In this document: piece after piece, positions 1 to 64,000 of the stretch | Layout: each line of letters opens with the position of its first letter | How positions within the stretch are numbered: position 1 is the stretch's first letter | From: Tropicimonas sp. IMCC6043 | Lineage (GTDB): Bacteria; Pseudomonadota; Alphaproteobacteria; Rhodobacterales; Rhodobacteraceae | Direction of reading: 5' to 3' | Assembly (NCBI RefSeq): GCF_004146235.1 | Contig: NZ_SELO01000019.1 | Coordinates: 1-64,000, forward strand | DNA length: 64,000 bases | Made by a program: the position numbers and the translations under genes | The notes under the pieces: model-generated | The model's database searches: none | Told to the model about the DNA's origin: nothing | What the model saw: the letters and a program-made list of their open reading frames with translations, nothing else

Positions 1-1
1 G

Positions 2-127
2 ATCAGCGTTTTCGACGACTACGGCGCTATCGTCGATGCCTGCTGCGCGGCATGGAACCTCTTTATAGAACAACCGGAGGTCATAACCTCGATCACCTCG
101 CGCACATGGGCGACGGTCAACCAGTAG
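2..127 (+). CDS. IS630-family transposase, C-terminal fragment
   Basis: An open frame enters from the left edge and stops at a TAG at 125-127. The visible 41 residues (SVFDDYGAIVDACCAAWN, then a QP..I.SI.SR.W pattern) match the end of IS630-type DDE transposases, which typically finish with a (F/Y)DDI.D.CC.AWN and QP..I.SI..R.W signature. The rest of the element lies outside the window, so it cannot be said whether it is intact. It marks the left side of this region as exposed to insertion. Confidence 0.75.
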   Translation: MSVFDDYGAIVDACCAAWNLFIEQPEVITSITSRTWATVNQ

Positions 128-246
128 AGCCGCTGGTATAAGCCTTACGGCGAAGCGTTTGCTATGACGACTTGCGGTGTCGCACGCCCAAGGTCAAGTT
201 TGTGGTGCGGAGTTCACTTGGTGAAAAACAACGGCGAAGCAGACGG

Positions 247-1401
247 ATGATGGGAGGGCAGAGGCGAATACGGGCGGTCTTTTGTCGGGGCGGCACGTCG
301 AGGGGAGTCCTGTTTCGCGGCAGTGACCTGCCGAAAGACCGCGCGGCGCGGGACCGCATCTTCCTCCATGTCCTTGGGTCGCCGGATCCCTACGGGCGGC
401 AACTCGACGGTATGGGGGCCGGAATCTCGTCGCTGTCGAAAGTGGTGATCGTGGAGCCCTCGTCGCGCGAGGATGCCGACGTGGACTACACCTTCGTCCA
501 GGTGGCCGTGAAGGAGCCCGTTGTCGACTATGGAACCATGTGCGGGAACATGTCCTCCGCGGTCGGTCCCTTTGCCGTCGATGAGGGCATGGTGAAAGCC
601 GATGACGGCATCGCCACGGTCCGGGTCTTCAACACCAATACCGGCAAGCACTACACGGCACGTTTCCCGGTGAAGGGCGGGCGCGCCGTGGAGGAGGGCG
701 ACTTCGAGATCCCGGGCGTTGCGGGAACCGGCGCCCGGATCAGGCTGGATTATGCGGACCCGGGCGGCGGCGCGTCCGGCGCGCTGCTGCCGACGGGCCA
801 GCCGCGCGACGTGCTCGAGGTTGCGGATATCGGCCGGTTCGAGGTGTCGATGGTGGACGTTTCCAACCCGGTCGTCTTCGTCCGCGCCGCAGAATTCGGC
901 AGATCCGCGACCGAAGGGCCCGAACAACTTGAAAGGGATGCCGACCTGATGGACCGGCTTGACCGGGTCCGGCGCGCGGCCTCGGTGGCGATGGGTCTGT
1001 CATGGACGCCGGGCGAGGCGATGCTCTCCGTTCCGCGGGTCGTGATGATCGCCCCGCCATCCGATTTCACTGCGCTCGACGGGCGGCACTACGCCGCGAC
1101 CGACTATCACGTCGCCACCCGCTCCGTATCGATGGGCAACATTCACCGCGCGATCATGCTGTCGGGGGCGATGTGCGTGGCCGTGGCCGGCAACATATCC
1201 GGGACCATTGTGAACGAACTGGCCGTGCCCGCGGGGACGACGCTGGTCGGCACCCCGTCGGGTCTGGTGCCGGCCGAGGCTGAGACTCGCCGGCGCGGCG
1301 ACCGCTGGGAGGCCATTTCGGCCACCACCTACCGGACGCAGCGCCGGATCATGGAAGGTGCCGTTCTTGTTCCGGCTGCTCTCGTTGGGGGCGCGACCTG
1401 A
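247..1401 (+). CDS. PrpF-family isomerase (2-methylaconitate isomerase / oxalomesaconate tautomerase-like)
   Basis: A protein of about 384 residues of the PrpF/diaminopimelate-epimerase-like fold. The N-terminus carries the RGGTSRGVLF signature and the conserved YGTMCGNMSSAVGPFA stretch with the family's catalytic-type cysteine. The frame is open back to 172, but the stretch before 247 is Arg-rich and unlike the family, so I start at the ATG at 247 (a second ATG follows at 250). Relatives shift the double bond of methylaconitate or 4-oxalomesaconate in propionate or gallate catabolism. The adjacent tricarboxylate transporter and the PEP-mutase/isocitrate-lyase family gene suggest catabolism of a branched di- or tricarboxylate. 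The exact substrate is not readable from sequence. It converges on tctA with a 25 bp gap. Confidence 0.85.
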   Translation: MMGGQRRIRAVFCRGGTSRGVLFRGSDLPKDRAARDRIFLHVLGSPDPYGRQLDGMGAGISSLSKVVIVEPSSREDADVDYTFVQVAVKEPVVDYGTMCGNMSSAVGPFAVDEGMVKADDGIATVRVFNTNTGKHYTARFPVKGGRAVEEGDFEIPGVAGTGARIRLDYADPGGGASGALLPTGQPRDVLEVADIGRFEVSMVDVSNPVVFVRAAEFGRSATEGPEQLERDADLMDRLDRVRRAASVAMGLSWTPGEAMLSVPRVVMIAPPSDFTALDGRHYAATDYHVATRSVSMGNIHRAIMLSGAMCVAVAGNISGTIVNELAVPAGTTLVGTPSGLVPAEAETRRRGDRWEAISATTYRTQRRIMEGAVLVPAALVGGAT

Positions 1402-1426
1402 TTGCAGTCCGCGCCCCGCGGATTCC

Positions 1427-2959
1427 TCACGGACGGTGGGCATCCTCGGCCGACACCGCATCGCCTTCCATCCTCCGGGCGCGACGGCCGAGGTAGATTG
1501 GCAGGGCCACCACGAGGATCGCCAGCAGGTAGAGGACGATGCTCTTGTAGTTCCCGACCAGAATCCACCAGTCGCCGCCGGAGATCGACAAGGCCCGGCG
1601 CAGGTTGTTCTCGAAGAGCGCCCCGAGCACGAAGCCGAGGATCACCGGAGCCAGCGAGAAGTCCATCTTGCGCAGGAACCAGCCGAAGACGCCGAGACCG
1701 GTGATCATCAGCAGGTCGAAGGGGTTACCAACGATCGTGTAGATGCCGATGAAGGCCAGGATCGCGATCATCGGCGTCAGGTATTTCTGCGGGATGGTCA
1801 GCATCCGGGCAAACAGCCCCACCAGTGGCAGGTTGATGACCAAGAGAGCCACGTTGCCGATATACATCGAGGCGATCAGGCCCCAGGCGACCTCGGGCCG
1901 CTGGCTGAACATCATAGGTCCGGGTTGAATGTTGAACATCAGGAGCGCCCCGAGCAGGATCGCCGTGGTGCCGGACCCCGGGATGCCGAGCGTCAGCATC
2001 GGCACCATGGCACCGCCGGCAGCGGCGTTGTTTGCCGCCTCAGGGGCCGCCAGCCCGCGTACGTCGCCGGTGCCAAACGTCCCCTCGGTATCGCTGATCC
2101 GCTTCTCGGTGCCGTAAGCCACCGCGGAGGCAACCGAGGCGCCGGTGCCGGGCAGGATGCCGATGAAGAAGCCGATCATAGAGCTGCGAGCGATGGTCCA
2201 CTTGGTCCGGGCCAGGTCGGCCCAGCGCACGAAGCTCTTGTCCACCGGGAGCGATTTCAGCTGTCCGGAGACCTGCTGCTCGACCAGCGTCAGCAGTTCC
2301 GCCATGCCGAACAGGCCCACCACGACGATCAGGAAGTCGATGCCCGCGAGGATGTCGGGAACGCCGAAAGTATAACGCGGGATGCCTGTGTTGGCGTCGA
2401 TACCGATCGTCGCCAGCATCAGCCCGATCAGCGCACCGAGCAGGGTCTTGACCGTGCTCTTGCCGACCAGCGAGGCCAGGGAAGCAAAGGCGAAGACCAT
2501 CAGAGCCACATAGTCGGCCGGCGAGAAGGTCACCGCAAAGGCGGCCAGAATCGGCGCAAAAAGCGACAGCAGGATCACCGCGAAGGTGCCGCCGACGAAG
2601 GAGGCGACCGCCGAGAGCGACAGCGCCCGGCCAGCATTGCCGGAGCGCGCCATCGGGTTGCCGTCGAGCGTGGTCATCACCGCGCCCGCGTCGCCCGGCA
2701 CGTTTAGCAGGATCGACGAGATCCGGCCGCCGTATTCGGCGCCGTAGTAGATTCCCGCAAGCAGGATCAGTGCCGATTCCGGGCCGAAGCCGAGGCTGTA
2801 AGCAATCGGCAGCAGGATCGCCACGCCGTTGATCGGACCGAGCCCGGGCAGCGCGCCGATGAGGGTGCCGGCGAAGCAGCCGACCAGCACCAGGAAAAGG
2901 TTGAAAGGATCGAGCGCGACGCCGAAGCCGGTCGCGAGGCCGCTGAGAACGGTTTCCAT
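1427..2959 (-). CDS. tctA: Tripartite tricarboxylate transporter, large permease TctA
   Basis: A 510-residue very hydrophobic protein with about a dozen membrane spans and the glycine-rich TctA motifs (GTLIGALPGLGPINGVAIL near residue 30, GFFIGILPGTGASVASA in the middle, TLGIPGSGTTAILLGAL later). It is the large membrane subunit of a TTT family importer driven by an ion gradient. The frame is open further upstream, but the chosen ATG at 2959 has a GGAGCC ribosome site and shares one base with the TGA of tctB (TGATG), indicating translational coupling. The length is the normal size for the family. Confidence 0.93.
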   Translation of the reverse strand: METVLSGLATGFGVALDPFNLFLVLVGCFAGTLIGALPGLGPINGVAILLPIAYSLGFGPESALILLAGIYYGAEYGGRISSILLNVPGDAGAVMTTLDGNPMARSGNAGRALSLSAVASFVGGTFAVILLSLFAPILAAFAVTFSPADYVALMVFAFASLASLVGKSTVKTLLGALIGLMLATIGIDANTGIPRYTFGVPDILAGIDFLIVVVGLFGMAELLTLVEQQVSGQLKSLPVDKSFVRWADLARTKWTIARSSMIGFFIGILPGTGASVASAVAYGTEKRISDTEGTFGTGDVRGLAAPEAANNAAAGGAMVPMLTLGIPGSGTTAILLGALLMFNIQPGPMMFSQRPEVAWGLIASMYIGNVALLVINLPLVGLFARMLTIPQKYLTPMIAILAFIGIYTIVGNPFDLLMITGLGVFGWFLRKMDFSLAPVILGFVLGALFENNLRRALSISGGDWWILVGNYKSIVLYLLAILVVALPIYLGRRARRMEGDAVSAEDAHRP

Positions 2960-3447
2960 CAGGAGGCTCCTTCCGCACTGGCTGGTTGCTCGGCCGGTGC
3001 CCTTTCGAACAGGGTCTCGAAGATCTCGCCCTCTGGCAGGTTCAGGTCGAGCAGGACCGCGCAAAGCAGGTATCCCCCGATCCCCGCCGCGAAGCCGAAG
3101 ATGATCGCGCGCAGCACACTGGCGCCGAGCATCGCCGACAGGACCGTGCCGAAGAGGATGGTCGCCAGGATGAAGCCGAGGGGCTCGTAGAGTTCGGAAT
3201 AGGCCACGAGAAGGACGACCGTGGCCGCGAGCCGGAACCAGGTCTGGCCTGCGACGTCGAGCTTGTCGGTGTCCGGTTTCCACAGGATGACCAGCAGACA
3301 GATGATCGCCACGATGGACAGGATGCGCGGCCAGCTCTCCGGGCCGAGCGGATCATACTGGAATGGCGCCTTGATGGTGGTGAATGCGATGACCGAATAG
3401 GCCAGCGTTACAAGAAGCAGCACACCGGCAAAGATGCGGTCGGCCAT
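2959..3447 (-). CDS. tctB: Tripartite tricarboxylate transporter, small permease TctB
   Basis: A 162-residue protein with four predicted membrane helices (around residues 5-25, 40-57, 72-108 and 112-136), the size and topology of the small TctB subunit. Such proteins are poorly conserved in sequence, so the identification rests on topology plus its position between tctC and tctA in the order tctC-tctB-tctA. A GAGGGAGA ribosome site precedes the ATG. It is expected to form the membrane complex with TctA. Confidence 0.85.
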   Translation of the reverse strand: MADRIFAGVLLLVTLAYSVIAFTTIKAPFQYDPLGPESWPRILSIVAIICLLVILWKPDTDKLDVAGQTWFRLAATVVLLVAYSELYEPLGFILATILFGTVLSAMLGASVLRAIIFGFAAGIGGYLLCAVLLDLNLPEGEIFETLFERAPAEQPASAEGAS

Positions 3448-3482
3448 GTCGATCTCCCTCGACAGCGAAATCCGGGTGGACC

Positions 3483-3515
3483 GGCCCGCCCCGCGGCGAA
3501 CGCGCGGGACGGGCC
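3483..3515 (-). promoter_or_regulatory. Intercistronic hairpin between tctC and tctB
   Basis: A strong GC-rich inverted repeat (GGCCCG.CCCGCG arms around a 6-8 nt loop) lies in the 82 bp gap between tctC and tctB. There is no T-run, so it is more likely a partial attenuator or an mRNA 3'-end protector that lets the binding protein be made in excess, as is common in transporter operons. That role is inference. Confidence 0.5.
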
Positions 3516-3529
3516 TCGTAGACGTCAGA

Positions 3530-4501
3530 TCACTGGATCAGGCCGGCTTCCTTCGCGATCTCGCGCAGGTTCTGGACCCGCTGCTCGATCGAAGCCTGAA
3601 GTTCCGCACCGGCCATGTCGAGCGGAAGGAGACCACGCTCTTTTTGAACCGCCGCGAACTCCTCGGTCGCGTAGGCAGCCTGGAACGCATCGACCCATTT
3701 CTGGTAGTCCTCGTCGGAAACGTCGCCGCCCATGTAGAAGCCGCGCAGGATGGTCCACTCGACGTCGTAGCCCTCCTCCTTGGCGGTCGGGAACTCGGCG
3801 AAGGCTCCGTCAAGGCGTTCCGGCGACAGTACCGCCAGGATTCGCATCTGGCCGGATTCGAGATGCGGAACCATCTCGCCGACATCGCCGGTGTAGATCT
3901 CGATCGATCCGCCGAGCAGCGCCGCGATGGCATCGCCACCGCCGTCGAAGGCGACGTAGCGCATGTCCATCGGCGACGCGCCGGCCGCCTTCAGCAGAAG
4001 CGCACCCTTCATCCAGTCCTGCGATCCGACCGAACCGCCGGCCCCCAGGACGACGCTTCCGGGATCGGCCGAGAAATCGTCCATCAGCTGCGAGAGGCTC
4101 TCGTATTTGCTGTCGGCGCGGACCACGACGGCGCCGAAATCGGCCCCTGCCGTTGCCAGCCAGCGGACGTCCTTCTCGGTGAACTCGCCGTATTTGCCGG
4201 TGACGATGTTCAGCAGCGAGCCGGTGGAAAACGCGACAATCGCCGAACCGTCATCAGTGCGGGTGGTGTTGAACAGGTTGAACGCCACGGCGCCGATGCC
4301 ACCGGGCATGAAGGTCACTTGTACCGGATCGGCAATATGCGGCTCTAGGCCGGTCTGGGCGATCCGGCAGGTGAGGTCGAAGCCGCCGCCGGGGTTGGCC
4401 GGCGCGACGCATTCCGGCTTGTCGATCATGACCTGGGCGAAGGCGGGGATCGCGAGACCCGCCGCGACGATGGTCGCAGCGCTGATTCGAGACAACAGCA
4501 A
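3530..4501 (-). CDS. tctC: Tripartite tricarboxylate transporter substrate-binding protein (TctC/Bug family)
   Basis: A 323-residue exported protein. Residues 1-22 form a signal peptide ending AIPAFA-Q. The body has Bug-family features: an early CVAPANPGGGFD loop (the family's PaapGG-D type carboxylate-binding loop), a FMPGGIGAVAFN stretch and GSVGSQDWMKG in the middle. It captures a carboxylic acid in the periplasm and delivers it to TctA/TctB. It is the first gene of tctCBA and starts 233 bp from the divergently transcribed PEP-mutase family gene, so one intergenic region may serve both promoters. Confidence 0.92.
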   Translation of the reverse strand: MLLSRISAATIVAAGLAIPAFAQVMIDKPECVAPANPGGGFDLTCRIAQTGLEPHIADPVQVTFMPGGIGAVAFNLFNTTRTDDGSAIVAFSTGSLLNIVTGKYGEFTEKDVRWLATAGADFGAVVVRADSKYESLSQLMDDFSADPGSVVLGAGGSVGSQDWMKGALLLKAAGASPMDMRYVAFDGGGDAIAALLGGSIEIYTGDVGEMVPHLESGQMRILAVLSPERLDGAFAEFPTAKEEGYDVEWTILRGFYMGGDVSDEDYQKWVDAFQAAYATEEFAAVQKERGLLPLDMAGAELQASIEQRVQNLREIAKEAGLIQ

Positions 4502-4734
4502 TGGATTTCCTCCCTTGGATTTCCCGTTTCTTATCCGGCCGGATCCGACCGGGTCTCAAAGGACTAGCACAAATTTCCCGCAAGTGAATTGGTTTCCCGC
4601 GCCTGGAAGACATGTCGCGCCGCCGAGAAGGGTCATCATGCCCTTGGACTACGGATCGGTCCTCCGGTACTACTCTGAGCGATTTCGTTTTCGCGGGGCA
4701 GCGCCGGTCCCGCCCGACTGGAAGGACCGATCGC

Positions 4735-5604
4735 ATGAACACACCGGGTACGCTTCTGCGCCACATTGTCACCGACCGCCGCGCCGTGCTGGTGCCGGGC
4801 GTGATGAACGCGCTGGCCGCACGGATCGCCGAGGACGAAGGATTCGAGGCTCTCTACGTCACAGGCGCCGGCGTTTCGAATGCCTATCTCGGCCTGCCCG
4901 ATGTTGCCTTCCTCAGCCTGACCCAACTTGCCGACCATGTCGCCGCCATCCGCAACGTGACCAATCTGCCGCTGATCGTCGACGGCGATACCGGCTTCGG
5001 CAACGCGGTGAACACCTGGCACACGGTCCGCACGCTCGAACGCGCCGGTGCCAACGCCATTCAACTCGAGGACCAGGAGTTCCCGAAGCGGTGCGGTCAT
5101 TTCGACGGCAAGTCGGTGATCGGGGCCGACGAGATGGCGCGCAAGATCGCTTCCGCTGCCGAAGCGCGGCACGATCCCGACTTCCTGATCATCGGCCGCA
5201 CCGACGCATATGCGACCGAGGGGCTCGACGCCGCGCTCGACCGGGCGCGCCGCTACATTGCCGCGGGCGCCGACATGACCTTCGTCGAAGCGCCACGCCG
5301 GATCGAGGACATCTCGCGCATCGCGGCGGAACTCGAGGTTCCGCAAGTGGTCAATATCGTGATCGGTGGCAAGACGCCCCCGATGGAACATGCCGAGTTG
5401 GCAGAAGCGGGCGTCGGCATCGCGCTCTATGCCAATGCGGCCCTCCAAGGTGCCATGCTGGGGATGAAGACCGCTCTCTCCGCCCTGAAGGAGTCCGGCA
5501 AGTTGACGGAGGAGTCGGGAGTTGTCGTGCCCTTCGAAGAGCGTCAACGTCTTGTAGGAAAGCCGGAAGTGGACGCCATCGAGAACAAGTTCGCGGACGG
5601 CTGA
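4735..5604 (+). CDS. Isocitrate lyase/PEP mutase superfamily carboxylic-acid lyase
   Basis: A 289-residue TIM-barrel protein of the isocitrate lyase/PEP mutase superfamily. Visible motifs are the metal-site DGDTGFGNAVN near residue 85, EDQEFPKRCGH near residue 117 (the KRCGH loop with the lyase-type cysteine) and IIGRTDA near residue 155. The cysteine separates it from plain PEP mutases and points to a C-C lyase such as 2-methylisocitrate or 2,3-dimethylmalate lyase, or an oxaloacetate-acting enzyme. The ATG at 4735 is chosen for its GGAAGGA ribosome site; upstream in-frame codons lack one. With PrpF and TctABC it suggests a small carboxylate catabolism module. The precise substrate is unknown. 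Confidence 0.85.
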   Translation: MNTPGTLLRHIVTDRRAVLVPGVMNALAARIAEDEGFEALYVTGAGVSNAYLGLPDVAFLSLTQLADHVAAIRNVTNLPLIVDGDTGFGNAVNTWHTVRTLERAGANAIQLEDQEFPKRCGHFDGKSVIGADEMARKIASAAEARHDPDFLIIGRTDAYATEGLDAALDRARRYIAAGADMTFVEAPRRIEDISRIAAELEVPQVVNIVIGGKTPPMEHAELAEAGVGIALYANAALQGAMLGMKTALSALKESGKLTEESGVVVPFEERQRLVGKPEVDAIENKFADG

Positions 5605-6066
5605 GACTGGCTGGAATCCTTGCCACCCGGTAGGGACGGGCCCGTCCGGCGTTGCGACCCAAAGACTGAAAAGAAGAAGGTGTTGCGGAACTCCACAACG
5701 CATGATTGCGCGTTAACGAAATGAATAAGTTAACCGCCTCCCGGGATGGACGGCCTTCAGTTTGTTTCTGCGCTCCGCAACACCTCAGCAACTGGGGTCG
5801 TCGGCCGTTGCGTGAGCGCAAGCCGTCAACTGTGCGGCAGGATCTGCGTGCCCGTCTCACGATCAGAGACCTCGAGGCTTGATCTCTTCATTCTTTCCGC
5901 CTCTTTCGTTGAGGCCGACCCTACTTCAAGGCAGAGAAGTATGGCGAGGCTCCCGGAGGGAGTGGTCGACGACGTCGGTAGCAGGGCAAGAGAGATCGTC
6001 AATGACGCTGCCGCGGCGGGCGATGCGGCAGCGCAAGAGACCGCTGCCGGAACCAGGCGGACGCGG
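5605..6066. other. Gene-free stretch with candidate hairpins
   Basis: No convincing gene was found in these 462 bases. A palindrome GGACGGG/CCCGTCC sits at 5634-5647, 30 bases after the lyase stop. A 9 bp stem (CGCTGCCGC / GCGGCAGCG, loop of 10) at 6006-6033 lies just past the end of the ABC ATPase gene and may act as its terminator. Short open frames on both strands have no recognisable family and no ribosome sites. Confidence 0.5.
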
Positions 6067-7167
6067 TTACCGGATGCGCAAACCGTCCTCTCCAAAGCAT
6101 CGAATGTCATCCGGCGCCGCGGTCACGTTCAACTGGTTTCCCTGTTTGGTGTCGACGCTCCGGTCGACTTCCATCACGCAGTCCAGCCCCTCGCCGACAA
6201 TTCCGTAGAGATAGGTGGTCCCGCCGAGGAACTCCGCAAACTGTGCCGTCAGGGGCATGGCAGGCTCGCCGGGTTCGGCCGGCCGGAGGTGCTCGGGACG
6301 GATGCCCACCTGTAGCCGTGTGCCCTCGGCGAGTCGGGCCGCCAACCCCGGATCCGGGAGCGGATGCCCCCCCACGCGGATTGCGCCCTCCCGGACCTCG
6401 GCCGGAAGGAAGTTCATCTTGGGCGAGCCAATGAACCCTGCAACGAACAGGTTGTCGGGGTCGTCGTAGAGCGTCGTCGGGCTGCCCACCTGCTCGATTC
6501 GTCCGCCCCGCAAGACCACGATCTTGTCGGCCAGAGTCATCGCCTCCGTCTGGTCATGTGTGACGTAGATCATCGTGTTGCCGAGACTCTGGTGCAGGCG
6601 GGCGATCTCGATCCGCATTTCCACCCGGAGTTCCGCGTCAAGGTTTGAGAGCGGTTCGTCGAAGAGGAACACGTCCGGATCGCGCACGATGGCGCGACCG
6701 ATCGCAACGCGTTGCCGCTGCCCGCCCGAAAGTTGGCCGGGGCGGCGGTCGAGGTAGTCGGTGAGGCGCAACACATCGGCCGCCGCTGCGACCTTGCCGG
6801 CGATCTCCTGTTTCGGCCGTCCTGCGACCTTCAGGCCGAACCCCATGTTCTCGGCCACGCTCATATGCGGGTAGAGCGCGTAGGTCTGGAACACCATCGC
6901 GATGCCGCGGTTGGAGGGGTCGGCGTCCGTTACGTCGCGGCCGCCGATCCGGATTTCGCCCTCCGTCACCTCCTCCAGACCGGCGATCAGGCGCAGGAGC
7001 GTGGACTTTCCGCATCCGGAGGGACCGACAAAGACGACGAACTCGCCGCTCTGGATGTCAAGGTCGATGTCGTGCAGCACCTTCACGTTCCCGAACCACT
7101 TGCTGACCGCTTCCAGCGACACGCCGGACGTCCTGCGCTCGCCGAGTACGTTGTCCATCCGGGTCAC
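6067..7167 (-). CDS. Sugar ABC transporter ATP-binding protein (UgpC/MalK type)
   Basis: A 366-residue ATPase of the CUT1 sugar importer class. Walker A is GPSGCGKST near residue 48, the ABC signature [14 protein letters not shown] near residue 145, Walker [16 protein letters not shown], followed by the switch His in YVTHDQ. The last 120 residues form the MalK-type TOBE/OB domain (GIRPEHLRP). The chosen GTG at 7167 overlaps the GH127 stop by four bases (GTGA) and has a GGGAGCC site; an ATG at 7158 is the alternative. It is the last gene of the arabinoside operon and would energise the MalF/MalG-like permeases encoded upstream. Confidence 0.93.
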
Positions 7168-9101
7168 TGGCCCGGCTCCCGTCGCAGCCAGACCAGCATC
7201 TCGCCGGGGTCGCGGTTGTCCCAGGCGTAATAGGGAACCGCGGAGAGCACGGCGGGTTCACGCAAGGGCGGCCCGCTGCGGTAGAGCGCATCGTCCGGCC
7301 ATGTTTCCCGCTGTGCCTTGGCAGTCAGGCGGACGATGCCGCCGAGGATGTCCTCCTCGCGCGTGTCGATTGCTGCGCCATCTGCCAGCACCAGCGAGTT
7401 CAGGTCGCTTCCGTTGTCCACCCCTTCCAGACAGTAGATGAGCGGCCCCCGCGACAGCGCCACTCGCCCCTGGTCGGGTGTCACCTTGGGATGAGCAAAG
7501 ATGCGCCGCGGCTCCATGCCGAGTGTCAGCTCCACCCGGTCGCCCGACCGCCAGTTTCGGGACAGCCTCAGATAGCCGTCGCGGGCTGCCGCCTCCACAG
7601 TGTCTCCATTGACAGTAAGGGATGCGCTGCCGGCCCAGCCCGGCACCCGGAGCGAGAGGGTGAACGCCACCTCCGATGCTGTCTCCACCGTGATCGAGAT
7701 TGCTCCGTCCAGCGGATAGCGCGTCTCCTGCGTCAGCGTCACCTGGGTGTTCGCAACCTCGATTTCCGCCTTGCCGGCGTTGTAAAGGTGCACCGCGATC
7801 TCATCGTCGGCGACGCCGTAGAGATAGGTGCCGATAGAGGCCACCAAGCGCGAGATGTTGGGCGGGCAGCAGGGACAACGATGCCAGACCCAGCGGTGAT
7901 GACCGCCCCGGCTCTCCAGCGGGTTGTCGTAGAAGAAGGTCTTGCCATCGAGCGACAGCCCGGAAAGCGCCCCGTTGTAGAGCGCCTGCTCCATGACGTC
8001 GGCATAGCGCCCGTTCGGCCCGCGCCCCAGCATCCGGCTGGCCCAGAAGACCAGCGCCACCGCCGCGCAGGTTTCGGCATAGGCCGTCTCGTTCGGCAGG
8101 TCATAGTCGAAGGTGAGCCCCTCGTTCCGCGCCGAGGGTCCGAAGCCGCCAGTCACGTAGAGGTTCTTTTCCGTCAGATGTCGCCACAGAGTGTCCAGCG
8201 GCGCATCGAGCGTTGTGTCCGAGAACTCGGTCGCGACATCGGCCATCCCTGCATAGAGATAGGCCGCCCGCACGGCGTGGCCTACAACCGCGTTCTGTTC
8301 CCGCACAGGCCGGTGGGCCTGGCAGTACTCCAGCGTGTGGAAGTGGAAGTCCTCCGGTTTTTCCCCGCGCGCGATTGCCTCCTCGTCGAAATAGCGCGGC
8401 GGCTGTCCCCGCTGGTCGACGAAGAACCGCGCCAGATCGAGATAGCGCTGTTCGCCCGTGGCCCGGCCGAGTTTCACGAGCGCCAATTCCAGTTCCGGGT
8501 GCCCGGGATAGCCGCGCTTCTGCCCTGCGGCCGGACCGAAGACCTCGGCGATGTAGTCGGCGTATCGGCACATGATTTCGAGGAATTTGCGCTTTCCGGT
8601 GACATGGAAATAGGCCACCGCGCCCTCGATCATGTGTCCGGCATTGTAGAGCTCGTGCTGGTCCCTCAGGTTGGTCCAACGCTTTTCCGGCTGAATGCGG
8701 ATGAACCAGGAGTTCAGATAACCATCCTCCTGCTGGAGCCGCTCATAGGCATCGATCACGTCGTCCACCCGCGCTTCGAGCTCGGGATCGGGGGTGCGGT
8801 TCAGCGCATAGGCCGCCGCCTCGATGCTCTTGCCGAAATCGGAATCCCAGAACATCTGGGTGGTGACATTCGGGTTGTCGTCCTGGAACGGTATCACGAT
8901 CCCCGGGTTCGGTCGGTCGGGGTCCACCTGGTCGAGCATGCCCGCGTCGATGCAGCGGTCGAACAGCATCCGCGCGGTGACGGTGGAGACGGTGTCAAGG
9001 CGCGGGCCGAAGAAGCCGCCGACCTCCACCTTGTCCACCGAAAGCGGGCGGAACTTGGAGCGGGTCGTGCCGGCAGCTCTGGGCGCGAGAGTTTCGTTCA
9101 T
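7164..9101 (-). CDS. GH127 family glycoside hydrolase (beta-L-arabinofuranosidase type)
   Basis: A 645-residue protein of the former DUF1680 group, glycoside hydrolase family 127. The residues that in the Bifidobacterium enzyme HypBA1 form the catalytic zinc site can be placed by spacing: Glu327 (ARNEG), Glu343 and Cys345 (AETC), and Cys411-Cys412 in the CPCCPPN motif. There is no signal peptide, so it should work in the cytoplasm on sugars imported by the adjacent ABC system, releasing arabinofuranose from beta-linked oligoarabinosides or related glycans. The ribosome site AAAGGACA precedes the ATG. GH127 members with other specificities exist, so the substrate is inferred. Confidence 0.88.
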
Positions 9102-9126
9102 AGGATGTCCTTTCGTGGCGGGCGTC

Positions 9127-10014
9127 TCACTTCACCGCGCCGGCTGTCAGGCCGCGGATGTAGGAGCGTTGCAGGATGAGAAAGAGGATCAGGCACGGGA
9201 TCATCATTACGGTCACGCCGGCCTGCACGGCCCCCCAGTCGATGGAGCCGAACCGGCCGGAGCGGACGGCGGTCATCAGAACAGGAAGGGTAAACTTGCT
9301 CTGGTCGGTCAGAAGGACCAGCGCGGCAAGGAACTCGTTCCACGCATTGAGAAAGGCGAAGAGGCCGACCGTCACGACCCCGGGCAGCACCAGCGGCCCC
9401 ATGACCTGCACCAGCATCCGCGCGCCCTTTACCCCGTCGATCCGCGCGGCCTCCTCGATCTCCTTCGGCACGGCGTCGAAGGCATTGCGCATCATGAACA
9501 CAGAGAAGGGCAGTTGCAGGGTGGTGTAGATCAGGATCAGGCCGATCAGCGTGTTCTGAAGGCCCATCTTCGCCAGGAGCAGGAAGAGCGGGGTCAGGAT
9601 GGACTGGAACGGCACCATGATCGTCGCGAGGACCAGCAGGAAGACGAGCCCCTTCAGCGGGAAGTTGAAGCGGGAGAAACCGTAGCCGGCCAGCGTCGAG
9701 ACCACGATCGTCAGCGCCGCCGTTCCCACCGCGACGAAAAGCGAATTGCCCGAGTAGTGCAGGATCGACTGCCCGAAATTTTCCAGCCGCAGATAGCTGT
9801 CGATGCTGAACGGCCCCGATGGCCAGGGCGGCAGGGGCGGCTGGCCGGATTCGGCCTTGGTGCGGAAGCTCGCGGCGACCACCCAGAAGATCGGCGCCAG
9901 AAACAACAGCGCGACCAGCACCGCGGTGACATGAAAGACAGCCCGGTGATACCTGATCCGACCGCGGCGGCGGGCAGGGGCCCGAATGCTGGCATCCATC
10001 GTTGCCGCGTTCAT
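9127..10014 (-). CDS. Carbohydrate ABC transporter permease (MalG type)
   Basis: A 295-residue inner-membrane protein with six predicted helices and the EAA loop EEAARIDGVKGARMLVQVMGPL that contacts the ATPase. The C-terminus (SYIRGLTAGAVK) is the usual MalG-like ending. Its ATG overlaps the stop of the preceding permease gene by four bases (ATGA), so the two subunits are translationally coupled. Part of the LacI-controlled CUT1 importer feeding the GH127 enzyme. Confidence 0.93.
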   Translation of the reverse strand: MNAATMDASIRAPARRRGRIRYHRAVFHVTAVLVALLFLAPIFWVVAASFRTKAESGQPPLPPWPSGPFSIDSYLRLENFGQSILHYSGNSLFVAVGTAALTIVVSTLAGYGFSRFNFPLKGLVFLLVLATIMVPFQSILTPLFLLLAKMGLQNTLIGLILIYTTLQLPFSVFMMRNAFDAVPKEIEEAARIDGVKGARMLVQVMGPLVLPGVVTVGLFAFLNAWNEFLAALVLLTDQSKFTLPVLMTAVRSGRFGSIDWGAVQAGVTVMMIPCLILFLILQRSYIRGLTAGAVK

Positions 10015-10946
10015 CGGGTCTCTCCCCTGTCTCGTAGCAGCCGGAGCTGGATTGCGCTCAGAACCAGCAGGATCGCCAGCAGCACCACGGACAGCGCCGC
10101 GCCGTAGCCCAACCGGAACGAGACGAAGGACTCGTTGAAGATGTGGTAGACGGCGGTAACAGTCTGGTTCTGCGGCCCGCCGCTCAGGATGATGTAGAAC
10201 TGGTCAAAGGCCAGCATGGAGCCGGAGACGCAGAGGATCAGCGCGAGCGCGAAGGGCCTGCGGACGAGCGGCAGGGTGATATAGCGGAACCGCTGGTGGG
10301 CTTTGGCTCCGTCGATGCGGGCAGCCTCGATGTAGTCGGCGGGAATGGATTGCAGCCCGCTCATCAGGATCACCATGTGGAAGCCTGCCATTTTCCAGAC
10401 CACCATGATCGTGACCGACCAGAAGGCAGGGCCGAAGGTGGCCAGGATGTTGACGGGCTCGGAGGTAAGCCCGATTGTCTGGGCGAGCGGGGAGAAGAGG
10501 CCGGAATCCACGTTGGATAGCCACGCCCAGAGCAGGCTGGCCGAGGCGAAGCCCGTGACCACCGGCAGGAAATAGGCCGTGCGGTAGAACGCAACGCCTC
10601 TGGCCGGTCGCTCCACCATCAGCGCCAGGATGAGCGCGACGCCCAGCAGGCCGGCGGTTGCGGCGAGCGTGTATTGCACCGTGAAGCCGAGCGCGTTCCA
10701 GAAATCGGAATCCCCCAGCAGTCGGGAATAGTTGTCGAGACCGATCCACCGCGGTTTGCCCATCAGGGGCCATTTGTGAAGCGACATCCAGATCGTCATC
10801 CCGAGGGGAATCATGAAGAAGACGATGACGAGCGCCGCGGCCGGCAGCACATAGAGCAGTCCCTCCCAATCAGCGCTCCGCCGCCGGCGTCGCCGTGGTC
10901 GCGGCGTCGCGACTGCGGCCGGGGCCTTCGAGGACGTGTCGGGCAT
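10011..10946 (-). CDS. Carbohydrate ABC transporter permease (MalF type)
   Basis: About 311 residues with an Arg-rich cytoplasmic N-terminus (PRPRRRRRRSADW), six membrane spans and the EAA loop EAARIDGAKAHQRFRYITLP. It pairs with the MalG-like subunit to form the translocation channel. The frame continues to 11003, but that GTG lies inside a strong intercistronic hairpin, so the ATG at 10946 is preferred. No perfect ribosome site is visible (GAGAGATCC lies upstream), so the start is less certain than the function. Confidence 0.9.
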   Translation of the reverse strand: MPDTSSKAPAAVATPRPRRRRRRSADWEGLLYVLPAAALVIVFFMIPLGMTIWMSLHKWPLMGKPRWIGLDNYSRLLGDSDFWNALGFTVQYTLAATAGLLGVALILALMVERPARGVAFYRTAYFLPVVTGFASASLLWAWLSNVDSGLFSPLAQTIGLTSEPVNILATFGPAFWSVTIMVVWKMAGFHMVILMSGLQSIPADYIEAARIDGAKAHQRFRYITLPLVRRPFALALILCVSGSMLAFDQFYIILSGGPQNQTVTAVYHIFNESFVSFRLGYGAALSVVLLAILLVLSAIQLRLLRDRGETR

Positions 10947-10979
10947 ATCTGGATCTCTCACAGGTCGGGGTGGGAAGGG

Positions 10980-11010
10980 CTCCGGCGGTCTCCAAAGGAT
11001 CACGCCGGAG
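10980..11010 (-). promoter_or_regulatory. Intercistronic hairpin after the sugar-binding protein gene
   Basis: An 8 bp perfect stem (CTCCGGCG / CGCCGGAG, 15 nt loop) lies between the binding protein gene and the first permease gene. There is no T-run. Its position matches hairpins that reduce readthrough or stabilise the upstream mRNA in sugar transporter operons. It also argues against starting the permease at 11003. Confidence 0.5.
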
Positions 11011-11035
11011 TCCGTTGCGTGTGCAACAGGCGGGT

Positions 11036-12283
11036 TCAGCCGGCAGCGTCGATGATAGATTGCATCTCTTCCTGGCCCTCCTCCACGGCCTCATCAACAA
11101 CCGCGTCGTCCTCGGCGAAGAAGGCGCGGTTCAGAGTTGTCGCCCAGGGACCGTTGCTCGAATTGATCAGGTCGTTGAACACTACGCTGTAGGGCGTTCG
11201 TCCGACCGTCATCGCCTCGGCCGAGACGAGGTTGCGCGCGTCGAGTCCTTCCAGCGCCTCAGCGGCAACGTCCGCGCGCACCGGCAGCGAGCCGTTGTTG
11301 GCAAGGATCGTCTGCCCCTCGACGGAATAGGCGAATTCGAGGAACGCCTTGATCGGCTCGAGGTTTTCGGTGTCCTGCGAGACAACGAAATTGTCGCCGC
11401 CTGCGAAAGATGAGGCGCCGCCCTCCTTGCCGGGCAGGAGCGCCACGCCATAGTCGAGATCGGGATATTGGTTGTTCAGCGCGCCGATGGCGAAAGAGCC
11501 GGAGGGCGAAATACCGATATTGCCGTTTGCGAAGGCTGCGAAGAAGTTTGCGCCGGTGTCGGTCTGTGCTCCCGCCGGAACAATGCCGGCCTGCACCATG
11601 CCGCGGTAGAAATCGATTGCCTCGCGCACTTCCGGAGAGGCAAGCGTGGCCGTCTTGCCTTCGTCGGCAAAGATGTCGCCCCCCGATGCCCAGATCAGCG
11701 GTGTGAATGTGAAGACGTTGCAGCCGCCGCAACTACCGGAAAAGTAGAAGCCGTAGGTGTCGTCACCGAGCGCGGCGATGGCCTCCGCGTCCTCCCGGAT
11801 CTCGGCCCAGGTGGTCGGCCCTTGCTCCGGGTCGAGCCCGGCCGCGCGATAGAGGTCCTTGTTCCACAGCAGCACGGAAGCGTCGGCCGAGAAGGGCAGT
11901 CCGTAGATCCTGCCATCATAGGTGCCGACCGACATGTGGGCCGGGGAAAGCGCATCGCGATAGGGCAACGACTCGACCAGATCGGTGATGTCCTTGAGTT
12001 GTCCTGCAGCAGCGAAGGCCGGGGTGTAGATCAGGTCCAGCGAGAGCGCGTCCGGGGCCGACCCACCCGCTGCCGCGATGGCGTATTTCTGAACGAGTTC
12101 GTTCACGGGAACGATCTGAAGTTGTGCTTCGTGCTCGCCCTTGGCGTTGAAGGCTTCCACCAATTTCGGCATGAACTCGGAGCCATCCGAGCGAACCCAC
12201 AGGGTGAAGGAGTCGGCTTGGGCGACGCCGCCGAGCCCCGTGGCCGCCAGGATCAGCGCGCCGGAAAGTATCTTGGTCTTCAT
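11036..12283 (-). CDS. Sugar ABC transporter substrate-binding protein (family 1)
   Basis: A 415-residue exported protein. Residues 1-21 are a signal peptide (MKTKILSGALILAATGLGGV followed by AQA-D). The body has the family 1 pattern: DALSLDLIYTPAFAAAGQLKDIT, the KDLYRAAGLDPEQGPTTWAE block typical of CUT1 binding proteins, and an acidic C-terminus. It would capture oligosaccharides in the periplasm. The ATG at 12283 has a GGGAGGAAG site; an upstream in-frame extension would bury the signal peptide. First structural gene after lacI. Confidence 0.92.
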   Translation of the reverse strand: MKTKILSGALILAATGLGGVAQADSFTLWVRSDGSEFMPKLVEAFNAKGEHEAQLQIVPVNELVQKYAIAAAGGSAPDALSLDLIYTPAFAAAGQLKDITDLVESLPYRDALSPAHMSVGTYDGRIYGLPFSADASVLLWNKDLYRAAGLDPEQGPTTWAEIREDAEAIAALGDDTYGFYFSGSCGGCNVFTFTPLIWASGGDIFADEGKTATLASPEVREAIDFYRGMVQAGIVPAGAQTDTGANFFAAFANGNIGISPSGSFAIGALNNQYPDLDYGVALLPGKEGGASSFAGGDNFVVSQDTENLEPIKAFLEFAYSVEGQTILANNGSLPVRADVAAEALEGLDARNLVSAEAMTVGRTPYSVVFNDLINSSNGPWATTLNRAFFAEDDAVVDEAVEEGQEEMQSIIDAAG

Positions 12284-12321
12284 GGTCTTCCTCCCGATGT
12301 TTTTCACCCGTGCAGGGGTGA

Positions 12322-12332
12322 ATAAGGTTTGC
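12322..12332. promoter_or_regulatory. Candidate LacI-type operator half-match before the binding protein gene
   Basis: ATAAGGTTTGC matches 10 of 11 bases of the arm ATAACGTTTGC found in front of lacI. It lies 39 bp upstream of the binding protein start, in the short gap after lacI, so the regulator may control this internal junction as well as its own promoter. Binding is inference. Confidence 0.45.
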
Positions 12333-12385
12333 ATTTCCGATGGGTCGCCCGTCGCTTCACTGCGCGGGCACGAAGGTGGAATAAT

Positions 12386-13462
12386 TCAGAGTGGTCGGTG
12401 CCCCGGCGGGGCGCTCGACTCCCGCACAACGAGCCGGCAGGGCGTGCGGGTTATGCCCGGTTCAACTGGCTTGCCGTCGATCAGATCGAGCATGGCCTGT
12501 CCCGCAGTCTGGCCGAGATCGAACAAGCCCATGTCCACTGTCGTGAGCGGCGGGCGTGTGGCCTTGGCGAAAATCTCCCAGTTGTCGAAGCCCACCACCG
12601 AGATGTCGTCCGGCACCCGCAGGCCAAGCAGGGTCAAGCCGTCAATCACACCTCGCGCGATCTGGTCATTGCCGCAGAAGATGCCATCGGGACGTTCCGC
12701 CGGGCCGTCCGGATCGAACATCGTCTGGGCGGTGCGATAGCCGAAATCCTCCGACCACTCTCCGAAAAGGGCCTCTCCGAACGGCGCAAGCTCATGTTCC
12801 TCAAGAATTTCCCGCCATCCCTGCGCGCGCAGGGCCGTCGCGGCGAACTGTCTCGGGCCGGTAATATGGGCGATCCGCTGCCGTCCGACCGCAACGAGAT
12901 GCGCGACGGCGGCACGTGCACCGCCGATGTCGTCGGGCACGAAACCCACCGCGCCAGGAGGACAGGCGGAATTGACGTAGATCACCGGGACGCGCTGGTG
13001 CGGAATATCGATCGGAAGGCCGCGGTCGATGCGCTTTCCGGCCACGATCAGCCCGTCCACGCATTTCTCCTCCATCGCCTGGAGGTCAAGCCGCGTTCGC
13101 TCGGCATCCTTTTCGCCGGCGCAGAGGAAGACCGATACGCCACGATCGACCATACCCGAGCTCAAACCCGCCGCGATCGGCAGGGTGAAGCGCCCGTACG
13201 AGTCGTTGGTCAGAAGGCCGAGCGTGAACGACCGCCGGCTGACCAGACCACGTGCCATCGAGTTCGGCCGGTATCCCAACTGGTCCGCCGCCGCTCTGAC
13301 CTTCTCGCGGGTCGCCTCGGTCATCCGGCCGGTATCGTTCAGCGCTCGGGACGCCGTGGTTACACTCACTCCCGCCATCTCCGCGACGTCGCGGATCGTG
13401 ACCCGAGCAAGCCCTCGCCCGGCTGGCGCAGCCTTCGACTGTTCTGGTCCTTCGCCCGGCAC
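12386..13462 (-). CDS. LacI-family transcriptional regulator of the arabinoside operon
   Basis: A 358-residue repressor. The DNA-binding domain at residues 20-70 reads VTIRDVAEMAGVSVTTASRA followed by LNDTGRMTEATREKVRAAAD and the hinge helix NSMARGL. The remainder is a periplasmic-binding-protein-like sugar sensor domain. It starts with GTG preceded by GGAGGG at the correct distance. It is the first gene in the same direction as the binding protein, permease, GH127 and ATPase genes, so it is most likely their regulator, binding the dyad just upstream. The inducer is unknown; a sugar released by the GH127 enzyme is a reasonable guess. Confidence 0.92.
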   Translation of the reverse strand: MPGEGPEQSKAAPAGRGLARVTIRDVAEMAGVSVTTASRALNDTGRMTEATREKVRAAADQLGYRPNSMARGLVSRRSFTLGLLTNDSYGRFTLPIAAGLSSGMVDRGVSVFLCAGEKDAERTRLDLQAMEEKCVDGLIVAGKRIDRGLPIDIPHQRVPVIYVNSACPPGAVGFVPDDIGGARAAVAHLVAVGRQRIAHITGPRQFAATALRAQGWREILEEHELAPFGEALFGEWSEDFGYRTAQTMFDPDGPAERPDGIFCGNDQIARGVIDGLTLLGLRVPDDISVVGFDNWEIFAKATRPPLTTVDMGLFDLGQTAGQAMLDLIDGKPVEPGITRTPCRLVVRESSAPPGHRPL

Positions 13463-13486
13463 GGACGCACCCTCCGCAGTATTTGA

Positions 13487-13519
13487 GCAAACGTTATACC
13501 TCTATGGGATAACGTTTGC
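13487..13519 (-). promoter_or_regulatory. LacI-type operator and promoter region of the arabinoside operon
   Basis: Two perfect 11-base arms, GCAAACGTTAT (13487-13497) and ATAACGTTTGC (13509-13519), face each other across an 11 bp spacer. Each arm contains the AACGTT core typical of LacI-family sites. On the minus strand a TATAAC -10-like hexamer overlaps the arm nearer lacI, so bound repressor would cover the promoter. This suggests autoregulation of lacI and the operon behind it. Confidence 0.75.
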
Positions 13520-13883
13520 GCAAAAAGGTGACACAGCGCTTGGCATCTGTCAACGAGTGTCTCCGCGATCATCGGCGGCGGCAGGCGATGGACGGGCGGG
13601 ATTGCGTGAAATGTCTGCTGGAACTACTTCGCAGGGCCTTGTCGGATACCGAGAATGGTCCGATGGAGCCGTTGGGCATCGACCGGGTGGATCGGCTCGC
13701 TCTTATGTTGGGGCCGATCTCACGCGGGGCCAACGGGACACAGGGCGCCAATGTTTGGGCGAGGCCCGGACCAATGCACGGAAGTCACCGGATCCTGTCG
13801 AGCAACGATTCGCGGGCGACAGGTGCTCGCGCGCTCTCAACCTCTCGCCCCGATCCTGTGGCCTGCATTGCGGGGCGCTCTCT
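13520..13883. other. Gene-free stretch between lacI and cueR
   Basis: About 360 bases without a convincing gene. Several short frames are open on both strands because of the high GC content, but none has a ribosome site or a recognisable family. No repeat or RNA feature was identified. Confidence 0.5.
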
Positions 13884-14309
13884 TCACCGATGGACCGATT
13901 TTTCAACCGGCCCATCCACGGAAGCACTCGCTGCGAGGTCGTCGAGGATGGGGCAGTCGGGCCGGTTGTCGCCGGCGCATTCGTGGACGAGGTGCGAGAG
14001 GGTCCGGCGCATGGCCAGAAGTTCCTCGACCTTGGCATCGATCCGCGTGAGGTGATCGCTGGCGATCTTCTTGACGTCGGCGCTGGCACGTCCGTCGTCC
14101 TCGTAGAGTTTCAGCAAGGTCCGGCAATCGTCAATGGTGAAACCCAGCGACCGTGCGCGGCCGAGGAAGGCGAGCTTGTGCAGGTCGCTTTCGCGGAAGC
14201 TGCGATAACCGTTGCCGCTCCGGAGCGGCGATACCAGCCCGATATCCTCGTAGTAGCGGATGGTTTTCGGCGGCAGACCAGACCGGCGGGCGACGTCTCC
14301 GATATTCAT
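13884..14309 (-). CDS. cueR: Copper-responsive MerR-family regulator CueR
   Basis: A 141-residue MerR-family activator. The winged helix begins MNIGDVARRSGLPPKTIRYY, followed by a long dimerisation helix and the metal loop HECAGDNRPDCPIL. The C-x7-C spacing of the two cysteines is that of CueR, which binds Cu(I) or Ag(I). It is the second gene of a copA-cueR operon: the start lies 11 bp after the copA stop with an AAGGAG site. It would activate the copA and copZ promoters, both of which have 19 bp spacers and dyads of the CueR type. Confidence 0.92.
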   Translation of the reverse strand: MNIGDVARRSGLPPKTIRYYEDIGLVSPLRSGNGYRSFRESDLHKLAFLGRARSLGFTIDDCRTLLKLYEDDGRASADVKKIASDHLTRIDAKVEELLAMRRTLSHLVHECAGDNRPDCPILDDLAASASVDGPVEKSVHR

Positions 14310-14320
14310 AGCGAGACTCC

Positions 14321-16825
14321 TTATTCAGCGGGAGCAGGTGAGAGAGGCTGCCCTATCGGCGCGCGAGGGGCCTCATCGTCCCGCAGTACGGGTTCGACAA
14401 AGCGCAGCCTCAGGGCATTGGACAGCACGAAGACCGACGACAGCGCCATGGCGCCGGCCGCCAGCACCGGCGACAGCAGAATGCCGAAGGCAGGGTAGAG
14501 GACCCCGGCGGCGACCGGGATCAGCGCGGTGTTGTACCCGAAGGCCCAGCCGAGGTTCTGACGGATGTTGCGCATCGTGCGGGCCGAGATGTCGAAGGCA
14601 TTGACCACGCCGCGCAGGTCACCGGTCATCAGCACCACGTCGGCACTCTCGATGGCGACATCGGTGCCGGTGCCGATGGCGATGCCGATATCGGCATGGG
14701 CGAGCGCGGGTGCGTCGTTGATGCCGTCGCCGACGAAGGCGAGCTTGCGGCCACCGTCGCGCAGCGCGTCGAGCGCCGCCACCTTGCCGTCCGGCAGGAC
14801 CTCGGCGACCACGTGGTCGATGCCCAGCTCGCGGGCGATCGCATCTGCCGTTGCCTTTGCGTCGCCGGTGATCATCGCGACCTGCAACCCAAGGGCGTGC
14901 AGCGCGTCGATGGCCATGCGGGAGGTGGGTTTCACGGGGTCCGACACTGCGAACACGGCTGCGATCTCGCCATCGACGGCGGCGAAAAGCGGAGTCTTGC
15001 CCGCGGCGGCATAGGCCGCTCCGGTGGCGGCAAGCTCTCCCAGGGCAATCCCCTCGCGCTCCATCAGTCGCCGGGCGCCGACCAGCACGTCCTTCCCGTC
15101 GACTTTTCCGCGGACACCGAATCCGGTGATCGAGGCAAAATCCTCGGCCTCCGACAGGCCCGCGCCGTTGCCGGCAGCTTCCAGGATTGCCTTGGCCACG
15201 GGATGCTCGGAGCTGGCCTCGACGGCGGCAACGGATCGCAGCGTGGCGTCACGGTCCCGGCCCGGAGCCAGTTCGATGTCGGTCAGTGCCGGTTTGCCTA
15301 GGGTGATCGTGCCGGTCTTGTCGAGCGCCACGACGCCGACATCCTGAAGCCCTTGCAACGCATCCCCCTTGCGGAAGAGCACACCAAGCTCGGCGGCCCG
15401 GCCCGTGCCGACCATGATCGAGGTGGGCGTCGCCAGACCCATGGCACAGGGACAGGCGATGATCAGCACTGCCACCCCGGCAACCAGTGCGTAGGTCAGC
15501 GCCGGATCGGGACCGAAGAGGAGCCAGACCAACACGGTGAGCGCCGCCAACGTCATGACGGCCGGGACGAACCACATGGTGATCCGGTCGACCAGCCCCT
15601 GAATCGGCAGCTTGGCGCCCTGTGCCTCCTCGACCATGCGGATGATCTGCGCCAACATCGTGTCAGCGCCGACCTTCGTCGCGCGGAAGGAAATCGTGCC
15701 GGTGCCGTTGACCGTTCCGCCGACGACGGTATCTCCCGCCTCCTTGCCAACGGGGATCGGCTCGCCCGTAAGCATGCTCTCGTCGACATAGCTCGCGCCC
15801 GAGACTACCTCGCCATCCACCGCGATCCGCTCGCCCGGACGCACGCGGATCACGTCGCCGACCACGATCTGCTCGATCGGAAGTTCGATGGTCTCTCCGC
15901 CGCGTTCAACCATTGCCGATTTCGCCTGCAACCCGATCAGCTTGCGGATTGCCTGGCCCGTGCGCCCCTTCGCGCGAGCCTCCAGCCAGCGGCCGAGCAG
16001 GATCAGCACGACGATCACCGCCGCGGCCTCGAAATAGACCGCGCGGGTCTCGGCCGGCAGCACCGACGGCAGGAAGGTCGCGATCACCGAGTAGCCATAG
16101 GCCGCCGAGGTGCCGATCGCCACGAGGCTGTTCATGTCCGGCGCGCCGCGGAATAGCGCCGGGTAGCCCTTCAGGTAGAAGCGCCGGCCCGGACCAAAGA
16201 TCACAAGGCTCGTCAGCACGAACTGGATCACCCAACTCGCCTGATGGCCGATGGTGTTGCCGATGAGCGCATGGAGTCCCGGAAAGGCGTGCCCGCCCAT
16301 TTCCAGCAGGAACACCGGCAGGGTCAGCGCGCCCGCGATGAATGTCAGGCGCCTGAGTTCCGCCGCTTCCGCCTCCTTGCGCGCTCCGGCCTCCGGTGCT
16401 GCGCTGGCGGCCTCCGGCAGGGAGGCCGGGTAACCGGCCTCGGTGGCTGTCCGTACCAGCAGGTCCGGCGTTACCTGGCCCTCGAGATACCGCACGCGCG
16501 CCGTCTCGCTCGCGAGATTGACCGACGCCTCGAGCACGCCCGGCACCTTGGCCAGCGCACGCTCGACCCGGCCCACGCATGAAGCGCAGGACATGTTCTC
16601 GACCCGTAGTGTCAGTTCGCCGGTGCGCGCCGGATAGCCGGCCTTCTCGAGCGCCTCCGTGACGGCCGCAATGTCGGCCTGCTCCGCGAAATCGACGCGG
16701 GCGCTCTCGCTGGCAAGGTTGACAGCGGCCTTTTCGACTCCTGGCAACGCACCCAGCGTCCGTTCGACACGACCGACACAGGAGGCGCAGGACATGCCCT
16801 CCACGGAAAGATTCAATGTGCTCAT
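14321..16825 (-). CDS. copA: Copper-exporting P1B-type ATPase CopA
   Basis: An 834-residue membrane pump exporting Cu(I). Two N-terminal heavy-metal domains carry CASC sites at residues 13-16 and 80-83. Eight membrane helices follow, with the TGE actuator motif near 353, the membrane CPC metal site at 458-460, the phosphorylated Asp502 in DKTGT, and the [10 protein letters not shown] hinge near the C-terminus. The size and order are normal for CopA. It is transcribed from a CueR-type promoter in the gap shared with the divergent copZ and is followed by cueR. Confidence 0.96.
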
Positions 16826-16865
16826 TCCAGCCTCCAGCGACTCAGGATATCTCTAGCTGGTTCCC

Positions 16866-16896
16866 CACATAAGGGTTCCCCTGACTGGAAGGTCAA
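16866..16896 (-). promoter_or_regulatory. CueR-type promoter of copA
   Basis: Read on the minus strand: TTGACC, a 19 bp spacer, then TATGTG. The long spacer is the hallmark of MerR-family promoters. Inside it TTCC-N7-GGAA forms the dyad, the same spacing as in the E. coli copA operator. The start codon lies 41 bp downstream. Confidence 0.8.
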
Positions 16897-16991
16897 GGAG
16901 GGTCACGGAAAAACCTTGGACCCGGCTCTTGCTCCGGCGGTGCAATAGTCGCAGGCAGGCGTCTCAAGCCGGGGTGCGGCGTAGAAAGGTC

Positions 16992-17022
16992 TTGACCTTC
17001 CCGCGCTGGAATCGCCGATCGG
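16992..17022 (+). promoter_or_regulatory. CueR-type promoter of copZ
   Basis: TTGACC followed by a TTCC-N6-GGAA dyad resembling the copA site. Counting 19 bp gives GATCGG as the -10, a poor match, so the exact promoter element is uncertain although the dyad is clear. It sits 22 bp before the copZ start codon. Confidence 0.6.
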
Positions 17023-17043
17023 GTGAAAAAAAAGGAGACGACC

Positions 17044-17241
17044 ATGACTCGATTCACAGTACCGGACATGAGCTGCGGCCACTGCACGGCCGCCATCGAA
17101 AAGGCCATCAAGGAAATCGACGCGCAGGCGAAAGTCGACTGCAACCTCGAGGATCGCTCGGTTTCGATCTCGAGCGAGTTGTCGGCGCAGGCTCTGCAAT
17201 CGGCGATCCAAGAAGCCGGATATAGCTCCGAGGCGGCCTAA
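17044..17241 (+). CDS. copZ: CopZ-like copper chaperone (heavy-metal-associated domain)
   Basis: A 65-residue single HMA domain: MTRFTVPDMSCGHCTAAIEK with the metal-binding C11-x2-C14 pair (CGHC) and a beta-alpha-beta-beta-alpha-beta pattern over the full length. It would carry Cu(I) in the cytoplasm to CopA. The AAAGGAGACG ribosome site fixes the ATG at 17044; an upstream in-frame GTG at 17023 only adds a Lys run. It is divergent from copA with its own CueR-type dyad. Confidence 0.92.
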   Translation: MTRFTVPDMSCGHCTAAIEKAIKEIDAQAKVDCNLEDRSVSISSELSAQALQSAIQEAGYSSEAA

Positions 17242-17283
17242 GAGGCATAAAGGGCCGGTGGCGTGAAGCCGCCGGAACGACGG

Positions 17284-17311
17284 CAGGCGTCCTGCGAAAG
17301 CCGGACGCCTG
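17284..17311 (+). terminator. Candidate terminator hairpin after copZ
   Basis: A 9 bp perfect stem CAGGCGTCC / GGACGCCTG with a 10 nt loop, 43 bp past the copZ stop and between the convergent copZ and cytochrome c genes. Only a short TGTTG follows, so it is a weak intrinsic terminator by sequence and could serve both directions. Confidence 0.45.
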
Positions 17312-17346
17312 TGTTGAGGCGACGGACTCCAATTGTAGGGCAGAGT

Positions 17347-17805
17347 TCACTCGGCCTCGGTCCGGGTCGCCTGTATTTCGCGGATACGATCGGGCCATGT
17401 GGACTTGATGAAGGCAATGATGTCCCAGATTTCCGCGTCGCTCAGGCTATCTCCAAAGCCCGGCATGCCGCTCTCGAACTCGATACCCTGCTGCGCCAGT
17501 GTCTCGGCACCGCCGAGCCTCGTATAGGTGAAGAGCAGCCCGTCGCCGTGATGCCAGGTGTGGCCGGTATGGTCGTGCGGCGGGGCGGGCGCCGGACCGT
17601 CCGAGCCGCCCGATTGCCAGTCGGCCTGCCCTTCGAGCCGGGTGCCATGACAGTCGGCGCAATGCTCCTGATAGAGCGCAGCGCCGGCGGCGATGTCGAC
17701 ATCTTCGGGCTGGCGAAGCGGCGCCGATCCGCCTGTCAGGAGGATTGCGAAAATCGCGCCGATTGCGATTGCGCCGGCTCCGATAAGTGTTGGGACCGGT
17801 CTCAT
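17347..17805 (-). CDS. Membrane-anchored c-type cytochrome with His-rich loop
   Basis: A 152-residue protein. Residues 5-24 form an uncleaved-looking membrane anchor or signal. The heme motif is C49-A-D-C52-H53, and a distal Met is offered by FESGMPGFGD. Between them lies PPHDHTGHTWHHGDG, a histidine-rich loop also found in related small cytochromes. It would carry electrons at the outer face of the membrane. Its place next to copZ, with a CueR-like dyad about 215 bp upstream, suggests a link to copper stress; this is inference. Confidence 0.85.
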   Translation of the reverse strand: MRPVPTLIGAGAIAIGAIFAILLTGGSAPLRQPEDVDIAAGAALYQEHCADCHGTRLEGQADWQSGGSDGPAPAPPHDHTGHTWHHGDGLLFTYTRLGGAETLAQQGIEFESGMPGFGDSLSDAEIWDIIAFIKSTWPDRIREIQATRTEAE

Positions 17806-18101
17806 CCTGGCACCTTGATGCGGATATTCATGCTCGATGCTGCCCCTCGGACATTTGACAGTTTTGCTCGCGGGTCATGGACACACGGACATCATGCGCC
17901 CGCTGCGACGGAGTGGTGGTTCCATGGTCGCTCCCCATAATCTCGGTTGGACGGTCCGTCCGACGCCAATGCCTTGCTCACGATGTCCGCGTCCTTTCCC
18001 GGCCCCAATCTGGATGCCACCTTCCAGTGCGGAAAGGTCAACGGCGCATCGATAACGAGTGAGTGACTCCGGTCGTGCCCGCGCATGAAGGACTTTCTCG
18101 A
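17806..18101. other. Leader region upstream of the cytochrome c gene
   Basis: This stretch between cbtA and the cytochrome gene holds the CueR-like dyad at 18019-18041. On the minus strand a tiny frame begins at an ATG with a GGGGAGCG site (around 17933), encoding about 16 residues (MEPPLRRSGRMMSVCP). It could be a leader peptide, but there is no independent support. No other gene was seen. Confidence 0.35.
18019..18041 (-). promoter_or_regulatory. Third CueR-like dyad, upstream of cytochrome c
   Basis: On the minus strand TTGACC runs into ACCTTTCCGCACTGGAAGGT, a dyad very close to known CueR operators. The bases 19 bp downstream of TTGACC (CATCCA) are a poor -10. Orientation is towards the cytochrome c gene. 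Confidence 0.55.
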
Positions 18102-18785
18102 TCAGCCGGTGTTGTCAGCGGTGTCTGTCCTCAACCAAGCGAGGATGGCGCCGAGGATAACCCATCCGGCGAGCCCGGCGCCGAGCGCCCGGCTGGCGAA
18201 CAGCGCTGCAAGCTCCTGCGGCACCGGCCCGTCGAAATGCTCGGGTCGCGGCGCACCGATCACATGCGGAGCGAGAAGCAGAATCGCGGCGGCCGCGATG
18301 TGCCAGTGTCGCCGGCCAAAAGCCAGAAGCCAGAGGGCAACGGCGGTGGCAGCAACGGTTGCATACCACCAGATCTGCCGCTGCGAGAGGTCCACATGCG
18401 CGGACCCCGGCACTTCGGGTGGCAGCGAGAAGGCCGGTGCCAGCTGTGCCGCCACGAAGCCACATATCCCCCAGACGGCGCCGGAACGCAGCGAGATCGG
18501 CTGTTCGTCTGCTGTTGCCAGCGACATCGCCGCGGTCAGCAGCAGTCCGTACCCAGCATAGATCAGCATCGAAAAGAGCAGGCTCAGACCGTCGCGCAGG
18601 GGAGCGATCCCGCTCCATGGCTGCTGTGCCGACACGGCCTCCGCTCCGAGATGCACGAGTTCGCCGGCCTCGTAGAGTTCCGCGTGAAGCAGCACCGGCT
18701 GCACGAATGCTAGCTGCAGCAGGCCCGTGAGCAGGCCCGCTGCAGCCCCTGCGACGATGCCGCTGGTCAGACTTTTCAGGATCAT
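18102..18785 (-). CDS. cbtA: CbtA-family cobalt transporter subunit
   Basis: A 227-residue integral membrane protein with about six helices, beginning MILKSLTSGIVAGAAAGLLT, which is characteristic of CbtA. It is associated with B12-regulated cobalt uptake and usually pairs with the one-helix CbtB. Here it starts 4 bp after the cbtB stop and lies downstream of a cobalamin riboswitch, which supports the assignment. The transport mechanism of CbtAB is not established. Confidence 0.88.
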   Translation of the reverse strand: MILKSLTSGIVAGAAAGLLTGLLQLAFVQPVLLHAELYEAGELVHLGAEAVSAQQPWSGIAPLRDGLSLLFSMLIYAGYGLLLTAAMSLATADEQPISLRSGAVWGICGFVAAQLAPAFSLPPEVPGSAHVDLSQRQIWWYATVAATAVALWLLAFGRRHWHIAAAAILLLAPHVIGAPRPEHFDGPVPQELAALFASRALGAGLAGWVILGAILAWLRTDTADNTG

Positions 18786-18788
18786 CGA

Positions 18789-18965
18789 TTAGTGGCAGAC
18801 AAAGCCGTTGGCGTGGCGCACGTCGTGGGCGGCGGCATGCAGGGCGGATGCCTGGACATTCCCGGCTATGGTAACGAGCCCGAGGCCGAGAATGCCGCAG
18901 ACCAGCACCGCTGCGTGGCGGCTCGAAATACCGAAGCTGGCCTTCTGTCGAAGGGTCGCGATCAT
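18789..18965 (-). CDS. cbtB: CbtB-family cobalt transporter subunit
   Basis: A 58-residue protein with one membrane helix (residues 18-36) and a histidine-rich C-terminus (ALHAAAHDVRHANGFVCH), the CbtB layout in which the His tail is thought to bind metal. The AAAGGAG site fixes the ATG at 18965; an in-frame upstream extension runs through the riboswitch and is not real. It is the first gene of the riboswitch-controlled cbtB-cbtA operon. Confidence 0.9.
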   Translation of the reverse strand: MIATLRQKASFGISSRHAAVLVCGILGLGLVTIAGNVQASALHAAAHDVRHANGFVCH

Positions 18966-19012
18966 GATGTAGCTCCTTTCGCTGTCACACCCGACAGCAT
19001 CGAGTTTCAACA

Positions 19013-19205
19013 ATCCGGCAGGTCTCCTGGCTCGCGGGTTGTCATGTGGGCCTGCCTTCCCTGCACGGGGCAAGTGGCGTCGCTGGCCCGCACTCGCCGC
19101 TGACAGTCGCGGGGGCGGCTTCGGTCGGGATGGCCCGGGTTGGGTACCTTCCCTCCGAATTCCCTCTTCGTCTCCCGACACTTTGTGCCTCACGGGAGAA
19201 CCGGA
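19013..19205 (-). ncRNA. Cobalamin riboswitch
   Basis: On the minus strand the leader contains AGCCAGGAGACCTGCC, the B12 box (19017-19032). Upstream are GCAGGGAAGGC and GCCGCCCCCGCGACTGTCAG, conserved core elements of cobalamin riboswitches, and a 5' hairpin CTCCCG...CGGGAG. The boundaries are approximate. Between the aptamer and the cbtB start a small hairpin GCTGTC/GACAGC (18981-18998) ends next to the ribosome site, which suggests control of translation. High B12 would shut off cobalt uptake. Confidence 0.92.
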
Positions 19206-19850
19206 TCGTTCGACTCTACCTTTGCGCGAGCCGTTCAGGCAAGTCGAATATGTGCGAGATAGCGGGGCACGGTTCCCGAGGTCTGGCGGCCTTCTCGGAC
19301 ATCGCTCCGCCCGTGCTGCACGCAGTCCAGACCCAGACCGCATCGTCATTATCTCTGCCGCGGGCTCGACGGGCGAATTGCGGATGGCGATGATAAGGAG
19401 ATTCGGAATGCCGCAGGACGACTGGCGCGGGACTATTCCCTGGCAGAGGCCACAGCTCCGGCGGTCGGCCGGGCCGGCTTCCTTTTGATTGTGCTCCTCG
19501 CCGACGTCGCAACAGCGTCCGGCCTGATCGCAAGCATCTCTGCCGTGTCACGGATGTTGGCGCTTGCCTTAGACGCGATCGTGTTGGCGGTCTTTGGCGC
19601 AACGAAACGGCAGAGCAATCCAATGATCGTGACCATTGCCGCCGTCGCCATTGCTGCCGTGTTCGCGTTCAAATGCCTGTATCTCTCCCGCTGGCTGGCG
19701 CCACTGACTGACACCGAGCACTGACGCGGCCCGCAGACATAAGATGACAATTCGCATCGCGACTTTGGCCGGCCGCGCCCTGTTCGGCATCACCGCTCGA
19801 GGTCGTTGGCTGAAAGCGACGCCTCGAGTCGAATACCTCGTGTCAGCCCT
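19206..19850. other. Gene-poor stretch upstream of the riboswitch
   Basis: About 645 bases. The promoter of the cbtBA leader must lie near its left end. One frame on the plus strand (19485-19724) could encode a small two-helix membrane protein and is listed separately. An opposite-strand frame (19433-19750) overlaps it and has no recognisable features. No repeats or RNA genes were recognised. Confidence 0.4.
19485..19724 (+). CDS. Possible small membrane protein, unsupported
   Basis: A 79-residue frame with two hydrophobic segments (residues 2-40 and 47-67) and a polar tail LAPLTDTEH. The frame is open further upstream without an ATG, and the only start is a TTG lacking a ribosome site, so it may be the remnant of a longer gene. 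The family was not recognised. Confidence 0.25.
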   Translation: MIVLLADVATASGLIASISAVSRMLALALDAIVLAVFGATKRQSNPMIVTIAAVAIAAVFAFKCLYLSRWLAPLTDTEH

Positions 19851-20327
19851 TCATTCGCCGTTCCCGTTGAAACAGTCGCGGTAGATCTTGAAGGAGCCGT
19901 CATCCTGACGCTTCAGGATGGTCAGGAACTTGCCCTCCATTTTCTTCTCGGCCCCGCCGATGACAGATGTGACGTCATAGTCGCCCCGCGCGAAGGCCCA
20001 GTCACCTGCGATCTCGATGTCGATCGGGTTGATGTACATGGATTTCCGAGGCGGGCGCTTGGCCCAGGCATCAGCGATGTTTGCAGCGACAACGTCGATG
20101 CCCCGCGCCGGAACACCAGGTGGCATCTGAACGCCGGCCGGGTCCCACAGCGACAGCCAGGTCTCGGTATCACCCGACACCGCAGCGCTGGCATAGGTGG
20201 TCAAGAGGCTCTGGATGCCCGCCTTGTCCGAGGCGTCATCGGCCCTCAGGCCGGTACTCCCGCCGATGCCGAGAAGCAGAACACACAAACCGGCAGCGAC
20301 GGGCTTTGTGGCAACCGGGTATCTCAT
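19851..20327 (-). CDS. Exported SnoaL/NTF2-like protein
   Basis: A 158-residue protein with a signal peptide (MRYPVATKPVAAGLCVLLLG, cut near GLRA-DD) and a single cone-shaped NTF2-like domain (DUF4440/SnoaL type): DKAGIQSLLTTYASAAVSGD, LSLWDPAGVQMPPG, and a C-terminal sheet ending SFKIYRDCFNGNGE. The ATG at 20327 has a GGGGGAAAG site; the frame runs further upstream but would place residues before the signal. Function unknown; such domains bind small ligands or act as isomerases. It is divergent from the CIA30 gene. Confidence 0.75.
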   Translation of the reverse strand: MRYPVATKPVAAGLCVLLLGIGGSTGLRADDASDKAGIQSLLTTYASAAVSGDTETWLSLWDPAGVQMPPGVPARGIDVVAANIADAWAKRPPRKSMYINPIDIEIAGDWAFARGDYDVTSVIGGAEKKMEGKFLTILKRQDDGSFKIYRDCFNGNGE

Positions 20328-20536
20328 GGCTTTCCCCCATTGGTTGCCCTCGTTTCCGCGGCGGCAGCCTACCACCTTGCCCTGCATCTGGCGTTGATCT
20401 GGAACATTGCGCGCGACGACCCCGGCAGACGCCGACCTGGCACGGATACACATGGGGATCAGGCGATGCACGAGGAGGGATTGAGTCCCAACCGAGGCGG
20501 CCTAAATGACCGGGAACGGTAGAAGGGACGAGCGAA

Positions 20537-21073
20537 ATGAATGATGCCCCGGACGTGATCGACGATCTGAGTTTGGCCCCTCCGATGGCGGCGACCGGCA
20601 ATGGCTGGGCGCTCGTTTCCGACCGTGTCATGGGCGGTGTCTCGTCGGGAAGGATGACCCGCGAGATCGTTGACGGCCGCGACGCTATCCGCATGCGCGG
20701 CAGTGTCCGTCTCGAGAACAATGGCGGGTTCCTGCAGATTGCCCTGGATCTCGGAAAGGACGGCGCAGAGGTCGATGCGCGCCAATGGGCAGGCATCCGT
20801 CTCGATGCGTTCGGAAACGGGCGGACCTACAACCTGCACCTGCGCAGTTCGGACATTCGGCACCCGTGGGAGTCCTACCGTCAGAGCTTCCGCGCCCCGC
20901 CTGACTGGACGACGGTGTTCCTGCCTTTCGACGGCTTCACGCCGCACCGGACCGATCAGCCACTGAATCCGGCCCGTCTCCGCCGGCTTGGGATCGTCGC
21001 TATCGGCCGGGCGTTCGAGGCCGACATCGCGGTTGCCGACATCCGTTTCTATTCCTCGAGCGCGGCACACTGA
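20537..21073 (+). CDS. CIA30-family protein
   Basis: A 178-residue protein of the CIA30/NDUFAF1 carbohydrate-binding-like beta-sandwich family, recognised by WALVSDRVMGGVSSGRM near the start and by YNLHLRSSDIRHPWESYRQS in the middle. In mitochondria this domain helps assemble complex I; in bacteria the role is not known. There is no signal peptide. It precedes the IS cluster. Confidence 0.85.
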   Translation: MNDAPDVIDDLSLAPPMAATGNGWALVSDRVMGGVSSGRMTREIVDGRDAIRMRGSVRLENNGGFLQIALDLGKDGAEVDARQWAGIRLDAFGNGRTYNLHLRSSDIRHPWESYRQSFRAPPDWTTVFLPFDGFTPHRTDQPLNPARLRRLGIVAIGRAFEADIAVADIRFYSSSAAH

Positions 21074-21234
21074 CCCAACGGGAGAGCGTCGCGCGATCCT
21101 GTCTCGTCTGGCCCCTTGAATTTTTTAGTCCCGGGTATGCCTCGCTGAACCGGCCATCCGGCAGATGTTGCTAGGTCGTGTTGACAAAAGGGATTCACAC
21201 TCGGCAGTAGGCGTGATTCAAGCTGGTATCTGCG

Positions 21235-21688
21235 ATGGAGACCAGCTTGGCACGAAACCTGATGTCGGAATGAGGCGGGTCAGAAAACGGTCCGGGGGAC
21301 CGTTTTCCCGGCGAATGAGTGGGCGTTCTTTGAGCGGTTCATCTTGTCTGTCCGCGCCCCGAATGGGCGCAAACCCACAGACCACCGGCTTGTTCTTGAT
21401 GGTGTTTTCTGGATTGCTCGGACAGGGGCACCATGGCGGGACTTGCCCGAAGAGTTCGGAAAGTGGTCAAGTGTCTATCGGCAGTTCCGCCGCTGGACGC
21501 TCGCCGGTCTCTGGGATCAGATCCTGGAGGCGCTGACCGAGAGCCGGATCGTCCCTGACGCCCTGCAAATGGTCGATAGCACCGTGGTTCGCGCCCATCA
21601 TCAGGCAGCGGGCGCTAAAGGGGGACTCCGCGACAGGGTTTTGGCCGCTCAAAGGGTGGCTTCACGACCAAGATCCACCTCCGGGTGA
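21235..21688 (+). pseudogene. IS5-family transposase orfA, broken near its start
   Basis: Translation from the ATG at 21235 gives METSLARNLMSE and then TGA, because a 43 bp palindrome (21271-21313) interrupts the gene. After the insert the expected sequence resumes one frame over (NEWAFFERFILSVRAPNGRK) with RTGAPWRDLPEEFGKWSSVYR and the first catalytic Asp in QMVDSTVVRAHH. In intact relatives orfA is fused to orfB by a -1 slip; the slippery AAAGGGGG is present at 21617-21624. Comparison with intact relatives is from memory. Confidence 0.8.
21271..21313. repeat. Palindromic insertion element, copy 1 (in IS427-like orfA)
   Basis: A 43 bp segment starting TGAG and ending CGGCG, with a 10 bp stem AAAACGGTCC / GGACCGTTTT around GGG. 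It interrupts an otherwise continuous transposase reading frame. A second, about 77 percent similar copy with the same ends lies in the neighbouring IS. Confidence 0.7.
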
Positions 21689-22065
21689 ATGCCGCCGGTC
21701 TGCCGATGCCGACTGACATCACACCCGGCCAGACATCGGATTATCTCGGCTTCGATCTCGTCATGGACGACAACCTCCCCGAACCGTCCGTCCTGCTGGC
21801 CGACAAAGGCTATGATGCTGACAGCATTCGCGACGAGATGCGGGAACGGGCCATTCAACCAGTGATCCCCATGCGGAAGTCGCGAAAGAAGCGTGTTGGC
21901 GTTGATCGCCCACTGTATCGCTTGCGGAACTTGGTGGAGAGATGCTTCAACAAGCTCAAGAATGCACGCCGAGTCGCGACCCGCTACGACAAAACGGCTG
22001 AAAGCTTCCTCGGCTTCATCGACATCACATCAATCCGCCTCTGGCTCCGCCATTTGTCAACATGA
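21620..22065 (+). CDS. IS5-family transposase orfB
   Basis: The -1 frame reads TPRQGFGRSKGGFTTKIHLR from just after the slip site, then carries the remaining DDE residues: the second Asp in LLADKGYDAD and the Glu in LRNLVERCFNKLKN. An ATG-type start at 21685 would miss the first part, so this frame is normally made only by frameshifting from orfA. Its coding sequence looks undamaged. Confidence 0.75.
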
Positions 22066-22277
22066 CCTAAGGTTCTCGTACATCGCGAGAAGAATGCGCT
22101 CGGCAACTTACGGATAGTTTGCAAAAGGGGAAATCCCAAGCTCGCCCTTCTCGATTCCGTTCTGCGCCTCGTAGATTACCTAGTACTCCAATCGTCATCA
22201 GCACTCTCAGCACGGAAAGCATCTCCGGATCGGCTTCGGTCGGGTCGTCGGGCACTATTGCACACATCGGCTGAAGG

Positions 22278-23083
22278 TCAGGGTTGCCTTTTCCCCTGAC
22301 GGAGGTATCCCGCAGCCTCTGTGAAGGGCATGCCGAGCGCGGTGTAGCGGTTCAGGGCGGCGATTTGGATCTGGATCTCGGGAACTTGGCGGTCGAAGTC
22401 CCGCGCCATCAACCGCTGGCCCAGAAGTTTTACGCAAAGTATCTTCCTTTCGACGCGGTTCTGGCAGTGGTATCAGTTCCATCGTCGCCACAGAGCCCAA
22501 CCGAGGTATTTCGCCGCGCGCAGCGCCTCGTTTCGGGCCATGGCTCCGGCGGTGACGGTCTGCCATGGTTTGGCGTTCTCGCGGTGCGGGAGTGAGAAGG
22601 AAAGGAAATGCTCCGGAGGACCATTTCCCCGACGAACGGCATGGGCGCCGCGGTCGGAGATGGCATCGTGGAATTTGCGGGCGTGCCATTCGCCTTCGCC
22701 CTCGACCTTGATGCCGGTGCTGTCGATCAGCAGGTGCAGCGGCCCTTTGGATTTCCGGTAGGGGATGTTGACAGCCAGGGTCTCCTGACGGCGAGAAGCG
22801 TGCTGAAGTCGTGCGCCGTCCAATCGAGGCCGACCAGCCGCAACAGGCTTGCGACGAACCCGGTCGTTTGCCGCAGCGCCATGCCGAACCGCAGCTTCAT
22901 CGAAAGGCAGGTCTGGATGGCGGCGTCACTGAAGGTCCGTAGGCGCGCGCGCCTGCCCGTGGGTTCGGCCTCCGAATTCATCTCTGAGTCGAACCAGATC
23001 GTCAGCGAGCTACGGCGCTTGAGCGCTTCATTGCAAGTCCGCCAGTTCCTGGTTTTGTAGGCCGGAGGTGTCAGTCTGCTCAT
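22278..23083 (-). pseudogene. IS903-like transposase remnant
   Basis: The start MSRLTPPAYKTRNWRTCNEA and the block AIQTCLSMKLRFGMALRQTT identify the family. The reading frame shifts after DFSTL (about 22800), continues as LLIDSTGIKVEGEGEW, then jumps from HARK to FHDAI, losing roughly 50 residues that include the middle of the DDE domain. A 42 bp palindromic insert adds 14 residues before LPHRENAKPW, and a TGA interrupts after ALWRRWN. The C-terminus (VKLLGQRLMARDFDRQ) is still readable. It cannot be functional. Confidence 0.85.
22593..22634. repeat. Palindromic insertion element, copy 2 (in IS903-like transposase)
   Basis: A 42 bp segment starting TGAG and ending CGACG, built around the imperfect palindrome GGAAATGCTCCGGAGGACCA plus TTTCC. 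It lies inside the transposase frame as 14 extra codons with no stop. Its ends and core match copy 1. Confidence 0.65.
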
Positions 23084-23197
23084 GCAGACCTTCTACTTTG
23101 CTGGATTCTCGGGATGAACCCCTGACAGGAAATGTGCAACAGAGCCAGCGGGGGGGAATCCATAAAATACCTTAAAAATCTGTATTTTGTGGATTTA

Positions 23198-23272
23198 TGG
23201 CAGTCCGTAGGGGAATCGAACCCCTCTTTCCAGGTTGAAAACCTGGCGTCCTAACCGATAGACGAACGGACC
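23198..23272 (-). tRNA. tRNA-Glu (UUC)
   Basis: Read on the minus strand, a 75 nt cloverleaf begins GGTCCGTTCGTCTATCGG. The anticodon stem CCAGG/CCTGG encloses the loop TTTTCAA with anticodon TTC, and the T arm is GGGGTTCGATTCCCC. The acceptor ends CGGACT-G-CCA with CCA encoded. The first acceptor pair is G-U. All arms pair as expected. An AT-rich inverted repeat (AAAATAC/GTATTTT, 23164-23188) follows it and may help end transcription. Confidence 0.96.
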
Positions 23273-23355
23273 CTGCGCTGGTGCGGCGGTATGTAGAAAA
23301 GCCTGCCGGGCCGTGCAAGGGGTTTTTCGGCTTGGCGGACAGAAAGATCCGGGCT

Positions 23356-25107
23356 TCAATTCTCGGTAGCGCGGGCGGCGTCCTCGAGGCGAAGCTGGGC
23401 GCTGCGGCGGCCGTTCCATTCATTGATTTCAAGCCGCCCGGCGAGGTGGAACCGGGCGCCGCCATGTTGTTCGAGTGCCGGTCCGAGCGGCGTGTCAAAG
23501 GCGGAAAAGCAGATCGCGTCGAGCGCCGGGCCGGTGCTGTCGCCGACGCTCAGCTTGAGATGTGTCTCACCGACGCGTCGGGCAAAGCGGATCGCCATGT
23601 CGGGCAAAGCGAAGCGGGGTGCGGGTGCCGCAGCGCCGAACGGTCCGGCGCCCTCCAGCGTCTCGATCAGTTCAAGCGTCGCCGCGCCCGGCATCAGCAA
23701 ACCGTCGAGCTTGAGGTCACGGGGGCCGCCATCGCCCGCGCCCTGCCGAGCGAGCAGTTCGGCGAGCCGGGCCATGGCCGGTTCCACGTGGTCTTCAGCG
23801 ACAGTGAGCCCCGCCGCCATCTTGTGTCCGCCACCCTTCAGGAGCAACCCTTCCTGCGCCACGCGCTGGATCGAGGCGCCGAGATCGATACCGGAGATCG
23901 AGCGTCCCGACCCTTTGCCCTCGCCGCCCTCGAGCCCGATCACGACGGCCGGACGATTGGTCGCCTCCTTCAGGCGCGAGGCGACGATGCCGACAACGCC
24001 CGGATGCCAGCCCGCGCCCGCGGCCCAGACCAGCGGGCCGTCGAGGCCGCGAGCTTCGGCCTGGGCCATCGCTGCATCGGTTACCCGCGCCTCGATTTCA
24101 CGGCGCTCGTGGTTGAGCCGGTCGAGTTCCTCGGCCATATCCTGCGCTTCGGCGGGATCGGAGGTGGCCAGCAGCCGCGCGCCGAGGTCGGACTTGCCGA
24201 TCCGTCCGCCTGCATTGATCCGCGGGCCGAGCAGGTAACCGAGGTGATAGGCCCGCGGCGCTTCGTTCAGCCCCGCAACGTCGGCCAATGCTCTGAGCCC
24301 GATGCGGTCGCGGCGTGCCATGACCTTGAGCCCGGTGCGCACCAACGCCCGGTTGACGCCGAGGAGCGGCGCGACGTCAGCGACCGTCGCCAGCGCCACA
24401 AGGTCGAGAAGCGCCATCAGGTCAGGGCCTTGTCCACCGTTGTCCCGCATCTGGCGGTTGACCTCGACCAGCGACAGGAAGACCACGCTGGCGGCGCAGA
24501 GATGGGAGAGTTCGCCGGTCTCGTCCTGCCTGTTGGGATTCACCACCGCGAGGGCAGGGGGGAGGGTTTCGCCGCCGAGATGGTGGTCGAGCACGACGAC
24601 ATCGGCACCCTCGGCTGCCGCCAGCGCATCGTGCGAGAGGGTGCCGCAATCGACGCAGATCACCAGATCGTGCGCCTCGGCGAGTTGGCGCATCGCCGGC
24701 GGGTTCGGTCCGTACCCCTCGTCGATTCGGTCCGGGACATAGAGCGTCGCGGCTCGGCCCAAGGCGCGCAGCCAGGTCAGCAGGAGCGCCGCCGAAGCTC
24801 CACCGTCGACGTCGTAATCCGCGAAGACCGCGATCCGCTCGTGCTGTTCGACCGCGCGTCGCAGGCGGGTGGCGGCCTTACCCATGTCCAGAAGTGTCAA
24901 CGGGTCGGGTAGCAACTCCCTCAGTGTCGGTTCGAGAAAGCCCCTGGCCTCCTCGGGGGGCACGCCGCGGCGCACGAGGATATGGCAGAGCGGCGGCGGC
25001 AGGCCGGTCGCCTGCGCCATGGCTTCGGCCAGCCGTTCCTGTTCGATCCCGGGGCCGACCCAGGACCGCGCGGTGAGCGAATGCGTCACCCCGAGGAAGG
25101 CCGTCAT
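23356..25107 (-). CDS. recJ: Single-stranded-DNA-specific 5'-3' exonuclease RecJ
   Basis: A 583-residue nuclease of the DHH superfamily. The Mn-binding motifs are FADYDVDGGAS near residue 96, VCVDCGT near 150, VLDHHLGG near 174, and a late GRISGGR-type loop (KGSGRSISG). A C-terminal OB-like domain follows (AGRLEINEWNGRRSAQLRLED). It degrades 5' single strands in recombination and repair. It is the last gene of a hom-glpX-recJ run on the minus strand, 16 bp after glpX. Confidence 0.95.
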   Translation of the reverse strand: MTAFLGVTHSLTARSWVGPGIEQERLAEAMAQATGLPPPLCHILVRRGVPPEEARGFLEPTLRELLPDPLTLLDMGKAATRLRRAVEQHERIAVFADYDVDGGASAALLLTWLRALGRAATLYVPDRIDEGYGPNPPAMRQLAEAHDLVICVDCGTLSHDALAAAEGADVVVLDHHLGGETLPPALAVVNPNRQDETGELSHLCAASVVFLSLVEVNRQMRDNGGQGPDLMALLDLVALATVADVAPLLGVNRALVRTGLKVMARRDRIGLRALADVAGLNEAPRAYHLGYLLGPRINAGGRIGKSDLGARLLATSDPAEAQDMAEELDRLNHERREIEARVTDAAMAQAEARGLDGPLVWAAGAGWHPGVVGIVASRLKEATNRPAVVIGLEGGEGKGSGRSISGIDLGASIQRVAQEGLLLKGGGHKMAAGLTVAEDHVEPAMARLAELLARQGAGDGGPRDLKLDGLLMPGAATLELIETLEGAGPFGAAAPAPRFALPDMAIRFARRVGETHLKLSVGDSTGPALDAICFSAFDTPLGPALEQHGGARFHLAGRLEINEWNGRRSAQLRLEDAARATEN

Positions 25108-25123
25108 GCCGCGTCCGATCCCG

Positions 25124-26089
25124 TCAGACCGGGTTGGAATAGGTGATGCGGCGAACCGAACCGGTCTTGGACCGCATCAGGATCGTCTCGCAGGTGAAGC
25201 GATGCGGCTCGCGCTTGACGCCCGGCAGAAGATTGCCGTCGGTCACGCCGGTGGCGGCAAAGATCACGTCGCGGGTCACCATTTCGTCCCGGGTGTAGAT
25301 CCGGTCGAGATCGTCGATCCCGGCCTTGCGCGCGCGCGCGGTCTCGTCTTCGTTGCGGAACAGCAGCTGGCCATACATCTGACCGCCCATGCATTTGAGT
25401 GCCGAGGCCGCCAGCACACCCTCCGGTGCGCCGCCCTTGCCCATATACATGTCGATCCCCGTCAGGTGCGGTTCGGCGCAATGCATCACGCCGGCCACAT
25501 CGCCATCGGTTATGAGCCTGATGGCGGCGCCGGTGGAACGCACTTCGTCAATCAGGTCGACGTGGCGCTCGCGCTCGAGGATGCAGACGTTGATGTCGTC
25601 GGGATCGCACCCTTTCGCCTTGGCCAGCGCGATGACCCGCTCGGCCGGGGACATCTTCAGCGTCACCACGTCCAGCGGGTAGCCGGGGCCGATGGCGAGC
25701 TTGTCCATGTAGACATCGGGCGCATGCAGCATCGATCCGCGCGGGCCCATTGCCACCACGGTCAGCGCGTTCGGCATGTCCTTGGCGGTGAGCGTCGTGC
25801 CCTCGAGAGGGTCGAGCGCAATGTCCACCTCGGGGCCCACACCCTCGCCGACCTCCTCGCCGATGAAGAGCATCGGCGCCTCGTCGCGCTCGCCCTCGCC
25901 GATGACCACGACGCCGCGGATTTCCAGCTTGTTGAGCTGCTCGCGCATGGCGTTCACCGCGGCCTGGTCGGCGGCTTTCTCGTCGCCGTGGCCGATCAGG
26001 TGCGCCGAGGCCATCGCGGCGGCCTCCGACACGCGGGCGAGGGCGAGAGAGAGCATGCGATCGTGGAACTCGGGAGGCTGATGGGGCAT
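25124..26089 (-). CDS. glpX: Class II fructose-1,6-bisphosphatase GlpX
   Basis: A 321-residue enzyme of the class II FBPase family with GEGERDEAPMLFIGEEVG near residue 57 and the metal-site DPLEGTTLTAKD near residue 90. It hydrolyses fructose 1,6-bisphosphate in gluconeogenesis; some relatives also act on sedoheptulose 1,7-bisphosphate. The ATG at 26089 has an AGGAAG site; the frame stays open upstream but lacks homology-like sequence. Located between hom and recJ, an arrangement I know from Rhodobacterales. Confidence 0.95.
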   Translation of the reverse strand: MPHQPPEFHDRMLSLALARVSEAAAMASAHLIGHGDEKAADQAAVNAMREQLNKLEIRGVVVIGEGERDEAPMLFIGEEVGEGVGPEVDIALDPLEGTTLTAKDMPNALTVVAMGPRGSMLHAPDVYMDKLAIGPGYPLDVVTLKMSPAERVIALAKAKGCDPDDINVCILERERHVDLIDEVRSTGAAIRLITDGDVAGVMHCAEPHLTGIDMYMGKGGAPEGVLAASALKCMGGQMYGQLLFRNEDETARARKAGIDDLDRIYTRDEMVTRDVIFAATGVTDGNLLPGVKREPHRFTCETILMRSKTGSVRRITYSNPV

Positions 26090-26235
26090 GGGGTGGGTCT
26101 TCCTGCATCGGGATGTCGGTGAGTATTCATACACGGGGTAGCGGTGCGGCCGGCGGACGCGCAAGCGTTGATAGCGCCGAAGCGTCAAAATGGCCGCAAG
26201 CGGTTTGGCCTTGGATTCGCGCCCCTGGCGGAGCC

Positions 26236-27522
26236 TCAGACTGCCTCGATCCGGATCGCCACCGGGTCGCCTTGCACAACGCCGGTCGCGTCGAAGCCCT
26301 GAAGCGCGGTATCGAGCGAATCCCGGCTCGTCTTGTGTGTCACGAAGACCACCGGCGCGTTGTTGCTCTCGTGGCGCATCTGGCGCATCCGGTTGATCGA
26401 GATGCCGGCCTCGCCGAGCACCGTCGCGACCTTGGCCATCGCGCCCGGCTTGTCGGTCAGCAGCATGCGCAGATAGTAGGGTGCCGGTGCCGAGGCGCGT
26501 GCAGGCCGCGCCCGCTCCAGCCCACGGGCGGGCTGGCCGAATGTGGTGATGCGGCTGCCGCGGCCGATCTCGACGATATCGCTCATCACCGCGCTCGCTG
26601 TCGGGCCCTCGCCGGCGCCGGCGCCACGTAGCACGATCTGGCCCACCGCGTCGCCTTCGAGCACCACCATGTTGGTGCCCCCCTGAAGCTGCCCGAGCGG
26701 GCTGTCGGCCGGAACCAGGCAGGGCGACATGCGTTGCTCGAGCCCGCGGCCGGTCATCTGAGCCACGCCAAGGAGCTTGATCCGGTAGCCCAGATCAGCG
26801 GCGCTACGGATGTCGGCGATCGAGAGCTTCTGGATCCCCTCGAGTTCGACTGACGGAAAATCCACACGCGTGCCATAGGCGATGGCGGCGAGCAGCGCGA
26901 GCTTGTGACCCGCGTCGATCCCGCCGACATCGAGATTCGGGTCGGCCTCAAGATAGCCGAGCGCTTCGGCCTCGGCGAAGATCTCGTCATAGGGCAGGCC
27001 GGCATCTTCCATCCGCGTCAGGATGTAGTTGCAGGTGCCGTTCATCACCCCCATGACTCGCGTCACCTCGTTGCCCGCCATGCCCTCGGTCAGAGCCTTG
27101 ACGACCGGAATACCACCGGCGACGGCGGCCTCGAAGCGGATGACCCGGCCGGCCTCCTCGGCTGCCTCCGCCAGTTCCTGGCCGTGCAGCGCCAGCATCG
27201 CCTTGTTGGCAGTCACCACGTCCTTGCCCGCTGCAATGGCGGCCTCGGTGGCGTCCTTTGCGGGGCCCTCGGCACCGCCCATCAGCTCGACGAAAACATC
27301 CACATCCGGCCGCCGGGCCAGGGCCACCGGATCGTCTTCCCAGGCATAGCCGGACAGCGCCACGCCACGATCCTTGTCGCGTGAGCGCGCGCTCACGGCA
27401 ACGATCTCGATCGCCCGACCGGTCCGCGCGGCCAGCAGGTTGGCCCTCTGGCGGACGATCTTCACGACGCCGACACCGACCGTTCCGAGACCCGCGATGC
27501 CAAGGCGAAGGGGTTGAGACAT
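26236..27522 (-). CDS. hom: Homoserine dehydrogenase
   Basis: A 428-residue enzyme that reduces aspartate semialdehyde to homoserine for threonine and methionine synthesis. The NAD(P)-binding loop GIAGLGTVGVGVV is at residues 8-20, the catalytic domain has NGTCNYILTRMED near 180 and EADPNLDVGGIDAGHKLALL near 205, and a C-terminal ACT domain (YYLRMLLTDKPGAMAKVATV) indicates allosteric control. GGAGGAA precedes the ATG at 27522; the longer upstream frame is not plausible. Confidence 0.96.
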   Translation of the reverse strand: MSQPLRLGIAGLGTVGVGVVKIVRQRANLLAARTGRAIEIVAVSARSRDKDRGVALSGYAWEDDPVALARRPDVDVFVELMGGAEGPAKDATEAAIAAGKDVVTANKAMLALHGQELAEAAEEAGRVIRFEAAVAGGIPVVKALTEGMAGNEVTRVMGVMNGTCNYILTRMEDAGLPYDEIFAEAEALGYLEADPNLDVGGIDAGHKLALLAAIAYGTRVDFPSVELEGIQKLSIADIRSAADLGYRIKLLGVAQMTGRGLEQRMSPCLVPADSPLGQLQGGTNMVVLEGDAVGQIVLRGAGAGEGPTASAVMSDIVEIGRGSRITTFGQPARGLERARPARASAPAPYYLRMLLTDKPGAMAKVATVLGEAGISINRMRQMRHESNNAPVVFVTHKTSRDSLDTALQGFDATGVVQGDPVAIRIEAV

Positions 27523-27592
27523 ATACGTTCCTCCAGCGTGGACGATCCATCGGCGAACGCCGCGCCGGGCGTCTCGCGCTGACTTAGCGCGT

Positions 27593-27922
27593 TCAGCCTT
27601 CGGGCGCAACGCGGGCCGACTCGGCCCGAAGTGCCGCCGCACGGTCAAGCAGCGCCGCAGCCTCCTCGGGCGGCACGACCGGCGCCGCGGCGGCCTCTGC
27701 CCGCGCCGCCATCGCCGCGCTGCGCGCCGCCATCTCGGCCTGCGTCACCGCGTCGATCACCAGGGTATCCGCCGGCTCCAGGACGATCCTGTTGTCCGAA
27801 AGGCGCGGTCGCTCTGCCTGCTTCGCCTGCTCGGTCACCGCCGCGTCGAGCTCCGGGAAACGGGCGCAGCCCGCGAGGCCCGTGCCGAGCAGGATAAGGG
27901 CAGCGATGAGAAGAATGCGCAT
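27593..27922 (-). CDS. Small lipoprotein, function unknown
   Basis: A 109-residue protein with a lipoprotein signal MRILLIAALILLGTGLAGC; Cys19 is the acylation site. The mature part is short and Ala/Glu-rich with predicted helices (QAEMAARSAAMAARAEAAAA). It is probably anchored on the periplasmic side of a membrane. It lies just upstream of hom in the same direction, but a 70 bp gap leaves co-transcription open. Confidence 0.7.
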   Translation of the reverse strand: MRILLIAALILLGTGLAGCARFPELDAAVTEQAKQAERPRLSDNRIVLEPADTLVIDAVTQAEMAARSAAMAARAEAAAAPVVPPEEAAALLDRAAALRAESARVAPEG

Positions 27923-27997
27923 GCGGGAACTCCGTCGAGTCGCGGCAGAGCCTATCCAAGCGTCCGGTGCTTCGGCAAGGCACCGATCGCCCCTTGA

Positions 27998-28015
27998 ATT
28001 GAACGTTCGTTCAAT
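27998..28015. promoter_or_regulatory. Palindromic operator of the TetR-family gene
   Basis: ATTGAACG-TT-CGTTCAAT is a perfect 8+2+8 palindrome 15 bp upstream of the tetR start. Size, symmetry and the GAACGTTC-type core are typical of TetR operators, implying autoregulation. It could also affect the divergent lipoprotein gene, which starts 75 bp away. Confidence 0.75.
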
Positions 28016-28029
28016 GGAAGGATCGGGAC

Positions 28030-28620
28030 ATGGCGCGAAAGACAGGCTCCCACGCCGAAATCACCGGCCCGAAGATCCGAGAGGCAGCGCTGCACCTCTT
28101 CGCCCGGCATGGCTATGCGGCGGTTTCGATGCGGCAGATTGCAGCCGAGGTCGGCGTTCAGGCCGGCGCACTCTATGCCTACACGCCCGACAAGCAGGCG
28201 CTTCTGTTCCACCTGATGGAAGCTCATATGCAGCACCTACTGGAGAGCTGGGCCGCCGAGCCCAGGCCCGACTCTCCGCTGGCGCGGCTGGAAGGCTTCA
28301 CGCGGTTCCATATCCGCTATCACCTCGACCGGCCGGACGAGGTCTTCATCTCCTACATGGAGCTGCGCAACCTCGAGCCGGAGAATTTCGCCGCGCTGGA
28401 ATCGCTGCGCCGGCGTTACGAGGATGCGCTTCAGCAGATTCTTGCGGAGGGCTGCGCGGCGGGGCTTTTCGCCATCGCCGATCCAAGGATCGCCACGATG
28501 GGGCTCATCGCCATGCTGACCGGCGTCAGCACCTGGTTCCGCGACACCGGCCGCCTGAGCCGGGCGGATGTCGAGGAGGTCTATTGGGACATGACCCGGC
28601 GGGCGGTGGGGGCGGGCTGA
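28030..28620 (+). CDS. TetR/AcrR-family transcriptional regulator
   Basis: A 196-residue regulator. Residues 12-58 form the helix-turn-helix: ITGPKIREAALHLFARHGYA, then AAVSMRQIAAEVGVQAGALY, with the usual Y-Y following. The C-terminal half is a helical ligand-binding domain (TetR_C-like, possibly the C33 type). GGAAGGA precedes the ATG. No adjacent target operon is obvious; the palindrome just upstream suggests it controls itself. Ligand unknown. Confidence 0.9.
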   Translation: MARKTGSHAEITGPKIREAALHLFARHGYAAVSMRQIAAEVGVQAGALYAYTPDKQALLFHLMEAHMQHLLESWAAEPRPDSPLARLEGFTRFHIRYHLDRPDEVFISYMELRNLEPENFAALESLRRRYEDALQQILAEGCAAGLFAIADPRIATMGLIAMLTGVSTWFRDTGRLSRADVEEVYWDMTRRAVGAG

Positions 28621-28670
28621 TCCGCCGCTTCATCTGTTCGGAAACACTCTCGGGGGAAGGCAACCGGAAC

Positions 28671-28704
28671 GGGTGCCCGGGGGCAGACAGCCCCCCGGGC
28701 ACCC
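28671..28704. terminator. Hairpin between convergent tetR and pirin genes
   Basis: GGGTGCCCGGGGG pairs with CCCCCCGGGCACCC around a 7 nt loop, a 13 bp stem, in the 93 bp gap between two convergent genes. There is no T-run on either strand. It is probably a bidirectional terminator or mRNA end structure. Confidence 0.55.
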
Positions 28705-28713
28705 GACTATCGG

Positions 28714-29625
28714 TCAATGCGCCGGCTGGATGAAGGTGCCGTTGCGCAGTTCGGCGAAGGCCTGCATGAGCTCCTCGCGGGTGTTCATCACGATCGGCCC
28801 GTGCCAAGCCACCGGCTCCCGGATCGGTGCGCCCGCAACCAGCAGGAAGCGCACGCCTTCGGGGCCGGCCTGAACGACGACCTCGTCGCCCGCGCCGAAA
28901 CGGATGATCGTCCGGTTGCCCGAAAGGTCGCGGATATTGACTTCCTGGCCCATCACCTCCTTTTCGAGCAGCACGCCGGTCGGCGGCGCGGAATCGACAA
29001 AGGCACCCGCGCCTTCGAAGACATAGGCGAAGGCCTGCCGGCGGGTGTCGATCGGAAACCGCTTCTTGCGGCCCGCGGGGACGAAGATGTCGAGATAGAG
29101 CGGGTCGGCGGCGATGCCGTCAACCGGCCCGCGCTTGCCCCAGAACTCACCCGTGACGACCTTCACCTTCGTGCCGTCATCTTCCTCGATAAGCGGGATC
29201 TCCGAGCCGCTCACGTCCTGATAGCGCGGCGCCGTCATCTTCAGGTCGCGCGGCAGGTTGGCCCAGAGCTGGAATCCGTGCATCCGCCCGGTGGCGTTGC
29301 CCTCCGGCATCTCCTGGTGCAGGATGCCCGACCCAGCGGTCATCCACTGCACGTCACCGGCGCCGAGCGTTCCCTCGTTGCCGAGGCTGTCGCCATGAGT
29401 GACGGCGCCCTCCAGCACATAGGTGATCGTCTCGATGCCGCGATGCGGGTGCCAGGGGAACCCGGCGAGGTAGTCCTCGGGCCGCTCGTTGCGGAAATCG
29501 TCGAACAGCAGGAACGGATCCATCAGCTCCGGGTCCTGAAAGCCGAAGGCGCGGTGCAGCTTGACGCCCGCGCCCTCCATCGTCGGCGTGGCGCGGGCCA
29601 TGTGGTTGACAGGTCTGAGAGACAT
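28714..29625 (-). CDS. Pirin family protein
   Basis: A 303-residue bicupin. The N-terminal cupin has the pirin metal motif HPHRGIETITYVLEG near residue 58 and GSGILHQEMPE near residue 102, giving the His, His, His and Glu ligands of iron-binding pirins. The C-terminal cupin follows (residues 170-300). Pirins include quercetin 2,3-dioxygenases and redox-sensing cofactors; which applies is not clear here. AAAGGAG precedes the ATG. Confidence 0.93.
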   Translation of the reverse strand: MSLRPVNHMARATPTMEGAGVKLHRAFGFQDPELMDPFLLFDDFRNERPEDYLAGFPWHPHRGIETITYVLEGAVTHGDSLGNEGTLGAGDVQWMTAGSGILHQEMPEGNATGRMHGFQLWANLPRDLKMTAPRYQDVSGSEIPLIEEDDGTKVKVVTGEFWGKRGPVDGIAADPLYLDIFVPAGRKKRFPIDTRRQAFAYVFEGAGAFVDSAPPTGVLLEKEVMGQEVNIRDLSGNRTIIRFGAGDEVVVQAGPEGVRFLLVAGAPIREPVAWHGPIVMNTREELMQAFAELRNGTFIQPAH

Positions 29626-29772
29626 CGTGTTCTCCTTTCGCGGTGAAAGGTAGTGGCCCGGCGACCCTGCGACAATGCGCAGAATTGAGGGACTTCCGCA
29701 AAGACATTGTGCAGGAATGCGCGTTGAACCTTTCCTCTCGCGCCCGCACCGGTAAAGGGCTACTCAGCGCGC

Positions 29773-30330
29773 ATGACCCAGAATCTCCTGAACTGTCTTC
29801 CGACACCCGAGATCACACCGGGCGAGACTCTGGCCACGATAACGCCCTCGGCCGCCCGCCGGATCACCGGAGTTGCCGCGCTCGCCGCGCTTGGCGCCGT
29901 GCTGATCTACGTCGCGCTGGTCAGCCCGCCGGCCGCGCTTTTCTGGCAGGGTTTCCTGCTGCTGCTCGGCGTCGGGACGCTCTATCTCGCCGACATGCTG
30001 CGTCGGGCCACGGCGCAGCGGCTCGTGCTCACGCCGGAGGCGCTCCGCGAGAGTGGTGGCCGGCTGGTCGCGCGCGTCGAGGATATCGTGGCTGTCGAAC
30101 GCGGGGCCTTCGCGATCAAGCCGTCGAACGGCTTCCTGCTCCGGCTCCGGGTGGCGCAGGCGGGCGGAAGCCGCTGGGCGCCGGGGCTCTGGTGGCGGCT
30201 CGGGCGACGCGTCGGCGTGGGTGGGATCACCTCGGCCGCGGAGGGCAAGGCCATGGCCGAGATCCTCTCCACCCTGATCCTCATGCGGCAGGGGCAGGTA
30301 TCGGACGGATCGACGCCGCCGCAGGCGTGA
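29773..30330 (+). CDS. Two-helix membrane protein, function unknown
   Basis: A 185-residue protein with two membrane helices (about residues 32-54 and 57-76) followed by a cytoplasmic domain of about 105 residues whose beta-strand pattern (RLVLTPEALRESGGRLVARV then EDIVAVERGAFAIKPS) resembles small PH-like domains. No assigned function. There is no clear ribosome site before the ATG, although AAAGGG lies 14 bp upstream. It converges on the TadE-like gene with a 12 bp gap. Confidence 0.7.
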   Translation: MTQNLLNCLPTPEITPGETLATITPSAARRITGVAALAALGAVLIYVALVSPPAALFWQGFLLLLGVGTLYLADMLRRATAQRLVLTPEALRESGGRLVARVEDIVAVERGAFAIKPSNGFLLRLRVAQAGGSRWAPGLWWRLGRRVGVGGITSAAEGKAMAEILSTLILMRQGQVSDGSTPPQA

Positions 30331-30342
30331 GCGGCGGCGCGC

Positions 30343-30948
30343 TCAGTTGTTATAGCAATGCTGCTCGGAGTTGCCGGAGATGAATTTCATCTGTCCCGGC
30401 ATCCGCGGCGAGGTGAAGATCGCGTTCTCGAAGACCTGATGCCCGAGGCCGACCTCAAAGGCCGGGTTGTAGGACATGAAAGTCTCGGCGACGATCAACT
30501 CGTCACCCTTCGGAAAGAGTGGCACGGTGTCCTTGCGCTGCATCAGCGCGGCCTTGTCGAGCACCACGCGCCCGTCGGTCGATTTCGACCAGCAGACGTC
30601 GAGATTGCGCGTGTCCTCGTCGTCACAGTTCGCGGTGCATTCGATGATCGAGATCCGCAGCTGTGTCGGATGGTTGCCATAGGTCAGGTAGTCATAGACG
30701 TCGTCGAGCCCGTCGAAATAGGTCTGGGTGATCCCTTCTGTCTCGCGGCTGATCATGTCGGCGATCGTGTAGGTGGCTTTCAGGTTGACGTTCTGCATCC
30801 GGAACGCGTCGAACCAGACGAAGGACCCGACATAGACCATGCAGAGCAGCGGCAGGATGATCGCGGTCTCGACCGAGAGCGATCCCTCCTCGCGCCGTGC
30901 GAAGAGACGCGCGATGTGGCCGGGGCGGAAGACTGGAGGCATGCGCAT
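30343..30948 (-). CDS. TadE-like pilus-associated protein
   Basis: A 201-residue protein with a short basic N-terminus, the sequence REEGSLSVETAIILPLLCMV followed by a single membrane helix, and a periplasmic domain with cysteines (ECTANCDD, LDVCWSK, EQHCYNN). The E/G-S-x-V-E helix start is the TadE-like prepilin-type pattern. It is a minor pseudopilin-like component of Tad (Flp) secretion/pilus systems or of a related surface structure. The ATG at 30948 has a GGGGAG site. It lies 13 bp behind the next TadE-like gene. Confidence 0.8.
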   Translation of the reverse strand: MRMPPVFRPGHIARLFARREEGSLSVETAIILPLLCMVYVGSFVWFDAFRMQNVNLKATYTIADMISRETEGITQTYFDGLDDVYDYLTYGNHPTQLRISIIECTANCDDEDTRNLDVCWSKSTDGRVVLDKAALMQRKDTVPLFPKGDELIVAETFMSYNPAFEVGLGHQVFENAIFTSPRMPGQMKFISGNSEQHCYNN

Positions 30949-30961
30949 GTCCGGTTCTCCC

Positions 30962-31510
30962 CTAGCTCGGCTCGTTGACGAAGGCCGAGAGCGAGACCAA
31001 CGCATAATGGTCCGCGTCGTGTCGCGGCAGTTTCAGACCCAGTCCGGTGAGCGGTGCCAGCGGCTTCTGCAACGCGCAGACGCGCACCATCATCAGTTCG
31101 TGCTGGATGCCCACCTCGAAATTCACCACCGGCTGGATCTCGGTCGACTTGTCGACGCAGGTTGGTCCCTCGGGCAGCGGCTGCCAGGTCGATTTGGACA
31201 CCGGGCTCAGCTCGATGAGCATGTTTTCCTTGCAATCGGGAAGGATCAGCGCCTGCTCGCAGATGAAGTCCTTCAGGTCGTCATGCGTTGGGTTGTTCCA
31301 TTCGCCGATGCGCAACGAGCGGACGGCGATGTCGGTGGCGCGGTCCAGCATGACCTGGCGGACCATCAGCAGGCCGATCTCGAAGGCCGACAGGAAAAGC
31401 ACCATGAAGATCGGAAACAGGATCACGAACTCGATGGTCGCGTTCCCCTCCTCGCCGCGATAGAGGCGGCGAAGACGGTGGCCTCCTGCCGCATGACTTT
31501 CTTGCCTCAT
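30962..31510 (-). CDS. TadE-family protein
   Basis: A 182-residue protein with the classical TadE segment RGEEGNATIEFVILFPIFMV and a single helix up to about residue 43, then a periplasmic domain containing two cysteine-bearing loops (FICEQALILPDCKEN, PTCVDKSTEI). ATG at 31510, with AAGGG upstream. It precedes the second TadE-like gene and lies downstream of the vWA gene pair, so the four probably work together at the cell surface. No other Tad genes (ATPase, secretin, prepilin) are in the window. Confidence 0.85.
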   Translation of the reverse strand: MRQESHAAGGHRLRRLYRGEEGNATIEFVILFPIFMVLFLSAFEIGLLMVRQVMLDRATDIAVRSLRIGEWNNPTHDDLKDFICEQALILPDCKENMLIELSPVSKSTWQPLPEGPTCVDKSTEIQPVVNFEVGIQHELMMVRVCALQKPLAPLTGLGLKLPRHDADHYALVSLSAFVNEPS

Positions 31511-31637
31511 TGTCGTGCCCTTAACTCCATGGGCTTGATGACCCAGATCCAACTCGTTCCAACCGACGGTCTTGACTCCGTCTCTTACCCACTCATTGAG
31601 CGTGTCCGGTTTGGCGTAAATGGGGCGGCGAGGCGTC

Positions 31638-31667
31638 GTCCCCGGGGTTTGTCGGCCACCCCGGGAC
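31638..31667 (-). terminator. Hairpin after the second TadG-like gene
   Basis: GTCCCGGGGT pairs with ACCCCGGGGAC (one bulged base) 16 bp past the gene's stop; flanking GGCGGGG/CCCCGCC-like sequence can lengthen the stem. It is followed on the minus strand by CCCCATTTA, a short T stretch. Moderately convincing as an intrinsic terminator between this gene and the TadE pair. Confidence 0.5.
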
Positions 31668-31682
31668 CCCGCCGCGGCCCTT

Positions 31683-33281
31683 CTACTGCGTCAGGCGCAG
31701 CTGGTTGATCTGCAACGCGATCGAGGCGAAAGCGTTGGAGATGTCGAGGCTCCTCACGTCGTAGTAGTAGGTCGGAAGCGACGCGCAGTCTTCCAGCGCC
31801 ATGTCCGCCGCCGGGTCGTCGGTGTCCATGCCGATCGTGAAGATCAGGATGCCTGCCTGTTTCGCCGCATCACAGATTGCCGAGGTGCGCGGGTTCTTCA
31901 CGTTGCCGTCCCAGGCGGTGGCCGTCTTCGAGCCGATCTCCTCGACCATCTGGTCGTAATAGGTCCAGTAGCTGCCGCCAAAGATCCGGGACGGAAACTC
32001 GTAGGCATAGCGGATCACCGACATGTCGGCCCAGACTTCGGGCCAGGTCAGCCGGTCGGCATCGTTGCCACCGACGGGATCCCGTCTCCAGGCCTTGTGG
32101 TAATGACTGTAGTAGTCGTAGCTCGTGCCCGGACGGTCGTGGTAATAGGAATAGTAGTCGCGGCCGTAGTAGCGATAGAGGTAGAGCGGCGAGTTGCCTT
32201 CACGGTAGCCGGGTCTGACCTCGCGCTGCACCGTGTTGGCGCCGTCCGACATCACCACGAGGACCTTCTTGGTGTTGTCGCGGTCATAGGCAAATGGCTG
32301 GCCTTCGAGCGACTTGTCGACCTCGCCGGCATCGATCAGCGCCGACAGGACCGGCTGCGAGACCGGGTCAAGCATGGTCACGCCCCATTTCGTGCCGACA
32401 TCGATCGAGGTCCAGCCGCCATGCTGCATGGCGTTGATCCGGCTCTTGAGATAGTCGGGATCGGTCGACCAGGCGGCGATGTCGCGGTCTCCGGACGTGT
32501 CGCAGACGGCGTCGGACACATACCACTGCGAGTTCTGGGCGTCGAAATGCATCGTCCGGAGCAGCGGTTCGGTGGGCGGAAGGGACACGGAAGAGAACTG
32601 GCTCTCGGTGAAGGTGACACAGCGCGTTCTGTCCTGTTCGGACGTGGTGCTGTACTGGTTGAACATCGTCTCGCCCAGCGAGACCTGCTCGGAGAAGGGA
32701 ACGATCGAGATTGCGGTCGTGCCATCCTGGTCGGCCTCGTCGCGCGCCACCGCGTCGATGAACTCGTTGGCCGCATCCTTGAGAAGCTGAAGCCGCGTCG
32801 GCGTGCCCTCGCGCATGGAGCCCGAGTTGTCGAGCACCAGGGCGATCTCGATATCCGCCAGCGACTCGTTCGCGGCGCCCGAGGCGGGAACGGTCAGGCT
32901 CTTGATCCCCACCATGTCGATGAACATCGTGTCGATCCTTGCCTCGGATCTGGCCGAGACGGTCCTGTAGTTGATCCCCTGCTCGACATTGACCGAGACG
33001 AGGTTGTCAGCCAGCCCCGCCTTGGCGAAGTAGTCCTCAACGACATCCTTGGGGTCGAGCACCTGCTCGAGGTTAGCCGCGGCGAGCACGGCGCGGTCGA
33101 GCGTGTGCTGAAGCTTGGCGCGGGTATACTCGAACCGCACCGTGTCGAGCGACAGCCCGATGGCGAGCAACATGCAGAGCAGGATATAGAGAGTAAAGAT
33201 GATCATTCCGCCGCTTTCGTCGCGGCGAAATCTCCGGAAGGCGGACAGATTCGTCCTGCCCCGACGCTTGCGCGTGTACAT
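31683..33281 (-). CDS. TadG-like protein with von Willebrand factor A domain (second of pair)
   Basis: A 532-residue protein. After a basic start comes RFRRDESGGMIIFTLYILLC, the TadG-type pilus-like helix. A vWA domain begins near residue 140 with the MIDAS motif LVLDNSGSM (D-x-S-x-S). Further blocks include IVPFSEQVSLGETM and KKVLVVMSDGANT. Between them is an unusual Tyr-rich stretch (LYRYYGRDYYSYYHDRPGTS). The C-terminus ends NAFASIALQINQLRLTQ. It is likely held on the outer side of the inner membrane or exported. ATG at 33281. It closely parallels the neighbouring gene. Confidence 0.85.
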   Translation of the reverse strand: MYTRKRRGRTNLSAFRRFRRDESGGMIIFTLYILLCMLLAIGLSLDTVRFEYTRAKLQHTLDRAVLAAANLEQVLDPKDVVEDYFAKAGLADNLVSVNVEQGINYRTVSARSEARIDTMFIDMVGIKSLTVPASGAANESLADIEIALVLDNSGSMREGTPTRLQLLKDAANEFIDAVARDEADQDGTTAISIVPFSEQVSLGETMFNQYSTTSEQDRTRCVTFTESQFSSVSLPPTEPLLRTMHFDAQNSQWYVSDAVCDTSGDRDIAAWSTDPDYLKSRINAMQHGGWTSIDVGTKWGVTMLDPVSQPVLSALIDAGEVDKSLEGQPFAYDRDNTKKVLVVMSDGANTVQREVRPGYREGNSPLYLYRYYGRDYYSYYHDRPGTSYDYYSHYHKAWRRDPVGGNDADRLTWPEVWADMSVIRYAYEFPSRIFGGSYWTYYDQMVEEIGSKTATAWDGNVKNPRTSAICDAAKQAGILIFTIGMDTDDPAADMALEDCASLPTYYYDVRSLDISNAFASIALQINQLRLTQ

Positions 33282-33473
33282 AACCGTAGGACCTTTTAAC
33301 ACATAACAAGGTAACTGAGGCCCACTGGGCCGCCATGCCCCAAATAGGACAGTACGACGCTGACCATTCTGAGGCTGGACTTGGACGGCAACCTGAGGAA
33401 ACTATGACGGCAAAGCGGCGGATGCAGACAATCCGCGCTGGTTGCGAGGTCGCCTGCGGCAGTGTCGCGGTGC

Positions 33474-33513
33474 CAAATAAATGGCGCCGGGACGCGTCTT
33501 CGCATCCCGGCGC
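33474..33513 (-). terminator. Rho-independent terminator after the first TadG-like gene
   Basis: On the minus strand GCGCCGGGA and TCCCGGCGC form a 9 bp perfect stem with a 12 nt loop, followed by CATTTATTT. It begins 29 bp past the stop codon, so the first TadG-like gene is probably its own transcription unit. Confidence 0.8.
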
Positions 33514-33541
33514 TCGGCTGTGTTCTCGCGACCAGACCGTT

Positions 33542-35161
33542 TTAGTTCGTGAGACGCAGCTGGTTGATGGTGCGGGCAATCGAGGTGAAGGCCTGGTCGA
33601 GGTCGTTGCTCTCGACGTCGTAGAAATACCCTTCCCCCGAGGCACAGTCGTCAAGCGTCGCGTCGCCCTGACCATAGGTGTCCATGCCGATGGTGAAGAC
33701 GATCACGCCGGCTTGCTTGGCCGCCGAGCAGATCATCGAGGTGCGGACGTTCTTGTCGGTATTGTAGAAGCGCTTCACGATCCGGTCGTATTCGGTGCCG
33801 GACGATTGGCCGGTGGCCCGCCGGAAAAGCGTCTCGGTGTAATACTTGACGCTCATCGCGTTCCAGACCTCGGGCCAGGTCATCTGCACCGCGTCGCTCT
33901 GGCCGGTGGGCGTCACATCCCAGTCACCGGTGGAGAAGCGGTAGTATTTCTCTGCGCTTACACGGTCGGCGTCATAGTAGGATAAGCCTGAGTAATCGAT
34001 CGGACCACTCGACAGGCTTCCGTCGTAGAAGAGTGTCGAGGCGCCGTCGCGAAAGGGCGGCAGGATGTCGTACTGGTTGGTGTTCTCGCCGTCCGACATG
34101 ATGATGAGGTATTTCTTGCGGTCCACAAGCTCATTGTCGGAATGGTAATCGAAGGGCTGGCCCCGGAACTTTTCGTCGACCTTGCCGGAATCGACCAGCG
34201 CAGAGAGCACCGGGCGGGCCGTGGGGTCAAGCAGGGCGGCGCCCCATTTGGCGCCGAGCTCGATCGAGGTCCAGCCGGCTCCCTGCATTGCGTCGATCCG
34301 GGCCTTGAGAAAATCGATATCGTCGGACCAGGGCGTGATCGCACGGTTGGCTGTTGTCTGGCAGACAAGGTCGCCCGAAGAAGGCGGCTTTCGCTTGCCG
34401 GAGGGGTCGAAATGCGCGGTTCGGGCGATCTGCAGGGTCGTTGACAACGCGGTCGACCCGAAATCGGCGTCCTCGTAGGTCACGCAATGCGAGTATCCGT
34501 GTTCCGAGCTTGCATTGTAGAGACCGAGAAGGTCCGCGCCTGCGGTCACCTGGGTGGCAAATGGAATGATGGAGATCGCGACCTTGCCCTCGGAATTCTC
34601 GCCCGTCAGCACCTGTTCGACGAAATTCTTCGCCGCCGGTTTCAGGAGGTTCATCCGATAGTTGCTGTTCTGTGCCATGGAGCCGGAATTGTCGAGCACC
34701 AGGGCGATCTCGAGCTCGGACACCGATTCCCGGGCCGTGCCGCCTGCCGGAACGACGAGGCTGCGGATCCCGACCATGTCCATGAACATGGTCGGCAGGG
34801 TAAATCTGGACGTGGCGGTAACCTCGCGCGCGTCCAACCCCTGTTTCACGGAAATCTCGACCTTCGCCGGATCGATCCCCGCGCGCCGGAGGTAATCCTC
34901 CACCACGGCCCTCGGGTCGAGGGTCTGATCCAGATCGGCCGCGGCGAGGACCGCGGCGTCGGTGACGTTCTGCAGCTTGATCCGGCTGAACTCCGTGCGG
35001 ACCACGTCAAGTGCGGCGCCGACGGCGAGCAACATGCAGATCAGGATAAAGAGCGTGAAGACGATCATGCCGCCGGCCTCGTCCTGCCTGAAATTACGCA
35101 GGGACGAGGCCGGTTTACGGGGAGTCCGCGATGCACGGACGACTGAAATAACTTGCTTCAA
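33542..35161 (-). CDS. TadG-like protein with von Willebrand factor A domain (first of pair)
   Basis: About 539 residues, paralogous to the next gene along its length: NFRQDEAGGMIVFTLFILIC helix, MIDAS motif LVLDNSGSMAQNS, KVAISIIPFATQVTAGADLL, KKYLIIMSDGENT, AAKQAGVIVFTIGMDTYGQG, and the same ending AFTSIARTINQLRLTN. No ATG lies near the homologous start. The TTG at 35161 gives a protein of the paralogue's length, with a GTG at 35173 as alternative; the frame is open to 35419. A terminator follows the gene. Confidence 0.83.
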   Translation of the reverse strand: MKQVISVVRASRTPRKPASSLRNFRQDEAGGMIVFTLFILICMLLAVGAALDVVRTEFSRIKLQNVTDAAVLAAADLDQTLDPRAVVEDYLRRAGIDPAKVEISVKQGLDAREVTATSRFTLPTMFMDMVGIRSLVVPAGGTARESVSELEIALVLDNSGSMAQNSNYRMNLLKPAAKNFVEQVLTGENSEGKVAISIIPFATQVTAGADLLGLYNASSEHGYSHCVTYEDADFGSTALSTTLQIARTAHFDPSGKRKPPSSGDLVCQTTANRAITPWSDDIDFLKARIDAMQGAGWTSIELGAKWGAALLDPTARPVLSALVDSGKVDEKFRGQPFDYHSDNELVDRKKYLIIMSDGENTNQYDILPPFRDGASTLFYDGSLSSGPIDYSGLSYYDADRVSAEKYYRFSTGDWDVTPTGQSDAVQMTWPEVWNAMSVKYYTETLFRRATGQSSGTEYDRIVKRFYNTDKNVRTSMICSAAKQAGVIVFTIGMDTYGQGDATLDDCASGEGYFYDVESNDLDQAFTSIARTINQLRLTN

Positions 35162-35533
35162 CAAAAGTGGCACCCCAAACACCCCGGTTCGACGGGCGCC
35201 CCCACCCAGAATTCTTTTTGCCACAATTTTGTCGCAAGTCCGTGCCAATTGTGCCGTATCGATCTGGGAAATCGAAAAAAATTCACGAAAACAGTCGGTT
35301 GGGTTTTTGTGCCTGGCGGATGAGAGTTTCGGCGAAGTGAATAATGCCTGAAATGCCCCGGCGATTGTTTTGTAATCGGCCCGAGAGGCAAGCGAATCGG
35401 GCGATTCGGATGGCTGCACTGCGGCAGAAATATGGCGTGCCCTTCGGCGCGTTCCGCCCTAGGCTCGATCCGCCGGCGCCGCTTCGGTGAGGCGCCCCCT
35501 GGCCCGATGGCATCGTTTCCGAGGGAGGACGAG
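35162..35533. other. Divergent promoter region between TadG-like gene and gdhA
   Basis: About 370 bases without a supported gene. It is notably AT-richer near 35210-35300 (runs of T and A), the likely promoter zone of the TadG-like gene. No clear -35/-10 pair could be fixed. An open frame continuing upstream from the TadG-like gene is probably not translated. Confidence 0.45.
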
Positions 35534-36964
35534 ATGAACCCCATTGCTGAACCGAGTTTCCGCGAGTCCGTCGACCTGATGTTCAAGCGCGCGGTCTCCG
35601 TGATGGATCTGCCACCGGGGTTGGAGGAAAAGATCCGCGTCTGCAACTCGACCTACACGGTCCGGTTCGGGGTCCGGCTTCGCGGCCAGATCCACACTTT
35701 CACCGGGTACCGTTCGGTCCATTCGGAACATATGGAGCCGGTGAAGGGCGGCATCCGCTATGCGCTCGGCGTGAACCAGGACGAGGTCGAGGCACTTGCG
35801 GCCCTGATGACCTACAAATGCGCGCTGGTCGAGGCGCCGTTCGGCGGTTCCAAGGGCGGGCTCCGCATCGACCCGCGCCAATACGAAGAGCACGAGCTCG
35901 AACGGATCACGCGTCGCTTCGCCTATGAACTCGTCAAGCGCGACCTGATCAACCCGAGCCAGAACGTGCCCGCTCCCGACATGGGCACCGGCGAGCGCGA
36001 GATGGCCTGGATCGCCGATCAGTACCGGCGGATGTTCACCACCGATATCAACGCCCATGCCTGCGTCACCGGCAAGCCGATCTATGCCGGCGGCATCGAG
36101 GGGCGCGTCGAGGCGACCGGGCGTGGCGTTCAGTATGCATTGCAGGAATTCTTCCGTCATCCCGAGGACCTCGCCGTCGCCGGGCTCTCGGGGCAGCTCG
36201 AAGGCAAACGCATCGTCGTGCAGGGCCTCGGCAATGTGGGATACCACGCGGCGCTCTTCCTGAGCACCGAGGATGGCGCGCTGATCACCGGCATCGTCGA
36301 GCGCGACGGAGCGCTGGTCGATGACCGGGGGATCGACGTGCAAGCGGTACGGAGCTGGATCGAGACCCACGGCGGGGTCGCGGGATACCCGCACGCCACC
36401 TATGTCGCGGAAGGCGCCGCGGTTTTGGAGAAGGAATGTGACATCCTGATTCCGGCCGCGCTTGAAGGCGTGATCACGTTGCAAAACGCGGACCGGATCC
36501 GGGCCAATCTCATCATCGAGGCCGCCAACGGTCCCATCACTGCCGGTGCCGACGACGTGCTGCGCAACAAGGGCGTGGTGATCATCCCCGACCTCTACGC
36601 CAATGCCGGTGGTGTGACCGTCTCCTATTTCGAGTGGGTGAAGAACCTGTCACAGATTCGCCTCGGCCGCATGCAGCGCCGCCAGGAGGAGGCGCGGCAT
36701 GCGCTGCTGGTGCAGGAACTGGAGCGGCTCGACCGCTATCTCGGCGACGCCTGGTCAATGACGCCGAGCTTCAAGGAGCGCTACCTCAAGGGGGCCGACG
36801 AACTCGAACTGGTCCGGTCCGGCCTCGACGACACGATGCGCACCGCCTACCAGAAGATGCGCGAGGTCTGGCACGGAAGGAGCAACGTGCCGGACCTGCG
36901 GGTCGCGGGATATATCGTGGCGGTCGAGCGGGTGGCGATGAGCTATCGCGACAAGGGTCTCTGA
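35534..36964 (+). CDS. Glutamate dehydrogenase (Glu/Leu/Phe/Val dehydrogenase family)
   Basis: A 476-residue NAD(P)-dependent amino-acid dehydrogenase. The substrate domain has VKGGIRY near residue 71 and the lysine motif APFGGSKGG near 103; PAPDMGTGEREMAW near 147 is typical. The Rossmann loop VVQGLGNVG is near residue 232, and IIEAANGPITAGAD near 332. It links 2-oxoglutarate and ammonia with glutamate. GGGAGGAC precedes the ATG at 35534, and upstream frame sequence is not plausible protein. Length and motifs fit catabolic GDH, but the cofactor is not certain. Confidence 0.93.
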   Translation: MNPIAEPSFRESVDLMFKRAVSVMDLPPGLEEKIRVCNSTYTVRFGVRLRGQIHTFTGYRSVHSEHMEPVKGGIRYALGVNQDEVEALAALMTYKCALVEAPFGGSKGGLRIDPRQYEEHELERITRRFAYELVKRDLINPSQNVPAPDMGTGEREMAWIADQYRRMFTTDINAHACVTGKPIYAGGIEGRVEATGRGVQYALQEFFRHPEDLAVAGLSGQLEGKRIVVQGLGNVGYHAALFLSTEDGALITGIVERDGALVDDRGIDVQAVRSWIETHGGVAGYPHATYVAEGAAVLEKECDILIPAALEGVITLQNADRIRANLIIEAANGPITAGADDVLRNKGVVIIPDLYANAGGVTVSYFEWVKNLSQIRLGRMQRRQEEARHALLVQELERLDRYLGDAWSMTPSFKERYLKGADELELVRSGLDDTMRTAYQKMREVWHGRSNVPDLRVAGYIVAVERVAMSYRDKGL

Positions 36965-36979
36965 CCAGCGTCCCAACAT

Positions 36980-37006
36980 GCAGGCCACCCCGCGTGGATG
37001 GCCTGC
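36980..37006 (+). terminator. Hairpin after glutamate dehydrogenase gene
   Basis: GCAGGCCA / TGGCCTGC, an 8 bp perfect stem with an 11 nt loop, starts 16 bp after the stop codon. Only GTCATTCCT follows, so T-richness is low. Probable transcription end between convergent genes. Confidence 0.55.
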
Positions 37007-37092
37007 GTCATTCCTGTGAGTCGGTTCTCGCGGCTGCCTTTTCCGGCGGACCGTGCCTTCTCCGGAGATCTTTTCAGGATAGGCAGACGTCG

Positions 37093-37386
37093 CTACCGAG
37101 ACGGTTGATCCTTGAGGTAGTGCCCCGAGACATACCCCTTGAGTTGGCGTACGTCGCGGAGCGAAACCTTGCACCAGGGAGTGCCGCCGACCCGGTCGCA
37201 GCCATGGTTGCGGACCATCGTGCCATTGGGTAGCCCGACGACGACCCGATAGCCGGTACCCGGCCCGGAGCGCAGCTTGAGCATGTCGTCCTGATCGACG
37301 CCGGTCACTTCGGCGAGCGGGGCCGCACCGGCCGCACCGGCCGCGAGAAGAAGGGCGGCCAGCGCCGCCTTTGGGAATATCCGCAT
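37093..37386 (-). CDS. Exported SH3b-domain protein
   Basis: A 97-residue protein. Residues 1-21 are a signal peptide (MRIFPKAALAALLLAAGAAG then AA-PL). The mature part is a bacterial SH3 domain: DDMLKLRSGPGTGYRVVVGL, NGTMVRNHGCDRVGGTPWCK, YVSGHYLK. Two cysteines could form a disulfide. Such domains bind peptidoglycan or partner proteins in the periplasm. A longer upstream reading frame exists, but the signal peptide sets the start at 37386. Confidence 0.82.
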   Translation of the reverse strand: MRIFPKAALAALLLAAGAAGAAPLAEVTGVDQDDMLKLRSGPGTGYRVVVGLPNGTMVRNHGCDRVGGTPWCKVSLRDVRQLKGYVSGHYLKDQPSR

Positions 37387-37616
37387 GATCTGCTCTCGTT
37401 TTTTGCCTCGCCTGAAGTGTCCTGCAGGCGGCCGCCTCTTGCAAGTGCAGTATGGCCGGGAGCGCATCTGTTCTTGCCACCTGTCGCACTTGCGTAGCGC
37501 CATGTCGCGCCGCGGAGAGGCTGGTCACGGCGCATCGTCGGATTGTCCACAGAAATGCGTCCCACCTGCGCGTGCTCCGTCTGGACTTGCCGCGGCGCGG
37601 GAGCGATAGTCCGGCA

Positions 37617-39626
37617 ATGTCCCTGCCAGATGGATTCCTCGACGAGCTTCGCAGCCGCACCTCGCTTGCGCAGGTTGTCGGCCGCAAGGTGGTTTGGGAT
37701 CAGCGGAAATCGAACCAGGCAAAGGGCGATCACTGGGCGCCGTGCCCGTTCCACCAAGAAAAGACCGCCTCCTTCCACGTCGATGACCGCAAGGGCTTCT
37801 TCCATTGCTTCGGCTGCCACGAGAGCGGCGACACGATCAGCTTCGTGCAGAAGACGGAAAACGTCTCCTTCATCGAGGCGATCGAGATCCTCGCCGGCGA
37901 GGCCGGGATGGAGATGCCGGCGCGCGACCCGCGCGCGAGGGAGAAAGCCGATCGAAAGAGCCAACTCGCCGAGGTGATGGAGGCGGCGACGAAGTTCTTC
38001 CGTCTCCAGCTCAAGACCGCAGCGGGCGGCCAGGCGCGCGCCTACCTCTCGGAGAAGCGCGGCCTGAGCGCGGCGGCGCTCGACCGCTGGGAGATCGGCT
38101 TTGCGCCGCCGGGCTGGCAGAATCTCTGGGACCACCTGCGCGGCAAGGGCATCGCGCCCGAGCTGATCCTCAGCGCGGGGCTCGCCAAGCCCTCGGACAA
38201 GGGCCGGGAGCCCTATGACACATTCCGCAACCGGATCATGTTTCCGATCCGCGACGGCCGCGGCCGCGCCATCGCATTTGGCGGCCGGGCGATGGACCCT
38301 TCCGATAGTGCGAAATATCTCAACTCGCCGGAGACCGATCTCTTCGACAAGGGGCGGAACCTCTACAATTTCGGCCCTGCGCGGGAGGCCGCGGGCAAGG
38401 GGCAGCCGCTCCTCGTCGCCGAAGGTTACATGGACGTGATCGCGCTGTCGGAGGCGGGGTTTGGGGCAACGGTCGCCGGGCTTGGAACCGCGATCACCGA
38501 AGCCCAGCTACAGCTGATGTGGCGGGTGGACGACGAACCGGTGATCGCGCTCGACGGCGACACTGCCGGGCTGCGCGCGGCGATGCGGCTCATCGACCTC
38601 GCGTTGCCGCTGATCGAGGCCGGCAAGTCGCTGCGTTTCTGCCTGCTGCCCGAGGGTCAGGACCCCGACGACCTCCTGAAGGCGCGCGGACCCGAGGCGA
38701 TGCAGGCGCTCATCGATGCCGCGGTGCCGATGGTCTCGCTGCTCTGGCGGCGCGAGACCGAGAGCAAGGTGCTCGACAGCCCGGAACGCCGGGCCAAGCT
38801 CGACACCGCGCTGCGTGCAGCGATCAAGCGGATCCGAGACCCGGGACTTCGCGGCCACTATGCCGAGGAGATCCGGCGGCTTCGGGCGGAACTCTTCGGC
38901 CTCTCTTACGGGCCGGTTGGGCAGGCCGGAATGGGCGCGGAACGGAATGCCCGCCCGCCCTGGAAAAAGGGCGGCTGGCGCGCCGCACCGGTCGCGGCGC
39001 CTGTTTCCGGCACGCTCAGCTCGCGGCTCGCCGGCGCGGACGAGGGCGTGGCGCTGGAACTGCGCGAGGCGGTAATCCTCGCCACGCTGATCGGCACCCC
39101 GACGCTGCTCGAGGAATTCTGCCACGTTCTCGAGGAGATGCCTTTCGAGGGGCCGGGCCATGCCGAGCTTGCTGCCGTCCTGTTGACCTGTGACCCGGAG
39201 GACACGGCCCCCGAAGTCGAGGCCCGCATCGCCGCGGCGCTTGGCCCGCAGGCCCTTGAAAGGGTGCGGTCGGAACGCCACGTAACGCTCGCCCCGTCGG
39301 TGCGGCGTGCCGGCGATCTCGACCTTGCGCGGCTCTGCCTGGAAGAGGAGATCGTCAAGCTGGCCGCGCTCCGGGGCACGAGGCGCGAGATCGACGAGGC
39401 CATGGAAGGCTTTGGCGAGACCTCCGCGGAGTGGATCGACCATCGGCTCGCGCTTTCGGTCGAGGCGCGTCAGATGGCCGGGCGCAGCAGCGACGGAGAC
39501 CGCGCCGACTTTGTCATTGCCGAGAACGGCGCCCGGATGGACCGGGGCGAACGCTCGGAACTGGACCGGCTGCTGAAATCGATCGGCTTCCTGGCGGAAG
39601 ACAAGGACGGTGGCGGCGAGACATGA
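37617..39626 (+). CDS. dnaG: DNA primase DnaG
   Basis: A 669-residue primase that makes RNA primers for replication. The N-terminal CHC2 zinc finger uses Cys43, His46, Cys64 and Cys67 (APCPFHQEKTASFHV, FFHCFGCHESGD). The catalytic core has the Toprim motifs VAEGYMDVIAL and ALDGDTAG, and the C-terminal third would be the helicase-binding domain. The frame is open upstream to 37452, but the ATG at 37617 begins MSLPDGFLDELRSRTSL, the family's usual start. It forms the expected pair with rpoD, 130 bp downstream. Confidence 0.96.
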   Translation: MSLPDGFLDELRSRTSLAQVVGRKVVWDQRKSNQAKGDHWAPCPFHQEKTASFHVDDRKGFFHCFGCHESGDTISFVQKTENVSFIEAIEILAGEAGMEMPARDPRAREKADRKSQLAEVMEAATKFFRLQLKTAAGGQARAYLSEKRGLSAAALDRWEIGFAPPGWQNLWDHLRGKGIAPELILSAGLAKPSDKGREPYDTFRNRIMFPIRDGRGRAIAFGGRAMDPSDSAKYLNSPETDLFDKGRNLYNFGPAREAAGKGQPLLVAEGYMDVIALSEAGFGATVAGLGTAITEAQLQLMWRVDDEPVIALDGDTAGLRAAMRLIDLALPLIEAGKSLRFCLLPEGQDPDDLLKARGPEAMQALIDAAVPMVSLLWRRETESKVLDSPERRAKLDTALRAAIKRIRDPGLRGHYAEEIRRLRAELFGLSYGPVGQAGMGAERNARPPWKKGGWRAAPVAAPVSGTLSSRLAGADEGVALELREAVILATLIGTPTLLEEFCHVLEEMPFEGPGHAELAAVLLTCDPEDTAPEVEARIAAALGPQALERVRSERHVTLAPSVRRAGDLDLARLCLEEEIVKLAALRGTRREIDEAMEGFGETSAEWIDHRLALSVEARQMAGRSSDGDRADFVIAENGARMDRGERSELDRLLKSIGFLAEDKDGGGET

Positions 39627-39756
39627 GAGGGGCGGCGGGCTTTCAATTCCGCGCCCGGATAGGTATGCGAGTGGAATTGCGCGCCCCGTGCGCTAGTGAT
39701 TCGGTCTGATTCGAGGACGCGCCGAATCATACCGCCCGCGAGACAGGAGTTCCTAT

Positions 39757-41751
39757 ATGGCCGCCAAGGACACCGAAGACCGCAAGCAGGACGACAACGA
39801 GCAGGACGTTTCGCTCGATATGAGTCAGACCGCGGTCAAGAAGATGATCGCAGATGCCCGCGAGCGGGGTTACATCACATACGATCAGCTCAATCAGGTG
39901 CTGCCGCCGGACCAGGTCTCCTCCGAACAGATCGAGGACGTGATGTCGATGCTCTCCGAAATGGGCATCAACATCATCGAGGGCGAGGAAGCCGAGGACG
40001 ACGAGAACGGCGACGGCAAGAAGAACGGATCGACCGAGGTGGTCGAGGCTTCGACGTCGCGTGAGGTCGCCGTCTCCACCACCGAGACCGAGAAGCTCGA
40101 CCGCACTGACGACCCGGTCCGAATGTATCTGCGCGAGATGGGCTCGGTGGAGCTGCTCTCGCGCGAGGGCGAGATCGCCATCGCCAAGCGCATCGAGGCC
40201 GGCCGCAACACGATGATCGCCGGGCTCTGCGAAAGCCCGCTGACCTTCCAGGCGATCACGATCTGGCGCGAGGAACTTCTTTCCGAGGAGATTCTGCTGC
40301 GCGACGTGATCGACCTTGAGACCACGTTCGGCAGCGGCATGGACGACGAGGAAGCGGAGCCCGTGGTCGAGAATCTCGGCGTCGATTCCCAGGCCGAGTC
40401 GAAGACGGAGCAGCCCGAATACGACGCCGACGGCAACCCGATCAAGCGCGAGGACGACGACGAGGAAGAAGAGCAGGCCAACATGTCGCTCGCCGCGATG
40501 GAGGCCGCGCTGAAGCCGAAGGTGCTCGACATCCTCGACCGCATCGCCCGCGATTTCACCGACCTCGAGGAGATGCAGGACGCGCGGATGTCGGCGACGC
40601 TGAACGAGGACGGCTCGTTCTCGACCGTCGCGGAGGCGACCTATCAGAAGCTGCGCTCCGAGATCGTCGTGCTGGTGAACGAACTGCACCTGCACAACAA
40701 CCGGATTGAGGCGCTGATCGACCAGCTCTACGGCATCAACCGCCGCATTATGTCGATCGACAGCAACATGGTGAAACTCGCCGATCAGGCGCGGATCAAC
40801 CGTCGCGAGTTCATCGACGCCTACAAGGGCTACGAACTCGACCCGGGCTGGATGGACCGTATGGCGGCCCAGCCGGGCCGCGGCTGGGCGGCGCTCTTCG
40901 AGCGCTCCTCGGACAAGATCGAGGAGCTTCGGGCCGAGATGGCGCAAGTGGGCCAGTATGTCGGCGTCGACATCCCCGAGTTCCGCCGAATCGTCCAGCA
41001 GGTTCAGAAGGGCGAGAAAGAAGCCCGCCAGGCCAAGAAGGAAATGGTCGAGGCGAATCTCCGGCTCGTCATCTCGATCGCCAAGAAATACACCAATCGC
41101 GGCTTGCAGTTCCTCGACCTGATCCAAGAAGGCAATATCGGCCTGATGAAGGCCGTCGATAAGTTCGAGTACCGCCGCGGCTACAAGTTCTCGACCTACG
41201 CCACGTGGTGGATCCGGCAGGCGATCACTCGTTCGATTGCCGACCAGGCCCGCACGATCCGTATCCCGGTCCACATGATCGAGACGATCAACAAGCTGGT
41301 TCGAACCGGTCGCCAGATGCTGCACGAGATTGGCAGGGAGCCGACGCCGGAGGAACTGGCCGAGAAGCTGCAGATGCCGCTCGAGAAGGTTCGCAAGGTG
41401 ATGAAGATTGCCAAGGAACCGATCTCCCTCGAAACGCCGATCGGCGACGAGGAGGACAGCCAACTCGGCGATTTCATCGAGGACAAGAACGCGGTTCTTC
41501 CTCTCGATTCTGCGATTCAGGAGAACTTGAAGGAGACGACGACCCGGGTTCTCGCCTCGCTGACGCCGCGCGAGGAGCGTGTGCTTCGGATGCGCTTCGG
41601 CATCGGCATGAACACCGACCACACGCTTGAAGAGGTCGGCCAGCAGTTCAGCGTGACCCGCGAGCGGATCCGGCAGATCGAGGCCAAGGCGCTTCGCAAG
41701 CTCAAGCATCCGAGCCGGAGCCGGAAGCTCAGGAGCTTCCTGGATCAGTAG
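39757..41751 (+). CDS. rpoD: RNA polymerase primary sigma factor RpoD
   Basis: A 664-residue sigma-70. Region 1.1 is at the start ([20 protein letters not shown]), region 1.2 reads [20 protein letters not shown], and a large acidic non-conserved insert follows (DDDEEEEQ near residue 232). Region 2 carries [20 protein letters not shown] and the -10-binding [20 protein letters not shown]; region 4 ends with the -35-binding helix ([20 protein letters not shown]). AGGAG precedes the ATG. Housekeeping transcription factor. Confidence 0.98.
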
Positions 41752-41815
41752 CCCGTTCGGGTCCGAGCCGGCGGCGCGGCGACGGGCCGCTTGACGCAAA
41801 CAGGGAGGCGCAGTG

Positions 41816-42085
41816 ATGTCGCTGTTTTCGAAACTGTTCGGTGGCGGATCGGGTGGCCAGCCCGAGCCCGAAACCTATTCGGGCTTCCGCATCTTTCCCG
41901 ACCCGATCAAGGAGGCCGGCGGTTTTCGTGTCGCCGCCCGGATTGAAAAGGACGTCGACGGGGAGACGCTGAACCACCAGTTGATCCGCGCCGATGTCTG
42001 TTCGTCCGAGGACCAGGCGCGGGAGATCTCGCTCGCGAAGGCACAGGCGCTGATCGACGAACGGGGGGATGCCCTGTTCGGCTGA
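41816..42085 (+). CDS. HlyU-family protein
   Basis: An 89-residue protein: MSLFSKLFGGG, then the HlyU-type domain YSGFRIFPDPIKEAGGFRVA followed by ADVCSSEDQAREISLAKAQALIDE. The family name comes from a Vibrio regulator, but this alphaproteobacterial branch lacks a helix-turn-helix and its role is unknown. GGGAGGCG precedes; a GTG three bases earlier is an equally possible start. Confidence 0.85.
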   Translation: MSLFSKLFGGGSGGQPEPETYSGFRIFPDPIKEAGGFRVAARIEKDVDGETLNHQLIRADVCSSEDQAREISLAKAQALIDERGDALFG

Positions 42086-42270
42086 ACGGGCTTGGTCAGG
42101 GGAAGTTCGGGCAACCGGGTCTCTTCCCTTTTGAACGCGTTTCGGAGGACTTCGGCAGCGGTATGCGAGAGCGCCTTCCAGGCCTCGCGATGTCCGCAAC
42201 CGCCCTTGCGACGGAGAACCTGTCCTGTAGTCTGTCACCATGCTCCAATGGGGCAGGAACGGAGGCGAAG

Positions 42271-42705
42271 ATGGGACGCATGGCCATGATATCGGCGCTT
42301 GTCGGAGCGCTCGCGGCGGGGGCGGCTCCGGCCGTGTCGCAGGGCGCCGTGCGATACGCGGCGCCGGACGGATTGGTGGTCATCGGTTCGTCACAGGAAT
42401 TCGAGATCCTCACGATTGCCGGGCGCGGAAAGGCGGACTATTTCTGTGCCGCTGGTCGCTTTGCCCGCGACCGGCTCGGCGCCCGCAACACCGACCGGGT
42501 AATCGTCATCAGCGGCCGTACGCCAAGCCAGATCCAACCGAACCGCGACGCCGTGGTCTTCGCGGTGACCGGACCGGACGGGCCGCGCCCTCCGGTCGCC
42601 CGCATCGCAGGTCCGCGGCGCGGCCAGAGTGCAAGCGTGGGCCATGCCAACGCGCTCTGCAGCCTTGCCCATATGGGGCACGGTAGTTCGAATGATGACG
42701 ACTAG
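42271..42705 (+). CDS. Exported protein, function unknown
   Basis: A 144-residue protein with a signal peptide (MGRMAMISALVGALAAGAAP, cut near AVSQG-A). The mature domain contains FEILTIAGRGKADYFCAAGR and later NALCSLAHMGHG, two cysteines that could pair. I know this pattern as a conserved hypothetical of Rhodobacterales but cannot give a function. GGAGGCG precedes the ATG; the frame is open upstream. Confidence 0.7.
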   Translation: MGRMAMISALVGALAAGAAPAVSQGAVRYAAPDGLVVIGSSQEFEILTIAGRGKADYFCAAGRFARDRLGARNTDRVIVISGRTPSQIQPNRDAVVFAVTGPDGPRPPVARIAGPRRGQSASVGHANALCSLAHMGHGSSNDDD

Positions 42706-42789
42706 GGCGCCGGCGATGGCGGTTTCCTTCGTGCGGTCGACGGGCTCCGTTCCCGCTGTCCCGCGGCGTCCCCGAAGGATCTGCGGCAG

Positions 42790-43218
42790 ATGATGCGCCA
42801 CCACATCCTGGACGTCGACACCGAGGGGGCCGGCCTTTACGAGATCACGTCTCGCGTGGCTCGCTGGTTGCGCGAGGTCGGCGCGGCGGACGGGCTCCTG
42901 ACGCTGCTGATCCGCCACACATCGGCCTCGCTGCTGATCCAGGAGAACGCGGACCCCGAGGTGCAGAGCGACCTGCGGGCCTATTTCGAGCGGCTGGTGC
43001 CGCCCTCGAACCATCCCTCGATGTCTTATCTGGAACATGTCTACGAGGGCCCCGACGACATGCCCGGTCATATCAAGGCGGCGCTGCTGCCGGTAAGCCT
43101 GTCGATCCCGGTTGAAGCGGGCGCAATGATGCTTGGTACATGGCAGGGCCTTTACGTCTTCGAACACCGCACGCGGGCGCATCGACGTCAGGTGGTGATG
43201 CATTTCCTGGGCGCATGA
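42790..43218 (+). CDS. YjbQ-family protein (secondary thiamine-phosphate synthase type)
   Basis: A 142-residue single-domain protein of the YjbQ/UPF0047 family, with LLTLLIRHTSASLLIQENAD near residue 38, and GTWQGLYVFEHRTRAHRRQV near the end (the conserved G-T-W-Q and E-x-R residues). Some members have weak thiamine-phosphate synthase activity; the physiological role is open. Two ATGs in a row (42790, 42793) can serve as start. Confidence 0.92.
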   Translation: MMRHHILDVDTEGAGLYEITSRVARWLREVGAADGLLTLLIRHTSASLLIQENADPEVQSDLRAYFERLVPPSNHPSMSYLEHVYEGPDDMPGHIKAALLPVSLSIPVEAGAMMLGTWQGLYVFEHRTRAHRRQVVMHFLGA

Positions 43219-43372
43219 GAGGGTGCGAACGCCGTGTTTCCGCCCGTTCCGGTCCGATTTTCTCCAGATAGGGTATGTGGACAAATCCCCTACCCAAGCT
43301 TTCGCGGCTCCCCTATAGTCTTAGCAATGCGTCGGGGGTGACCCCCAAGGGGAAGTCTGAAAGGGGACAGGG

Positions 43373-43840
43373 ATGCGGTGCCCGTTCTGCGGCAATGTCG
43401 ATACCCAGGTGAAGGACTCGCGGCCTGCGGAGGATCACGTCGCCATCCGGCGGCGGCGCTTCTGCCCGGCCTGCGGCGGGCGCTTCACCACGTATGAGCG
43501 GGTCCAACTGCGCGACCTCGTGGTGATCAAGTCGAACGGACGTCGCGAGGATTTCGACCGCGACAAGCTCGAACGCTCGGTGCGGATCGCGCTGCAGAAA
43601 CGCCCGGTGGACCCCGAGCGGGTGGACCAGATGATTTCCGGCATCGTGCGCCGGCTGGAGAGCATGGGCGAGACCGATATATCGTCCAAGGTGATCGGCG
43701 AGATCGTCATGGAGACGCTCGCGCGGATCGATACGGTGGCCTATGTCCGCTTCGCCAGCGTCTACAAGAACTTCCAGGCTGCGGGTGATTTCGACAAGTT
43801 CGTCAGCGAGTTGCGCCCCGGGGACGGACAAGGAGAGTGA
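43373..43840 (+). CDS. nrdR: Transcriptional repressor NrdR
   Basis: A 155-residue regulator of ribonucleotide reductase genes. Its zinc ribbon uses C3-x2-C6 (MRCPFCGN) and a second CPAC pair ([20 protein letters not shown]), followed by the ATP-cone domain ([20 protein letters not shown]) that senses ATP/dATP. The length is standard. Its TGA overlaps the GTG of ribD by four bases (GTGA), so the two are co-translated. Confidence 0.96.
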
Positions 43841-44946
43841 CCGCTGAAGCGGCGGACGCCCGGTTCCTCGATCTGGCGATCGCGCTCGGGCGGCGCGGGC
43901 TGGGCCGGGTCTGGCCCAATCCGGCTGTGGGCTGTGTCATCGTTCAGGGCGCGCGCGTCGTGGGGCGCGGATGGACCCGGCCCGGCGGCCGGCCTCATGC
44001 CGAGACCGTTGCGCTGGCGCAGGCCGGCGCGGCCGCGCGCGGCGCCACGGCCTATGTCTCACTGGAACCTTGCGCCCATCACGGCAAGACGCCGCCCTGC
44101 GCCGAGGCACTTTTGGCGGCGGGTGTTGTTCGAGTCGTTTCCGCACTCGAGGACCCGGACCCGCGCGTGGCCGGCAGAGGCCATGCACTTCTTGCGGCCG
44201 GCGGTGTCGCGGTGACGAACGGCCTGCGGGCGGAGGCCGCCCGGCGGGCGAACGAGGGGTTCCTGCGGCGGGTGACGGAAGGCCGGCCGCATCTGACGCT
44301 GAAACTGGCCGTTTCGGTCGACGGCCGCATCGCCACGGCCACTGGAGAGAGCCAGTGGATCACCGGCCCCGAGGCGCGCCGCGCGGTACACGGGATGCGC
44401 GCGTCACATGACGCGGTTCTGGTCGGCGCCGGCACGGCGCGGGACGACGACCCTTCGCTCACAATCCGCGGCCTTGGCGTGACGCATCAGCCGGTGCGCA
44501 TCGTCGCCTCGCGGCGACTAGACCTCCCGACAGAGGGCCGCCTTTTTAACGGGATGGAGGACGCGCCGGTCTGGCTCTGCCACGGCCCGGCCGCAGACGG
44601 GGAAAGGCAGGCGGCCTGGGCAGTGCAGGGGGCGCGGTTCCTCGAAGTGCCTGTGCATCACGGGCGGCAACTCGATCCGGCGGAGATGTTGCAGGCACTC
44701 GGCGCGGCAGGGCTGACGCGGGTTCTGTGCGAGGGCGGCGGCACGCTGGCGGCCTCGCTTCTGAATGCCGGGCTGGTGGATGAACTCGTGACGTTTACGG
44801 CTGGCCTCGGGCTCGGCGCCGAGGGCCGGCCGGGGCTCGGCGCCATGGGGGTCGACGCGCTGGCCGCGGCGCCGCGGTTCCGGCTGGAGCGGCTGCGCGC
44901 CGTGGGGCCGGATGCGATGGCGGTCTGGCGGCCGGAGCGGCGCTGA
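43837..44946 (+). CDS. ribD: Bifunctional riboflavin biosynthesis protein RibD
   Basis: A 369-residue enzyme with an N-terminal deaminase domain (zinc site PHAET, then [15 protein letters not shown]) and a C-terminal reductase domain ([40 protein letters not shown]). It performs two steps of riboflavin synthesis: deamination of the pyrimidinone and NADPH reduction of the ribosyl side chain. Starts with GTG, closely preceded by AAGGAGA and overlapping nrdR. Riboflavin synthase lies 2.6 kb downstream. Confidence 0.96.
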
Positions 44947-44991
44947 GCGGCGGAAGGCAAGCCTGGACGGACCACGTGACGCTCAGCGCCA

Positions 44992-47025
44992 TTAGGTCCT
45001 ATGGCTGGCGAACAGGCCCTGAATCTTGGAGAACAGCGGGTTGGCCCGGGGCGAGATGCCGGCGGCGAGCCGTTCCACCGCGACCTCGACCGGGCAGGGC
45101 AGGCCGGTTACCGGGTCGAGATAACGCGGATAGTCGATGAGCGCAGCGTGGATCAGGCCGGCGAGGCTCGGGCGGGCGCGCCGCCGCTCGGGGACCGGCC
45201 CGAGATCCGTGGTCAGGCCCCAGCCGGCATAGAATGGCGCGCCGAGGCAGGTGACGGAACGCCCGCGCAGCAGCGCCTCGAACCCGAGCAGGGAGGTCAG
45301 GGTCCAGACCTCGTCGACAGCGGCGATGAGGGCCGCGGGGTCGGTGCGTCGGAGCGTCAGGTCGGCAAGATCGCTGTCCTCCGGAAGGGCGCCGGCGCGC
45401 AGACCCGCGTCGACATCCGGATGCGGCTTGTAGATCAGCACCGCGTCCGGATTGGCAGCGCGCACGGCCTCCAACAGAGCGCTGTTGCTGCGGATCTCGC
45501 CGCAGCCGAGCCGGATCGACTCGTCGTCCTCGACCTGGCCGGGCACGAGGATGCGGCGGCCCTTGGGAAGATCGGGCAAGGTGCCTGTGCCAGTTGTGTA
45601 TTTCGTGAGCGCGGCCCGAGTGAGCGCGACCTGAAGGCGCTCGGCGCGGCGGATTGCACCGTCGGGCAGGTCGGTCGAGGCGGCGATCAATCGTTCGAGT
45701 CGGCTTTCCCGGCTTGGATCGTAGTAGATGCCGAGATCGTCGCGGACGAGCGAGATCGGCGGTACCAGTTTTGTGCCGAGCCCCCGGGAGTGCAGGAACC
45801 CGTCTTCCACGCGAAGCAGCGGCACGTTGGCGGCGGCCGCGCCTAATTCGACCTGGGGGTCGATCCGGCCGGCCCAGCCGAGGATCGGGCACCCTTCCTT
45901 CATCGCCGTGAGCACGGTCCCACCGGGCGGCAGGCCGAAGGTAAGCTTGCCCTCGCTGCCATAGAAGCGCCGCAGGTGGCCGCGCTTCCAGAGCCGCATG
46001 CCGGTCGCCACATAGCCGTGGCGGTCCTCGCGGAAGGCGCGGAGGCGGGCGTCGAAACCGTCGAGCACGTCCTCCAACTCGCAGAGCCGGTCGCGCCAGG
46101 GATCATACCAGGTCGGATGGAGGATCATCGCGGCGGCGAAGAGCTGGCTTCGGGTCAGCCGGCGCTGGCGGCGGGCGGGCGGAGCCTCGTCCTCGGTCAG
46201 GCCCCAGCCGGCATAGAAGGGTTGGCCGAAAACGCGCGGCCTGTGGCCGGCGAGGATCGCCTCGAAGCCGAATTGCGAGGAGACGGTGTAGACAGCGACG
46301 GCGCCCTCGAGAAGGCGCCAGGGCGAATGGGGTGCGGTGAGCAACGCGACTTGTTCGCTGGCCTCGCCCGGGCCGAAATGTCCGCGGCGGTGCCCAGCGC
46401 AGGTCTCGGGAAGGGAGCAGATGAGGATGCGCGCGCCCGGATGTTCGATTTGTGCAAGCGCGAGCATCTCCCGGAAGCGCTCCGGCTTAGCGCCAGCCCC
46501 TCGAATCGAGGCATCGCCGACGGTCTGGTCGACGACTAGGACATACCCCGGCTCGGGCGGGTCAAGATCGGTGTCGAACGTATTGTATTTGCTGATCTCG
46601 GACTTCCGCATGCGGGCCATCGCCGCGCGCGCGCGTTCGAGCAGGGCGGTGTCGTCGAGCGGCGCATTGGCGAGGGTCTCCTCCAGCTCGGAAGGCTGGC
46701 CGGAATCGTAGTGCACGCCCAGCCGGTCAAGCAGCAATCCTGTGGGCGCTTCGCCATCCCGCCCGGTGCGCAGCGAGCGCAGCAAGGCATCTTCGACTCG
46801 CAGGATGCGGGCGCCGGTCCGTCGCGCGACGGCTTCGCCACGCCATGCCGTGGGGCCATGGCCCCAGACGCCGATCCAGTCGTCCCGGCCGGGGCGGCCG
46901 GTGGTCACCTGCCAGCCGGCAAGCGCGAGGATGCGCCGGATGCGTCGCGTCGCGAAGCCGCCATCGTAAACGAAAAGCCGCCGGGGAGCGGATTCCGCGG
47001 AGGAATGTGGCTGCTCTGCGGTCAC
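44992..47025 (-). CDS. KpsC-type capsule/polysaccharide beta-Kdo transferase
   Basis: A 677-residue protein made of two related halves, as in KpsC/LipA: ILRVEDALLRSLRTG then GVHYDSG in the first, LLRVEDGFLHSRGLGTKLVP then IYYDPSRESRLE in the second, each followed by a QVxxD nucleotide-sugar part (VLVVDQTVGDASIRG; ILVPGQVEDDESIRLG) and a GFEA...FYAGWGLT motif. KpsC adds the beta-Kdo linker to the lipid anchor of group 2 capsules. Starts with GTG 9 bp after a small gene. No other capsule genes are in the window. It separates ribD from ribE on the other strand. Confidence 0.88.
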   Translation of the reverse strand: MTAEQPHSSAESAPRRLFVYDGGFATRRIRRILALAGWQVTTGRPGRDDWIGVWGHGPTAWRGEAVARRTGARILRVEDALLRSLRTGRDGEAPTGLLLDRLGVHYDSGQPSELEETLANAPLDDTALLERARAAMARMRKSEISKYNTFDTDLDPPEPGYVLVVDQTVGDASIRGAGAKPERFREMLALAQIEHPGARILICSLPETCAGHRRGHFGPGEASEQVALLTAPHSPWRLLEGAVAVYTVSSQFGFEAILAGHRPRVFGQPFYAGWGLTEDEAPPARRQRRLTRSQLFAAAMILHPTWYDPWRDRLCELEDVLDGFDARLRAFREDRHGYVATGMRLWKRGHLRRFYGSEGKLTFGLPPGGTVLTAMKEGCPILGWAGRIDPQVELGAAAANVPLLRVEDGFLHSRGLGTKLVPPISLVRDDLGIYYDPSRESRLERLIAASTDLPDGAIRRAERLQVALTRAALTKYTTGTGTLPDLPKGRRILVPGQVEDDESIRLGCGEIRSNSALLEAVRAANPDAVLIYKPHPDVDAGLRAGALPEDSDLADLTLRRTDPAALIAAVDEVWTLTSLLGFEALLRGRSVTCLGAPFYAGWGLTTDLGPVPERRRARPSLAGLIHAALIDYPRYLDPVTGLPCPVEVAVERLAAGISPRANPLFSKIQGLFASHRT

Positions 47026-47034
47026 GCGCCGGCC

Positions 47035-47310
47035 CTAATTGGCCAGCGTCGCGTAGTCCGTCAGCGGGCTGAGATTACCGGTGACGGCCGAGAGAGTCTT
47101 CTGCCAGGACACGAAAGGTGCATCGGTCACGCAGAGCGTGTCGTCGTCGCGGCCTAGCCTGTCGCCCAGCCGGATCGTGTCGGAGCCGACCGGACCAGAA
47201 AAGATCTCGTTCTTGTGGAGGCCGGATCGCGGCAGGCCACAACCACCCACGGCCGGCGCCTCGAGGGGCAGGGCCACGACGCTGGCCCGGCCGGTCATGT
47301 TCACGTTCAC
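47035..47310 (-). CDS. Small protein encoded before kpsC, function unknown
   Basis: A 91-residue protein with no signal peptide or helix span. The AAGGAG site eight bases before the GTG at 47310 picks that start over the ATG at 47298, which would be too far. The gene ends 9 bp before kpsC, so the two are probably one operon. Sequence features include GLPRSGLHKNEIFSGPVGSD and SWQKTLSAVTGNLSPLTDYA. I do not recognise the family. A role in polysaccharide handling is only suggested by position. Confidence 0.6.
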   Translation of the reverse strand: MNVNMTGRASVVALPLEAPAVGGCGLPRSGLHKNEIFSGPVGSDTIRLGDRLGRDDDTLCVTDAPFVSWQKTLSAVTGNLSPLTDYATLAN

Positions 47311-47546
47311 TGCTCTGACTCCTTGGCGCTTTTTGCCTCAGCTTTTGTCGCCAACCCTACAGGACGCTTAGAAAATGGGAAGTCTGGCTCCGGGCCGCGC
47401 GGGGAGTGTTGCCGCCTGGCCGCGTGCCCGACTCCTCTGCCGTCCCTTGTGGCCGCGGTCCACCGGGCGCTCGTCGGGGCAATGCACCTCTTGCCCGGCG
47501 CGCGCTGGAGAGGTAGCTCCCGGAGCAGACAACAGGAGGCTCATCC

Positions 47547-48134
47547 ATGTTCACCGGCATCGTGACCGACCTTGGCGAGATCAGGCATCTGGAGCGTCGC
47601 GGCGACCTCAGGGCTCGGATCGGCACCTCCTATGACATGACGCGCGTGGATGTCGGCGCGTCGATCGCCTGCGACGGGGTCTGCCTGACGGTGGTGGGCA
47701 AAGGGGCGGATTGGTTCGAGGTGGACATCTCGGCCGAGACGGTCTCGAAGACCAATATCGGCGGCTGGACCGAAGGCGGGCGGATCAATCTCGAACGGGC
47801 GCTGAAAGTTGGCGACGAGCTCGGCGGCCATATCGTCTCCGGTCATGTCGACGGGGTGGCCGAGATCCTCGCCATGGTGCCGGAGGGCGACAGCACCCGC
47901 TTTACCTTCCGCGCGCCGAAGGATCTTGCGCGGTTCATCGCGCCGAAAGGGTCGGTGGCGCTGAATGGGACCTCGCTGACGGTGAACGAGGTCGAGGGCT
48001 GCGATTTCGGCATCAACATCATCCCGCACACCAAGGAGGTGACGACCTGGGGCGCGGCGGAGGTGGGCGACGTCGTCAACTTGGAGATCGACACGTTGGC
48101 GCGCTACGTGGCGCGGCTGGCGGAGACGATTTGA
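47547..48134 (+). CDS. ribE: Riboflavin synthase alpha subunit
   Basis: A 195-residue enzyme made of two similar lumazine-binding barrels: MFTGIVTDLGEIRHLERRGD with SIACDGVCLTVV in the first, GGHIVSGHVDGVAEIL with SVALNGTSLTVNEVEG in the second. It joins two lumazines to form riboflavin. ACAGGAGG precedes the ATG. The gene lies downstream of ribD, but kpsC on the other strand separates them, so it has its own promoter. No FMN riboswitch was recognised in the 236 bp leader. Confidence 0.96.
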   Translation: MFTGIVTDLGEIRHLERRGDLRARIGTSYDMTRVDVGASIACDGVCLTVVGKGADWFEVDISAETVSKTNIGGWTEGGRINLERALKVGDELGGHIVSGHVDGVAEILAMVPEGDSTRFTFRAPKDLARFIAPKGSVALNGTSLTVNEVEGCDFGINIIPHTKEVTTWGAAEVGDVVNLEIDTLARYVARLAETI

Positions 48135-48262
48135 GTGAGAAACCGGCGGCCGTTGGCCTCGGGGTGACCTTGGTGTTTGGCTCCATGGCGCGGGGCAAAG
48201 GCCGTTAGGCCGCCGCGCCATCGCTGGGACGCCCCCAAGGCGCGGCGATATATCGGCTCAAA

Positions 48263-48292
48263 CGCATAGCTCTGATCCGCATAGCTCTGATC
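48263..48292. repeat. Perfect 15 bp tandem duplication
   Basis: CGCATAGCTCTGATC occurs twice head to tail in the 261 bp gap between the convergent ribE and LysR genes. No function is evident; it looks like a recent slippage or duplication product. Confidence 0.9.
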
Positions 48293-48395
48293 GCATTCGG
48301 TTTCGTCGTCATTTGGTGCCACGAACAACCGTCGGATCGCCGCGCCGCCGCCCGATGATGGTGTGGCTCCGCACCTGGCCCAGTGAACGACTATT

Positions 48396-49286
48396 CTAAG
48401 CCCCGCATTTCGCGAAACTCGCCCGAAGGTGGTCCGCCGCCGCAAGGATCGGCGCCTCCGCATCCCTCGCGACGATCATGCCAAGGGAATAGCTCGGAAG
48501 CGGTGGCAGCTTATAGGCCGGTGGTGCCTCGACGATGCGGCCGCCAAGAGCCGCGGCCGGGATCGGCGCCACCGCGAGGTCGGCCAGTACCGCGGCGCGC
48601 TGGCCGGCGAGATGGGCGCTTTGCAACGCGATCCGCCAGCGCCGTCCCGCCCGGTCGAGCGCGGCGAGGCCGGCATTGCGCCATGCGCAGCCCTCGTTCC
48701 AGACCGAGACCGGCAGCGGATCCTGCCCTGCGGCCACACCGCAGGCGCAGCTCGCCCAGACCAGCGGCTCGCGGAGCACCTCTTCAGCCGGCGTCTCCGC
48801 TGCGCCTTGCGAGGAATCCGTGACCAGCGCGATATCAAGGGCGCCTTTTTGGATGGATCTTCGGATGTTGTGGGAGTCGTTCACCACGACGTCGACCACC
48901 ACGCACGGGTGACTCTCGGCGAAGCGGCGCAGCATCGGTGGCAGGAACCGTTCGATGACGTCGTCCGGCGCGCCGAGCCGCACCGTCCCACGCAATTCCG
49001 GCGCGATGAAGTGCGCCATCGCCTTGCGGTTGAACGCGAGCATGCGGCGCGCATGGGCGAGCAGGAACTCGCCGTCCGCCGTGAGAGAGACCGAGCGGCT
49101 GTCGCGCAGAAAGACGGGGCGGCCGACAATCTCCTCAAGGCGGCGCACCTGCATGGACACGGCCGAGGGCGTGCGATGCACGATGCCGGCAGCCGCGGAG
49201 AAGGAACCGCTCTCTGCGATGGCGTCGAGCGTGCGCAGAAGGTCGAGGTCGACCAGCGGGATCTGGGGTGTTGCGTGAAGGGTCAT
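48396..49286 (-). CDS. LysR-family transcriptional regulator
   Basis: A 296-residue LysR protein. Residues 9-67 form the helix-turn-helix: VDLDLLRTLDAIAESGSFSA then AAGIVHRTPSAVSMQVRRLE. The rest is the two-lobed effector domain. It is divergent from a DUF1127 gene, and the gap holds an ATCAAA-N8-TTTGAT repeat. In Rhodobacterales a LysR beside a DUF1127 gene is a pattern I recognise, but the effector is unknown. Confidence 0.93.
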   Translation of the reverse strand: MTLHATPQIPLVDLDLLRTLDAIAESGSFSAAAGIVHRTPSAVSMQVRRLEEIVGRPVFLRDSRSVSLTADGEFLLAHARRMLAFNRKAMAHFIAPELRGTVRLGAPDDVIERFLPPMLRRFAESHPCVVVDVVVNDSHNIRRSIQKGALDIALVTDSSQGAAETPAEEVLREPLVWASCACGVAAGQDPLPVSVWNEGCAWRNAGLAALDRAGRRWRIALQSAHLAGQRAAVLADLAVAPIPAAALGGRIVEAPPAYKLPPLPSYSLGMIVARDAEAPILAAADHLRASFAKCGA

Positions 49287-49328
49287 GGCGGGCCTCCAAG
49301 CTGAGCGTCAAAATTCTTGAAAGCTCAG

Positions 49329-49348
49329 ATCAAATCATTGCGTTTGAT
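49329..49348. promoter_or_regulatory. Candidate LysR-type binding site
   Basis: ATCAAA and TTTGAT face each other across 8 bp, an interrupted dyad with T-N-A ends fitting LysR boxes. It lies 43 bp from the lysR start and 73 bp from the DUF1127 start, so it may control both. Confidence 0.5.
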
Positions 49349-49420
49349 TGAAGCATATTCTTTTCCCATTGTCACCCCAAGGCCGAACGCGCGGCCCGGA
49401 CAAATTCGAAAGGACCCGAC

Positions 49421-49705
49421 ATGACCCTGACCACAGACTGGAAGATCGAGATCGTCCGGGCTCGCAAGTTCCCCGCACCGGGCCGGATTCTGAGCACGAT
49501 TGGCCGGGTGCTGCGCTTCCCGCTGGTGGCCTTGCGCCGCCGCCGCCGCTACGCGCGCCTGCTCGAACTCGATGACCGCCTGCTCGACGATGTCGGCCTG
49601 CGGCGCGCCGAGGTCGAGCGGGCCTCGCAGTTGCCATTCTGGCGCGATGCGGAATCGGAACTCAGCTATGGAAGCACGCATCGGGGACGGCCCCGGCGCC
49701 GCTGA
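49421..49705 (+). CDS. DUF1127 (YjiS-like) small protein
   Basis: A 94-residue basic protein with the DUF1127 helix pair ALRRRRRYARLLELDDRLLD followed by DVGLRRAEVERASQ. Short members of this family affect RNA turnover and phosphate or carbon metabolism in alphaproteobacteria; longer ones like this are less studied. GAAAGGA precedes the ATG. It lies opposite the LysR gene and is probably under its control. Confidence 0.85.
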   Translation: MTLTTDWKIEIVRARKFPAPGRILSTIGRVLRFPLVALRRRRRYARLLELDDRLLDDVGLRRAEVERASQLPFWRDAESELSYGSTHRGRPRRR

Positions 49706-49801
49706 ATGCACCGCGACCGAGGGGCGGAACGGAATGCGGGTTGATCCTGGCCGGTCTCCGGTGGCTAGACTGGGCCCAGCCCGTCTTTCGAGGAGACCAG
49801 G

Positions 49802-51103
49802 ATGCTCCGCTGTCTCGCCGCGATCCTCACCTTGCTGACCCTCGCCCACCCGGCCTTCGCCGATCGCGTCGCGCTGGTGCTCGGAAACGGTGCGTATCAG
49901 GCGACCTCTCCGCTCGCCAACGCGCCGAATGATGCTGCCGACATGGCCGACCGCCTGCGGAGCCTCGGGTTCCGGGTCTTCGAGGGCATCGACCTCGGGC
50001 GCGACCAGACGCTGCAACTGGTCGATGCCTTCGCCCGGGACCTCACCCCGGAGGACACCGCGCTCTTCTACTTCGCCGGTCACGGCGTACAGATCGGGCG
50101 GCAGAACTACCTGATTCCGGTCGATGCGCAGGCCGGCGACGAGGAAGCGCTGGTCGCGGCGTCGGTCCGGCTCGACGCGGTGCTCCGGGCGATGGAGCTG
50201 CGCGCCGGCGCGCGGGTGGTAATCCTCGACGCCTGCCGCAACAACCCGTTCCTCGAGGGAAGCTCCTCGCGCTCCGGCGGGCGGGGCGAGCGCGGGCTCT
50301 CCAAGGTCGAGGCGGGGGTGGGGAGCTACATCGCCTTTTCCACCCAGCCGGGCAATGTCGCGCTCGATGGGCAGGGGCGCAACTCGCCCTTCACGGCCGC
50401 GCTTCTGGACTATATCGGCACGCCCGATGCCGATATCCACGCAGTGATGCGCAAGGTCCGCGCCTCGGTGGTCGACGCCTCGGGCGGAACCCAGATCCCG
50501 TGGGAGAATTCCTCGCTGCTCGACGAGCTTTTTCTCACCTCTGCTCCCACCCCTGCGCCGCAGGCGCCGCCGCCACAGCACCCACAATCCAAGGTTGTCC
50601 TTCCCGACGACATGCCTATGCGTCCGGCCGTCCCGAACACGCCGCGCCCGCGCATTGCGGGCGAATCCTGTCTCTCGCTGAAGGGCGGCGCGCGGCTCTG
50701 CGCCTCCTCGGTGCTGGAACCGCAATCGGGAAACCGCTACGGGCCGGAGAACCTGCTCGACGACACCGGCGCGACGGCCTGGGTCGAGGGCCAGAGCAAT
50801 CACGGCGAGGGCGCCTATCTCGCCATCGACCTGCCGGAGGCGACCGATATCGCCGCCGTCGAGCTGATCAACGGCTACCCGAAATCGGACGCGACCTTCA
50901 TCCGCAACGGTCGGGTGCGGCTCCTGAATGTCTATGCCTCAAACGACGAGGTCCGGACGCTCCGGCTCGAGGACCACGCCGGCTGGCAGAGCTTCCCGCT
51001 CGACGGCTTCACCGGAGTCACCTGGATCCTGCTGGAAATCGGCGACGTCTATCGCGGCCAGAAATGGCCTGACACGGCGATCGCGGAATTGCGCATCCGC
51101 TGA
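49802..51103 (+). CDS. Exported caspase-family (peptidase C14) protein with C-terminal discoidin-like domain
   Basis: A 433-residue protein. Residues 1-20 are a signal peptide (ending HPAFA-D). The caspase-like domain spans 21-240, with the catalytic pair His94 (FYFAGHGVQIG) and Cys145 (VVILDACRNNPF). A proline-rich linker (about 258-295) leads to a C-terminal domain with GPENLLDDTGATAWVEGQ, resembling the F5/8 type C (discoidin) fold used to bind carbohydrates. It acts outside the cytoplasm; its substrate and trigger are unknown. AGGAGACC precedes the ATG. Confidence 0.88.
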   Translation: MLRCLAAILTLLTLAHPAFADRVALVLGNGAYQATSPLANAPNDAADMADRLRSLGFRVFEGIDLGRDQTLQLVDAFARDLTPEDTALFYFAGHGVQIGRQNYLIPVDAQAGDEEALVAASVRLDAVLRAMELRAGARVVILDACRNNPFLEGSSSRSGGRGERGLSKVEAGVGSYIAFSTQPGNVALDGQGRNSPFTAALLDYIGTPDADIHAVMRKVRASVVDASGGTQIPWENSSLLDELFLTSAPTPAPQAPPPQHPQSKVVLPDDMPMRPAVPNTPRPRIAGESCLSLKGGARLCASSVLEPQSGNRYGPENLLDDTGATAWVEGQSNHGEGAYLAIDLPEATDIAAVELINGYPKSDATFIRNGRVRLLNVYASNDEVRTLRLEDHAGWQSFPLDGFTGVTWILLEIGDVYRGQKWPDTAIAELRIR

Positions 51104-51173
51104 CGCGCTTTGAGGTTGATCCGGGCGGGATTCACCCTTTTATTGCGCCGGGCAGAACCGCAAGGAGGATCCC

Positions 51174-52991
51174 ATGACAGCCAGCTCCCCCGTCTTCGAC
51201 GCCGACATCTCCGGCGCGAGCCCATTCGGGGCGCTTCCGGAATGGGATCTGACCGATCTTTATACCGCCGCTGACGCGCCTGAACTCAAGCGCGATATGG
51301 ATTGGCTGGAGGCCGCCTGCCTGAGCTTTGCCGAGGATTTCGAGGGCAAACTGGCGGCACTCGATGCGAAGGGCCTGCTCGATTGCGTGTTGCGATACGA
51401 AAAGATCGACATCGTCGCGGGGCGCATCATGTCCTTCGCAGGCCTGCGCTACTACCAGAACACGTCTGATGGCGAACGCGCGCAGTTCCTTGGAAACTGC
51501 CAGGAGAAGATCACCAATTTCACCACACCGCTGGTCTTCTATACTCTTGAACTGAACCGGCTCGAGGACGCACATCTCGAGCGGCTGCTCGAGGAGAACG
51601 AAGATCTGGCGCGCTTCAGGCCGGTCTTCGACCGGCTCCGCGCGATGCGGCCCTATCAGCTTTCCGACGAGCTGGAGAAATTCCTCCACGATCAGTCGAC
51701 CGTCGGCGCTTCCGCCTGGAACCGGCTCTTCGACGAGACCATGGCGGGGCTGGAATTCGATGTCGACGGCGAACGCCTCAACCTCGAATCGACGCTGAAC
51801 TTCCTTACCGAACAGGACCGCGCCAAGCGGGAGGCCGCGGCACGGGAGCTGGCGCGGGTCTTCGGAGCCAACGTCAAGCTCTTCGCCCGCGTCCACAACA
51901 CGCTGGCCAAGGAGAAGGAGATTGAGGATCGCTGGCGCGGCATGCCGACGCCGCAGACCGGGCGGCACCTGGCGAACCATGTCGAGCCGGAAGTGGTCGA
52001 GGCGCTGCGTAATGCGGTCGTCGAGGCCTATCCGAGACTCTCCCACCGCTATTACGACCTCAAGCGCAAATGGCTGGGGCTCAATGCGCTCGAGATCTGG
52101 GATCGCAACGCGCCGCTGCCGATGGAAGACAGCCGGACCGTGTCCTGGGAGGAAGCGAAATCGACTGTGATAGACGCCTATGCCGGCTTCTCGCCGAGGA
52201 TGGCCGAGATTGCCGCGCCCTTCTTCGACAAGGGGTGGATCGATGCCGGCGTAAAGCCGGGCAAGGCGCCGGGCGCCTTCGCACATCCGACGGTGGTCGA
52301 GGTGCATCCCTATGTGATGCTCAACTATCTCGGCAAGCCGCGGGACGTGATGACGCTCGCGCATGAGCTGGGTCACGGCGTCCACCAGGTGCTGGCGGCG
52401 GGGCAGGGCGAGTTGCTGGCGGCGACGCCGCTGACGCTGGCCGAGACGGCGAGCGTCTTTGGCGAGATGCTGACCTTCCGCAAGCTGCTCGACAATGCGG
52501 CCGACGAGATGCAGCGCAAGGTGCTGCTCGCCGGTAAGGTCGAGGACATGATCAACACCGTGGTCCGGCAGATCGCTTTCTATGATTTCGAATGCAAGCT
52601 GCACGAGGCGCGCCGTCTCAGCGAACTGACGCCGGACGAGATCAACGCGCTCTGGATGTCGGTGCAGGGCGAGAGCCTGGGCCCGGCCTTCTCCTTCATG
52701 GACGGCTACGAGACCTTCTGGTCCTACATCCCGCACTTCGTCCATTCGCCCTTCTACGTCTATGCCTATGCTTTCGGCGACGGGCTCGTGAACGCGCTTT
52801 ACGCGGTCTACGAGGAGGGCGACCCGGGCTTCCAGGAGAAGTATTTCGAGATGCTGAAGGCGGGCGGGTCGAAGCACCACAAAGAGCTGCTTGCCCCCTT
52901 CGGGCTCGATGCCTCCGACCCGAAATTCTGGGACAAGGGGCTTGGCATGATTTCCGGCCTGATCGACCAGCTGGAGGCGATGGAAGACTGA
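51174..52991 (+). CDS. Oligoendopeptidase F (M3 family)
   Basis: A 605-residue zinc peptidase. The active site is H397-E-L-G-H401 (TLAHELGHGVHQ), with the third ligand in LAETASVFGEML. The order of helical blocks and the C-terminal YVYAYAFGDGLVNALYAVYE are those of PepF/M3B. It cleaves short peptides in the cytoplasm. AAGGAGG precedes the ATG. Confidence 0.95.
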   Translation: MTASSPVFDADISGASPFGALPEWDLTDLYTAADAPELKRDMDWLEAACLSFAEDFEGKLAALDAKGLLDCVLRYEKIDIVAGRIMSFAGLRYYQNTSDGERAQFLGNCQEKITNFTTPLVFYTLELNRLEDAHLERLLEENEDLARFRPVFDRLRAMRPYQLSDELEKFLHDQSTVGASAWNRLFDETMAGLEFDVDGERLNLESTLNFLTEQDRAKREAAARELARVFGANVKLFARVHNTLAKEKEIEDRWRGMPTPQTGRHLANHVEPEVVEALRNAVVEAYPRLSHRYYDLKRKWLGLNALEIWDRNAPLPMEDSRTVSWEEAKSTVIDAYAGFSPRMAEIAAPFFDKGWIDAGVKPGKAPGAFAHPTVVEVHPYVMLNYLGKPRDVMTLAHELGHGVHQVLAAGQGELLAATPLTLAETASVFGEMLTFRKLLDNAADEMQRKVLLAGKVEDMINTVVRQIAFYDFECKLHEARRLSELTPDEINALWMSVQGESLGPAFSFMDGYETFWSYIPHFVHSPFYVYAYAFGDGLVNALYAVYEEGDPGFQEKYFEMLKAGGSKHHKELLAPFGLDASDPKFWDKGLGMISGLIDQLEAMED

Positions 52992-53057
52992 CGGCGCAGC
53001 GACCGGGCTTGACCGGTCCGGTCCGGCGTTTCTAGAAGGCGTCAGCGCCCGTCGACG

Positions 53058-53972
53058 TCACCCTGTGGCGCGGCCCTGCCCGTCGGGCGCGATCTGCGCA
53101 CGCACGCCGTTGGCCCAGAGCCGATAGAGGCCGGCGCGGTTTTCGGTACGCAGGAGGGTCAGGATCCGTTGCAGGTAGGGGCGATAGCTCCGACGGCGGC
53201 GGTAGAGGCGGAAGAACGTCGCGGCGTCGAGCCGTCCGTGACCAGCGGCGGAGAGCAGGAGGGCGAGCACGCCCATCCGCTCGAGATCACGCTCCGGCGC
53301 CGGCCCAAGGCGGCGGCAGCGCAGCAGGCTTTCCTCGGGGAGGTTGAAAAGGGCGGCGTGGATCGCATCGGCCGGAATTTCGGGATCGAAGATCAGGAAG
53401 ACCCGGCTGGCCGCCTCGAGCATTTCGGGAGCGTAGCCGTAGCGGCTGGTGAAGTCGGCCCGCCGCAGCGCGGGATAGCGGTGATCCCACCCGGCCCGGG
53501 CGGGATCGAGTGTCGCGAGCGGGCGCGCGAGCACGACGATGGCCCCGGGAGCCGCCACCGAGAAGGCCGCCGCCGCGTAGCCGCAGGGCCCGGCGCCGTA
53601 GAAGACGACCCGTCCGAACCCGTCGAAGAAGCCGCTGTCGACCAGTTCGTCGATATAGGCAAAGACCGCCTCGGTGCGGAAGAAGCTGTCGCCTTCGCAA
53701 TAGAGGCAGAGCTGCGACCAGCCTTCGCGCCCGGCGACCCGAAGCGCCTCCGGCAGGCCGACGCCATTTTCGCGCATCTCCGCGGCGGTTTCGAAGCTCA
53801 CCAGGAGTGTGTCGGCTTCTTCGTCGGTGAAGACGACACCGTGCCGCGCGTCGAGGACCCGGTGCATGCCGTGGATCTCGCCATGCGCGTCGAGCCGGAT
53901 CCGCCAGTCGGCGACCGTCTCCGCTGCAGTGCGCCGGTCGTCCGTTCGCGTCGGGGGGGAGGTCATCTCCAT
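53058..53972 (-). CDS. Conserved Rhodobacterales protein, function unresolved
   Basis: A 304-residue protein. Its core FFDGFGRVVFYGAGPCGYAA followed by AAFSVAAPGAIVVLARPLAT and ALRRADFTSRYGYAPEML identifies a family often labelled phosphoadenosine phosphosulfate reductase in Rhodobacterales. It lacks the cysteine motifs and the PP-loop of true CysH (compare the real cysH in this window). The G-x-G-x-x-G-like core rather suggests an alpha/beta-hydrolase-like or nucleotide-binding fold. I would not trust the reductase label. No signal peptide. Confidence 0.7.
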   Translation of the reverse strand: MEMTSPPTRTDDRRTAAETVADWRIRLDAHGEIHGMHRVLDARHGVVFTDEEADTLLVSFETAAEMRENGVGLPEALRVAGREGWSQLCLYCEGDSFFRTEAVFAYIDELVDSGFFDGFGRVVFYGAGPCGYAAAAFSVAAPGAIVVLARPLATLDPARAGWDHRYPALRRADFTSRYGYAPEMLEAASRVFLIFDPEIPADAIHAALFNLPEESLLRCRRLGPAPERDLERMGVLALLLSAAGHGRLDAATFFRLYRRRRSYRPYLQRILTLLRTENRAGLYRLWANGVRAQIAPDGQGRATG

Positions 53973-54456
53973 TTTCGTCGCTCTCTACGCTTCACTCTCA
54001 AATTCACCGTGTCGCTCGATGCCACGGCGAACGAGGATCGGGCTGCAATACATTCTGGCCAAAGCCGAAATCAACTCTATGTCCACGGGGAGCATATCAC
54101 GTCGCCTGTCGATTGGCGGGGAAAATTTTGCGGACCCGCCACGGTCCGCCGCGGGAACACACCGGAAACGCAGGAAATACCGTTCGCGAGCCGCGGCACG
54201 GCGCCGCGCGGTCCCGGCAGGACGGCTGTACCAGGCAGTCCGCTGCCCGATTCGCGAGGATCGATGACCGGAAGGATCGGATCGAAAGTTGTGGGAAGCG
54301 TTGCGGACAGTGACAAAGGAACAAGGCCGCATTTTTCGGCTGAAGACTCCGCACTCTCTGGGGAACCGCCGGCCTTGGACATTGATCCAGCCATTCTCGG
54401 TCATACTGCGGCTTGCTGACGCGTCGCAGCGTCCGGGACGAGAGAGGAGGAAGGCC
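53973..54456. other. Gene-poor stretch, left part
   Basis: About 480 bases with no supported gene. Short frames on both strands have low-complexity Pro/Arg/Ser-rich translations expected from GC-rich non-coding DNA. No terminator or RNA structure was recognised. Confidence 0.5.
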
Positions 54457-54561
54457 ATGTCGGTCATGTTCGATACCTTGCAGTCGGCAAACGTCGCTGG
54501 CCCGGGGTGCTCGGCTGGGTGCCGGGTGAATCTTGCCACGGGCAGCGCGTCATCCCTCTGA
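54457..54561 (+). CDS. Possible truncated small protein (DUF1640-like start)
   Basis: A GAGGAGGAAGG ribosome site precedes an ATG whose frame reads MSVMFDTLQSAN and then 22 more residues to a stop. The first residues resemble the start of DUF1640 coiled-coil proteins (M..FDTL..A..L), but the expected helix does not follow. It may be a decayed or frameshifted copy. Very tentative. Confidence 0.3.
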   Translation: MSVMFDTLQSANVAGPGCSAGCRVNLATGSASSL

Positions 54562-55400
54562 TCCTGCCTGTCAAACCGACCGGGGATTCGACCCAAATCG
54601 TGAATTTCGAAGGCAACTTGTGGCAGCACGTCGATCCGATGATAGCGGATGGTTGGGCCGATCTCGCGCTGCGGCGCGGCGGAACTTGATCGGCAAGATA
54701 CTGATTACCGTGAATCTTCACTTGGGAATGACGATTTCGCTGGCAATCGGCCTCGGTTCGGTGTTGAGGTTCGCGGAACGATCGCCGGGCCGCGACGACA
54801 TGCAGTGCATGTCATTCATGGCGCCCGGAATCGGTGTTTGTGTTTCTGGGGTGGTACTCGGGATCGGCAAGCGCGCACGGATATCCGCGCTGACACCTGC
54901 CTCATCGCGACATCCTCGGGACACCGGGACGCGCTGGCCTTGCCTGCCGGCCCCGGTGCCACGGCCTTTCCGGAAACCTGCGCCGATGCGATGACCATTG
55001 GCCGTCCCGATGGGTGTGCCGGTGACGAGACGGCGCCGGGTGAGATGCCCGGTCTGATATTCGGGGGGCGGCCGCCCTTTTCGGCGATATCCTGTCGGAA
55101 TTCAGGAAACGCCAGCCCGGCCGCCGCCGCGAAGCCAGGTCCAGGGAGGGGACACCCGGCCGGGGAGGCGATCTCGAGATCGCCGGCCCGGCCGGACGCT
55201 TTTCGGACCTCTCGTCCAGAAACTGTCCCTTTCGGGATCACGTGATTTCGACATGCCGCGCATCCAATCTCCGGAAACATTGCCACCGAAGGCACGCTCG
55301 GTTGCCACCTTTCCCGGGCTCCAATAGGATCTCGCCAGTTCCAACACCCCCGTAGCCACGCGCGGCCGCGCCCCGCGAGGACGGGCAGACAGGGTTTCAC
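54562..55400. other. Gene-poor stretch, right part
   Basis: About 840 bases upstream of arginase without a supported gene. Open frames at 54533-54994 and 54649-55245 lack ribosome sites and familiar motifs. The last 150 bases must contain the arginase promoter. The region might hold remnants of lost genes. Confidence 0.45.
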
Positions 55401-56330
55401 ATGCACAGGATCGTTCTGCTGGGCGCCCCGGTGGAGGAAGGCAGCGGGCGGCGCGGCTGCCGGATGGGGCCCGATGCCTATCGCACCGCCGGCATCGTCG
55501 AGGAACTGGAGGCGCTCGGTCATGAGGTCGAGGACCGCGGCAACGTCCTGCCTGCCGCGGCCTCCGACGCGGTGTCCGACACCAGCCGGCTCAAGGAACT
55601 GCAGACCGTCGCGGGCTGGACACGGTCGCTTTTCGTGGCCAGCCGGGAGTTGGCGCGCGGTCCGGCCTTTCCGATCTACCTCGGCGGCGACCACGCGCTC
55701 TCGCTCGGCACGGTGGCGGGACATGCTGCGGCGGCGACCGAGCAGGGCAGGCCGCTCTTCGTGCTCTGGCTCGACGCGCATGCCGATTTCAACACGTTCG
55801 AAACCACCGAGAGCGGCAATCTGCACGGAACGCCGCTCGCCTTCGCCTGCGGGCTTCCCGGGTTCGAGCCGCTTCTCGGGGAGCCAATTCCGGCGGTGGT
55901 CGATCCGGCCAATGTCTGCCTGCTCGGGCTTCGCTCAGTGGATCCGCGCGAGCGCGGGCTGGTTCGGGAGGCCGGCGTGGAGGCGCATGACATGCGCGCG
56001 ATCGACGAGCGCGGCATCTCGGCCCTGCTCGCGCCCTTCCTCGACCGCGTCGCGGCAGCGGAAGGGCTCCTACATGTGAGCCTCGATGTCGATTTCCTCG
56101 ATCCGGGCATTGCGCCGGCCGTAGGAACGACCGTTCCGGGCGGGGCGACGTTCCGCGAGGCGCACCTGGTGATGGAGCTCTTGCACGACGCAGGTTCGGT
56201 CAGCTCGCTCGATCTGGTGGAGCTGAACCCGTTTCTTGACGAGCGTGGCCGCACGGCGCGGCTAATGGTGGACCTGACAGCGAGTCTGTTCGGCCGGAAG
56301 GTGCTCGACCGGCCGACGCGGAGCTTCTGA
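55401..56330 (+). CDS. Arginase
   Basis: A 309-residue enzyme of the ureohydrolase family that splits arginine to ornithine and urea. The two-manganese site is visible as YLGGDHALS (about residue 96), LWLDAHADFNT (about 126), and VSLDVDFLDPGIAPAVGT (about 228), with SSLDLVELNP after it. The NLHGTPLAF loop (about 143) matches arginases rather than agmatinases. ATG at 55401 with AGGG upstream. No arginine genes adjoin it. Confidence 0.92.
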   Translation: MHRIVLLGAPVEEGSGRRGCRMGPDAYRTAGIVEELEALGHEVEDRGNVLPAAASDAVSDTSRLKELQTVAGWTRSLFVASRELARGPAFPIYLGGDHALSLGTVAGHAAAATEQGRPLFVLWLDAHADFNTFETTESGNLHGTPLAFACGLPGFEPLLGEPIPAVVDPANVCLLGLRSVDPRERGLVREAGVEAHDMRAIDERGISALLAPFLDRVAAAEGLLHVSLDVDFLDPGIAPAVGTTVPGGATFREAHLVMELLHDAGSVSSLDLVELNPFLDERGRTARLMVDLTASLFGRKVLDRPTRSF

Positions 56331-56384
56331 GCGGCACCCGGCAGGGTGAAGCGTTTGCAGCGTCGTTGCACATGGCGCGCGGGC

Positions 56385-57080
56385 TCAACCCTGACGCGCG
56401 AGGACTAGAATGTGGTTGTTCGCGGGCATCGCGTGGCGCGCTTCGGCACGCAGCCCGTGGGCACGGCCGAGCGCCTCGATATGGGCCATGTCACGAAGGC
56501 CCCAGTCGGGATCGTCCGCGCGCAGATCCGCGTCGAACTGGCGGTTGCCTTCGCCGAAAAATTCCGTGCCATCGCGAAACGGGCCATAGAGAAAGAGGCG
56601 GCCACCCTCGGACAGTGCCTTGCCAGCGCCGGCCAGGAGGCCCTCGGTCACTTCCCAGGGCGAGATATGGGTGACATTGCCGGCGTAGATGCCGGCGAGC
56701 GGGCGCAACGCCTGGATCGCCGGCGTTTCGGCCCAGTCCTCCGTGGCGTCGAGCGTCACCGGTGGCGGCCCCGCGATGCCGAGCGCGGCCTGCCAGGCGG
56801 CAATTGACTCCAGATGCTCCGTGAAAGGATCGGAGGCGATCCAGGTCAGTGTCGGGAAGGCAAGCGTGAAGGCAGCGGCATGCTGGCCAGTGCCCGAGCC
56901 GATCTCGAGGATGTTTCCGGTCCGCCCCAGCAAATAGGCACTCAGCACCGCGATGATCGGCGGTGCGTTTCGTTCGAATGTCGGAGAGTGCAGGCGGTGG
57001 TCACCGGCAAGGCCATGATCTTTTCGCGTGAAGCGGGCGATATGGCGTTTGCCGGTTCCGGGTTCCGTCACCCGGCGCAC
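56385..57080 (-). CDS. DUF938 SAM-dependent methyltransferase-like protein
   Basis: A 231-residue protein of the DUF938 family: FERNAPPIIAVLSAYL, then the SAM-binding glycine loop ILEIGSGTGQHAAAF near residue 58, and IYAGNVTHISPWEVTEGL followed by LFLYGPFRDG. The substrate is unknown. It starts with GTG at 57080 or 57071; neither has a strong ribosome site. It follows infC after a terminator and is probably transcribed separately. Confidence 0.87.
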   Translation of the reverse strand: MRRVTEPGTGKRHIARFTRKDHGLAGDHRLHSPTFERNAPPIIAVLSAYLLGRTGNILEIGSGTGQHAAAFTLAFPTLTWIASDPFTEHLESIAAWQAALGIAGPPPVTLDATEDWAETPAIQALRPLAGIYAGNVTHISPWEVTEGLLAGAGKALSEGGRLFLYGPFRDGTEFFGEGNRQFDADLRADDPDWGLRDMAHIEALGRAHGLRAEARHAMPANNHILVLARQG

Positions 57081-57145
57081 GGGCAGACCACCATGACGAT
57101 CTGTCGGTCCTCCCCGGACAGAGCTCGCACCCCGCGCACCCCAAA

Positions 57146-57167
57146 GGCGACTGCCGTGGCAGTCGCC
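57146..57167 (-). terminator. Terminator of infC
   Basis: GGCGACTGCC and GGCAGTCGCC form a 10 bp perfect stem with a tiny loop, 38 bp after the infC stop. On the minus strand it is followed by TTTGGGG, a short T-run. Confidence 0.65.
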
Positions 57168-57204
57168 GGGTGTTGGCTGACGGAGAACGCCAGGCGCGGA
57201 ACGA

Positions 57205-57750
57205 TCACTTGGTAAGCGGGCCGATCATCATGACCATCTGCCGACCCTCCATCTTGGGCATGTTCTCGACCTTGCCCAATTCCTTGATATCTTCGGCGAC
57301 CCGCTCGAGGAGGTCACGGCCGAGATTCTGGTGCGCCATCTCGCGTCCGCGGAAGCGGAGCGTGACCTTCACCTTGTCGCCGTTCTCGAGGAAACGGGTC
57401 ACGTTGCGCATCTTGACGTCGTAGTCATGAACATCGGTGTTGGGGCGGAACTTCACCTCCTTCACCTCGATCGTCTTCTGCTTCTTGCGCGCCTCGGACT
57501 CGCGCTTCTGTGTCTCGTATTTGTATTTGCCGAAATCCATGATCTTGCAGACCGGCGGAGTCGCGTTCGGCGAGATCTCGACCAGGTCGAGGCCGACCTG
57601 TTCTGCGAGTTCCATGGCTCTGGCCGGAGAAACCACGCCGACATTCTGGCCTTCGGGGCCGATGAGGCGGATTTCGTTGGCCCGGATGCGTCCGTTCACG
57701 CGGGGGCCGGTGTCGCGCGTGGGAGGCGCGTTGTGGGGTCTGCGGGCTAT
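57205..57750 (-). CDS. infC: Translation initiation factor IF-3
   Basis: A 181-residue IF-3. The start is an ATA at 57750, seven bases after AAGGACG: translation from it gives [20 protein letters not shown] followed by IRANEIRLI, the normal alphaproteobacterial N-terminus. No ATG or GTG lies in that position; a GTG at 57699 would cut off the N-terminal part. Rare starts (AUU, AUA) are a known feature of infC because IF-3 itself rejects them, giving autoregulation. The N- and C-domains are complete (ending [10 protein letters not shown]). Confidence 0.96.
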
Positions 57751-58008
57751 GACAAGCGTCCTTTCTGTCGTTTCGAAAAAAGTGCGCGGAAAATAGCCGT
57801 CTATGCGAAGTCTTTCAAGGTATCACGAGGGGAAATCGCCGATTGGCGCGCCGTCTGCGGGAAACCGCCGTTGCCGTTTCGGCGCGATTTCCAAGTGCCC
57901 GGCGCAGAACTCCGCCGTGACCCGAATGCCGCGACACGGGCGCAGCCCGTGCGTGTCCACGTGCCGGCGTGCCGGGCGCGCGGATATTTCAGCTCCGGAC
58001 TTGGACAG
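57751..58008. other. infC leader and intergenic region
   Basis: 258 bases between amylosucrase and infC, both on the minus strand. A tight hairpin CACGGGC-GCA-GCCCGTG (57935-57951) may end the amylosucrase transcript. The infC promoter should lie on its left side, but no clear hexamers were identified. Confidence 0.45.
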
Positions 58009-59919
<1,911 letters not shown>

Positions 59920-60129
59920 CGGGCGGCTCGTCTTCAATGTCCGGAGTCGTGTGTGCACCGTTTCTAGCGATGCTCCGGACGGACCGAAAGGGATGTCGCG
60001 CAGGCGGAAGCATGCTTCTGCCGAAACCGGCCGCAACCGAACACGCGCATGGGTCCGGGCACGAGGGTGTGGCATGATGGAGAGGTCGCACTCGAAAGCG
60101 ACTCAATCTCCAGTCAGGGAGTTGGACGG

Positions 60130-60261
60130 ATGAACAAGTGGATCGGAGTGGCAGTTGCCGTGGTGGTCGTGTTGGGCGCCTATTTCCTCTTCAGCGGCGG
60201 TGGGTCGGAGGAGGCCACCGAAACGCCGCCCGCAGCGTCCAGCGAGGGCGCTTCTCAGTAG
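60130..60261 (+). CDS. Small single-helix membrane protein
   Basis: A 43-residue protein MNKWIGVAVAVVVVLGAYFL followed by FSGGG and an acidic, Ala/Ser-rich tail. One helix spans the membrane with the tail probably outside. GGGAG precedes the ATG. It is transcribed towards the fpr gene. Function unknown; its size and composition resemble small membrane proteins found in many Rhodobacterales genomes. Confidence 0.6.
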   Translation: MNKWIGVAVAVVVVLGAYFLFSGGGSEEATETPPAASSEGASQ

Positions 60262-60352
60262 CCCGGCGCGACATCACTTCCGGGAGGTCTGTCGGGAAAG
60301 ATGGTCGCGCCGGTGCGGTGCGGCGTCTCGGCAGATCCTCCGGGAGCCGGCG

Positions 60353-61204
60353 TCAGTCCACGAAGGCCTTCTCGACGACATATTCGCGCGGTTCGGAATT
60401 GGCGCCCTCGCTAAGGCCGTATTCCTCCAGCATGTCCTTCAGCTCGAGGTTGAAGGCGAGGTTGCCGCAGACCATGGCGCGGTCGGTTTCGGGGGCGAGC
60501 GGTTCGACGCCCAAGTCGCGGAAGACATCGCCGGACCGCATCAGGTCGGTGATGCGGCCCATCTTCGGGCTCTCCTCGCGGGTGGTGGTCGGGTAGTAGC
60601 GCAGCTTCTCGTGGAACCCCTCGCCGATCAGCTCGGCCAGCAGTTCGTCCTTGCGGATCTCCTCGATGAGTTCCGCGCCATAGGCCAGCTCGCCGACCTC
60701 TCGGCAGGTGTGGGTTATGATGACCTCGTCATAGTCCTCGTAGGTCTGCGGATCGCGCAGCAGCGAGGCGAAGGGCGCAAAGCCGGTGCCGGTCGCGAAG
60801 AACCAGATCCGCTTGCCGGGCAGCAGCGCGTCGTGAACCAGCGTGCCGACGGGCTTGGGGCGCAGGATGATCTCGTCGCCCGGCTGGATGAGCTGCAGCT
60901 TCGATGTCAGCGGTCCGTTCGGGACCTTGATCGAATAGAATTCCAGTTCCTCATCCCAGGCGGGCGAAGCGATGGAATAGGCGCGCAGGATCGGCTTGGC
61001 CTTGCCGGTCTTCGGGTCCGGCTCTCCCATCAGCCCGATCATCACGAACTCGCCGGACCGGAAGCGCAGGGAACGCGGCCGGGTGCAGCGGAAGTGGAAC
61101 AGGCGGTCCGTCCAGTGCTTGACGAATGTCACCTTCTGCGCGTCGGGCAGGGTTGGAACGGCCTTGATGGCTTCGGAGTCTGTCACGGGTCTCAGCTCGG
61201 TCAT
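60353..61204 (-). CDS. fpr: Ferredoxin-NADP(+) reductase
   Basis: A 283-residue flavoenzyme with the FAD-binding RAYSIASPAWDE near residue 92, the NADP-binding FFATGTGFAPFASLLRD near residue 140, and the C-terminal MVCGN motif, ending in the family's aromatic-free tail (YVVEKAFVD). It exchanges electrons between NADPH and ferredoxin or flavodoxin. It lies just downstream of the sulfate reduction genes in the same direction, fitting a role in supplying reductant to sulfite reductase. Confidence 0.93.
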   Translation of the reverse strand: MTELRPVTDSEAIKAVPTLPDAQKVTFVKHWTDRLFHFRCTRPRSLRFRSGEFVMIGLMGEPDPKTGKAKPILRAYSIASPAWDEELEFYSIKVPNGPLTSKLQLIQPGDEIILRPKPVGTLVHDALLPGKRIWFFATGTGFAPFASLLRDPQTYEDYDEVIITHTCREVGELAYGAELIEEIRKDELLAELIGEGFHEKLRYYPTTTREESPKMGRITDLMRSGDVFRDLGVEPLAPETDRAMVCGNLAFNLELKDMLEEYGLSEGANSEPREYVVEKAFVD

Positions 61205-61282
61205 GCGGTCACTGGTGCGGCGCCCCTTCGGGAACCGTTCCTTTCGTGTATGCGGGGTGTTGAATATCTGTAAAGGGGCGGG

Positions 61283-61690
61283 TCAGCCGGCGAGGCGCGA
61301 CCGATAGTCGTGCTCGCGCCAGTCGGCGCGGGCCCGCCACTGGTCCTCGGGCTGGCGGGCGGCGAGGCTTTCGTCGATCTCGACCTCGTCGAATCCCGAG
61401 CGGCGGGCCATCGCGTATTGGTCGGCGAGGACATGGCCGCGGGCGCGCAGCCGGCCGCCATAGCCGGCCCGGCGCAGGGCGCGGGCGATCGAGAAGCCGC
61501 GGCCATCGGCGAAGCTCGGGAAGTCTACGCGGATCATCTCTATGCCGTCGAAGCCTGCAAGCGTCGCGGTGTCGAAATCCGACGGCAGGTCGAGCGCGCG
61601 GGCGCCGTCCGAGTCCTCGGGCGCCGCGAAGGGGGCGTGGAAATCCTCGGACGCGAAGCCCTGGTCTTTGACGATGGTGGTCATGGACAT
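61283..61690 (-). CDS. DUF934 protein of the sulfate reduction operon
   Basis: A 135-residue protein with the DUF934 signature DFDTATLAGFDGIEMIRVDF then FPSFADGRGFSIARALRRAG and VLADQYAMARRSGFDEVEID. The family accompanies cysI and cysH in many proteobacteria and may help electron delivery to sulfite reductase, but no activity is proven. It begins 9 bp after cysH; ATGs at 61690 and 61684 are both possible. Confidence 0.88.
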   Translation of the reverse strand: MSMTTIVKDQGFASEDFHAPFAAPEDSDGARALDLPSDFDTATLAGFDGIEMIRVDFPSFADGRGFSIARALRRAGYGGRLRARGHVLADQYAMARRSGFDEVEIDESLAARQPEDQWRARADWREHDYRSRLAG

Positions 61691-61699
61691 GTCCTCTTC

Positions 61700-62440
61700 T
61701 CAGGCCGCGGCGCCGCGCACCATCCGTCCGTCGACGAAATGGATGCCGCATTCGACCTTGTCCCGGCCGCGCCAGCGGCCCGCACGCGGGTCCTCGCCCT
61801 CTGCGACTGGCGAGGTGCAGGGCGCACAACCGATCGACGGGTAGCCCTTGGCGACCAGCGGGTGGCGGGGCAGGTCGTGAGTGGCGATGTAGTCGGCGAT
61901 CTCCTCGCCGGTCCAGTCGGCCATCGGGTTGATCTTGAGCTTGCCCGCATCCTCCTCGACCAGCGGCAGCCGTGCGCGGGTGCCCGACTGGAAGCGCTTC
62001 CGGCCGGAGATCCAGCCGTCGAACGGCGCGAGCGCACGGGCCAGCGGTTCGGTCTTGCGAAGATCGCAGCAGGCATCGGGGTCGCTCAGGTGCAGGGCGT
62101 TGGCCGGGTCGCGCTGCGCCAGATGCATCGCGCGGGCACGGATCACGCGGATGCCGGTGAGCCCGAGCGCCTGCGCCACGTCTCGCTGGTAGTCGAGTGT
62201 CTCGGGGAACAGCATTTGCGTGTCGATGAAGAGCACGGGCGTCGCCGGCGCGACCAGTGACAAGAGATGCAACAGCACGACCGAGTCCGCGCCGAAGGAC
62301 GAGACCATGGCGGTCCGGCCGGTCAACGGATGCGCCAGCGCCGCCGCAAGACGCTCGGCGCCGGACAGCCCGTCGAGGGCGCTTGTCAAGATCTCCGCAC
62401 GATTGGCGGGGACGGCAGGGATCCGGGTGTCAGGCTGCAT
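61700..62440 (-). CDS. cysH: Adenylyl-sulfate (APS) reductase CysH
   Basis: A 246-residue reductase of the PAPS/APS reductase family. The PP-loop region reads MVSSFGADSVVLLHLLSLV, and the paired cysteines ACCDLRK and CAPC form the 4Fe-4S site that marks APS-type assimilatory enzymes. It ends with GRMVRGAAA after the ECGIHF active-site cysteine. The ATG at 62440 has GGAGA upstream and overlaps cysI by 11 bp; another ATG at 62461 is possible. Confidence 0.93.
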   Translation of the reverse strand: MQPDTRIPAVPANRAEILTSALDGLSGAERLAAALAHPLTGRTAMVSSFGADSVVLLHLLSLVAPATPVLFIDTQMLFPETLDYQRDVAQALGLTGIRVIRARAMHLAQRDPANALHLSDPDACCDLRKTEPLARALAPFDGWISGRKRFQSGTRARLPLVEEDAGKLKINPMADWTGEEIADYIATHDLPRHPLVAKGYPSIGCAPCTSPVAEGEDPRAGRWRGRDKVECGIHFVDGRMVRGAAA

Positions 62441-64000
62441 CGCGGCGTTTCTCCGGGCCATAGAGGGCTTCCTTAAAGGGGTGGGGGCCGAGGCGGCGAT
62501 AGGCGTCGAGGAAGGTCTCGCTCTCGTCCTCGCGCACCTCGAGATAGGCGAGCATCAGCCGTTCAATCGCCGGAACGATCTCCTCGAAGGAGAAGCCGGG
62601 GCCAGTACGCTCGCCGATGGCGGCGGTCTCGGTGGCATCGCCGCCGAGGGTGATCTGATAGGTCTCCACCCCGCCGCGATCGAGCCCGAGAATGCCGATA
62701 TGGCCGACATGGTGGTGGCCGCAGGCGTTGATGCAGCCCGAGATCTTGATCTGAAGCGGTCCGACTTCGTGCTCGATACGGAGGTCCTCGATCCGCTTCG
62801 CCAATTGCTGCGCGACCGGGATCGAGCGCGCGGTGGCCAGCGCGCAGTAATCCATGCCGGGGCAGGCGATGATATCGGAGGCGAGCCCGACATTGGCGGT
62901 GGCGAGCCCGGCGGCCTTCAACTCCTCATAGACCTCCGCGAGGTCCGCCTTGCGGACATGCGGCAAGATCACGTTCTGTTGGTGGCTGATGCGCAGCTCG
63001 TCATAGCCGAAGCGCTCGGCCAGGTCGGCCATGACCCGCATCTGCCCCGCGGTCGCGTCGCCCGGAGTCTCGCCCGGGGCCTTGAGCGAGATGGTGACGA
63101 TGGCGTGGTCGGGATCGCGGTGCTCGGCGAGGTTGCTGTCGGCCCAGGCGCGGAAGGCAGGGTTGAGGCGAGCGTCTTCATAGGCACCGGCGCCGCCCGG
63201 CACGAGGCTCGGCGCCCGGAACCGCGCCCGGATCCGCTCCAGCGCATTCTCGTCGACACCCTCGAACTCGGCCCGTGTGACGGCAAAGGCGGCCTCGATC
63301 TCCTCGCGGATCGCCTCGATCCCGGTCTCGTGGACGGTGATCTTGATCCGCGCCTTGTATTTGTTGTCCCGGCGTCCGTGGCGGTTGTAGACGTGCAGCA
63401 CCGCCTCCAGATAGGGCAGCAACTCGCCTTCTGGCAGGAAGTCCCGCACCACTTTGCCAATCATCGGCGTGCGCCCGAGACCGCCGCCGACGATCACCTC
63501 GAAGCCCGCCCGGCCGTCGCGCTCGACCATCCTCAGGCCGATGTCATGGGCGCGGGTCACGGCGCGGTCGTTGGGCGAGCCGGTGATCGCGATCTTGAAC
63601 TTGCGTGGCAGGAACTGGAACTCCGGGTGGTCGGTGGACCATTGCCGGATCAGCTCCGCATAGGGCCGCGGGTCGGCAATCTCATCGGCAGCGGCGCCGG
63701 CGAAATGGTCCGAGGTCACGTTGCGGATCGTGTTTCCGGATGTTTGGATCGCGTGCAGTCCGGCCTCGGCCAGCGCATCGAGCATGTCCGGCACGTCGCG
63801 CAGGCGCGGCCAGTTGTACTGGATGTTCTGGCGCGTGGTGAAATGGCCGTAGCCCTTGTCCCAGCGTTCGGCGATCTCGGCCAGCTTGCGCATCTTGGCG
63901 GAGTCGAGCGAGCCATAGGGGATGGCGACGCGGAGCATGTAGGCGTGGAGCTGGAGATAGAGCCCGTTCATAAGCCTCAGCGGCTTGAATTCCTCCTCGG
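62430..64000 (-). CDS. cysI: Sulfite reductase hemoprotein subunit CysI (5' end outside window)
   Basis: At least 523 residues; the frame continues off the right edge (EEEFKPLRLMNGLYLQLHAY), so the N-terminus is missing. Motifs: GHFTTRQNIQYNWP, and the siroheme/4Fe-4S site CPGMDYC with SGCINACGHHHVGHIG, giving four cysteines in a C-x5-C...C-x3-C pattern. It reduces sulfite to sulfide. With cysH, DUF934 and fpr downstream it forms an assimilatory sulfate reduction operon. Confidence 0.95.
   Translation of the reverse strand, partial: EEEFKPLRLMNGLYLQLHAYMLRVAIPYGSLDSAKMRKLAEIAERWDKGYGHFTTRQNIQYNWPRLRDVPDMLDALAEAGLHAIQTSGNTIRNVTSDHFAGAAADEIADPRPYAELIRQWSTDHPEFQFLPRKFKIAITGSPNDRAVTRAHDIGLRMVERDGRAGFEVIVGGGLGRTPMIGKVVRDFLPEGELLPYLEAVLHVYNRHGRRDNKYKARIKITVHETGIEAIREEIEAAFAVTRAEFEGVDENALERIRARFRAPSLVPGGAGAYEDARLNPAFRAWADSNLAEHRDPDHAIVTISLKAPGETPGDATAGQMRVMADLAERFGYDELRISHQQNVILPHVRKADLAEVYEELKAAGLATANVGLASDIIACPGMDYCALATARSIPVAQQLAKRIEDLRIEHEVGPLQIKISGCINACGHHHVGHIGILGLDRGGVETYQITLGGDATETAAIGERTGPGFSFEEIVPAIERLMLAYLEVREDESETFLDAYRRLGPHPFKEALYGPEKRRDAA

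Follow-up and report, generated by a model that had tools for sequence, protein, structure and literature searches.

Short hairpin elements with variable, mostly paired ends are found chiefly at mobile genes in the Rhodobacterales

At least three families of short hairpin elements are present in the Rhodobacterales, and one of these, family A, occurs twice in the window, i.e. the whole 64,000-nucleotide stretch of Tropicimonas sp. IMCC6043 DNA that was analysed (contig 64; genome size 5.46 Mb). Most of the family A sites tested are at or next to transposase-type frames, a few target bases are usually replaced at insertion, and the terminal dinucleotides of the unit are variable while mostly pairing with each other. 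Family A hairpins are probably non-autonomous elements of a REP- or RPE-like kind, which enter mobile genes and hitchhike with them and for which an enzyme would be provided in trans.

The first copy in the window is hosted by an IS5-family insertion sequence (IS) on the plus strand (21172..22069), recognised by its DUF4096 and DDE transposase matches in Pfam, relatives annotated as ISPme2, terminal inverted repeats (21172-21191/22050-22069) and identical ends on other contigs. Directly past the start of the transposase gene, four target bases have been swapped for a 47-bp family A unit (ATGAG...CGAAT, plus strand, 21270..21316), with a net gain of 43 bp in the comparison of empty and filled sites and a stop at codon 4 of the frame (MSE*). 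The unit is laid out as ATGAGGCGGGTCAG-AAAACGGTCC-GGG-GGACCGTTTT-CCCGGCGAAT, its stem-loop occupying 21284..21306. Empty sites in L014-L017 delimit the unit; relatives of this IS (L014-L018) have no insert at this place, and L017 and L018 carry inserts of about 35-42 bp at other positions of the gene, by eye members of families B and C. The second copy is a 46-bp family A unit (GTGAG...CGAAC, plus strand, 22592..22637) in a decayed IS5-family IS on the minus strand (22284..23130, limits approximate; DDE_Tnp_1_5 match, relatives annotated as ISPko1). Here too four target bases are exchanged, for a net gain of 42 bp; the copy is antisense to the host transposase gene and spanned by an open frame, and the host IS lacks a further stretch besides carrying the insert. 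Relatives of this second IS (L019-L022) are empty at the same place, while in L020 and L021 other parts of the gene hold inserts of about 35-42 bp, again of families B and C by eye. Just beyond the second IS lies a tRNA gene (Rfam match, 23201-23272, minus strand); besides this, the Rfam scan returned one match at chance level.

An earlier note on this DNA had described one palindromic element in two distinct IS5-family transposase genes, adding 43 bp with an early stop in the first and 42 bp without stops in the second. Both copies are confirmed, with 33 aligned bases identical; the flanking frames match Pfam DUF4096, DDE_Tnp_1 and DDE_Tnp_1_5, and both sizes agree with the empty relatives, from which the inserts are absent when each IS is aligned. 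The limits first proposed, 21271-21313 and 22593-22634, picked out the right places, but the comparison of empty and filled sites moves the edges slightly outwards, to 21270-21316 and 22592-22637. The alignment score of the two copies was matched by none of 5,000 random 46-mers from the window, and a loose core pattern, for which 0.61 matches were expected, found three, one in copy 1 and one on each strand of copy 2, a number equalled in 3 of 100 shuffles. Folded as plus-strand RNA, copy 1 is clearly more stable than its own shuffles (z -3.27). The fold of copy 2, GGAAATGCTCC-GGA-GGACCATTTCC with one mispair (22604..22628), is less distinct (z -1.75), 9 of 200 shuffles being equally good.

In its own genome family A was found at eight places. 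Four of them hold the first IS with its hairpin: one in the window, one on C71 and one at an end of each of the contigs C270 and C111. The aligned parts of these copies are 100% identical and their flanks differ, so the first IS has been copied together with its hairpin. Both C270 and C111 (L003, L004) terminate within that hairpin, the kind of break that identical repeats with strong hairpins would be expected to cause in an assembly. Copy 2 of the window accounts for one of the remaining places. The C70 copy is accompanied by an IS481-like transposase, judged by eye and without a Pfam match, and a shorter form of family A at C111 and C78 lies beside frames matching HTH_21 and an integrase core, as in IS3. 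Few further copies came from the own-genome scan with the strict core pattern. As to the suggestion that the repeat is spreading in this genome, half of these places are one IS that took its hairpin along, and hence they make no case for present-day spread of the hairpin itself. Copies of the first IS that reach the place carry the hairpin as far as they extend, as they would if it were a built-in part of its hosts; relatives without the hairpin, and the same hairpin at seven IS types as well as phage genes, make that explanation almost certainly wrong.

The exact core pattern was scanned over 84,980 genomes, blind to location, and gave 58 stretches, of which 18 were collapsed for near-identical flanks to leave 40 sites; Paracoccus sp. 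MKU1 contributed 11 stretches, all the same filled site. Family A matches occur in 24 of 390 Rhodobacterales genomes, the own genome included. The named source genomes are presumed to belong to the Rhodobacterales from their names, other sources being Stappia (Hyphomicrobiales) and metagenome-assembled genomes named just Alphaproteobacteria. The element is 46-49 bp long and occurs in either orientation. With its core constant across these sites, and the IS relatives examined free of the insert, the dispersed, non-autonomous palindromic family that had been anticipated from two copies is upheld. Homologous sites may go back to one insertion passed on by descent, in which case there would be fewer insertions than sites. 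L288 contains two identical family A hairpins (646 and 914) in the same orientation, with the same flanks, 268 bp apart; a filled site has probably been duplicated in tandem. A plasmid of Rhodobacter sp. CZR27 has six occurrences (L034-L039) of a shorter hairpin that shares the stem (GAAAACGGTCCTGAGGACCGTTTTC); their flanks are the same, and all apparently belong to copies of one IS.

To characterise where family A sites lie, Pfam was run on one or two flanking frames per site, picked by codon-position G+C and touching the hairpin or within about 40 bp of it; a match therefore means a frame in contact with or near the hairpin and does not place the hairpin inside that frame. The test took in 37 of the 40 sites: L046, L050 and L057 were left out (same place and same IS type as L099), and L059 was represented by its copy L070. 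A frame matching a transposase, an integrase core or a transposase helix-turn-helix was found at 28 of the 37, eight of these matches being below the Pfam gathering score (L048, L067, L080, L084, L087, L088, L096, L101), whereas an equivalent test of 20 positions drawn at random from ten genomes detected a transposase at one (Fisher p 2e-7). Read from the Pfam names, the host types of the 28 are IS3, IS5, IS21 (IstB), IS66, IS110, IS256 and IS1182. Phage-type genes are at or adjoin three sites (L049, L054, L102; a tail tube gene and, twice, DUF6511, which we take to be phage-type) and an oxidoreductase gene adjoins one (L076). The five sites at which no Pfam match was found are L058, L072, L086, L089 and L094; by eye L058 resembles IS66 and L072 IS1182, and L089 is ISPko1-like by DNA. 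In line with the possible preference for IS genes put forward in the earlier note, most sites are at IS genes, but not exclusively, as phage genes also carry family A. Relative to the matched frame, 16 of the 28 hairpins are sense and 12 antisense (p 0.57), and since both orientations occur, a purely RNA-level or intron-like mode of insertion was rejected.

The same distribution could in principle arise without any target preference, if hairpins inserted anywhere, were purged from needed genes and were left in dead or redundant transposase genes. Host ISs are indeed often decayed, as is the host of copy 2, and some have several inserts (the IS3 relatives described below); moreover, the reading frame is ignored in ISs, where net gains are mostly 42-46 bp, yet is open in the 10 viral loci inspected, the hairpin itself having open frames. 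Against this, intergenic copies should then be at least as many, and only 9 of the 37 sites lack a transposase match. Survival bias alone thus fits the data less well, because copies off mobile genes should be at least as common, and we regard it as a rather unlikely account; the share of transposases would also rise through selective loss of copies from needed genes. The core was further found in 17 viral-contig stretches. A frame reading QETV is open across the hairpin in all ten viral loci inspected, although the hairpin itself leaves that frame open. Seven viral frames were searched, with two matches to AAA_24, one to PDDEXK_1 and four frames without a match; L225, L230 and L233 have family A in open viral-contig frames matching AAA_24 and PD-(D/E)XK nuclease. 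These viral hosts recall the CGTC-tagged REPs, among whose intragenic copies DNA-handling genes recur (Di Nocera et al. 2013, PMC3733652).

An empty relative was available for 30 family A sites, and 25 of these show 3-5 target bases replaced, with a net gain of 42-46 bp. In the main class a 47-bp unit (46 bp in copy 2) takes the place of 4-5 target bases, and where the unit is preceded by T and followed by G, it is counted as 49 bp and replaces 3-4. Close pairs illustrate the pattern: 5 bases are replaced in L054 relative to L225 (flanks 97.5% identical) and 4 in copy 1 relative to L016 (92.4%), and L046 has a net gain of 45 bp over L106 (94.0%). The sites outside the 3-5-base rule are L166, L178, L226, L230 and L237, most of which have poor relatives. 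By eye, no target-site duplication was seen in the empty/filled pairs of family A. The unit ends are yz-GAG...CGA-pq, in which the two bases at each end vary by site and mostly pair (AT/AT, GT/AC, CT/AG, AC/GT, TG/CA). The outer pair y-q is Watson-Crick in 51 of 62 contexts, against a mean of 20.4 in shuffles that take no account of kinship among the contexts, none of 10,000 shuffles reaching 51; the end dinucleotides are fully reverse-complementary in 37 of the 62, and the inner pair is T-T at 14 sites. The 62 contexts are those left after collapsing near-identical ones, with odd rows such as L240 kept and copy 2 of the window outside them, as its core does not fit the pattern. Copying of the ends from the target was considered as a general rule and rejected, because two of the three closest pairs speak against it: by eye the lost bases are unlike the hairpin ends in L054 against L225 (97.5%) and L225 against L054 (96.7%), while in L055 against L142 (98.0%) the last three bases match the ends.

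Such an anatomy invites an explanation without a transposition enzyme, in which stalled replication of a mobile gene switches to a hairpin template and back, with the loss of a few target bases, and quasi-palindrome correction matches the end pairs. The lost target bases with no target duplication seen, the end pairs that vary yet stay complementary and the fully paired end variants GTTTG/CAAAC (L287, L179) all suit this account. What points instead to a defined element is the reuse of the same positions together with a unit length that hardly varies, and no flanking homology past a few bases is visible by eye. Replication template switching stays a fair alternative for family A, given that target bases are lost; overall we judge it unlikely.

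Families B and C occur in the same kinds of gene. Relatives of one IS3 gene yielded a list of 28 inserts, 29-66 bp long, of which 18 were assigned by eye (3 to family A, 7 to family B and 8 to family C), the other ten including plain divergence. The family B consensus is GTGAGCC...GCCAYTGGTTC...GGCGAAC, with variants, and family C is laid out as CCCTCTCG-hairpin-CTGCCGGGCAG. Two relatives of one IS3 gene (L148, L149) have three inserts apiece, and the positions of family A (L055) and of a B-like hairpin (L139) in the same IS3 gene are a few bases apart; likewise, an ISPko1-like gene holds family A (L089, L097) and family C (L220, L222) a few bases from each other. That families B and C share genes with family A, and in two cases sit within a few bases of one of its sites, suggests a common entry route. 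The family C pattern is present in 50 of 292 genomes, and when one copy in one locus was taken from each of 30 genomes, a transposase-type frame flanked 21 of the 30 loci (p 3e-6 against random), with L199 under the gathering score. The loci without a counted match are L195, L196, L197, L201, L204, L211, L213, L219 and L222; of these, L213 and L222 are ISPko1-like by DNA, and other family C neighbours are weak Rhs, DUF6880 and weak UvrD-helicase matches. Rhs-like frames adjoin family C in L195 (weak Pfam match) and L196 (by eye), and the L196 genome has two family C copies 221 bp apart.

In 22 family C stems, hand-picked as distinct and of equal length rather than at random, pairing holds in 97.5% of pair cells, with a covariation score of 0.733 compared with 0.190 when shuffled (0 of 500 shuffles reaching it). 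Two weaker measures on the same stems gave both-sided pair changes equalled in 9 of 500 shuffles and further pair types in 138 of 500. From this pairing and covariation it follows that the family C hairpin is preserved, by selection or by its mode of formation. Family C resembles a clean insertion of about 40 bp (L021, L222), as opposed to the base replacement of family A, and families A and C may therefore enter by different routes. A more far-reaching possibility is that a dedicated single-strand DNA process inserts hairpins of several families at favoured positions of mobile genes that are incoming or active, with a few bases replaced, whether as a hyperparasite of mobile DNA or as scarring by the host. 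We hold this to be unlikely; if true, a single machinery at work on unrelated families of hairpins would represent a novel mode of transposition.

On the favoured reading, that of a non-autonomous hitchhiker in mobile genes, the family A hairpin would move as a folded single strand, with the foot of its stem as the putative recognition feature and an enzyme that the host or another mobile element would provide in trans. Persistence would then come from the multiplication and spread of its mobile hosts. One candidate enzyme is a RAYT (Y1 HUH transposase) of the kind that drives REP elements, and size and hairpin shape are as in REPs. Y1_Tnp genes are present in genomes G181 and G075, i.e. in 2 of the 17 genomes searched, but the own genome, one of the 17, gave no match to a RAYT-type or Y1 transposase and neither did the rest of the 15 lacking Y1_Tnp. 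As the GTAG end is also absent and the sites are not mainly extragenic, a RAYT origin is very improbable.

Small palindromic repeats are best known from extragenic DNA, and the GTAG kind is thought to be moved by RAYTs. The GTAG REPs, BIMEs and REPINs with RAYTs are likewise non-autonomous hairpins of similar length; family A differs in the absence of the GTAG foot, in having no Y1 transposase found in its own genome and in not being mainly extragenic. MITEs share terminal inverted repeats with an autonomous IS and have target-site duplications. Although MITEs and family A are alike in being small, non-autonomous and dispersed, in family A target bases are lost and no target-site duplication was seen. 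Rickettsia palindromic elements (RPEs) insert in frame and the gene stays functional. Family A, which the earlier note had likened to them, is also a palindrome inserted within genes, as the empty and filled sites demonstrate, and the likeness lies in that feature. Net gains in ISs are mostly 42-46 bp whatever the frame, and a frame is open through the hairpin at ten of ten viral loci inspected.

The closest comparison is with the CGTC-tagged REPs, which include Rickettsia RPE-4 and RPE-6 and which have, according to Di Nocera et al. (2013, PMC3733652), an unpaired terminal CGTC (or TGTC/CCTC) tag, an 8-9-bp stem beginning AT, a 4-5-nt loop and a CCA-like tail. As described there, they are mostly intergenic, their links to transposase genes are few and fortuitous, many of their intragenic copies lie in DNA-handling genes, and the movement of CGTC-type palindromes in the absence of a dedicated transposase is posed as an open question. 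Both groups are short alphaproteobacterial palindromes, some of them intragenic, for which a dedicated transposase is not known. Family A has instead a stem of 10 bp, a loop of 3 nt, a bulge of 4 nt and variable ends that pair; the tag, stem, loop and tail of the CGTC-tagged REPs were not found in it, CGTC or CGCC occurring on the reverse strand a few bases inside the end. Nor is it intergenic and away from transposases, 28 of 37 sites being at transposase-type frames. The general plan is held in common, and tag, stem, loop, tail and location differ. A search of the open-licence literature found no description of hairpin families nested in Rhodobacterales transposase genes. In contrast to extragenic repeats, several hairpin families are here mostly at mobile genes, with end pairs that change and yet pair. 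The many empty and filled sites in these genomes are material for asking how such palindromes move, and the stem foot of family A offers a defined bait for an enzyme.
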